From Tubiluchus corallicola (taxonomy: Eukaryota; Priapulida; Priapulimorpha; Priapulimorphida; Tubiluchidae), in contig JAQGDQ010000252.1 of the NCBI GenBank assembly GCA_030141605.1, forward strand, positions 248,001 through 312,000: a stretch of DNA of 64,000 nucleotides, read 5' to 3'. Shown here one piece after another: positions 1-64,000 of this stretch (position 1 is the stretch's first letter; each line of letters starts with the position of its first letter). The translations under genes and the position numbers were made by a program. The notes beneath the pieces were generated by a model that was given only the letters and a program-made list of their open reading frames with translations, had not been told where the DNA came from and did not search any database.

Positions 1-39
1 ACGCTGGGTATATTGTGTCACTCCTTCGATTAATATTAG

Positions 40-1159
40 GTGTTCACAAACGTGGATGAATTTTGAGTATTCTGCAGTGTTTTGCGAAAATGAGCCAGTG
101 GAGCTTGATTTCACCATCATTGAAAAGTCCGGTAGTAAAAGTTGCATTAGGAATTTCTTAATGTTAGGACATGGGTCTGCATTTCTAATTAGTACCCTAT
201 ATGAAATATATTATTGGTTATTTTTAAAACTATATGCATACCACTACATTGTCAAAATATGCCTTCATTGTTGTTATTTATGTTGACTTTTGACTCTCTA
301 GATAATAAAAATGATACAGAAGACAACAGCGAAACAGAAGAATCGACAACTTCTGAAGAATCAAGTACCAGGTAAGCAGCTTAAATTATTCATTATTAGA
401 TAAATACATGTGCATGGCATAATTCTCACATGTTATACTTCCAAAACTAGTAATCTTTGGGAAATGTAAGCAGCTTAAGGAATTTTAAAAGTATGATATT
501 TGTGTATAAATACGAGGTGTTTCTTAAGTCCCTCATATTTAGAAGTTTGCTAAAATAGGAATTACAAGAGTAACCACATGGCAGTTTGGCTCCTGAGTTT
601 ACAATTCAGAAAAATTTTGGTGGCATCAAGTTGAACTTTGTAAGTCTAGCGTCATTTGTACACCTGCAAGTGAGCCCCACCTTTTTTGTAAAACATTGAG
701 CCACCTTTTTTCATATTCTTGGCTAACTGAGATTGGACAATATTTTGGGAATAACAGAAGCACCTGCATTCCTCGGCTGTTATTGTAGTGTGGAGAGTTC
801 TCACAGCTTTGTGGCATACATTCTGCATGCCAACCCATGTGATTTTACTCTTCTGTTCTAGATCAGTGTGATTGCAGAAAAAAACAGCACAAAACTTCAT
901 ATGTAGATTTCAAAAAAATGCTCGCCTTTATACTTAGTAAGAGAGCTTACCATAAGATGAAAGTTTCAGTTGATTAGTACCAAAGGAAATTGAAAATCAA
1001 ATTAGTAAACGAAATTTGAAAATTTTTTAAGAACATGTGGTTAAGGTGATGGAGTTTTTAATGTTCTCTTTCTAGCTGTGTAATTTCTCAGTTTGGGCTT
1101 TAATGATTTGCAGCAGTGACTCAGGTGATGAAAACAAAGAAAGTGAACGGACACCATAG
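40..1159 (+). CDS. 3' end of an unrecognised gene with an acidic Ser/Glu-rich C-terminus (partial)
   Basis: Three exons join in phase: about 40-131, 302-371 and 1114-1159. The gene continues off the left edge. The donors are GTAGTA and GTAAGC, the acceptors are CTAG and GCAG, and the split codons read GAT and AGC. The first exon reads ...NEPVELDFTIIEKS and may be open from base 2; its acceptor at 37-39 is a guess. The next two exons encode a hydrophilic tail rich in Asp, Glu, Ser and Thr that ends ESERTP followed by TAG at 1157-1159. Such tails are often disordered and phosphorylated, but nothing here names a family. I do not recognise the protein. The exon joins are well supported by phase; the identity is open. 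The stop codon coincides with the start of the tandem duplication at 1155. Confidence 0.6.
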
Positions 1160-2884
1160 GAGTAACTGAGAAATACCAAAAGTTTGTAATTTATACTGAA
1201 GTGTAGGTAAGCCAACTTGTTGTTTTTTGAAATAGAGAAAATTGAAATATACTGTACAATTGAAATTATACAAGTTTAGTTATTTAATTTATTTTAAAAT
1301 TCTGTACAAACAAAATAAATCAAAATATGCATACATCTTGCATGAGAAGTCTACACAGCATATTACAGCTAAATATACTTGCTATGCTACATTTACAATT
1401 TACATTATGTAAGAAACGTGACTGCTTTTTAAGAAAACATAAGACTAGGTACATAATGCAATTGTTCCAAACGAAATCTAATTCAAGGAGCTAAAATGCA
1501 ATAAAAATCAGTATTTGTCTTAAATTTAAGAGAGTGTACGCACATAAAATTATAATATCTTGAAGCTGAAATAGCATCAGGTCACTGGTACATGTAAAGA
1601 CCACATGCAGTTATTCATTTCTGGTGCAAAAAATGACCATTGCCATTAAGTGGAAAAAACCGGTCATCTTGTACTGAAAATGTTATTATAGGTGTTCTTG
1701 TTTTATCATAAAATTAGCTAATCTTAAAATACCAAATAGATTTTCTTATTTAATATGTTAATAACATAGCAACAAAGGAAGAAAATTTGAAATTTGTTCT
1801 GAAGTCTTTAGCACAAAATTTTATACAGTGGTTGTGCTAGTTTCTTTGTAATTTCTAACTAAACGTAATTAAATTACTATGTACTTGGGAAATATTTTCT
1901 GCCTAAGTAACTTTGGTTTCAAATTGTACAATAAACAAGTTTTTATACATAGACAAATTGGTGTAGCTATCATTCACACAGTTAAATTAGTAATGTTATT
2001 TAACAAGGCTTAGACAACCATAAGATGTCAATGTTGGATATCCATAGAGGAGTAACTGAGAAATACTGAAAGTTTGTAATTTATACTGAAGTGTGGGTAA
2101 GCCAACTTGTTGTTTTTAAATAGAGGAAAGAGAAATTTACTGTACTAATGAAATTATACAAGTATAGTTATTTAATTTAGTTACAAATTCTGTACAAACA
2201 AAATAAATCAAAATATGCGTACATCTTGCGTGAGACGTCTACACAGCATATTACGGCTAAATACACTTGCTAGGCTACGTTTACAATTTACATTATGTAA
2301 GAAATGTGACTGCTTTTTAAGAAAACATAGACTAGGTACATAATGCAATTGTTCCAGGAGATGTCTAATCTAAAGAGCTAAAATGTGATAATAATGAGTA
2401 TTTGTCTCTAATTTAAAGGAGTGTACGCACATAAAATTATAACATCTTGAAGCTGAAATAACACCCGTTCACTGGTACATGTAAAGACCACATGTATTTC
2501 TGGTGCAAAGAATGACCATTGCCATTAAGTTGAAAAAACTGGTCATCTTATTGTGAAAATGGCTAGATAGGTATTCTTGTTTTGTTATAAAATTAGTTAA
2601 TCTTGTAATATTAAAGAGATTTTCTTATTTAATACGTAAATTATGTAGCAGCAAAGAAAGAAAAGTTTAAAGCTGTTCTGAAGTCTTTTTCACAAAATTT
2701 TATACTATGGCTCCACTAGTTTCCTCTTAATTTCTAATTACTAGCTAATTAAATTACTACATACTTAAGAAATATTATCTATCTAAGTAACTTCAGTTTC
2801 AGATTGTACAATAAACAAGTATAGCTATCAATCACACAGCTGAATTAGCATAGCTGTTTACCGATGCTTAGCCAACTGTAGAGT
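1155..2884. repeat. Two-copy tandem duplication of about 0.89 kb in the 3' flank of the first gene
   Basis: Copy 1 covers about 1155-2030 and copy 2 about 2043-2884. Both begin at CCATAG followed by AGTAACTGAG (1161 and 2051, offset 890) and stay collinear. Shared landmarks are AGTTTGTAATTTATACTGAA, ACATTATGTAAGAAA and TGACCATTGCCATTAAG. Identity is about nine in ten by eye in the first half and lower later. Copy 2 lacks about 25 bases that copy 1 has near 1940-1965. Several differences are CG in copy 2 against CA in copy 1. Copy 1 starts within the stop codon of the preceding gene, so much of the repeat may be 3' UTR. Confidence 0.9.
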
Positions 2885-3342
2885 TGTCTTTATCTTTTAA
2901 GTTTCAATAAGTTTGTCTACTGTCCTTTTGCTAGTAATAAATGGCACATAAATCTGAAGGTAAGTCTCGAAGTTATATTCGCCATACTTTTAGTTAACTA
3001 AATTAAATTTCTTCTTAATGTTTGATGTTACGTAAATTTAGAATAATGTTACGTAAATTTAGCTTTTTATGCAAGTCTCATGATAGTCTATATCAAAACA
3101 GTACACAGTAGATTCGGAAGTTAACCATGTTTTTTTGCTAATAGCCTAGAGCTAGTCCTATGTCATCCCGTATGCTGAATTTTCATGTAGAAGCTTATAC
3201 TTACTCATGTAACTGGTAATGTGCAACACATTGGAAAAGATTGCAAGCTTCAAGTTCCATTTTTTCTTTAGCCGAATTTAAATCTTAGCACCAATAGACA
3301 AATCGAAAAGAAAAATTTAAAATAAGGTCTTAGTGATTAGCA

Positions 3343-6300
3343 TCAGTGATGACCTAATTTACTGTCTACTGCATATTTTCGTGCACGAACAACAATAAGA
3401 CCGGCAGCTATCAGAGCTAAAACCATACAGGCCATCATGCTTGCTATGGCTGCTATGAGGGTAGATCTCTGTACGCATATATCTTCTTCATTTTGTACCA
3501 CTTTGAAAACTTCTCTCTCCACAGCACCAGTGCTTTCTAGAATTAATAATTAGTAATTAACAGAGCTAATTACTATCTGTTCAAAACCTGAACCTAAATA
3601 AAATTGGAAACTAAGGTGGATGTTTTTTCTCATTATTATGTTATCATTAACATAGACAGTTTTCTTTCGAAACAAGTTCACTATAACTATTATTTATGTT
3701 AATAAATCAAGAATTTGAAACAGGACATAACTTTTTAAAGGTGGCCTAAGCAATCTGATCACAAAGGCGGTTCCTATAAGTGAGTTTAACACTTTCACTA
3801 ATAAAATATGTATGATAACAGAATGCATACCATCATAGACAATTGTCTCTACACTTGGCACCACAACAGTTATGCCTCTCATTAGCTTGTTTTCATCCAG
3901 TGTTTCTCCATCAATTCCGGTTGTCGTAGTTGCTGTGTCATTTTCGTCCCCAGTTTCACGTTTGGTTCGTCTCCTGCGGCCACTGCCAGTTTGTCGTCTC
4001 GTAGTAGCTGTAGTTTGTGTTGAATCACTTTCACACACAGGCTTAGAAAAAAGGAAAATTAGCCACAATATAATAATGTATTGACGAGTATGCAACCTTT
4101 ATATAAAAAAAGCCAATATTATTATTGTCATAGATCCTTTTCTTTATCTGGAATGTGCTGTTTTCTTATTTAGCCACACTTGATTTTGTAATTGAACTAT
4201 TTTTAACTTTTCAGACAAACTTTCTTGTATGCAAAGGGCTCTGAGTCCATTTAGGAAGAGGTATTTCTGTTTGATTATTATATTGTATGATGTAGATTAG
4301 TTATTTTCTAGCTAATTATTATTTTATTAGCTATTTTAGTATTATAGATGGTAGTGCAAATGTGTTATTCTAACTCACCGGGTAGCAATGGTTGAAACAG
4401 ACTCGACACTGGCAGACAAAGTAGACATTGTTGACATCTGGAAATTTGAAAGTTTTGAAGTGGGCATACACGAATGTTTGTCCGTTTACGAGACCGTTGT
4501 TGTGCTGACTTTGCCCTATCACTTTCTTATGTGCTGGACATCTGAAATTTAAATACAGGCTATGATTAGTATTCAATTAGTAGTTTCCAGTAATATTTTC
4601 CACCATTACTGTGTCATACATTCATTGCTGTCTTCGTCTTAACAGGTTGCTTTTATATGTTTTATTCTAACTTGTCTTTGTTTATGAATAGGTTTAAACC
4701 AAATTGTTATTCTTTAATTAATATTACATTCTCAGTATAATCTCAAACAATGTAATCTCGCAAATTTATTGCCATGTTGGTATGTTTGTTGTTTTTGTGG
4801 TTATTATATAATTATTTTCCTTGAGGGGACGCGTAAACACATACGAATTCCATTAAAACACCTCTGCTCGTTAGTGTAGATCTTTAAATCATCTCATCTT
4901 AGAGTATTATCTTTAAATCGGGTGACGCAGAACAAATATGCCGCAGTTTAGACTATAATTAATAGAACCAAGAATCCCACAAACCTAAAATTTCACAGTG
5001 TGGTAACACAGTACAGTACATTAAATTTTGGTTGTGAAAGTTACTGTTAAAGTTGCTTTAATGCGCTTATATCGAGCACTTTGTGTTGACCGCTCTTTTG
5101 TTTTTACCTTGGAATGTTTGGCGACAAAATAAAATTGACATAAAATTATCGGTGCACTCCACTGGATTTATATTTGCCAATTAAAACTAACAGGTACAAG
5201 TTTATAGCATTAGAGGTTTTTAAATTACGGTTGAAAGGCTTTTGCTTGTTATAAAGTTAAATACCAGAACAGTATGTCAACTCATTCTTAATCAAAAACA
5301 GTCACGTTGATGTGTAAAGCTCTCAACCATAAGGAAATTAACCAATAACCACTATACTTTAAAGAAGGGAGAAACTGTATCAGTTGTTGGAAGAAATGCC
5401 TTCTTCTAGTTTGTATTGAAACTGGTGGACATATTGAGCACTTGCTGCAAATTTTAACAATAGTGACCTATGAAAATTTTTTCTGTATTTATTTGTTTTA
5501 CTTGATCTAAGATTGACACAAAGTTGTTGGCATTTACACATAAGTGTATGCAACATTAGTGTAGCAAATCTCAAGCGATTCCTTTAATTTCTTCTTGTAA
5601 TGTTAGAATCGAAACTTCAATTTTTGCAACAGCTGATATAATAATGTGTTAGGACCTGCTACAACCATCAATATGACAAGCAAGCCCTGCACTCTGGAAT
5701 CTCGCACGGTGTGCCAGTGCCAAATTCTAAGAAAGAACTCTACAATTAGTTTTTGAGCCCAGAGATAGAAGAAGAAGAAGCATGGTCTCAGTCCTGTAAC
5801 AGAGAGGAAGGATAGGTGATTATGGCATCTATTTAGGAAGGCTTGTTACTTGGCTGTTTTTTCTCCCCGGTGCCTTTCCACTCAGTTAAGGCTAAGTAGG
5901 CCTAGGGAGGTGGCCAGAAATCCTGTACGAGTGACAAGTGCCTTGAAAAATTCAAATGTGAAGATAAATTTCCATCAATTTTTTCATAATTTATACACAT
6001 ACCACAAATTTGTTTCAAGTATAAACAAATTTACAAAAAGTTTTACAGATCTCAGTGATATTGCTACCAACATTGATGTAATTTTTGTCCATAACTGCGT
6101 ACCATTTCGTATCTAATTTTTTATGACATTTCTAAATACTCATAATAATAGAAATTTATAAAAGTTAAATAATTTACCCATCATCATCGACGAGAGCCAA
6201 ACGAGACATTCCCATACCATCGTGTGCATAACAGTCATAAACAGTCAGATCAAATAAACCTAAACAAAAAACAGATGCAGTACATATCCTACTCCAGCAC

Positions 6301-9300
6301 AGCATCAACTGCTTTCAGTTTGCGTCAAATTATGTAGTGTTTCTGATCGAATTGAATTTTTTTTTCTGCATTACCTGTCTGGTATCAAAATTCGTTAATT
6401 GATAATATTAAAATTTCAAAGTTATTTATTGATGATGCAAAGGTCAGATGGTAAATTCATCACGTCGCCATAATTGCGATCGAAAATTAAACTCTGTGAT
6501 CGCTAAGGGCGAGCATTCTTCACCAGAATACGAATTCATATGGAATCGAATTTGTGACTTTCGAACATGGATAAAACCAAATTTCGAGATTTCGAATCTA
6601 GATTGAATTTGAATTCAGTTTTAAATATTTTCGAATAAATTTTTGATTCCCTAATAAAAAGCAATGTTACATAGATCTTACATACTACTTGATTGCGTTC
6701 TACAGTAAAAACACAAATGTTTAGAAATTATTCACAGAAGCCACAGCTGAAATGTACTGATTGCATGATGTTGCACACATTTTAATGATAAAGAATGTAC
6801 GTAGTTATAGTGCTGAATTATCTGAATCTAAAATTTTAGATAGGAATAGGATTCGAATTAAAAAAACTTGTGCGATACTCACCCTTACTGATCGCACAAA
6901 TGATAGCAACCATTTTCTCAAAGTGCGATAATTGATTTTAATCGCATTCTTGTTCGAAGCAATCATATTAGCAATAATTTCTTCCTAGTCCTTATAGACG
7001 TTTTCAGAATTCCTACTCAGTTTTTCATTATATTTTATTGCTCTTAGTAATGAATAAATAGTTGTTAAACACTATTATATGCTGTTAGAATCACAATTGG
7101 AAAACCTACTCTATATTAAGCCCCTATACACAGTGTACAATTGCACATGCAGACACACAAGTTTGTTTTAATTTGTGAATTTAAATACATTAATTGTAAA
7201 TTATTTGATCGGGATCGTGATCGTGATTGTGATTGCAGCCAACTCTGAAAACTTTTCACAATGGTGATCACAATCAAAATTTTCTAATGAGCACAATTGG
7301 AATGGACTGCAATCTGCCACTGCTAACAAAACTTAGACAGTGGTGGATATTTTACTTTTTCATTTTTATGATAGCTAGAAACTGTGTTTATCTGAAAATT
7401 TAGCCACACACGAGCACTAAAGTATCTGAAGTCATCGTGCAATTATCAACATTTAATTGCAATCCTTTAACTGCCATGGAATGCTATGCATTCGATTGTA
7501 AACTACAAATTTGGGCTTACAAAACCGAAACCAAGTTCGTCAGAAGCTACAGTTGATGTGTTTCAAAATATAACAATGTAAGCAATGATGTAATCAGTTT
7601 AACAATAGCTGTTACCTTTATTTTCTATCCAGAATGCTAAAGTGCCAAGCTGTCCAATCTCCAATCTACTCACTCCAGAGATGGTTGGATTCTGGCCGGA
7701 TACGACCTTCATGTGGCATGGTGTGTACTCAACAGGAGCCTGGGATACTCCTACTGCATCAATCATTCTGAAAACGTTTGTAATGATTAATTCAATTCAT
7801 TCACCAAAATGTACAAGTGTCGGTGTTGCAAGCAAGTGTATACACTAAAATGTAACATCAATAAAATTGAGTTTACAATCATAAATAAATTATTTGGTAT
7901 GCAACATGTTGGTGTTGCGCTCTTGTTAGTCTGGCTGTTGGTCGGTATTCACAACAATCTGAACATCACTTACCAAAATTGAAATTACAAAATGTATTTA
8001 GAAGAATATTTGATGGGAAAGTGACTTATGTAAAGGAATACTTTTAGCAATAAATTTAGACATGAGAGATTCTGATCTTCACCCCCATTCCAGACATTTA
8101 CTATGTTCAGGCAAGTGTGAGATACAAATCGTCATGTTATGTAATAGATCTATGTGCTGCTACTTACGGCAAACTCAAATCATAGTTTAAAGTTTCGACA
8201 TTGGTTCCTCCAAATCGACACGAGACGTCGTACGCACGATCTCCCATTTCCAATATGCCCCATGCAAACTCGTTCATTACAATCACTGTATTGCTGTAAT
8301 AGGTCTGTTGGTCATAGCCCTCTCCCTGAAAGTTATAAAGCAGTGTGAATTAGGGCTAGTTGAGGTTGTGTTGAAATGTATATTTGCCAGGTCATATGCA
8401 AGAAGAGCTTTGCTAGATGAAGAAGAAGAAAGTAAAAAAAAATTGTCTTGTTCCCTATATGAAAACAAATTATCAACAAAAGTGTGTGGATGAGCATTTA
8501 CTTATATAGCCTGACATATCGGCACTTCTAAGGTTTACCTGGGTATCTGAATTTGTCCCACAACCGTCTAAAGGTAGAGAAAGAGTGATACGTCTGTTTC
8601 CTCGTCTCGGAACAGCTCGACAGTTTTCTGATTTGTACAAACCTTTAGCGTAAAGTGCACCCTCAAATGGTCTGTCAAACTGAACTACGATATTCATTGT
8701 TCCTTGGGCTAAATCACAGCTAACAGTAACATCTGAAACAATTATTAAAAAGTCAAGTGTAAATTCATACAAAGAATTACAAACAATTATCATTTAAATG
8801 ACCGTGTATGGGGGGGGGGGGAAGTACATAAAACTATTAGAAAGTCCGACTCAGAGATACAGTCACTGTTGTGGACATTGTTGGAATAGGAGGTCACATA
8901 GTGGTTATTGACTTCAATGTCAGCTTGCCCAAGGTTACACTCACAGAAAAACATAACCTGACTTTGCCTGGATTCTCCACGGGAAGACAACCTTGAAGAA
9001 AAGCTGGTAGTGTATCACATCGATATTCAATTTGCAAGATTAGTGCCTTAAGTATCAGTGGGTCACTAGCAGTTGCATGATATCTATTATTATTTCTAGA
9101 TACATCACACATGCAATAGTCATTTGCTTAAGTAATTTTCATGTACTGTCAACCAAGCAACTTATGCAAAACTAATACTATGGTACACTAAAACTACTAC
9201 AACTCTATGGACCCAAAAACGAAATTTTAATCATGTAGTTCCTTTGCTATTTGAAACTGAAAACATTTAAAGCAACTAGTATTACTACCAATTAGCTAGT

Positions 9301-9586
9301 ATTCAACAAAAATCTACGAAATTGCTGTGCCATAAATCGACTTAACTCGTCATTGTGCTTCTATGTGTCGTCTACTGACAAAACTGTAAACAGTGTGATC
9401 ATTTTGAATATGATAAGTATTGACGTGATTACCATTAACGTTGTTCATAGGAGCAGTCATAGGTAGAAATTCTTCTGCTAGCTGTGCCGGAGCTCTGGTG
9501 TATGAACCTTGTCCATAGACAAGCCCAATCTGGAAACAAAATGCCATTATAACAATATAAACAACTTTTAGTAAACAGGTAGGCAT
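3343..9586 (-). CDS. ZP-domain type I membrane protein, cuticlin-like, 454 aa
   Basis: Eight coding exons (9376-9586, 8539-8732, 8168-8325, 7616-7767, 6178-6259, 4379-4541, 3831-4041, 3343-3536) total 1365 nt, with all splice phases matching. Residues 1-25 form a hydrophobic signal peptide ending VYG before QGSY. Residues about 71-322 are a zona pellucida (ZP) domain. ZP-N opens VTVSCDLAQGTMNIVVQFDR; the ZP-C half contains the phrases YDCYAHDG, FKTFKFPD and VYFVCQCRVC, typical of invertebrate cuticlin, Dusky and Miniature proteins. A Ser/Thr-rich linker follows, with a furin-type site RRRRTKR at 342-348, then a transmembrane helix at about 416-440 and a 14-residue cytoplasmic tail. In this family furin cleavage releases the ZP module, which then polymerises into apical extracellular matrix; that role is inferred here. 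The first intron's donor (GTAGAC) is the least certain join, and a small exon missed near 8830-9000 is possible. Confidence 0.9.
6504..6887. mobile_element. hAT-like MITE inside a ZP-gene intron
   Basis: This 384-bp segment starts TAAGGGCGAGCAT and ends with the inverse of TAAGGGTGAGTAT, 11 of 13 terminal bases matching. It is flanked by GTGATCGC (6496-6503) and CTGATCGC (6888-6895), an 8-bp duplication with one mismatch. The interior is rich in TTCGAA and GAATTC words and holds no ORF. An 8-bp target duplication with short inverted ends is typical of hAT elements. A related end sits at 19526-19602. Confidence 0.7.
6888..7330. repeat. Probable further transposon-derived sequence in the same intron
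   Basis: This stretch contains the inverted words GCGATAATTGATTTTAATCG (from about 6927) and ATCGTGATTGTGATTGCAG (about 7217), followed by CCAACTCTG. The first resembles a segment near 37556 in a dynein intron. Ends and target duplication could not be fixed. It looks like decayed DNA-transposon sequence. Confidence 0.35.
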
Positions 9587-12500
9587 AATTTGTTAAACAG
9601 ATTCATGCATATCCAGCCCATTTTTAGCATCATTGCCATGTGAGGTCACGACTTTTCTGTGACCTTGACCTTTTGTGTTATTAGTATTGCAATGTGAGAG
9701 ATGCATACAGACTCTGTGACTAACATTGGCTAGTTCAACTATATATATTCTTTACGATGGCTTTCACTTTTGACCTTTCATTTCCATAATTTGTGTCAGG
9801 CAAAGTGATAAACAACTGGATACCTTAACTGTAGATCATATGCATATTAAATGCAAAAGCCCTTGTTCTAAACATAGCAGATTTACTATGAAATGGGTTA
9901 CTCAAACACATTCTAAAGTTTCAAGATGAGTTTCGCCTACGCTCCCCTCCGAAAGCACGAAATAAATGGCTTCCCGATGTCGTTTTTAAGCGCCCTTGAA
10001 GATAACGTCACATCCTGTGACGTACTGATGCAAAAATAATAACACCTTCATTGGGTGAGCTAAATGTAAACCATTGAATAAACCGTTTGTTAAATTCCTT
10101 CAGTATTAAATAGTTTGCTAGCAAATTTTAAATTACCCATCGTGAGGCTTTGATTAACAGACTATTATTCCTGCCTTAAACTAATTATGTAGCTTACGAG
10201 GAAAATAAGTTTGTGGCTCGTGGCGTGTGTTGGCGGAAGTTAAGCAATATCAACAAAAATGGTCAGTGAAAAGATATATGACCACTGAGAAGACCTCTGG
10301 GCAGTTCCGCTCACATACTACTCCCTTCGACCGGAGTGTGTTTACATTGAGTGGAATGTGGACTTAATTAGCTCTAGTGTTTTAGTATCGCGTCATAGAG
10401 GATTATATATGTAATGCAATCAACTTAGTAATGCTTCCGTCTTTCACACTATGTCCCAAAATGTTCGTTTTTAGCTTATACGCAGTAACACAGGTGTTAG
10501 CATTTTTTGCTCCGTACAGATTATTAACTTCGCAATATTTTAAGCTCGTAAAATCACGCGCTAAACTTATGCGCTCAAAAATAAAGCCAGTGTGCATATT
10601 TTATTACGAATGTTTTTTTAGTTAAAAGAGTTAATTGTACAGAAAGTTTTTGTTCCGTTTTGAGACTACAACGTAACACAGTTCTATAACCTTGAGCAAT
10701 GCCGATCAGCAAGCGAATAAAAATAGACTACTCAGTAATAAACTTGTTTATTTTTATTATTTCCAGCAATGCCGCTTGTTCGTGTGGTTTTGCGACACGA
10801 ATTTACAATTGACTATTATGCGCTATGTATTCACTGCCGTTTTTATAATTATTAAATACTTCTATATAATTTGGTCAAAGAAATATTAGCCGCCAGGTTC
10901 TAACTTCAATGGAGTGATTGTCTTCTACGCTCATTAATTTATCATTAAAGACCTAGACCGAAACCTAGAAACCGTACTGTGTGCCCATTACCTACCGTTA
11001 TTATGGTTCATATGAATATTGTACGGTTAAAACGTAGGTAACAAAAATAACCACGAGGAGGAGAGAGAGCATAGACAAATAAGACTGCATGTGGCAGCAA
11101 AGCAACAAAACTGACAGGAGAATAGGTAAATCATAAACGTGCATGATAAAACGTCTGAGTGACGGTCAGAATAATGCTTCTCTGCGTTTTTTTCTCTCTC
11201 CGACGGCGTGATTAGTACCCATTTGGCTATACGAAGCCGGTAGCATAGAACACGCGGGGGAGGGGGTACCCGCCCTTTAGTTTTATTACCAAGTGCGGTA
11301 TAATCAATCTATTAGGTAGAGCTTGCGATTAACGATCTAAAAACTTCCTAAACAAAGGAAAATAGAACAACCATTATAATATCTATTCATTTCTATGTGC
11401 ATTTAGTTTGTAACCTGTTGCTAATAATAAAGGGCTGCAAAGACATCTGCACGGGCAATTCCTATTTCTGGTCAGCATTACATTTTTTTAAGCGTTAGGC
11501 GTTCAAAATTTGAAATCGAGCTTTTAGAAATGACGTCTAGCTGGTGTTCCGCCTGTAGGTTTATTAGTAACAATTTTCACCCGGTTATTTCCATAATAGC
11601 CCAAATTTCGTTAGGTTCCTTGTAATTTCTTCCGTCTTGCTGTCAGTTGAAAAGTATAGTTGCTGACATTATAGGTAATCGTTTTAAGAAGGCACTTTAG
11701 TGTTCTTATACATCTTTTGCAATATAAAAAATATAAAACTAATATACCCAGAAATATAAAACTAAGTTCACATCACGCAGCGCGAAATAGCAGCAATCCG
11801 TTACTTTTTTCTAGTCACTTATAGTTCATGTTATATGTACCAAACAGTTATTCGGTGTTAGGTTTTTTAGATATTGTGTTTTGTAATAGAAATTGTTTAT
11901 TTTACTATTATCTTTAGGTTGTTATTGTAGCCTTTTTCCTTATGTTTGCATCCCTTGCTTTGTAAATATTTTTCAAATAGTGAAGTGTAAATGAAGAAGC
12001 TTTACTTGTGTTTTACACTGATTAGCGCGGAAGGACAAATCCTACAACGTTTTTTCAGTAGAAAGTTGACTTAGTTTCAATTTCAAATTTAAGTTACTCT
12101 TTTAATCCCCGTGTTAATCGCATTATGCCATTTATACAACTGAAAAGTCTTCTGTTTTGTGTATTTGCTTTAAGTATTATGACCGCCGTGCGCGTTCAGC
12201 GGAAAAAAGTTTAATTATGCGTGTAAATCTAGGACAGAGTAATTTGATAAAAGTTTTGATAGCAATGTATAAACGTTGCTTGCGTGGACACTGTCACTGT
12301 TTTATTTATGACATTGGCAACTTTTGATATACTACCAACTACAGCCGTTCACTTGCGTGAGTTCGTAAAAATACACGTGTATCATTATTATAGTGGGACG
12401 ACGGTTACATGCAATGTTGGCAACATATTCAGGGAAACCTTCTTTTATTAGCTGTTTTGCAAAGAATTTCAATTTGGCGGTTAAACTAATTTCTTCTGCC

Positions 12501-15500
12501 TCACTTTCAATAAAAGCTCGATCAGTAAAGCCAAGTGAGCTATTTAATAAAGACCAAAAAAGCCAAGTGAGCTGTTCGCAATTTTTAGTACATTTCTTGT
12601 TATCAAAGATTTAGTTTCTCCAACAGTTATAATTTTATTGCAATAATTTATACTATTGCTAGCTGTGCCGTGGATTAATGACTTTATTAAGTCGAAGTAA
12701 AAGTTAATTTAGTCATTCACTGAGTGATTTACTCTAACTGACTGGGTCCTTCTGCATCTTTACACCCACTTCCCACAGATTACGCCGTTTACTTTTCTGC
12801 TTTATATGAAGAAAAGTGAAAGTAACGGACAGCAAAGTATCTGCTACTTGTAACTAACTTAAAGTAAGCAAACAAAGCTATTAGGCAAAAATGTATGTCA
12901 TTACCATTGCAAATCAATTGCCATGTGTGCTGTGCGCATTCATCCTCGGCTTAAAGAATTGTCCTGAGGAGAAAGTTCATTTCGGACACGCCTATGTAAT
13001 AAACTGCACCGCTTACGGCGCCTGTCAGAAAAAAACTAACTGTACTCAGTGTCAGAAGTGGATTTTCAGAGCAAACTTAGTCTATTCAATTCTTGCTTTT
13101 GTTTAGCCATTTGAGAATTTGACATTCACACTTAGAAGGGCTACGCTTGTTTGTGTGGCAATCTTTCTTTATGTAGTTTCACATTATAAAATCATAGCCT
13201 CCGGGTAATAGCTATGCTAATCAGCCAGTGCTTTTACTAGAGTCGAGGTCATAGATAAATTTAATTACTAGAAGCCCTGGTATTGAAAGCTAGAGCACGC
13301 ACTGCGTACCTGATGTAGGACGTGCGAAACTAACAGGTGCAGGCCTCGTTTTAAACTTGTGATTTTTTTAGCACAGAAAGAGTTAAGGACATTATTTGTT
13401 TACTCTGCGATGTATAATTAGTGGTTTACGACAAATATACGACACAAAAATATAGATGAAACTAAACGTTTTGACAATCCAAATATTAGACTATGGAGAA
13501 AACGAATAGGAGAGAAAGAGAACCTAGGAACGGAAAGAATTCTGTAAGGGCTCAATTTAAAGGACTTTTAAAAACTACACACAGAACTTAATCAAACTAT
13601 GCAAAAAACTATTTTTCTTGTCTTCAGTGTATGGTTCTTAGTCTAGCACTACTTAGCACTTTAGAAAACTGTGATAGAAATCTAGTAATAAAACAAACAT
13701 ATTTAAATTTAAATATATATTTTGTTAAATAGATTTTACGTACAGATTCTATAAATTGTATTACATATCGAGATTATTCATTCAAATTACGAACCAGCTT
13801 GTGAAAACAATTATTTTTGGTACATTAAGAACTGTTCGAGGTTTAAAACAATGTAAAAACAAAAACAATTCAATCGCTAAAAGTGCTTTGATACTTTGAT
13901 TATTTACCTAGGCAGGGTTGTTAGTACCAGTCAAAAAGATCAAGGATCACTAGATTTTCTGACAAGTTTAAACCAAGGCATAACAGTCTGACGTGATACA
14001 ATTCTGATTCCATAGCTTAAGAGCGTTGTATTTGTTGTTAGGGTGCCTCATAAAAGAGTAAGATGGCCTTTCGATTATGCATCGCAAAGTTATTATAAAG
14101 TAATTTTGAAACCAATCCCGGAGGAAGGCGGCTTCTAAAGAAATTTACACTCTCAAGTACTCTAAACGCTACTTTTAAGTAAATAGGTTTTACGTAAATA
14201 GTCTATGGCTTAAAAGTAAAAGTGTCATTACTTTAAAAGCAAAGACGATGCATAGACTTTTCAGCTTCAAGGAATTCACTTACATGATGTCAAACAACAG
14301 AATGTTGGCTAAAATCTTAGTACTACTAAAGCTAAGTCTTAAAATGCTAGAATACGTAGGATTTACAAAAAGTCCAGAACAACAAAAGTAATTGTTGTTG
14401 GAAGCAACAAAATACCTTGTAAACGGTTTTTAATACCGTGTTAATTGTGTCTAGGTGTACTAGATATCATAAAATTCAAGAACCTTAGCTGCCCGATGTC
14501 CATACTTGTAGGCCCTGATAGCCGTAATTACATCGGTTTAGTCGTTGTTCACGCCTGGGAAAAGGCTGTCATACAAAACGTATTAAAATTGAATTTAAAT
14601 TAATGACACAACACAATCATAGACGTGTGACCATGAAAAATGCATTATTGTCATGAGCGAAGTTTCCGGTACAAAGCGCACATTGGGGACTTTATAGACC
14701 ATTAATTAAAGAATGTCTACTAAGAACAGTATTTTTCAGTGTTCAAAAATGAATTGTGATTTCACAAGCAATAAAAACACCTACTTCTGCAGGCGTGTAA
14801 CTATTGCAGCCTAGGTTATTGCATCCTGTTCCATTAGGCCTCCTAAGCTTGTGCCGCTTGTAAGCTTATGTGCAACAATAATTAATGTCTAAATAAATAT
14901 TGTTTCTTTACCCTTCCTGCCGATAATAATGCTTTTTAAACATGCAAACTGATCTTTATTTTGCCACAGAGATCTTTTACAAGCATATGCAGCGTAATAA
15001 TATTGCAGACGGGAAAATTTAATAGTGTGACATGGGAAGGGCTGATTGGTCACGGCGCGTGCTAGGCTGTGAAGTTACATAACACTATTGTTAGACAGTG
15101 AAAGGATGAGTGACAGCTGAGAAAACTTCTTTCAGACTGCTTTATCTGTTATGCTGCCGTGGCAGTTTTTCTCGCTAAGGGAGGTTGCATGCGTTTTCGA
15201 ACTTGGCTAAAACACCTTTGCCAGTTCATTGTATCATGTTAGAAGATTGTTTTGAAGTTCCTTAATAACCGGCTACATTACGGGCCGGCACAACCATATA
15301 ATTGTATTAAGTAGACAGGTTGTGAGCAGGATTCTGGTTTGCAGACCACTCACTGTTTGGTTCAGTTCTTCATACATAATATAAAATGCAATTTTATTGT
15401 TTTAACTCCAGATTATACGAACACGTTAGAAAGTAAATAATTATATATAAAAATTTTACTTACCGCACAAAACAATGCTGCTACGCGGATCATTTTGATT

Positions 15501-16893
15501 AAGCCGCATAAAATAGTTTTGCTCCGCTAAAAATCAATAAAAAACAACTCTTTATACCTACTTATTGATATGATACAATTTAAAATTAAGCAGTAATATG
15601 TTTTTTTTTGTTAATTTCACGGCACAACTAACAACCTCCATGGTAAAGCGTTACTTCACTATAGTAAATTAGCTAATTGTTATTCTTCAAGAAGACAAAA
15701 TTAGAGAAATTCTGCTCACCCAAGCACAAGTTAGTTTCGCTGAAAATTGATAAGAAAACAAACCTGTTAAAATTCATTAAGCTTCTTTTTATAAGTGTAC
15801 TAGCGCGTATGCGCTGTGACCTAGTTTTCTACGTACTGCGCATGCAGAGCGAAGTGAAAGTGAAAGCTGGTTCAGAGTTCCGTATCACGGGCGCAGTGTT
15901 TTTTCAATGTCATCAAGGCCTGGTGATTCACTAAATCATCAGTGCACTTTCACTGTAAGACTCCAAAAAAAAAAACTCATCTATTTTATCAGTAAAATCA
16001 GAAACCTTGAGAAACGAATTTAATTTACTTTTCAGCGTGAAAACCCGCCTGTGTTTTATTTTGGCGATCGCGTTAATTTATTGTGCGCTCTTCACGTAAA
16101 AATAAGTTCTCAGAAGCCCCACAGAAGTCACAAAATTTAGCATTTGCTATAAATTTTTGAAATATTTCATTTTTTCTATTTTGCTCTTTATTAATTTAGC
16201 CAAACATTGCTTTGTGAATATTTTCACTATACTTGTATCACTGTAAAAGTGTTTACATTAATTAAATTACATATTGTCCTTATTTGTAAAACTTGAAATA
16301 AAATTTAATATTTATAGCTGATAGACAGGTCGCAGTTATTAGAAACTGTGGGGATCCAAAGGCCTAACAGAGGACGTTAGTTTTAATTAAATTCGTTTTA
16401 AAATTATCATAAATGTCGCCACTATTCACTTCCTACAAGGATTATAAATTCTACAAGGACACTCCGTTGAGGAATATTTGATTTGCCTGAAGCGATTAAT
16501 TTGTTATAGTGATGGGTGTGTTTACAGCAATTAGTGCTGTTTTAAATAATTTTTATGATAAATTATGACAGGTAGTTTATCAAACTGAAACTCTGAGAAA
16601 GCAATTCAGCTACACGTCGTGCAGCGAAAATCACCGTAATGGCATTGCAGGCCTATTAATTGTATAGAGTCTAGAACTTGACATTCAAGTAACCTTAGTT
16701 AAATAAAATATTTCATTGATTTTACCCAATTAATTATGCACCTTTATATTGCAAAATTTGTAGATATTTGGAATTACATGTATTGTCAACATGGCCGCAA
16801 TTAACTAGTACAATTTAACACACTATTACAAACCTGTTCAAGCCTGATTTTTTCCAGCATAATTTCTCGATTCTCTAGTTAATGAAGATTTTA

Positions 16894-17008
16894 GTTGACT
16901 GACTGATTTGCTGACTAGTTGGCTGGTTGAGTGGGTGACCGACCACTAACTGACTGCCTAAGCTAACTAACTCTGACAAGCTGACTGACTCATTGAATGA
17001 CTGACTCT
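16894..17008. repeat. Degenerate TGAC tetranucleotide repeat
   Basis: GACTGACT words recur, interrupted by variants such as TAGTTGGC and CTAACTAACT. This is a decayed microsatellite with no coding potential. Confidence 0.75.
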
Positions 17009-17469
17009 GCCACACGAGCAATTCACGAATACCAATTACTGAACAAGTAGCAAAATGACAAAATTACGCAACCTCACGTTACGAAATCACGAGTAAGCTG
17101 ACACAGCGAAGGTGCTCCAATTCTAGTTCCTGATATTACGCTGCGTTGAAATGACAAATAAAAAACGGACAAACTTGAAGACGTACATACAGTCAAACAA
17201 ACAAACAAAAATAAAGAAAAACGCGCAACTCTATTTCGTTTAAAGTTCACATTTTAGTCACTTATGTAGGGTCAGTGTTTGTAAAGCAATTACTTGTCAT
17301 ATACTTAAGTTTTCGTCCGGTAGTAATCAATTATTGAATTTCTGTCAATAAGCCAGCTGTAATTACTAATTACAATATGTAAACAGTTATTTAATGACGA
17401 ATGTATCCTTGCACAATTCTCGACATTGTGACGTGCCTTTCATTGTGTAGTCATTTATTCATAACCGAG

Positions 17470-17703
17470 CTAACAAAAGAGATTAATATAGTTGGAATGC
17501 AAAGTTGATTGAAAGTCGTTCAGAATTCGGTCGTACAGTGTTGCGTTTACTTTGCGTTTGGAAGCTGTAGCACGGGCTCGTAAAATTTCTATGGGTACTT
17601 CACTAGCGCGATGCTTAACGGATAAACCAAGTTTATTACATGCTGTTGAGAAAAAACGAAGTCTTAAAATAAACAGCATTAATCCATAAATCATATTTCT
17701 ATT
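17470..17703 (-). CDS. Small ORF of uncertain reality, possibly a secreted peptide precursor
   Basis: The frame is open from 17763 to the TAG at 17470-17472. The internal ATG at 17703 gives a 77-residue product starting MNRNMIYGLMLFILRLRFF, a hydrophobic N-terminus broken by arginines. A basic cluster SKRK follows mid-chain, and the product ends NLFC. An AATAAA hexamer on the same strand (17454-17459) lies about 11 bases past the stop, and a CCAAT-like GACCAATAGC lies upstream near 17780. The pattern would suit a short peptide precursor, but no family is recognised and chance is a real alternative. No introns are apparent. Confidence 0.2.
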   Translation of the reverse strand, partial: NRNMIYGLMLFILRLRFFSTACNKLGLSVKHRASEVPIEILRARATASKRKVNATLYDRILNDFQSTLHSNYINLFC

Positions 17704-19525
17704 CATTTTGCATTTGCAAACTAAATGGTAGTATCTTATTGTGGGCGAAATAAATGTATACAATCTTGACCACTGCTATTGGTCTGTGGCGTTTGGCTTG
17801 TGATCAAAATTTATTTCTAAAATTGCCACTAAAGGTTATTTATTTGCTACCATGAAATGATAAGGTGCGATCTCTGTGTTTAGCATGGAGCGTGAAGGGT
17901 GGGTAAGAGGGGATCGTAGTTCCACCAACAAATAAGTTAATTTTTGACGACTGCCCAAAAGTATAAGGTCCTAATGTTCCTTCGCCAGTATTTCCAGCAG
18001 TGTAACCCTAACAAATTGTTGCAACCTCCCCATCAGCCGACTGATTAAAACACACAAGAAATACTAGATAAAAACTACACTTATAAGCAATAGCCCATAA
18101 TAGTAAAATTAAAGTGGTCAGTGTTGACATCGCAACATTACAAAGATCCTTCTTTGTTTCTCACTTGCCCGAATAACTACGGTGACCTTGATCGTGGACA
18201 GGTGTAATGAAAGGCACGTTATGTTCAGCCCCAGGCCATTAATTGGCTACTTTCAACAAACTCTTTGTTTTGTCTCATACCTAACGCCAAATTAAAAAAC
18301 GCCAAATTTGTCCTTCTTGCGATGTTTTATAACATCTAATATGAGAAAAATGATTTTTTTGCAAATAAATTTTAAAACAATTTTGCAACATTTGTGTTAC
18401 AGACGACCTTAGAAGACAGCCAGTTAACAAGCTAAGAATTGTCGTTGAATAAAGTCGACTGCACGGTTTATCGTGGATAACGTTCAGTACACGACGCGAA
18501 ATAAAGCCTTTCAAAATAAGACCTATGCTTTAGGCGAGTCTGACAACGTAGGAATTAAACTAACTAACGATGTACCTAGTAAAATGCTAATGGATCCAGG
18601 GGCTTAGGGCGTTTAAATATAACTATAAGTTAACTTTATAGTTGTACCTATAATTTCATGATACAAGATGGCCGTGCTCAGTTATATTTCACTTATTCCT
18701 TCAGCCACTGTGTGCTGAATATAGGTAATAGTATATGCTTAAATATACATACAATTATGTCTATTAGCTGTTCTTTGCTTCAAAGCTCAAATTTTATAGA
18801 CCCATGATTAGTGGCTATTCTTATGTGTAATGTTTCACACGTTAGTTAAATTGGGGCAACTTCTCGTGCATGTGATGGTCGCATTAAGTCGTCAAAAACC
18901 TATTTTTCTGCATTAGTTGTTTTCTAATAGATTTATGAGCATGCAAAATTATACATAGAGGAGTAAGACTGTCACCATGTGTCGTTCCGCAATTCAAAGC
19001 GCATAGCTGTTAATAAAATTGTACGTAAGCCTAAATGCCAAAGGCTTTCGTCAAAACTGTTAAAAACGGTTTAGGATATAATCGTAGTGTCACAGTGCAA
19101 TGCCGGTCTGGAGAATGTCCAAACCGTGCATAACCGGTCGCAAAGGGTTCGCAACTTAAGAGTACCCGAAAATTCAGCAGAAATTTTATTACCTTGATTT
19201 TTCTTTTCTTCGAGTCATTTGAAATGTTTGGTTGATCTTAATGAAAAGAATTCCCTGCACACCTGCAGTTGTTTTATGTAACTGCTTATGTTTATTTTAT
19301 CTTATGTTTAAAAAGGTTATGTTTTAGTATATACTCATTATTACAATTGCCAAATATTGTTATAAATTAAGTTGTTTTTGGCATATTTATAAACTTTAGT
19401 TTGTATACAGTGTATTTGGACTAAATATTCTAATTAAATTGAAATATTCTAATCTTAATTAAAAATCACAAAACCACTTATGATATAGTTTAAGAATTAA
19501 ATTTACCTACATTATTATTTTTATT

Positions 19526-19602
19526 ACTGATTCGAAATTTTATTCGAATATCTTTAAAACTGAGTTCGAATTCGACTTCTGGTAGTGTTTGTCCACCCCT
19601 AG
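19526..19602. mobile_element. Single hAT-like terminus
   Basis: Read on the minus strand it starts CTAGGGGTGGACAAACACTA, close to the usual CAGGGGTGG start of many hAT transposons, then continues into TTCGAATTC-rich sequence like the element at 6504-6887. The partner end was not found, so the element is truncated or decayed. Confidence 0.4.
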
Positions 19603-20339
19603 TGTGGGGGCTCCGTATAGTCTACTTGCACAGGGCCCGAAATATCCTATGGACTGTGTCAAATAAGGGCATTTGAAACGCAGGTTGGCAGGTATGGTTT
19701 ATTCAGGTTAAAATACCTACCCTCACCTATATGAACAGGAAGGATTTGCTCCCACGCTGAAAATATTTGTCCAGGGTGGAACAGATTTTCCTCCTGATTA
19801 CCCGGGAGCGATCTGCGCTGTAATTACGGGCGTTTTTTTCTTTGCACCATGGAATTTCTAGAGTAGATTCGTCGTAGTGCAGCCGCTGTTTTGCTTCTGA
19901 CATTTTTTTCATTTTTGGTAGGCGATGTCACGTTTTAGAAGTAAATCAACTCTTTGTTGTATCGGCTTGGAAAGCTGCAGTAAGGCATTAAGAGCCTTGC
20001 ATTAATGTTTTGGACTCTGTACATGGATTATAGACCCTATAAGGCGTAGCCTCATGAGCCAGAATAAGTATTGTTGCACATCCCTACATTTGTTTTTTGT
20101 ATTCCTTTTTATCTGGTTTGTAAAAAATTGATTCACAGATGTTTGATGCCAAAAATGTAAAAAAAAACATTTGAACCAGGAACCTTTAAGGGGAAAAAAG
20201 ACTATTTTAACATACCTGTTTGCAAGACATGTAATTACAAAAGAAAAAGCGTCATATGGTAAAACGGCACTCAATCGCCATCCCGGTGTGTACCTCTCAC
20301 AAAAAAACACATTGTCGATGTTATTGACAATATAAATAA

Positions 20340-20600
20340 ATAATTTAAACTTTTGCTTAGTTTGCGAAGAGTGTGCTACGAATGCTCTGGTTATTTTTTC
20401 AAATTTCTGCTATATTGTTTAAACTTATTCCAAATGATTTAGCCTCAAAATGGCTGCGCCTAACAGTCATCGCCGGAGCTTAAATTTACAAGTTTAATAC
20501 TGCTAACGCTACACAGTAAGATAGCATGTAAATGATATAAAATTTCAATACGAACTTTTTAAGCTTTATTTATGAAGAATGTTTTCTTGTGCTTTAATGT
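20340..20600 (+). repeat. Dispersed repeat family B, copy 1
   Basis: It shares an ordered run of words with 37275-37560: TTTGCTTAG, AAACTTATT, AAAATGGCTG, TCATCGC(C/G)G, TTTAAG/CAAG, ATAGCATGTA, then ATACAAAATTT-like sequence. There is no ORF and the class is unknown. Confidence 0.6.
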
Positions 20601-23600
20601 TGAATTCTCGAGCCTTGTAAAACACTTCACTGTCACATTGTGTTTGTTACGCTTTTAAAAAACAACAACAAAACAACAGGAAACAAAATTTTTTTTGTTC
20701 GCGATGTTCAAGAAGATTGTACATGCCATATCATTTTTATCTTGTAACTTCACACCTAATGTGGAATAGAAAAAACTCCGGTAAACCTACAAAAAGCATC
20801 ATCTTATAATTTATTTTGTAATTTATTCACACGCCGTAACGACTTCTGGATGTTTAAAAAATTTTCATAATGCTTTGCAGATTACAACACCTCCTGAAGA
20901 TTTTCTGTGTCAGTTTATTTGCTAAACTTAGCCTGTAAACGTTGCAGTAAATCACCTTATTTGCTTAGACAGCGACAACCTTGGCTTTGCTAATACCTGT
21001 CAGAAGAAAAAACTTGCTGTTGTAACAATAACCTCTACTCTATAGTGTAGAAAGTAATGCATTATATTAACACTTGGTTTAGTTTATTTTCAATATAGGC
21101 CCATAAACAAGCAAACTAGGATTTTAAAAAAGTCATCACCACCGACTTTAACGTAAGTATGGTGAAACTAAAAATCGTATACATATATAAGACGCCGAGT
21201 GGATCGTTTGTAATGAATGACACGCGGGATGAATGTATACCCTGATGTGAGTTTGGGTTAGGTCACTGACGATTGTGTTGGATGCGATAATACTTTTGCA
21301 TATACTTGTACTGAAGAATTGAAGATAGAAGCATTGTACTGAAGGCTGAATACATGTCTTTGCTGAAGACCATTCGGACGGATTTTATGCACATTTATAT
21401 ATTGTAATTAGTAATTGTAATTTGTTATCCACTTCAGCATATAATTACACATTACAATTTGCGTTCATGTTATAACTATTATGCATTATAACTAGGAAAA
21501 ATCAAATAGAATTACATTAATTGTAGCACAACTATATTAATATAGTTACTAAACTACATCAAAGTTTATCAACCAGAAATATATGCTGCATGATGGTCGA
21601 GAAGCAAAGCTTTCAAACCAACATGAAAAGTGGAATTTTTTTAAACCATATAAACTATATTTAAACTAGGCTAAACACGCATGTACAGATACTACTAGTG
21701 AAAATTTGAAATCACCAATAATAAATGGTACGTAGCTCGTGGTGGCTTACCATAGTCACGTATCATTGTCTTAAGAATTTAGTTTTGCTTTTAGAAGTGC
21801 AAAAACTAATTACTAAAACTGTGAAATAGCTAAATACGACGTTTTACAAAATTAATCTAAACAAAACAGCGACATGTTTTTGGCGTTTTTGATCCTGAGT
21901 CCTGACACCGAACCTATTTCCTAAGCTGTTCTTCAAAGTAGAAATTCGGCGTTCTCAAACTCAACGTTCCTCTAACAAAGCATCAGACACCTCCGGGCTC
22001 TATAACACGTACTCGCCTCTTTTTCCCATACCTAACTCTTAACTCCATAACTCATTCCTAAATCAATTGATTAAAGGCGTGACATGTGTAAACTCAAGTC
22101 ACCTAATGTATTTGGACGTGTTTTTCTTTCACGGTTTGATCATTAACCTTGTTGAACAACAGTTGACCCATAAGTGATAATTCACTTTCTAGGATGCGCC
22201 CAGGTGTAAGTGAATTAATAATGTACCTATCCGAGTGACAAAAACGTAGATTGCGCCCACCCTTAAATGCTATGCAAAACTTTCTTGATGTGACCGCCAG
22301 CATTGGAACCGTTAACGTAATTAGGTAAACTGGCCAGATTCCCCAAGGATGTGCGGGAAATATATTAGCTAATTTCTAAACACCAAGACCCACACCCTAC
22401 AACTTTTTACATTAGGAGGTTACACCCTAAGACCTAAAGATGATGGTGACAGATAATTTGCCATTTTTCTCTTACACCCATAAACGTTACGTCTTTAATC
22501 ACCCAGTTCCCATTCAACTTACTAGTTGAACTTGCGTGGCCTGAGATATGCAAACTGGGAAATTAAAAAAAGAAATACCAGTAATACATACATAAGTATA
22601 CCAATAGATAAGTACATGTCAGTAAATACATACGTACATAAATACCTAACTACCTTTGTTCAATCTCATATTTCTACTAGTCATTTTCTGCTTAACCAGT
22701 TTAAAATTTTTGTTAGGAATTTTAGTGTTTTCTCACTACGAAAATTAAGCTCACTTATGACGTAGTGCTTTTATCTTTTTTAGCAAAAAGTCAACTGGTT
22801 TTAATATTTGTGCTTGTGATCGGGTTTATTAAATTTTTCCGTTTGTGTGGAACGGAATGGGCACTACAGTAAGGGAATTTTAATGGATACATAACGTAGG
22901 ACTTGCACAATTAATTATTATTGTTTACTGTTGCATACATTACGCTATATTTCTGATTTTTGTTGCAACCTTGACAAATCCCAAATTAATTTTTTTCTAA
23001 TGCTCTGCACAGAATGTAGGTCGCAGTTTTCAATCTGGACTCGATGGCACCTAAAACTGTGACGTGTCACTGTCATGCGTTTTCGAAATAATAAGTTCAA
23101 AGTATCAGTACTCTTCAATGATTGTTGTTTCTGTCATTCTTTTATTCACAAATTTAGACAACCATGAAATTTTCTCGTGCTCGTTATATTGACGCTAAGT
23201 GGACTCCACCTTCCTGGGGTCGATGTATTATGATCCTATTCTTAGGACTTACTATCTGCTATCAACACCACATACCACATGACGGTTCCAGAACACCCAA
23301 GTAATTTCTGCATTAATAGTACTTTTTCGCACAAAACACCAGGTTTCTTTGTCTTACTTGGATATGCCTAAAACAGATGTACAAATCTTAATTTGTGAAC
23401 TGCAGAAGCTAGTCAATGATAATCTGTGATTTGACAAGAGCAGTCACCCAAGTGTCAATGCAATGCAACAAAATAACTGCATAGAAATCGTAAGCATTTT
23501 TTTATTTGTTCTTGAGTACTTAATTCACAAAACAATAAAATGATGAATACAAATTTAGATAAAATTTATGTTATAATTGGCCTGAACATGACGATTTTGT

Positions 23601-25093
23601 AGTGTTGCTTCACATGCTTTTAGTTCAATAATAATCGAACTGAGACAAAGAGCCAGAAGCCCCCAATATCTGAAGGGGGCATCAGAACTTGACATAACGA
23701 CTGAAAAAAATATATCTAGAAAATGCAAGTCTTTCTAGCAGCTATAGAACAATAATTTCTAGCTTCGAAACTGTTTTGTAAAACTATCATTTCTACAATA
23801 AAAATACTATTTTTAAGCTGCAAAATGTCTAAGATCTGTTTAATAATTGAAAGATTCAACATTTAGTGCACAGTAGGCCACAACTTTTCTTAAGTTCCAT
23901 TTTTTGTAACTTCCATAGTTAATTATCTAGATTCTTGGTAAAAACATTTAGTAACTAGAATAGCACTCAGAAGAGCATGGACCTCTGCCAAGGCTGAACA
24001 ATCCTGTATATGTTAAAACTTGGCTTGATTTTTGCAGTGAAACAATAGAATAATGGAGTGTGACAAAAACAATAGTAAATTAAAGTACTAAATCAATTAA
24101 TGTAATTATATACAGTCAGTGTACTAATACACAGTCACATGTGAAGTTTTTAATGACATTTATTAAATTGTAAAATTTAATTACTATAATCCTAATTTCA
24201 TTTGATGATATTATTGTTAATGATGGTGATGGTACACAGCCATAACTAATTAAAGTTTGGTAACAAAAAGCTTGGCATCAAAATTTAATTAACTGTCAGT
24301 TTGTACCATCATTAAATTAGAAACTTCAATGTAACTAACTGAGGTTTTTTTGTCAATAAAATCCACCCTTCCAAAAGTTTCGTTAAAATCCTTTAAACAG
24401 TTCAGTTTTTGTATGTGATATACCTGCTAACTAACAGAAAAACACTCAATGAGCAATAAAGACATAACTGCCTCGGTGGAAAAAAATTACACATGGATTA
24501 AAGATTAGGAATTAGGAAGCAAACTGCACACGATATCGAATTAACGACATAAGTGGTTTAATCAGTGTCTCCTGCTACAGAGATTTAGCACAGTGTAGAA
24601 AAAGTCTGTTACCTATGAATAAAAAATATCCACACGCTTTTGTAATAAGCATATAGTTATAAATACAAAGTAATATATTGTTAAACATTGAATTTTCTTA
24701 CAATTTCTGCTTTAAACAAATGACAAGCTATTGTTTGCATGTAAAGAAAACCAAAAGCAAACGAAAAAGATTTAAAAAAAGATTTTGCATAAGACAAACA
24801 AATACACAGCAGCTGGCTTAGTGAAATGATAAATACAGTTCATACATCACCAGAACATATTATTTCATGTTACTTCTAAAGTTGTGGACTCAGTACAAAC
24901 AAATCATGCATTAATCACAACACATCACTTTGTAGAGTTTGTGATGAACATCATCTTACATCAGTGAAACAAATGAGCAGTGAAATTGCTCAAACATAGA
25001 TCATATCATTTTGTAACACTAGCTAAGTTTACCTGCAGTATTGTTCAAGTAGAAGAAAGTTTGGCAACAGTTTTCAAAAATGCAGATAACACA

Positions 25094-28037
25094 TCACTCA
25101 TTTGCTGCCACTTGCTTTTCTGCCCTTTCACTGTCTTGCGGTTCAGACCTTGTTGATGGACGTCGATCAGGATGGTGAACCTTTCGATGTTTGATCAATG
25201 TACTAGCCTGAGCAAATCTACGATCGCAGTACAAGCAGTAAAATGGCTTCTCCCCAGTGTGTGTTCTAATATGAACTTGTAGGGCAGCCTTCTGCACAAA
25301 AGACGCATCACATTGCTCACAGACGAAATTCCGCTCGCCCGTATGAGTTCGGATATGCATCTTCAGGTTACCAGATGATGTAAACGTCGAGTCACAGTAG
25401 CTGCATTTGTGCCTCTCCCGGTGATCGGGCAGATGAGACTTCTTGTGCGTGCTCAGACTCGCAGGTTTTATGAAGGATGCTGGGCACTTGTCGCACTTGA
25501 AGCTGCGCACACCCAGGTGTTGGTACTTGTGCTGCAGGAGGGCACTGGAATAAGCAAACCTGGAGTTACACACATTACACTTGTAAGGTTTCTCTCCGGA
25601 ATGAACACGTGAGTGCGAGTAGAGATGACCTCGCTGAGTGAATCTCTTTCCACAATCAGGGCATTTATACGGTTTCTCTCCAGTGTGTAGGCGCTTGTGA
25701 ACTTTCAGTGAGCTAAGTGCTGAGAACACCTTGCTGCATTCGTCGCAACGGAATGCTTCTTCAACGTTCATTTTTTCGGGATGATGACTGCGACGATGCG
25801 ATGCTAGGTGTCCACTCTGAAAGAATGCAGCTTCACAGTCGCTGCATTGATATGGTCTCTCGCCAGTATGAATGCGCATGTGAACCTAAAGTGAACAAGA
25901 CCATACAATATTAACTGAATAATAATTAAATAAAACAAAGAAAATACTTAAAAATAGTAATGAAATGTCAAAGAGAACATTCACGCTCTCAAATTGTTAA
26001 AAATGAATGAATTTAGTCAATTCTCATTTCACTTAAGTATTAAGTGATAAATATCTAATAATAAATAGCAATTGGACAGTGAGGACAATTTCAATTATAT
26101 TCGGTTATTTCATCAAAAACAAAGAAAATGATAACAGACAAGATAACTGGATGATCCATAGTAAATTCTTGTTAAGTTTGCGATTCAAGCTTTATTACTA
26201 AATAATATTTATATCTTATATGATTTCATCATCACTGTTAGGTAATTCATTCACTTTTAATTTCTTCTTGAATGAACAGAACTAATCCAATTTAACCTAT
26301 TGTTATAAAAAAATTAACTAAATGCAAAACAAGTATTACAGCGATAATGGAAAAAGTGAATGCGTATATTAACACATTTGATATCATGAAGTACTTGTAA
26401 TGAATAAACCTGTATATTGCAAAGTGTTTAGCAAACACGTGGTGTCTGCCAGTAGCGTAATTCAATAGTTTACAGGCTTTGTACAGCTAGTAAAATAATA
26501 CTAAACTGTGATGATTTAGAAATGATATTCACGAGTGTACATGATAATGATTCTACCCTCTATGTGGTTTCCAAATCTCTATTCTAGTATTCCACACTTT
26601 TCCGAATTTATACAGCGTAGTTGTATTGTGCATTTGATTTTTAATTACTTGGTATGTTGACTGTTAGGCACAATGTGAATCGTAGAATAAATGAATATGA
26701 AATGAAGCAATAAATATGTAGCAGACCTTTAATGTATTCATTGCTCCATATCGTTTGCCGCACTCTCTGCATTCGAATCTCTTCTCACTGGGAAACCTGA
26801 TTGGCATTTGTTTCTTTATGATAAGTTCGTCATCATTGTCATCATCTTCATCACCTTCTAAAAATATGGTAGTGGTCGCCTCATCATCGTACACAAATGG
26901 TGCGTCAATGCTAACCCCTTCGTTCTTGATTTTTTCAAAAACAACTGAAAAAATCATCAGCCGTGTATTAGTGGTCAGAATTTGAACAATTACTAGCAAT
27001 TTGAGCAAACAACAGCAAAATGGCAATTCTGTAGAAACTGCAAGCCAGTAGATGAACAAGCTTAGTCTTATTTTTTAATGTTTTGAATAACGATAACTAT
27101 CTCTGACTCTGACTACATGCAAGCATCCAGAGCATTCAAAAATGATCAGATAGTTTCACTCAGAAGCACTGTGTAAACTGTAAGTTCTTCTACTACAGCT
27201 TTTTAGTGTAAGATACTAAGGAGTTACATAAAGTTGTGCTTGTGGCTGATAATCTAAATCTCTTGGAGGAAACGTGAAAACTATATACATAATTTGATAA
27301 GAAAAGCTGTGGGCTAGCATGGCTCATACGAGCCGATGCTAACTTTTAGAAAAATTGATAGTTGGATTCAATTCTTCTAAAAGATCTCAACAATGGCTGA
27401 GAAAACTTTTTGAAATACAATTGAGTACTTAGTTATCTACTGAAATCACTGTCATTCGCCAGTGCCTGAATAATGAACCAGCCAGATGTATCCAGCAAGT
27501 GTGTTTCGCGAATATAATTTTAAGTGCCACCTAATCAGACGTACCATCATGCTTCTTTCCCAAGTGTAGAATGAGTTGCTGCACAGTGTCAAAACCCTCA
27601 TTGCAATATGTACAATGTGCCTCGTCACTAGATTCCTCTTTATTATGGCTGGCAACATGCTGTTTGAAAGCATCTTCTTCCGAATAAAGTTTGTCACACT
27701 GCTCGCATTTGAACACTTTGGTGAACTTCAGTGCACCCCAACTGGGGTTGACCACCACGTTTTCATTTATCTCTTCATCATTCAGACCACTATGATCAGC
27801 ATCAATGTGCGAAGCCAATTCTTCCAGTGATGTAAAGTTTGTGTCGCATATACTGCAGGACAAATTGGCATTGTGGGATTCTTCAACATGTAGCTGTAAC
27901 TGTGAATCCTTTGTGAAGAGGGCATCACAGTCGCCACACTGATATAGTTTGAAACATGCATGTTGATCCACCATGTGCTGTAGAAGTAATTTAGCTTCTT
28001 CAAAAGTCTCACTACACTGATCACATTTGTGATCCAT
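25094..28037 (-). CDS. C2H2 zinc-finger protein with about 14 fingers, 500 aa
   Basis: Three coding exons (27545-28037, 26727-26944, 25094-25885) total 1503 nt with matching phases. An acceptor at 28061-28063 just upstream of the ATG suggests a non-coding 5' exon further right. Exon 1 encodes five spaced, atypical C2H2 fingers (CxxC...HxxxxH or HxxxH) without TGEKP linkers. Exon 2 encodes an acidic linker with EGDEDDDNDDE and the first half of finger 6; the intron splits that finger before HMRIH. Exon 3 carries the rest and eight more fingers, several joined by canonical TGEKP or TGERP linkers, then a polar tail ending VAANE. The C-terminal array predicts sequence-specific DNA binding in the nucleus; the N-terminal fingers may instead bind protein or RNA. 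There is no KRAB, BTB, SCAN or ZAD domain, and no ortholog can be named because finger arrays are too alike. Confidence 0.88.
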
Positions 28038-28059
28038 TTTGTATTTTACTATTAGCTAA

Positions 28060-28063
28060 CCTG
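28060..28063 (-). other. Splice acceptor in the 5' UTR of the zinc-finger gene
   Basis: On the minus strand a pyrimidine-containing tract ends TTTTCAG at 28061, followed by 23 untranslated bases and the ATG at 28037. The partner donor and the promoter must lie further right, within 28064-34400. Confidence 0.5.
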
Positions 28064-30159
28064 AAAAGCAAAATGACATATTGAGAAAATAATAGGCTCT
28101 ATTTAAACAAAAGGCTTAACAAGTGATAGGCTTTCTATGTATTATACATGTATACTCTGACACATCAACAACAGATTAGCAATTTTGCAATTATAGCTGC
28201 ACCAATAACTACGTGATCAGAATATGTGTAACGTGCTCAGTCCGCAAGATTCAAAAATTTAGGTAAGTGAAAATCCAATCTTGTAATATTTAGTTTACAT
28301 CAGTCTCACGGAATTTCTGCCATAACCTGTTATTATTATTATTTTTATAGACAAGCCAATGCAATTCCATATTCATGACATGGTGTCACAATAATGCGCA
28401 GTAAATATATATACATATCTATATATAGTTGTTTAATTTTTAAAGTCCTAAGATGTATTTTTGATGGTTTTTTGTTAAGACTAAACCAACTGTGCAAGTT
28501 GAAGAAGACCAGTAAAAACATTAGAAGCACTGGTTTGGTAACATTATTATTATAATTGAGTGACAACGAATATACAGAAAAATTTTCATAGATCAGTTTC
28601 ATATCACATGAAATACATAGCTGCAGATTTAACAGCCTGGTAAATTGGTTTGATAAGTACTAAAATGATTTTCACTCAGAATTTCACAAATTGTCAGATG
28701 TGATTATAAGCAGTGCAGGGCCGGCTCTAGGTAGTTTAACACCGTAGGCAAAAATATTTTTAGCACCACCTCCTCAACGCTTTTTCTCACGATCCCTACC
28801 ACACTATACCCAAACTGAATTTTTTTTGTCTGTAATATAGTACAATGGCAACCTGTAGTAGAGTACTAATAAAGCTTGTGACTTATTTTCATTGAATTTG
28901 AAATTTAATTTATGACCCCATTATACGGGACTTCAGGAGCAACTAAAATTTCTCAATTAATTGTTGCCACGCATTCCTCATGCATTACAGTACATACTCT
29001 TGATTAGATTTTATTAGATTTAATTAGAGCTGCCAACAGACGACACTTTTCAGAGGACTACATTTTGATCAAGTCAGTAGTCATTCAAAATCATGCTTAC
29101 AGCTGCAATTACTTACATAATTACATTCTTTACATAAAGTGTTACATGCTTTTTAACAATGTATTTATGGCTGGCATTTGATTTCTATATGTCTTTGCAG
29201 TTAGTTCTATTCAGATAACAATAATTGTGATTCGGTGGCTTCTTGGCTTGTCAACTTTCCGTCATCACATTATGTCCACTATATCTATTGTAGGCAATGG
29301 GCAGGTAGAATTCTTAAACAAAAGAAATCTACCCTAAAGGCAGGTCAACACAGTACTAATCCAGCAAAAAACATGGCACTGCTATGCCAGCATTATGTTT
29401 TTTGCTTGTCAACACCACTTCCAGTGCTAAGCAAGCCACAGAGAATGTGAATTTAAATATCTTCATTTGACATAATTACTTGTGGATCTGCTAAGTAATT
29501 TAGGAATACTAATCAGATTTAATCTCAACTTTATCTTTGTAATATTTTGATGACAACAAACTTTTGTTTGCTCAACTGTTAGGATGTTCAAATTTCTCCA
29601 TTAAACTCAGCGAACTCTTAGAAATCACTCCAGAATAGTCTTCTGTTATTATTGCAACATTCTTTTCTGTGTTAACATTTGAAGAAGCATTTAAGCATGC
29701 CTGAAATACAAACATATTGGGTGAATTTATTTCTTTACAAATCATTTGATTTTTCCAGTAGTAGTTTATTATTTCATCAATTTAAGTCGCAACTTATCAC
29801 AACTGCAAGACAATACTGCTAAATTTTACAAGCCTAAATCTTCCTACATAAGCTTTTCATTGAGGAGAGGCTCCACAAATTTAGATGTCACCACAAGTTC
29901 TAGTTATGCCATTGGATGCATTCACCTCATTTGCATTTTACCTGTCACAAAAACAACACTGAAAACGACCCTGGCGGGGAACGCAGCCCGAAAGTGACAG
30001 GATGTAGCAAATGCACTGCAAGTGCTGGCTGAAAAAAAAATCTGAGCAACAAACCTTAGATTTTTTTATGAAAAAACAAAAGAAAGGAAGGAAAAAATGA
30101 TTGAAGGAAAGCAATCAGAGGAGGAATAATTTTAACAGTTTAGCTACTCATTAGCTTTT

Positions 30160-30467
30160 TAATTAAACAAATACAGAATGTAGAACTATAAGCAATAAAC
30201 CTACAAAGTGTTTAATTTATGAGCCAAGCATTATTGATTTTTCTCCTGCAATATAACTGAAGGCTTTTACATGCCATGCTTTTGTGATTTTTGTTCGGCT
30301 GCACGCAACTGAAAGCTGAAATTACATAGCCAGCGCTACTGATTTTTGCTCCTGGAAAACAACTGAATGCTTTTTTATATTATTTCTTATGTAAAACATT
30401 GTTTCTTCTAGCATTTCATTTAATGTTTTGCTGGAATGCTTTAGTGTCATTAAGCAAGGACTTACTG
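30160..30467 (+). mobile_element. 3' part of a pogo/Tigger-like element
   Basis: It ends CATTAAGCAAGGACTTACTG followed by TA, matching the right end of the element at 58205-58693. Both copies share upstream words such as GTTTAATTTATGA/TTTAATTTATATGA and ATTGATTTTT. The reverse complement CAGTAAGTCCTTGCTTAATG resembles Tigger-type ends with TA targets. No left end was found. Confidence 0.5.
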
Positions 30468-30739
30468 TACTTCATTAACGATTTTTTGCTGTTCGATGTC
30501 TGCAGGTATTTTATGTTTCGTTTCCTATATTACACTCCTGACAACTTAGATTTCTTATAAGTTTAATTGTCATAGAGTTATGTTGCTCTTGCAATAAAGG
30601 ATCTGCTGCTATATTAACGGTTACTTAGCTCTGCTACTCTGTGTATACATTTTCGCACAAAAAACACCAAAAATTTGTTTCATTTAGTTCCTTACTTTTC
30701 TTTTAGCTAACCATATTAGCAGCATATGGGATGCATGTA

Positions 30740-31592
30740 TTCAATTAAGGGCGCTATTACACTTTCGCACCTCCTAGTTTTTTCTGGCCTATTGTTTGTT
30801 TTCACGCCTGCAGGCCCTGAACGCAGACCAACAGGGGTAATATGCACCATATTCCCATAATATTATTGGTTTTTAGGCCTTACAATTCCAGGTTAAAGTC
30901 ATACATTACTTACCGTACACGCAAGAAGCTCCACGTGAATAACTGTGTTTACACCACTAATGCGCAATCGCTCTCGCGCAGTGACGTATGTGGCCCTTAA
31001 CCTGTATTTTTAGTTTCTTTGCATAATTTATGATTATTATGGTTGCAGCCACGGGAGTTTGTATCGTATTACAGTGTTCCCTCGCTACTTCAAAAATATT
31101 AATGTGAAATATTTATCGCGGTATCTTCGCTGTTTTGATGGCATCAGAATAGTGGTAGTGATGACGATAACGATAAAAATAACACTGCAATAATGGTGGT
31201 GATAATGAGTATATATCATTAATTTTATTTATTACTGTAGTATTATTAGATTATAAAAGTAAAGGTTTTTTCTTTATTTCATAAATGCGGTTAAGATAAA
31301 AGTGTGTCACGTGCCTTTTAAGCTAGGCCCTGATAATGCATAAACTAGTACGAAATTTGTCACGTGATTACACATAAACATGATGGCGATACAAACTGTA
31401 TAGTGTAGAACTGTGAATACAACGTAATTATTGGTAATTATACACTAAATATATGAGTAAATTACCACGAGATTAGCGGAAACATTAACTGATGACGTGG
31501 GAATAATAGAATAATGACATACGAGCCTAGAAACGAGTAATAACCTAGAAAAAACTAGGAGGTGCAAAAGTGTAATAGCGCCTTCAATTAAG
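30740..31592. mobile_element. Complete non-autonomous DNA transposon (MITE) with 10-bp target duplication
   Basis: The element proper is 30750-31582 (833 bp). Its 38-bp terminal inverted repeats start GGCGCTATTACACTTT and differ at two positions. The flanking direct repeats are perfect TTCAATTAAG at 30740-30749 and 31583-31592. The interior is AT-rich with no transposase ORF, so movement would need a transposase supplied in trans. A 10-bp duplication suits Mutator-like elements (usually 8-11 bp), but the superfamily is inferred from length alone. The near-identical ends and perfect duplication suggest a fairly recent insertion. Confidence 0.92.
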
Positions 31593-32084
31593 TCGAGGTA
31601 CCTATAAGCCCAACTTTGGCATCTACGCCCAAGCCTGCCTAGTGATTAATATAATAATAATATAATATAAGTTATGACAAGTGAAGTAATACAGGTGTAG
31701 TTTAACCTTTGCCTAGGCGACTTTTAATAGTTTAAAATTGTTAAAAAACCATCAACTAGAAGAATAATTACTCGCCTTATAGTGGTGAATCCGTAATATA
31801 GTAAACTAGTCAATTTTTTTATAACAATCAAAACAATTCTCTAATCATAGCACAAGAACTTTATTCAAAAACCTAAATAGCCATTACTGAAATCTAAATT
31901 TGAATATGGGAAATCCGTTACAACATTTTTACTGATAAAGCTCATTTTTAAAAACAATAAAATACTCTGACTCTTAACCATAGATATAGTTTATGCCTGT
32001 TAATATTATTCCGTGACGCATGATCAAGTTTTTCTACGCCTTTATTCTAAGAAGTTAGGCTGATTTTAATGTTTGCAAAAAGGC

Positions 32085-32440
32085 TAGAAGTATTTAGTAT
32101 TAAAAGTGTGACAAGCGTCTTGTATAATTGCTAAAATCACTTTAAAGTCGTGATCATTTCACGTTTGGGTCATTCCCTTCTTCCAGTAATGAAATCGTTC
32201 ATTGGCTGAACAAAGGAAGCTTATTGTCAATTTCCCACAGGAGTATGACGTTTTTGCAAAAAAAAAAATAGATAGCTAATTTTCGTTGTATTTTGCATGA
32301 ACACTATTTAGGCAAGCTGCAAAAGTTTGAATAATTATTTTAAGCAGCATGCAATTACCGAAAACGATGTTGTCCCTACGAAAAATCATAAAGTATGCCA
32401 GTCAAGCCACAATTTCAAGTGAATGGCGGCAACTACCATG
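32085..32440 (+). repeat. Dispersed repeat family A, copy 1
   Basis: The core AAATCACTTTAAAGTCGTGA is followed by TCATTTCAC. It is preceded by GTGACAAGCGTCTTGTATAA and followed by GAGTATGACGTTTTTGC and an A-run. The same order recurs at 32860-33200, 39855-39960, 61945-62025 and 62028-62640. Confidence 0.65.
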
Positions 32441-32859
32441 CCTGAAAGTTTCTACACAGCAGTAGTATAAATTAGCTTTAGGCTTTTTCACAACGTTGTT
32501 GCAAGTTACTTTGTTATACATTTCTAAATTTTGGTGATAGCTGTAAAATAAACCCAACATACTAAGCAGCTGCTCCATTCTAACAACTTATCTAATTTTA
32601 GGTTCTGTAGGAATTATAATATCCTAGCAATGGTATTTGGCTACCAGCAGCACATATACAGGGGCAAATTATAGGAAATCAATTTATGCAGCCTTGCACG
32701 CCAGAATAGATGACTAACAGTTACTAAAAATCAAGTGATGAAATTTGAAAATGCTTTGCCAAATACAATAAGAATTTTATAATTAAAGGATCAAAAAGCC
32801 AAATATACTGCTTGGGAAATTTCAAATTGGGTTTATTAGAACATTTAAATGCCTGCAAA

Positions 32860-33200
32860 AAAATCATAGACAGATTGGGCAATAAGCATGTGATATTCAC
32901 CTTGTGTACACGGTAAGATCACTTTAAAGTTGCAATCATTTCATCCTGGGCATGCTAATTTTGAATGCTCAGTTTTCAGTCAGTTATCGCATTCGCCAGA
33001 TAAAGAAAGCAGGCTTGCAGTGTCAAAGGCATACACAAAAAAAACTGCTGTTTCTGTAATATTTCTTTGTGGACTTTAGATAAAGCACAAAAGTTTAGTT
33101 TAAATGACGTGCAACCAAGAAAAGCCATAATATATTTAATTGCAAATGCCACGAAGTGAGCTATAAATTACTATAATTGTGTCACAATTTTGAGGCAGCT
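32860..33200 (+). repeat. Dispersed repeat family A, copy 2
   Basis: It has the core GATCACTTTAAAGTTGCAAT then CATTTCA, preceded by GCATGTGATATTCACCTTGTG and followed by GTCAAAGGCATACAC and an A-run. It lies about 770 bases after copy 1 in the same orientation. Confidence 0.6.
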
Positions 33201-34471
33201 CCCACTTTTTAATACAGGTATTGTACAAATTAATGTTATGTTTTGTGATTTGTCTTTTACTTTAGTATGTGCTAATCATTGCATTGTAATACCAAACTGC
33301 GACAGTAAACTATGCATGACTGGCATATTTTATACATTTATTGGATGCTCAGTGCTTACTGCTTAGTGTTCAAAACTTTGTCGTGATAGTCAATAAAATA
33401 ACTTAACCTGTGCAGCAGCAGGTGTGGTCGTTCCTTTATGGTTCTTTTTCAACGTAAATTGTTTGCGGTTTTACATGCTATCGATTTTCCTTACAGAAAA
33501 TGTAATTTTTATAATAATTGTCTACCGATGTTTGGTTTGAATAAACTGGTTTACATATAAGTCGACAGGTAAAATTGTACTAACATAGTCTGTGAGTTGT
33601 TACAAACTGAACAGAGGGCGTTGAGCAGTGACGTTTAGCAATATGATTATGAATGAGACTAAATAGTTGTTAGAAGATTTTTAGAGTTGGGGAATGATGA
33701 AGGATTAAAGTGTTGGCACTCACTTACAATTAACAAACAGCGAGATTTATGTCCTTTGTGTTGCTGTTGTTGCCACTCGAAAGTTAAGACAGCAATTTTT
33801 TATTTAGTCATACCCAACCCGCCGGCCCACCAAGAAAAAGTAATAGTACTACTGATAATTTCTATCATCATTTGGTATAGGCTTATTGCTTCTGGTAGTT
33901 TCTTTCTTGAAGTGCTTAGATAAGATATATACACATCTGAACGTCATAGCTACACACTGCTGTTGGGTTGGTGTCATCTCAGAAGATTATTTTTGGAAAT
34001 AAGTTAAGTTCTCTTCCCTCTCCGCCTGACTGCTGGATTCCCGGCTTTCAGAATACCAAATTGTTTAAAACAAACTGCTAAAAGTTCAGTCAATAGAGTT
34101 AGATGGCTAATTCACAGCTGAATGCATGCAAAGCCTTGATCTGGGGTCCTAAATTCTGTTCTTTGTGTCCTTTCTAGAGTCAGTTAGTGTAGTGTTTTTC
34201 ACCAGTTTCATCCTCTTTAAGGGGGGGAGGGTTATTGTATGACGCAACAAAGCCGAACATGAGATCAGATAAGCCTAAAAATTATAATGACTAATTTGAG
34301 TTTTACTTGCTGACAAAAAATAATAACTTTACTATGTCTTACAGAGTTTTCTTATGATTCTTAGTGCTAACAAGTCAAAAGTGAAATTTATTTTTAGCCT
34401 GGCTGTTTGGGTGACTCGTATGCTGTTTATTGCATTTGTCATCAACTCATATTATTGAATTTATAATCATC

Positions 34472-37400
34472 ATGTCACTAAGCCGCAAAGAAGAGGTGGA
34501 AAGGAAGAAGGCAAAGTTGGAGGCAATGAGGAGAGCAAAACAACAGCAACAAAAAAAGGTATGACAAAGAATGCTTCAGTAAGTTAAGTTATCTGTGTAC
34601 TCACACATTAGTTGTCCAGTTCGTATTTGCATTTTATGTGTTAAAGGCAAAGTGTGGAAGAGGCTGTTATGTAGAATGCCTCAAGGCCTTTTTTGGTGCA
34701 GCAAACAAATCAGGTAAAGTGTCTAAAATAATTTCTTCTACACTTTTCCTAGACATTACATGTTACAAAAAGTTTTATTAGGTTAAAACTTGTAGACCTA
34801 ATGATTTTGCTTTGGATATACTGTTCCTAGGCATTTTATAGAATGTTGAATAAATTTTAGGTAATGTGAAAGTAAAACAATTAATCAATTATTTTCATGC
34901 AATTTTCATAGGGATTTTATATAAGGCCAATTTTGTTCTAGAGAATTGTCGAAACAAGTCGTGTTTTACGTACTTGAAATCTGTGCGTTACAGGCGGTAA
35001 CTAGCATTTCAAGCAAATGTTCAAGTTGCATGATTGTTTATTCACAGCTGCTGTCTACTGTAGATGTTGTGTTCTTGGATCCATTACAAAACTTCGGGAT
35101 CCGTAAAGCTTGATCATGTTGTTGACACATTTGTCTTTGAAAGCTATCATAGGACACAGTTTTAAAAACTAGTAGGCTTGAGTTTTTGCATGTAGATGCT
35201 ACGGTTCATTGCACAAACCGTAACGGAGCCTGATTTCTCTTTAAATGGATCACACTAATTAAATAAGTCTGGCCTATAAGTCGTTCCATGGTTGGTTTTC
35301 TTTCATTCTAATGTATTAATGGATCTGCCCGGAATATGCAATTCTTATATTTTGATGAAATAAGTAACCATGACAACAGTAAACACTTTATATGATTTTC
35401 TTATGGAAACCATTAACTGAAAAAGAAGAACATGTCAGAGCAAAACACATTAGTACTTCCTTTCTGGTTGCATTTCATATAGGATGGATGCAGAAGACCT
35501 TAACTACTCTATGCTTAAAAGGAAAGAATGATTTTACATTGATTTAGGAAAGGGCACGGAAATAAAACAATGAACAAGCTTTTCTAAGTAACGAAAAATA
35601 CCAGCATTTGATTAATCGTGTAAACGATTTTAATATCATGACGAAAAAGTATGCTTCTCCTTATTGCCTATGGTGTATGATGTTGGTTGCTCCAACAGCT
35701 AAGCAATAATATAACACCCTGAATAAGAAGGAAATGCTACTAGAATGTGAATTGCTTGACATACTTTGTGATACACGTATACGCATATGTCAATTGTACA
35801 ATCCCATAATTATTCTAAATTCGATTACTATGTCATTTACTTGTTGCCACTGTGTTTATAAGAGCTTTTTAGAATTCCGATAAAATGATTAACTCGCCTG
35901 TTTTCTTGAACTCCTTGCTTAATTTAATACATTGACTAAGCTGTTTTATGCATTCTATACAGTGCTTATTGTGTGAAAAGCCAAATAAGAGTCGGATTTA
36001 TCACGAATTATGTTCATTTTATGCTTTGCCAAAGCTAATTTTGCATTCTGTATAGGTCCTAGCTATGGCTATTGTACAAAATGTGTAGGTAAAACGTGGA
36101 AAACCGTCTTGGTAATGCAGCAGCAAAAACACTTATTTCACACTTTTTCTGAAATGTAATAGGTGTTATATGAAATGTCTAGGAATTCTATACAATGTCT
36201 AAATGTTACACATTGCCTGTAATCTGTGTACACCAGAGACTTTCTAATAGTAGACATTGATTGGATACAAAATCGTCAGAAGGTTTAGCAGAGTTTCACA
36301 AAACTTGAAAATTGCACACATCAGACTTCGAACACTTTTTTCGATGCCAGCTTTTAGCCAACTTATAATTAATACTAACTTTGATTTAAATTTTGATCAT
36401 AGTAATTTTGACTTCATCAGTGACTGAGTGACCCTAGACGCATTTCAGTTTTTTGTTGATCGTCTTTTGTTAATCGGCTTTTTCTGTTTAAATGTCAAAT
36501 CTGCTTCTTGCCATCTTGCAGCCCGAAGAGTCGACACTGGCAAGCGCTTTGCAAGAAAAGGGTGATATTCGATCAGAAACGGAGGAATTGTTAAAATCGT
36601 TAGGTGTTCCTCTGCATGAAGGTAAGTTATTTAAATTGTGTCGAGCTTAAGTCTTATGGTCAGTTGAGTGATTTAAAGTCTTCTCTCTTCTTCTTCCTCT
36701 TCAGCTCTGTTGAATGCTTCACTATGTGTATGAGTTTGATGCTGTACTTAGTTGATTATTAAGTCATTTTGGATAAAAATGTTGCAGCGGAAGCCTTATA
36801 AGCCTTTCTGGAGGGCTCTGTCAGCTCTTCGATTTCAGCATATTCTATTAATGGTGCATTGTGAGCAGTTTGAATAACTAATAAAGAAAAATTTTCTGTT
36901 ATACCTTTATTGCTATTTTGTTTGAGTATGTGATGTCTTGCTAGTGATTGTAAAAATTGTAAAAAAGTATTTAAAAAACAGAAGTTTCATTTACATTTGA
37001 GCAAGATAACATAAACATAATGCACCATTTCTGAATTTAGCAAATTCATTTTCATAATTAGGTGTGACTTCAAAGCAAGATGTTTTGTCAGCTGGAACCG
37101 CAGCAAGTGAGAGTAGTCAGGTATCATCTACGGCGGCAAGCATGACGAGTGAATCCGGTGATGTCACACAACTATCGGCAACAGCAAGGTAGGTTGACTG
37201 TCGTGTATCTTATTTTTGGTGCTAGAGGGACACTGGTTACATTTTTTGTGCTGTTTCGATTAAAACAGAAGAAAACGCAGTTTAACGTATATCCGAGAAA
37301 ACTTTGCTTAGCTAGTTATTTCCAAACTCTACACAATATTATCTTAAACTTATTTCAAACGAGTTACCATTAAAATGGCTGTGCTAATGGTCATCGCGGC

Positions 37401-40400
37401 AGTTTAAATTTTTCAAGCTTTGTACACCTTTGTACAGCACAAGTTAATACAAGCTCCATGCGCAATAAGACAATATATAGCATGTATATAATACAAAATT
37501 TCCAGACAATTTTTTCAGCTTTATGTTTCTTGTCCTTTAATTGGATGGGTAATCAATGCGATAATTGATTATAATCAGTTTTCAGGCTGTCACAAAAAAG
37601 CAGGTGAGCATCTAAGTGGCAATTCTAGTGTGCTAAGTTACTACATAAAGTTACTTTGGTAAAAAAGTTACTTTGTTTTACCACAATGACAGCTATATTT
37701 CTTCTAAGATCTTTGTGAATTTTCTAAAAAATGAGGTGAAAATGGCATTGGTACAATAGATTTCCATTGGCAGCTGTCAGAACGAAATAATTGATGATCG
37801 GAAATAAAACCCAATTCCTAATCCTGGGAGATGTATTACTTTTGTGTAAACTAACTTGGTACTTGTAACATTTTGCAGTTATGTGATGTTTCTTTGTGAA
37901 AAACAGCGTTTGCATCGTTACTCGTTACATGTTACTTTTCCGTTCAGTAAGCATTGTGTGTGTGCAATACTGCTGAACATTTATTTTTCCAATTTAGTGA
38001 ATTTAATTTATATGCAGTTATTCAGAAGTTACTGAAAAAAGGTAACATGTTATCAGTAACTGCATTTACTATCAATTAACTGTTACAGTACTGCATACGT
38101 CTGCTAACTCTACAGCAGACTCTAGTTTCCTAAGTTTCTAGACTCAAGTTCCTTGCCCAATAGACTTTCATTGAAAAACCTGGTTGGGGTCACACGATTG
38201 ATTAGGTTAGAGTTAAACTAATCAATAGTTACTTGTTATTTTTAGCCCTGCTCATAGGCCGAGGCTAGGCCTTTCTAAGGTGACACAAACTAACATTCCG
38301 CCAAGAGAACAAGTGACATACTGCAAACAGACACAGACACCAGGGGAACAAATTGATAAACCATCAGGTCAGTATCTCTTCGCCCATATTCAGTACATAA
38401 ACTGTTGTTTACTTACATAGTAGAACTAATGAATAACCGACTTTTGATCACTTGTTTTTTCTTTCTGCTGAGAGAGAGATTGGTGAACTAGTCGTAACCA
38501 GCTTTGTGCAGTTTTTTTATGTTTTCCTGGACTAGGCTCTATGTTAATTTTGTAGTGGCTGGTTAGGAGGCAAGGAGTAGCATGTAGGAAAGTTTAATTA
38601 CTGAATGATGATAGCAGCTGATACAAAGACAACTTTTACTTACGTATTAGTAATTAAGTGAATATGGACATAATAGGGCTCCTGTTTGGTATTTTTTGAT
38701 AGGCTGCTTAATTTTGAATATGTTGCTGGGCACGCTGGTAGCTATAGACTTTTGTTATAACAAAAGTTTTCAAAAAATATATGACTGCAATGACATGGCC
38801 CTGAAACTGTGTTTTATTCTGAATTTTATAATGTAGTCAAATTATCACAAAAAACTCCATAACTTAGCCCAGTTCTTTGAAGCCACACAAAAACATAATA
38901 TTGAAATTGCAATAAACTTCAGATGCGAAAGGTTCAAATTAAAACAACATTCCTTTGTCATTTCTTTCTTTCTTACCAAAGGAAGCTCATTGGATTACTA
39001 CGGTGAGTTGAGATATATAACGTCACCTGATGTGTGACTTCATGCACCGAATCCTGTATTGTAATCGCCGTAGATGTATTACAGAGCTTTGCCTATTATG
39101 TCTTACTTTGCAGTTTTTTGTTGCACTTTGTTTGAGTCATATTTTCTTTCACTCTGCATGGCCACATCACTAGTAATTTCTTTATCAGTTTTAAAACCAA
39201 CTAGAAATCTGTCAGTAGGACAATTGTATTAGAAAAATAAGAACTGTAAGCAAAAGCATTTTTGATGCTATAGTTTTTATATTTTTATCATCAAATGTTT
39301 TAAATGATTGATTTCTTTACATCTGTCTGTGATTGTACTATGTAAATTTTTGGACATGCAACTGATATATTTATGTGTGAGCAACTTTTAGCACAGTTTT
39401 CTGTAAAAACCTTTAGATCATCCAGTCAGTCAATTGTTTGTCAACTTTTGAAAAGCAATACATTGTAGAATGAAGCATGCGAATTTCATAGAAAAGTCAA
39501 ATAAAGTGAAATCCAAGGTAAAAGTTGATGTCAAACTCACATAAAATTATACCATTTTATGATCTTATAATTATTACTGAGAAGGTCATTTCATTTTTAT
39601 AAGAATCTTCTGTAGAAGGATTCACATACCACTTTTATGTAATTATAAATGACTTATCTAAGCAAAGAATGACATTTTTTCTGCTTGGTCATTTATAGTA
39701 ATTGATCTTTTCTTTAGTATTATTTTTATAGTGTTTAAATAGTTTTTAGTTTCATTTAATAACTTTGTGAGAACTTTTAAAGGAAAAGCCAAGGCTTTTG
39801 TGAAGTTGAGCTTATTTTAATATTTGAGAAAAGTGTTAGAAAGTTTCAGCAGTAAAATTGTGATAAATGCCTCGTAATGCCTGATTAGTAAAGTCACTTG
39901 AAAGTCACGATCATTTCATGCTTGGCGCATTCGTTTTAAAAGAAAAGTGACGTCATGCGGTTACTGTGCACCTATCCTGCGAGTTTAAATTTTTACTGTT
40001 ACAAATTACTATTATCAACTATCCAAAATGTTAAACAAGAGATTATTAATACTATTTTTTTTGCTTGCCCACTGTGTAATGAAAAGCACACCCAGTGTGT
40101 AATGAAAAGAACTGCATGCTTGTCTGAAACTCAATAAACATCTGTAATTTGATTAAGTATATTTTTATCACTCATGCATTTTGAGGTGTAATCCTATGGA
40201 TTAAAGTTATATTAGCACTTTAAAGTTGTTGCTGATTGTTCAGTGACCAAGTTTTTACTTAAATATAGTTAAGCACAAAGATTTAGTCAGCTAGAATAGC
40301 AGAATTTCTGACTGAACTGTGCAAGTTTTGCTACACATGCCTTTATGCTGTCCACCAGCTTACATCTTTTATTTCAAATATGTCTGCTGGGAGGTTCATT

Positions 40401-41440
40401 TGGCGGGATGTAAGAATTATTTAAATTTCTTTTGCTTTTTAAGGTAATTTCAATATTTTTATTGTATATTAAAATCAAATGAACGTTGTTGAGCGCCTTT
40501 TCCTTTAACCATTTGAAATTTTATTATGCTGCTTGTTTCAAACCGTGATTGTTAAAGTGACGAGTAGTTTTTATAGAATGTGACGTTTGTGACTTTTGAG
40601 AACTGTATGCTGACAGTATGTAGTGAATTTCACCAGAAGCATTTTTTGCACTTTTGATATCACAGAAAACCTCAAAAATGTGCACGTTCACTTTTATTTG
40701 TGTGTATGAACTTCCTTTGTCAAAGGCGCGATTGATTTTTGGATAGATGAAAATCTGAGCTCCGTTGTTCTATAAGCATGTAGTGGAGCACACATTTTCC
40801 ATTGTCATGTCTTTATTTTTAACTTGTCAAGTCATTGTACAAATCAGGCTGTGGCAAGTTAGTTACTCCAACAGTAAACATGACAATTTAATATCTCATA
40901 AATTTCGTCTGAGTTCTGCCATGACAGACAACTATTTAGATAACTTGCAGTTTTTTCATTTGCCAAGGATTACCTTTGCCTGTTTCTCTTGTCCTTGTTC
41001 CTGCTTTTTTCACTTCCCTCTCGTTTTCTCTTTCATTTTCCTTTTGCTTCTCTGTCTCTTGCCACCTTCATTGCTTGTCTTGCCATCTTTTCTCTCTTGG
41101 TCATACTCTCTCTTTTCCTTTTGTTTTTTCTTTCATCTTTTTCTACTTTTTGTGTTTCTCTTCCTTTTTTGTCTTCAGTCTTTGTCTTCAGTCTTTTTGT
41201 CTTCCTTTTGTACCTTTACTTTCTTTCTCTCTCATTTTCTCTTTCTCACCTTCACCTTTTCTATTTTTGTTCTCACCTCTTTGTTCATTTTTTCTTCTCT
41301 CCTTTTCTCTCTAATCTCTCCCTCTCTCTTCCCTCTTTTTCTATCTGTCTGTCTATCTGTCTCTTCGTTTGTCTGTCTATCTTTCTGTCTGTCTGCCTGC
41401 CTGCCTGCCTGCCTATGTATGTATGTATCTGTCTGTCTGA

Positions 41441-41509
<69 letters not shown>

Positions 41510-44500
41510 ATTGTGTCTCTCCCATATCTCTCAGACCCTGAGATCTATTTTTTACCACACTATTGTTCCTTTCTTGCACTCTTGAATTCATTAACTCCTA
41601 CCAATACTCAGTGTCAATAAAAACACTTAATTTAATTCTAATTTGTCATTATTATGTTTTTTCGCCCTCTGTAAAGATGACCCTGTTTTAGTGCACAATT
41701 TTGAGTGGGAGGATGAGTTTCATGAAGGTGAGACATTTTCAAGTGATCATTTGGCAATGCATAATTAGCATCATATATTAGAACTTATTAAGCAACAGGT
41801 TTGAGAAGCATCTTGGTTTTAAGTATTAGTGGTGCTGTTTTATTTATGTGTAGTGTTACTAGTTTACATCTGTCCAGCTTTCCTTACTGTTTCTCAGTGG
41901 CTAAAAGAATTCATGCTCAGAAACTAAATTCTTGGCAGCTGTTACTATTGCTTAGTAATTTATGCCAGCATTTTGTGGGTTTTGTTTAATGAGTAGTAAT
42001 TAGAACTTACTGCTAATACTTACTAACCAATCTTAGCTTCTCAAAAGGTTAACTGAAAGTTCTGCAATGGACATTTAATAAAAAAGCTACTATGAAACAA
42101 TTACACAGTAATGAGAATTTAGAATACAGTGAAGAGTGTGCAGTAATTTTTTGCTACATGTTTCACTTTTTTTTGTATCTGATATGTTAAATTCTTTGTT
42201 GTTACATGCACTCAAGTGTGTGCTATGAAATTACCTTTCTTAGTTGCGAACGGTTTGATGCTCATTTTGCTTAGCAGACTTATAGTTGCTGAAAACATTT
42301 TTTTATGCTTGCTAATTAATAACTACTTGAATGAGTATTTTTCTAGTTTGCAAGTCATTTTCTTTTAATCGACTCAAGTTATGGTATGTTTAATAATGAT
42401 TTTTCTGTGCTTCCATTCTTATTGTCACAAAGGTCAATGAATCATTTTCTTATTTGTGTTATGAGAAATGGGAGTTGGCAACTATAAGAAGATCATGAAA
42501 TGAGCTAGCATGAAATTTTGAAACTTTTTCGGAGATTTAGAGAAATTGCCAAAATTTCAAAGTTACATAGGTTTTCTAAGTTTCTAATTTTATGTAGAAG
42601 CTTGTCAGCTCTTTGAATATTATTTCTCTACGATGACTTTTAACGCTTGTATTTTTTTATCTTAGGTTGCCACTATTTTTGCTCTCACGGTTCAGATTAT
42701 AGTACGAATTTTACTTTAGTTTTTATGTATCCACAGTGCCTTGCTTCTTATGCAATCTGCTGTCTGTATCATCGTTCTTTGCATAAATCATTGCACAGCA
42801 TGTAACAGATGTCTGTTGTATGTTGTAGAAGATGGGTGTTGTAACCGCTGGTTCACCAGATCATTCCACATTTATATGCACCTTAATAAATAAGCTATTT
42901 GTAGAATAACACTGCTTTATTGTAGCTTTTCAACCTATGTGTCTTCTTGCGTTTTTGCATGAAGGAACGCCTGCTTCGCCTAGAAATGTAGGCCGAGATT
43001 CGGTTCTGTTTTGGCTTACTAGAATGACATTATCGAAAATATAAACATTTTCTATGCAAATTTATTTACACCGCCATTAAGAAGCTTGTAGGTATTCTAT
43101 AGGTTCTATAGATCAGTTAACTAGAGAAAAAGCTTACTGCTAGTTTTGTGGTCGTCAAGTGAACTTTATAAATAGGTAATTGAATTAAAAAAATTAAGTC
43201 GCCTGCTTTAGGTCAGCTATATTATGTATTTTTGAGTTACGTACATTGGAAAGGTTATAATTTTGATAAATGATGTTCTTTTTAACTATTTAACTGTCTT
43301 GATTTAAAATAACTATGTAGCTATTTTAGAAGCAGTACTACATACCTGATTGTTTTCTTGCTATAATTTTAAGATAATGTTAATCTGGGCTTTTTTCTGA
43401 TTAATTGTTTCATAATTATGAATCATTTGCAATGGGAATTTGATGTGTAAATCCTAAATGGTCAATACCAAACTTTATGAAAAATCTGCAATCTTGTCTA
43501 AGCTCTTAGCCCTTCAGGTTTGAGCAACCAAATAGTGAATAATTTTATGGAAACTGAATAGATTGAGGAGCACAAATTATTAGGGTCAGCTCAAATGCAT
43601 TTTCATGGTCTGCATGCGGGCAGAAAACATTTGATTATATGTACGTGGGGTTGTTTGTTGAGCAGTTTTGAGTCATATTAACCGTGCAGTTTTGGTTTTT
43701 GATGAAGATGAGGACTTGGATGCAAGCTTGCCGGAGACACCGCCCATTTTGAAGGGTTTGCGACATCCTCTTCCGCAAGCAGAGCAAGCTAAGCCAGGAG
43801 GCGGAATTGAGGAGGAAAAGAAGGAGAAAGAGAAAGGTATGGCTCTCTTGTTTTTCTGCACTGTATGACTCTAGAAATTCTACGTTTATGTTTTTCTATG
43901 TGTACGAATTCGTTGTAGCACAAGCTGTTTTTCCTTATAGCTAGAAAAGTACCTAAGTTGTTTCGATCAAATGTTTAATTTTCTTAAATTGAAAATATTA
44001 ATTACTAGTTGCTGCTATTAGTGTCAACCGTGCGTTATGAAGCACCCATATACGTAAGAAATGAGCAAACTCGTTCTCTATTCCAGCACCACTTCGAGAG
44101 TTAACAGACGAAGAGAAACAGCGAATTTTGGCTTCCGAAGATTTCCTCCGTTTCTTTGAACGTACGACACGCATTACTGAGCGTGCCCTCTGTGAAGACT
44201 TCGATATCTTTAAAGACTATGGACTTGGTGATGAAGACCAGTCAGGAGGGTAAACTTCTATTTCTTGCTGTCTGTAGATATAATAAACTTTTCAGCACAT
44301 CAAAATGTCATTAGAATGATTTGATGAAATAATGTAAATGTACAGAAATATTTTTACAATCGCATTAGGGTGCATGTCTTAATGTTTCACATTATTACCA
44401 AATGTTGTTATTTTTTAGTGATATGCAGACACATGACAAACTGTCAGTGAACAGGACATTTTTCGACGAGAGATGGTCAAAGCATCGTATTGTTACTAGT

Positions 44501-47500
44501 TTAGATTGGTCAACGCAGGTAATATTTGTAAAAATAAACTATGTTGAAATAATAATAGTGGCTACTGTGAGACAGGAATAAATATTCTGGTTAGTTAGCG
44601 AAAAACTTGTTGCTAAATTTGTCTGGATAAACTTCCCTGTTTTTTCAAATTAGTTGTATTTTTCAAAGGTTGTGCCATTTTTTACTTGGCATTTCACTTT
44701 TTTTGTGATTCTTGTGAAAGTTTTGTAGATTCTTCAAAATTGTCACAAAGTTTATTTATGGTTTTGTCTGCATACAGAGTTGCACAGAAACATTCATGAA
44801 TATGTGCATATGCTTGTTATATTATATTATTGTTTACAGTCGCTGCAAAGTGAAAGTTTTAAAATAACACAATGTCATTCATTTTAGTTCCCAGAATTAT
44901 TAGTAGCTGCTTATAATCAGAATGAGGAAGTCGCACACGAGCCGGAGGGAGTGGTTTTAGTCTGGAACCAAAAGTTCAAGAAAAGTACTCCAGAATTTGT
45001 CTTCCATTGCCAGGTAAACTATTGGAATTGTCTTGCCTGTAGTCATTCGTGATTTGTAGAGCATATAAAGCTTTACTGTGTCTAGCGAATTAAAATTGTG
45101 CTGTACAGGATGGCATACTGGGCACAGGTAGTAAAATTAGGAATTAGTAGGTAATAGTATTAGGAATTCGGTCACAAAATTTGATTATTGATTAGTTATA
45201 TTTTACTAGTTAGTAGCAGGATATTTTCCTTTCACTCATTTTTGTGATAAAAAATTGTCTTTTTCTTTTAGTCTTCTGTGGTATCTGCTGCTTTTGCAAA
45301 ATTCCATCCACATCTGATAATCGGTGGAACGTATTCGGGCCAGATTGTTGTTTGGGATAATCGCACTAATAAGCGAACTCCGGTTCAGCGTAGTCCACTC
45401 TCTGCTGCCGCACACACACATCCGGTGTACTGTGTGAATGTGGTCGGGTCACAAAATGCGCATAACCTGGTGAGCATATCGACAGATGGAAAGTTTTGTA
45501 CTTGGAGTCTGGACATGCTTTCTCAACCGCAGGTATGTATTGACCACATTATATGTGAATTTGTTGTTTCTAGTTATTTCACTATACATTTTTACAATTA
45601 AAAAACTCTTTGAACGAGTTTACCTTATAGATGTGACAACAGGGTGTAACTTTTGTTTAGTATTGTGACTGATTAGTAACTGTGAGAACCTAGAGTTGTA
45701 TAGCACAGCTTTGCAATGTAGCCAAGAATCATTTTCAAAATAATTGTTTAGGACTGCTAGCTGAGATAAGTACTTGGATTGGTGATCAGACCTCCAGTTT
45801 AAATCCAATCTGTCCTGTAAAATATCGACAGTAGTTTGAATGCTGCATTGAATGAAAAAACATGTATTCTGCAACATACTATGTTTTGGATAATCTTTGC
45901 TTGTTTATGATTTACAGGAAAGTATGGAATTGCAGCACAAGCAAGCTAAAGCTGTTGCAGTGACATGTATGTGTTTTCCTTATGGCGATGTCAATAACTT
46001 TATAGTCGGTAGTGAAGAAGGGCCTGTTTACACAGCTTGTAGACATGGGAGGTTGGTGTCTGTGTTCTTTATCGATAAATTGAGCATTTGTTCATGTCAC
46101 CATGCTGAAATTTCGAAAATGGTTTAGCTTTTGTATTTTGTTGTAGGTTCCTGTTATTGTAACTAATATTGTATGATACATTTGCTATTAAGAGGCTTCG
46201 AAGTATGTAATATAAGGTATTATTTTTTTATTGCTTACAATGGAGATATTTTTTTATCTTGAACAGTAAAACAGGTGTACTGGACATGTTTGAAGGCCAC
46301 CAAGGTCCAGTTACAGGAATTGACTGCCATGTTGCACAGGGTCAGGTTGATCTTTCACATCTGTTCTTAACCTCTTCTTTTGACTGGACGGTCAAACTGT
46401 GGAGTCAAAAGGTACGGTTGGTGTTTCCTACACCTGTAAGACAATTCAACATTTATTTTGCAATTAGATTTTATCAAGTAAATGACTTAGAATGTCATGT
46501 TTGTATTTGCTCAAGTGCATTGTAGCAAAGAATCTTGCCACATTTGCATGTGTGTTATACATGCTTCTTAAAACAATGCCGAGAATATTTATTATCACCA
46601 AGTTTTTTCGTCAAGTCATTGTTAAATTCAATAGTCAGTGTTCTGTAAAGAAAAACCAAGTATCGAAACAAAATTCATATCTGATTTCTAGTGTGAACAT
46701 TTTTTGAACAACTCTGAAACCGGTTGTTGAGCATTGTGCACAAAAAACAGAAAAGCTCCATTGTTAAACTTCGTATTTCAACTGATATTTCATGTAGGAA
46801 AACAAACCACTATACTCATTTGAGGATAATCAGGACTATGTGTACGATGCTCGCTGGTCTCCTATTAACCCAGCCTTATTTGCAACTGTTGATGGGATGG
46901 GACGTTTGGATGTCTGGAATTTGAACAATGATACAGAAGTATGCTATCACTGATTTCTTTTTTACCTAAATAGAATTTTGTTTTTATCTGCATATTGTGG
47001 TTTGTATCTTCATGTATTGTGTGGCTGATTTACCATATGTGAAATGACAGGTTAATATTTTGATAAGCATGAGGCATAGCATACTGGAATTTATGGAGGT
47101 TGTTAACTTGCTTATAGGTATGCAAAAATTTGTTTACCTGCAGCAATATTTGAATAATGTACTGGAAGGTAAATTAATACAGGCATCTATGTGGAATTTA
47201 ATTCCTAACTTTTATGCTACAGGTACCCACTGTGAGTAAAGTGCTAGAAGATGGCATTGCTTTGAATAAATTGAAGTGGTCGCATTCCGGTCATATGATA
47301 GCTGTTGGTAACGACGTTGGGAAAATATATCTTGTTGATGTTAAAGAGGTACATACAGCTGGTTTTTCTTAAAATGCTTTTGAGCTGATAGATAGAAATT
47401 TTGGGTTGTTAGAAAGAAAGACACCATAATACCCAATGCCCAAATTTTGGCAATGCCTACATTTTCACATGTTGAGTTTTCGTCTGTTCAAATGATTCAT

Positions 47501-48000
47501 TTTTGCTCCCAAAGGTGTTGCTTTTGATGGAAATTTTTACATCAGCCAAGGTCATCTGGGCTTGATATCCCCGTGTGTGACATATTACAATGTGCTTTAA
47601 TATAAAAAAATAGTAAACACTAGGTTGAAAAAAAACAGCAAGTGCTGCTGATAAGAAATGATTATATTAATGAGTGTCAAATTGTCAACTTCTCTTTGCT
47701 TTGTAAAAAATATGCTTAATTCGATACAAGAATAAACTTTTTACATAGATTATTTATGCCAGTTGCAAACATTCCTTTAATTAACCAACATAAAAGAACT
47801 TATAATTACCAGTGCTTGGTTATTGTTGTGATTGTATTGCAGATTATGATTTGTTCTTATTACAGCAAGTTGCAATGCCCAAGAATGACGAATGGTCAAA
47901 ACTTGTGCGCACCTTGCAGGAGATAAAGAGTAACCAAGCAGATGCCGAGGAAGCTTTGAATCTCGCCTCCACACCGTCAATGACGCTTCCAATTCGCTAA
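34472..48000 (+). CDS. DYNC1I: Cytoplasmic dynein 1 intermediate chain, 654 aa
   Basis: Fifteen exons total 1965 nt, all phases matching: 34472-34558, 36522-36621, 37062-37188, 38246-38367, 41677-41727, 43690-43836, 44087-44249, 44419-44518, 44888-45013, 45272-45532, 45918-46051, 46267-46411, 46798-46938, 47223-47348, 47866-48000. The protein starts [20 protein letters not shown], the charged helix that binds dynactin p150Glued. LGLSKVTQT (112-120) matches the Tctex light-chain site and KQTQT (132-136) the LC8 site. An acidic linker follows, then [11 protein letters not shown] and a C-terminal WD40 propeller (about 285-620) with signatures [30 protein letters not shown] and [10 protein letters not shown]. 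It ends in the conserved NDEWSKL helix region. The intermediate chain scaffolds the dynein tail, holding light chains and dynactin for minus-end transport. Vertebrate paralogs are DYNC1I1 and DYNC1I2. Exons 3-6 are the variable, often alternatively spliced region in this family. Confidence 0.97.
37275..37560 (+). repeat. Dispersed repeat family B, copy 2 (dynein intron 3)
   Basis: It is collinear with 20340-20600 through AAACTTATTTC, AAAATGGCTG, GGTCATCGC, GCATGTATATAATACAAAATT and AGCTTTATG. No coding potential was seen. Confidence 0.6.
38982..39002 (+). other. Candidate 21-nt cassette microexon of the dynein intermediate chain
   Basis: TTTCTTTCTTACCAAAG precedes 21 bases that are followed by GTGAGTTG, a strong donor. 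Inserted between exons 4 and 5 (phase 1 to phase 1), it keeps the frame and adds seven residues, GSSLDYY, near residue 145 in the linker after the LC8 site. The corresponding region is alternatively spliced in vertebrate and fly intermediate chains. The full-length prediction reads through with or without it. Confidence 0.5.
39855..39960 (+). repeat. Dispersed repeat family A, copy 3 (dynein intron 4)
   Basis: TGTGATAAATGCCTCGTAAT is followed by AAAGTCACTTGAAAGTCACG, ATCATTTCATG and later GTGACGTCATG, the same word order as the other copies. It appears truncated on the right. Confidence 0.55.
40975..41525 (+). repeat. Long polypyrimidine tract with tetranucleotide microsatellites
   Basis: About 550 bases are almost entirely C and T on the dynein sense strand. 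They begin as irregular TTTTCTCTTTC and resolve into GTCT, GCCT, GTAT and a run of about 15 CTAT units (41458-41510). It lies in dynein intron 4, ending about 150 bases before exon 5. Open frames across it encode only Phe/Leu/Ser or Tyr-Leu-Ser repeats and are not genes. Confidence 0.9.
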
Positions 48001-48073
48001 AATGTCTGGCCTTGCTTTCACTGAGTGTTAAGTTTGCTGAAGATATGTTGCTGCTTGCTGGCAACGTACTGAT

Positions 48074-48549
48074 GTGTTGCTAGTGACAATCGTTATGGTA
48101 ATTTGTTGGTTTGGGACAGTCTTTATGGTGATATGTTACTAGTGACAGTCGTTATGGTAAGCTGTTGCTAGTGATAGTTGTTATGGTAAGCTGTTGCTAG
48201 TGACAGTCGTTATGGTGATCTGTTGCTAGTGACAGTCGTTATGGTAAGCTGTTGCTAGTGTCAGTCGTTATGGTAAGCTGTTGCTAGTGACAGTCGTTAT
48301 GGTAAGCTGTTGCTAGTGACAGTCGTTATGGTAAGCTGTTGCTAGTGACAGTCGTTATGGTAAGCTGTTGCTAGTGATAGTCGTTATGGTGATCTGTTGC
48401 TAGTGACAGTCGTTATGGTAAGCTGTTGCTAGTGACAATCGTTATGGTAAGCTGTTGCTAGTGACAGTCGTTATGGTGATATGTTACTAGTGACAGTTAT
48501 TATGGTGATCTGTTGCTAGTGACAGTTATTATGGTGAGTTGTTGCTGAT
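48074..48549 (+). repeat. 29-bp minisatellite, about 16 units, in the dynein 3' flank
   Basis: The consensus unit is TGTTGCTAGTGACAGTCGTTATGGTAAGC. Most units are close copies, with two subtypes ending GGTAAGC or GGTGATC, and two units shorter or degenerate near 48105-48150. The array starts 74 bases past the dynein stop, so it is probably in its 3' UTR; the first AATAAA seen downstream is at 48971. Confidence 0.93.
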
Positions 48550-48970
48550 AAGTCTTGGTGATGATTTTTTACTAATGAGACAGTTGATCTAGTGTTTATG
48601 GCAGTGAGCAGGAAATTTAGTTTAGCAAGTGTGAAGGATCTTAACGCAATCATTAATTAAGCACAGAAAAACAAGAGAAGAAACCTAAAATATCAAGTAA
48701 TGATGTTAGTGGGAAGCATATGTGCAGTCTGTACTTAATTAGTGATTTTGTTGTTATAAAATTTGAAGAAAATTCTTGTATTCTTAGGTGATCTTTTATG
48801 CATTTTCATTTTTTACTTTTCAAGATAGTGCCTGTCCTGTCACGAGATTTCCTATTTATCGTTCTTATTCTTATCATTAGGAATTTCTCTTCGTTACTTG
48901 CTAACTAAATTTCCATACGTAAGCAGTTCAAGTGAACAAATTTATGGCATTCATCAAAATAGCTGTCCTA

Positions 48971-48976
48971 AATAAA
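48971..48976 (+). terminator. Candidate polyadenylation signal of the dynein intermediate chain gene
   Basis: AATAAA at this position is the first clear hexamer I noted after the stop at 48000. It would give a 3' UTR of about 1 kb that includes the minisatellite. Confidence 0.4.
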
Positions 48977-51900
48977 TTACGAGAAAGGCAGGACTGTCGT
49001 TTTGTAAATGTTGCAGACCAATGTAATTGTTATGATCTGGGTTTGGCGATTTAGTGGTTTTTCAGTGACTAACCATACTGATTGTGTATGCTTGCATGTT
49101 ACAACTGAACTTCAAATATGTATTGTACCGAACATAAGCTACGTAACAGATTGGAAGATATGAAAAAAAACGTGCTAAGATTTGAGCCTGTCTGCTTTAT
49201 CCCAAATATATCAGATCATTTCTTTTTGTTTTTAGTGGCAAATTGTTCAAAGTATAACAAAGCTCCAATAGTAAAATTTATCGAAAGATTCTATAACAGT
49301 CCAATTTAGTATTTGAAGCTGTTATTAGATTTGCATTGTTTCTGACAAAAGCCCAGAGATTTGAAACTGCCAAGAACTAAAACTGAACATCTCTAGTTTT
49401 TAGCAGTGAATTTCACCTGCAACTGTACTGTCACAGTCATTTTATGTCTTCAGCTGCAGCGCACTTGGCCAAAGCTACTAGTGCATCCAGTATCTAATAA
49501 GCTTAAGATAAAATGCATATTTATGAAGTATTTTATTAATACGTTATCTTATTACATTATAATTATAATATTAAAAACGTGTCACATATAATTGAGAGGC
49601 TACTCAACCATGAATGGGTTACATGCACCAAAGAATAGGGGTTACGTTTTAGTTATATTACAGAGGTAACTAACTGTGATGCATGTTTTGGCAACCTTGT
49701 TGCAATCGGGTGTATATCTTCAGGATAAGTATACAAAATCTGTTTTTGGTGGTAACTAGACTGTGAACAGATTACCATATAATGCTGGAATCTATGTTTT
49801 GGAGATGTGCCTGCTTATTTCTGTGTTATTTATGGCTTCATATTTGTAAAAAAAATAAAATTCGACCCTAAGAAATCCTTTGTTATATTTTTTGTTTAGG
49901 AAATGTACGGACCATACAGTCATATTTCGTTTCCGAAACTCTGAAAAACCAAGTTTTACCTTGGTATTAGGATACATTATCAATGTCTACATGCATCAAA
50001 AGAACATTACAATATTAACACTGAAGATAGCATTCAGTCTGAAACATTCAGAATAGCTGATAAAAGGGGGAAAATGGTTATTTCTACTGATTCAACTAAT
50101 ATATATTATGTGCACTTTACTCAGATACTGAGTTATACAAAAAAAACTGAAATTGAGTGCTGTCATTTATGTAGCTTTACCATGAACAAATTACATGATG
50201 GTTATCTGACGTAACTGTATTATAACAGCAATAAATTATACCTGTACAACTGCATATTATAACTATTTGCATGCTTACGTCTGCTATAATTAATCTAGCT
50301 TTGATACAAGTGGAAAATACAGCAAATGGCAATAATTTAACCATGCTTGTAAATTGTAATTGTATCCCTTCCATGATTGACTTTATTAATTATAATAAAT
50401 TAGTTAGGTTTAACAGAGTTTCAGTCTGTTTGAATCAACAGTTCAACACACTGCAACACTATCTGACTTTTACAGTGCAGTAGACTACAACAAAATGTAA
50501 AACATACTACCCACTACACACATACTGTGAGCACCACTTTCCTACATTAGTATGGATCTGGCATACTTGTTTAACGATATCGAATTATAAAAAACAGTAG
50601 CGTTTGAAAAAGTAAAATAAGTATTACATGTAGAAAATAATTATTATCCCACAAAGAAACATGACTTATTCCTAAGAAATGTCCAGCCTCGATATACTTG
50701 AATACAATACTTGTGTAACAATGTACACATTGCGGGATTCCTGTAGTCAGCTGTTCTAGTCATAGTGCACTGGTTGAGAGGGTAGGTATAACACATTTTT
50801 CCTCGCTGGGCCATGGATTTAATAGGGTAAAAATAATCTATATTAGATGTCGGATGCTATATTTGGCAACTGACGTCTAACATAATGTCAATCATTTTCG
50901 TTGACTGCCCAATCAGTGTGCAAGTTATTTCACACACCCGTGCAGCAGGTACATTCGGGACTTTTAGCTACAGCTCTGCCTAACACTGTTATCAAAAAAT
51001 GCTCACGTTTTCATTAGTTAGCGGGAGAAATATTGGCCTAGTTCTAGATTTTATTATTGTCAATTGAAATTGCAAGTAAACTGGTGGAAATATATAGTCT
51101 AGTTTCGTTGAAGAAATGCACAACGCTTACGTCTATGAGTTGCTGATTAAACCATTTTGCAATCAAGAAAATACGCAGTTTAGTTTAATTTACGGCTTTG
51201 CAAGTTATTTAGGCCTATTTGATTAACTTTAAATAATAATAGTTAAACAATAATTTTAAACAACTATTTGATTAACTTTAAATAAGGACAAAACAAAATG
51301 TTTTCTTTTCTGGCCAGTTTTTAAAAACCTCAATAAGATTTTCACAGTCAAAATCAATTCAAATGTGGTCAAAACTTATAATATACATCAATGTAATATT
51401 AGCTAATTTTATGCTATTTTTCTAGTTATAATCAAGGTTAAAAGATACCATTGGGACTTATGTGAGTCGGGCATTCAATATGCGAGTCGTCTATGGAATG
51501 GAACAGTCACATTTATCCCATTTCGTTACCCTGACAAACGGAAAAATACAAAAACTTAATAAATCTTGCAGACGAGCACATGATCAATTAATATAGAAAA
51601 ATACGTCGCAGGCTTGATGTTCGTATGTTTAGGCAAGAGAGTCTTAATACTTTTGTTGCTCATGTATTGTAAAGCAAGGCTAACTGGCTTAGTTTCTTTA
51701 TTATATTTATGTCTCTGTATTTTGTAGTGCTTTGAAACTTCATCTCTACATTCTGTTTACATTGAAAAGTCATTTTTTGGCAACTTGAAGTGTTAATTTC
51801 ATGTTAAATAGCTGCTGCTCTGCAAATTTCTGTTTATGAAAAAGAGCAAACAGTTTATCTGCTGATCAGACATTAGTTGTGACTATCGTGTAGTTTAGTT

Positions 51901-52180
51901 TAGTTTAGTTTAGCTTAGACATTTGTCCTGTGTGAGCCGTTGTCCCGAATGCTGCTGAGTGTGCTTACGTTGCAGCGGGGGCGGAGCGATACACCAATAT
52001 GTTTGACGTCAATTAAAGCTACTCGGTAGGCTTGCATTGTTTGTTAAAAATGATGCTAACTTTAAATAAAGATTATTCTTATTTATAATGAGCCTTACAT
52101 GAAACACCCTGCTACATTACACTAATACTAAATAAAAAATTTATGGTTATATTATAATAATATAAAAGTTTTCCTTAGTT
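48977..52180. other. Spacer between the convergent dynein and Abi genes
   Basis: No coding exon was recognised. It should contain the Abi 3' UTR at its right end. Around 51440-51670 on the plus strand there are decayed open segments (such as RLDVRMFRQESLNTF from about 51613) that look like the remains of a coding mobile element. A short TTTAG repeat lies at 51895-51916. Confidence 0.5.
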
Positions 52181-60668
<8,488 letters not shown>

Positions 60669-60734
60669 GATGGTTTGTAAATGATTTCACATAAATGGTC
60701 AAAGATAAAAAGCACTACCACTCATTCATTTAGT
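60669..60734 (-). other. Abi 5' UTR segment with upstream splice acceptor
   Basis: On the minus strand ATTATTTGCAG (ending 60735) precedes 66 untranslated bases and the Abi ATG at 60668. A non-coding first exon probably lies to the right; one possible donor is CTC/GTAAGAT at 63011. Confidence 0.4.
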
Positions 60735-61944
60735 CTGCAAATAATGAAACAATGAGTGCACATAAAAAATATTAATATGCGTTAGATTAATGTATGTTTA
60801 ATGTTATATTTCATTAATTCTAAAATTACTATAACCTATGCACTACATCACTGTAATACAGTAGGCGCTGCATAATAGACTCACTTTGGGATCGAAGTGT
60901 TTTGACCCAATTAACTGAAATTAACCGACTGGATATATTAACCAATGGGTGTAGTATTACTGGTATAGAAGTACGAGTCATCAGTTTAGTATGCACTGCA
61001 AAGGTTTTTAATGAACTTTAGAAATGAAGTAATGCCTAAATTCCTTTCTGCAGTTAAAAATTTGAAAAAATATTCTAAAGTATTAATTTACATATAAATG
61101 AATTAGCAATAAATTAAAAAGTATAATTTTCTCAATCACTGTTTATTTGCAAAATTTATAAAAATTCCTTCAAAGTTGGCTGCTTCATTTTATCACAAAG
61201 AAGTTGGCTGACAAAGTTCTCATAATGATAAAAACGTTGAAAATCTGTTGTATGTATGATGCACAAATTCTGGTAAAATACTTGGTGTAAAGTGCTTGGT
61301 GTGCTTAAACTGTTGGCGGGGTTTGTGTTTCTCCGCAAATAGCTTCATCTGTAGTTTTGCCTAAGCTCTCGCTTGCTATAATTGTGACGTACTTACTGTA
61401 CTGTACTGTACCTGCGTCCCTGGCATAACAGCAACATCTAACGTTTAAACTTTCTGGCAAAGAAAGGCAGAGCTTTAAAAGCCGCTAAGTAAGTGATTAA
61501 AGGTCTGGTTCCAGGAATTCTTGGGTAACAACGTTAATTGCAGTGTCCGGGCTGGTCAAAGCAAATATTAGACTAGCATAATTAGCATACGATAAACGTT
61601 CCTACTTACAAACATGATTGTTTCAACGCATATTATAGGACAAAAGCGAACTAAGATGATATAAGTCATGAATGCTTATCAGTCACACAAAAGTGTCTTA
61701 TTGAACTATGTGAAGCAAAAATATGGAGTCAATTATGCAGAGTTATTTGAGTCAATTACCAACAGTTTTTAGGTACATTTGAATAGAAGCGGCTCATACG
61801 CATTTTTGAGTCAATTAAGCTGCACCTACTGTACTTCATAATTTCTACATAGAAATGGCTAAATAGTAAGAGGTTTTTTAACTATAGTGCACTTAAAGAA
61901 AAACTTCTTAAAGAGGTTCACAAATAACGTCAGAAAGTTTCAGT

Positions 61945-62025
61945 AACTAACATGTCATAAGTGCCTTGTGTTAGTTGAGTAATTTGTAAAATCACTTTGA
62001 AGTCACGTCCGTTTCACATATTAAC
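61945..62025 (+). repeat. Dispersed repeat family A, copy 4 (short)
   Basis: AACATGTCATAAGTGCCTTG, then AAAATCACTTTGAAGTCACG and TTTCACAT. It is directly followed by a second copy starting AACATGTGATAAGTGCCTCG. Confidence 0.65.
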
Positions 62026-62027
62026 AT

Positions 62028-62640
62028 GTGATAAGTGCCTCGTATTAGTTGAGTAATGCCTACTACACCCACCGCTGAAGGGGCTATTTATCCATACCCA
62101 GTACCCCCCTCGGCCCGTTCCCGTTCTCTACATCTCAGCCGTATAACTTTTGCAAAAAACGGCCGAAAAAGGGCCATTTTTGGAGGTTTTTCGCCCCCCG
62201 TTCCTCCTGGTGGGCCCGATTCGAAAAATAAACCCCCAATGAGACGACACTAGATCGAGACCTTTCTTTTGATATATAGATCGCCGCAAATGGTGCCCTC
62301 GTCCGGGCTGTAGCCTCGAATCTTATATATATATATATAAAACATACCAAGAATATTAATATAAGAGATACGCAAAATCACTTTATAGTCCTGGCTATTT
62401 CACGTGCCGATTTTTGAATGAAACAAAAAATTAGTGGCCAGTTGAAGATAGCAGTGTCCTGTCAAAGGTATGACGAGCTTCTACAAAAATTAGACAGCTA
62501 CATTGACATTTCTCAGTGTACTGTAGTAAACGACTTTCACTTTTGCCAAAGACGAAAGTTGTATTACATATTTATTTAACCTGCAAATTAAGTTCAGATC
62601 AGCAACTGCAAATTGAAAAATGATTAAATCACTGTACTTC
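62028..62640 (+). repeat. Dispersed repeat family A, copy 5, interrupted by an insertion
   Basis: The left part runs 62028-62057 (GTGATAAGTGCCTCGTATTA). The right part resumes at about 62372 with GCAAAATCACTTTATAGTCC and CTATTTCACGTG, then GTCAAAGGTATGACGAGC. The 0.3-kb gap between them is the GC-rich insert. Confidence 0.6.
62058..62371. mobile_element. GC-rich insert of unknown class
   Basis: About 310 bases much richer in G and C than their surroundings, with AGTACCCCCCTCGGCCCGT, GCAAAAAACGGCCGAAAAAG (a near palindrome) and CCGTTCCTCCTGGTGGGCCC, ending in a TATATA run. It splits a copy of family A. The 65-residue plus-strand frame across it has no recognisable domain. There are no clear inverted ends, and no convincing pol III A and B boxes were found. 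The ends are approximate. Confidence 0.5.
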
Positions 62641-64000
62641 CCTAAACATGTGCTAAATAGATTTGCACACACTCCTAAAATAGTTTATAAGGCATATATT
62701 ACTAAAACGTGAAGCCTGACATTATTCTTCATAATCAAAATTACAATGTCTAACTTTTCTCAACTTTAATCTTTTTAATTTGGTCTATTCACAAAAAATT
62801 TAATGTTCGTATCAAAGTATTCTAGCAGCAATTAAAACGCAGACTCTAAATTCAGATGAGGTAATGAGAATACCACCCAGCACTGAACTTTGCGTTTTAA
62901 TCCAATAGGTCACAGTTACCGCAAAGAGTGGAAACTCAAAGCAATATAAAATAAGAAAAACTTTAACTACCTAATATTTTCAACTCCTTTTGCGAACTTC
63001 GCCCATCTTACGAGACGGAGATGCATCCCAATTAACTGTGAAAAAGTACTCGGTGTCGAGCGAAAGATGAATACGTTACATAATTTAATTCATTTGCATT
63101 TTATTGTCCATGTTACGATATATAGTACAAGACGTAATGATCATGTGACTGTACTACAGCGGTTGGATTAAAATGATGACACTGTTTTACTGTGTAAGCG
63201 TTCCTTTCGATTATGTTTGAGCACCATCCATAATCGCAACAGTCCACATACGCTTACACCTTCTAATAACAATGATGATATGTTTTTTAAAATCACTGAA
63301 AAAGTGAGGAAACTTTTAAGTGGGTTCTTTCGAAAAGTAAAAATCATGAAAATGCTATGTCTAAGTTCAGAATCTGGCAACATTAAAACCAAGGCACTAA
63401 AATTAATACCCAGTATTAAACCTGCTGCTTCTTGCCTCTTGCTGGAGTGGGATTATAAAAACAATGAGTAATAGCACACAAAAATCTGTTACATTAAGGT
63501 ATTGCTGAATTAATAGAGAATATCAATCATGCTCTTAAGATGTTCATGAAAACCTCGCAGTGTGCGACAGCATGCAATCTTGAAAGGTATGTGATTCAAG
63601 CTGATCAAAGTAGGAGAATAGCCAGAAAATTCGCCAGACTCAACTTCGCTGTAGCATATTGGAGAGTAGGTGCTATGACGATCGAAGATGACATCACAAA
63701 ATTTTCTTCAAAACACAAGTTTGTGAGACATCTGCAAAACATGTTGGAGACTCTGGAGTTTGGCCCTGATTGTTTCGATTCTCTGGTATGCACTTTTATC
63801 AAAATTCCAAGCTGCAAAGACACAGAGTGACTGTCATCCTAAATATTAAGATAATGGCAGATTCAAGCAATATTCTGATGTATCCTAGCAAAGAACCACT
63901 AAACCAGCCCATTCAGGCTTATATGTGTCATTTGGTACATTTGGTTGCAATTGTGGTGTATTCTAGCATTCTGGGAATTGTAATGAGAAGCTATATCTTG

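Follow-up and report, generated by a model that had tools for sequence, protein, structure and literature searches.

A candidate 21-nt cassette microexon in the dynein intermediate chain gene of Tubiluchus corallicola

We describe a 21-nt segment in the cytoplasmic dynein-1 intermediate chain gene (DYNC1I) of Tubiluchus corallicola that may be a cassette microexon encoding GSSLDYY. It lies in the intron 3' of exon 4, which encodes the Tctex/LC8-binding segment, and its inclusion keeps the reading frame. We give it a probability of about 0.45 of being a genuine cassette microexon, a figure that is a judgement from partial tests and was not computed. The candidate is plausible, at about even odds, and of a common, well-known kind. 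All positions refer to the window, the whole 64-kb stretch of DNA that was analysed.

Results

The dynein intermediate chain gene

Judged by its domain and homology matches, the gene is a cytoplasmic dynein-1 intermediate chain. The features that define it are the following:

34472 to 48000 (+): cytoplasmic dynein-1 intermediate chain coding region, 15 exons with exon 5 counted and the candidate left out
38246 to 38367 (+): exon 4, Tctex and LC8 (YCKQTQTP) binding segment, ending in phase 1; Pfam Dynein_IC2 match, similar to the solved intermediate chain peptides 2pg1 and 3fm7
44087 to 44249 (+): exon 7, LC7/Roadblock-binding helix, matching 3l9k_W and human DYNC1I2

The gene is intact and complete, with GT-AG at all exon borders and consistent phases in the frame check. 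The model comprises 14 exons and about 638 aa when exon 5 is skipped too; with the stop symbol counted, its lengths are 638 without exon 5 and 655 with it. Exon 4 matched Pfam Dynein_IC2 (PF11540) at 61.6 bits (cut-off 25), the C-terminal WD40 propeller scored about 770 bits to human DYNC1I2 vs. 116 bits to the best axonemal intermediate chain, and the LC7/Roadblock helix (query 102-138) matched the dynein intermediate chain peptide 3l9k_W at 28.4 bits. DYNC1I is present as a single copy in the 344-Mb genome: the search for a second haplotype, paralogue or retrocopy of the locus, sought there for comparison, found none, and scans of viral, prokaryote and plasmid collections found no intermediate chain relatives or related loci. 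Among the Hox genes of this genome are a Ubx/Lox4-like homeodomain with a UbdA-type peptide behind it, and homeodomains of Post1/Post2-like type; taken by themselves, these would point most probably to a lophotrochozoan. A COX1 search had no match.

A minisatellite (48075-48546, 29 bp x 16 copies) begins 75 bases past the DYNC1I stop codon and is possibly in the 3' UTR. Elsewhere in the window, we recognised by eye C2H2 zinc-finger coding ORFs at 25094-28037 (-) and, by eye only, an ORF at 8473-8793 (-) that looks like the beginning of a ZP domain (VTVSCDLAQGTMNIVVQFDRPFEGALYAKGLYKSENC).

Sequence and frame of the candidate

38982 to 39002 (+): candidate cassette microexon, 21 nt, phase 1-1, encoding GSSLDYY; sequence, frame check and splice scores
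38952 to 38981 (+): candidate pyrimidine tract and AAAG acceptor, with tandem TTTC units and PTB-like TCTT at -19, -15 and -11
39003 to 39008 (+): candidate donor GTGAGT; sequence and splice score
39155 to 39160 (+): RBFOX-type TGCATG, 153 nt downstream of the candidate

The acceptor reads ...TTCCTTTGTCATTTCTTTCTTTCTTACCAAAG, the exon GAAGCTCATTGGATTACTACG and the donor GTGAGT. GSSLDYY contains no stop, and the frame is kept with all neighbouring exons. The flanking junctions at 38367 and 41677 agree with the gene model. The original prediction had all coordinates of the candidate and its junctions right, as well as the gene and the location immediately following the Tctex/LC8 segment (Pfam, frame check); sequence and frame check also bear out the symmetric phase-1 length of 21 nt and the in-frame inclusion of GSSLDYY. 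It had placed the segment between exons 4 and 5: the candidate does follow exon 4, while exon 5 is itself a prediction and a splice to exon 6 would keep the frame just as well. The segment is unique, with one genomic match, outside repeats, and on this single match a repeat or transposon origin was rejected.

Splice signals

We scored splice sites with matrices built from the other sites of DYNC1I plus a generic prior. The candidate donor scored 8.5 bits, about average for the gene (real donors 6.5-12.5). The candidate acceptor scored 6.3 bits, below the gene average (real acceptors mostly 6.5-13.7) because of the A at -3 (AAAG). Thus, of the pyrimidine-rich acceptor and strong donor initially proposed, the tract holds up, with a pyrimidine content of 0.75 that is the highest among all acceptors of the gene, but the donor is only average and the acceptor below average. 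The candidate is no longer than 27 nt, preserves the frame and has splice scores that lie inside or close to those of real sites; it thus has the form of a cassette microexon.

Upstream of the acceptor, 50 nt are free of AG. No YTNAY branch point was found at -15 to -60, as is also the case for three accepted exons of the gene, and no UGC motif within 40 nt of the acceptor, the nearest being at -58. The RBFOX-type TGCATG was dropped as evidence: at a gene-wide rate of 0.67/kb, its presence is expected by chance in about 1 in 5 cases.

Expectation by chance

Across the 64-kb window, we counted 13 segments on the + strand (the candidate among them) and 11 on the - strand that were no longer than 30 nt and scored at least as high as the candidate. 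Equally good in-frame, stop-free candidates expected in intron 4 amounted to 0.15 against the real background and 0.09 in dinucleotide shuffles. Between exons 4 and 6 (5.3 kb) the candidate is the only one of its quality, with 0.24 expected. Its codon composition is neutral, since 13% of stop-free intronic windows are as high and 18% of exonic windows as low. The splice signals alone are not clearly beyond chance, with a chance probability of about 0.1-0.2 in intron 4. The original observation is real, and it goes as far as suggesting an exon.

The same scoring drew attention to two other short in-frame segments of the gene:

37586 to 37603 (+): intron 3, 18-nt candidate RLSQKS, acceptor 6.2 and donor 11.7 bits, outscoring the GSSLDYY candidate
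34702 to 34713 (+): intron 1, 12-nt candidate QTNQ, score above that of the GSSLDYY candidate

The RLSQKS segment sits just upstream of the Tctex/LC8 exon, where mammalian intermediate chains vary by splicing.

The linker between the LC8 and Roadblock sites

40980 to 41519 (+): pyrimidine-rich block of 540 nt between the candidate and exon 5, 0.68-0.93 C+T, strand-asymmetric, ending in TCTG/TCTA repeats
41677 to 41727 (+): predicted exon 5, 51 nt, phase 1-1, with a very weak acceptor and exon-like codon use
43690 to 43836 (+): exon 6, 147 nt, phase 1-1; frame check and splice scores

From the LC8 site in exon 4 to the Roadblock site in exon 7, all units of the gene, namely the candidate and exons 5 and 6, are of phase 1-1. 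Any combination of the three is in frame, and therefore the candidate may join exon 6 directly or exon 5. The pyrimidine-rich block is open over long distances in each of the three frames, due to its composition.

Scored without training on them, the acceptors of exons 5 and 6 are weaker than all others in the gene, which is what one would expect where splicing is regulated. The acceptor of exon 5 is the weakest of all, at 1.5 bits; its codon use is exon-like, just 0.3% of stop-free intronic windows being as high. We regard exon 5 as predicted and its status as uncertain. Exon 6 has a second in-phase acceptor at 43666, 24 nt upstream, whose use adds VLSHINRA; its two acceptors are both weak, at 3.0 and 1.8 bits. 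We rejected an origin of exon 5 by tandem duplication of exon 6 (shuffle p 0.53 for protein and 0.28 for DNA).

Exon 6 aligns from its first residue, VLxFD, with the Drosophila linker (shuffle p 0.006), which carries a VLAFD module that we take to be related to the start of exon 6. This alignment supports the assigned border of exon 6, not the microexon itself, and the candidate would therefore fall on a module boundary.

Discussion

We suggest that the 21-nt segment may be an optional cassette microexon, one of several phase-1 modules together with exons 5 and 6. Such modules would then make up the disordered linker that joins the LC8 and Roadblock/LC7 sites, with GSSLDYY most plausibly placed right in front of the exon 6 module VLVFD, or alternatively before exon 5. 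Gene, frame, position and compatible splice sites are all in place for this; the spliceosome would have to use these sites, and to use them in a regulated manner. Inclusion would give a longer linker with two extra tyrosines and leave all light-chain sites untouched.

The segment could instead be a chance pseudo-exon: the pyrimidine run with its AG and the GTGAGT would have come to stand at a distance of 21 nt, in an open phase, by accident, and would never be spliced together. We give this explanation a little under an even chance. Equally good short segments occur on both strands of the window (13 and 11), intron 4 alone is expected to hold 0.15 in-frame candidates, introns 1 and 3 of DYNC1I contain two with higher scores, and the weak acceptor lacks a branch-point consensus. 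However, the candidate stands as the sole one of its kind between exons 4 and 6, and both its phase and its position fall on a module boundary amid other weak, symmetric exons. If the segment is an exon, it could also be included always, hence without any switch. An acceptor that outscores those of exons 5 and 6, together with a normal donor, is compatible with constitutive inclusion, which we nevertheless consider very improbable: the acceptor is under the gene average, the frame stays intact when the segment is skipped, and exons this short, at 21 nt, are seldom constitutive.

A more specific version of the cassette reading would place the segment among the neural microexons of the bilaterian eMIC/Srrm234 programme, and this seems improbable to us. 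The eMIC-dependent neural microexons have a UGC near the acceptor, a strong branch point and an AG-exclusion zone (PMC8797185). The candidate is like them in its length (<27 nt), frame preservation, long TTTC-rich pyrimidine tract and AG-free zone, whereas no UGC lies close to its acceptor and no strong branch point of the CUAAY type was found. We would not call it a neural microexon. The eMIC domain (SRRM_C, PF15230) had no match in the genome and none in the control genomes either, so that the search was without a positive control. The fly and mouse programmes have almost no exons in common, and therefore the neuronal status of the gene in mammals is no argument here.

Returning to the optional cassette microexon, its effect would be sought in the linker itself. 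A review describes the roughly 100-residue region from LC8 to Roadblock as disordered and asks whether any partners exist (PMC10886578). In a fungal chain, linker length between light-chain sites affects how the intermediate chain assembles, and the binding of p150 and NudE is governed by the chain closing on itself (PMC9771362). From these studies, the likeliest function of the exon, if used, would be a linker adjustment, possibly acting on autoinhibition, or an added short phosphorylatable motif. An effect on dynactin binding had also been proposed; it would be less direct than suggested because p150 and NudE bind the N-terminal helices of the intermediate chain (PMC9771362). We dismissed the tyrosine motif (LDYYVL, resembling an ITIM or LIR-type pattern), as patterns this short occur too often to be informative, and a possible 'DYYVL' pattern in invertebrate intermediate chains found no support in literature text and was not counted as evidence.

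If the exon is used, an isoform choice would be placed between the LC8 and Roadblock sites, in a disordered stretch without an established partner. It would offer a simple means to ask whether linker length or linker tyrosines tune dynein regulation. The more interesting possibility than the microexon alone is that the whole linker is a modular, wholly frame-neutral splice cassette region, made of the microexon, exon 5 and exon 6 with its two acceptors. Many variants could then set chain fold-back and regulator choice, an arrangement not described in vertebrates downstream of the light-chain sites. We hold this broader proposal to be unlikely on balance, and put it forward tentatively.

Comparison with known dynein intermediate chains

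In Drosophila, the splice variation of the short wing/Cdic intermediate chain probably lies upstream of the LC8 site as well, unlike the candidate of T. corallicola. The two species are alike in having a single intermediate chain gene and, in the fly, a linker with a related VLAFD module. We know of no GSSLDYY-like segment in Drosophila intermediate chains. A later review, citing Nurminsky et al. 1998, credits the fly gene with at least 10 splice forms that are tissue-specific (PMC10886578). Our literature search found no paper linking microexons to the dynein intermediate chain.

In mouse and human, it is the stretch joining the N-terminal coiled coil to the Tctex/LC8 sites that varies by splicing in DYNC1I1 and DYNC1I2 (Kuta et al. 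2010, PMC2908135). The original prediction took the region of the candidate to be one with known isoform differences in other animals; this is not supported, as the mammalian variable segment is upstream of the Tctex/LC8 sites (PMC2908135) and the candidate downstream of them. Both cases belong to the same gene family, and in both a disordered stretch beside unchanged light-chain sites is, or in T. corallicola would be, altered by splicing. Unlike the mammalian variation, that of T. corallicola would fall between the LC8 and LC7 sites.
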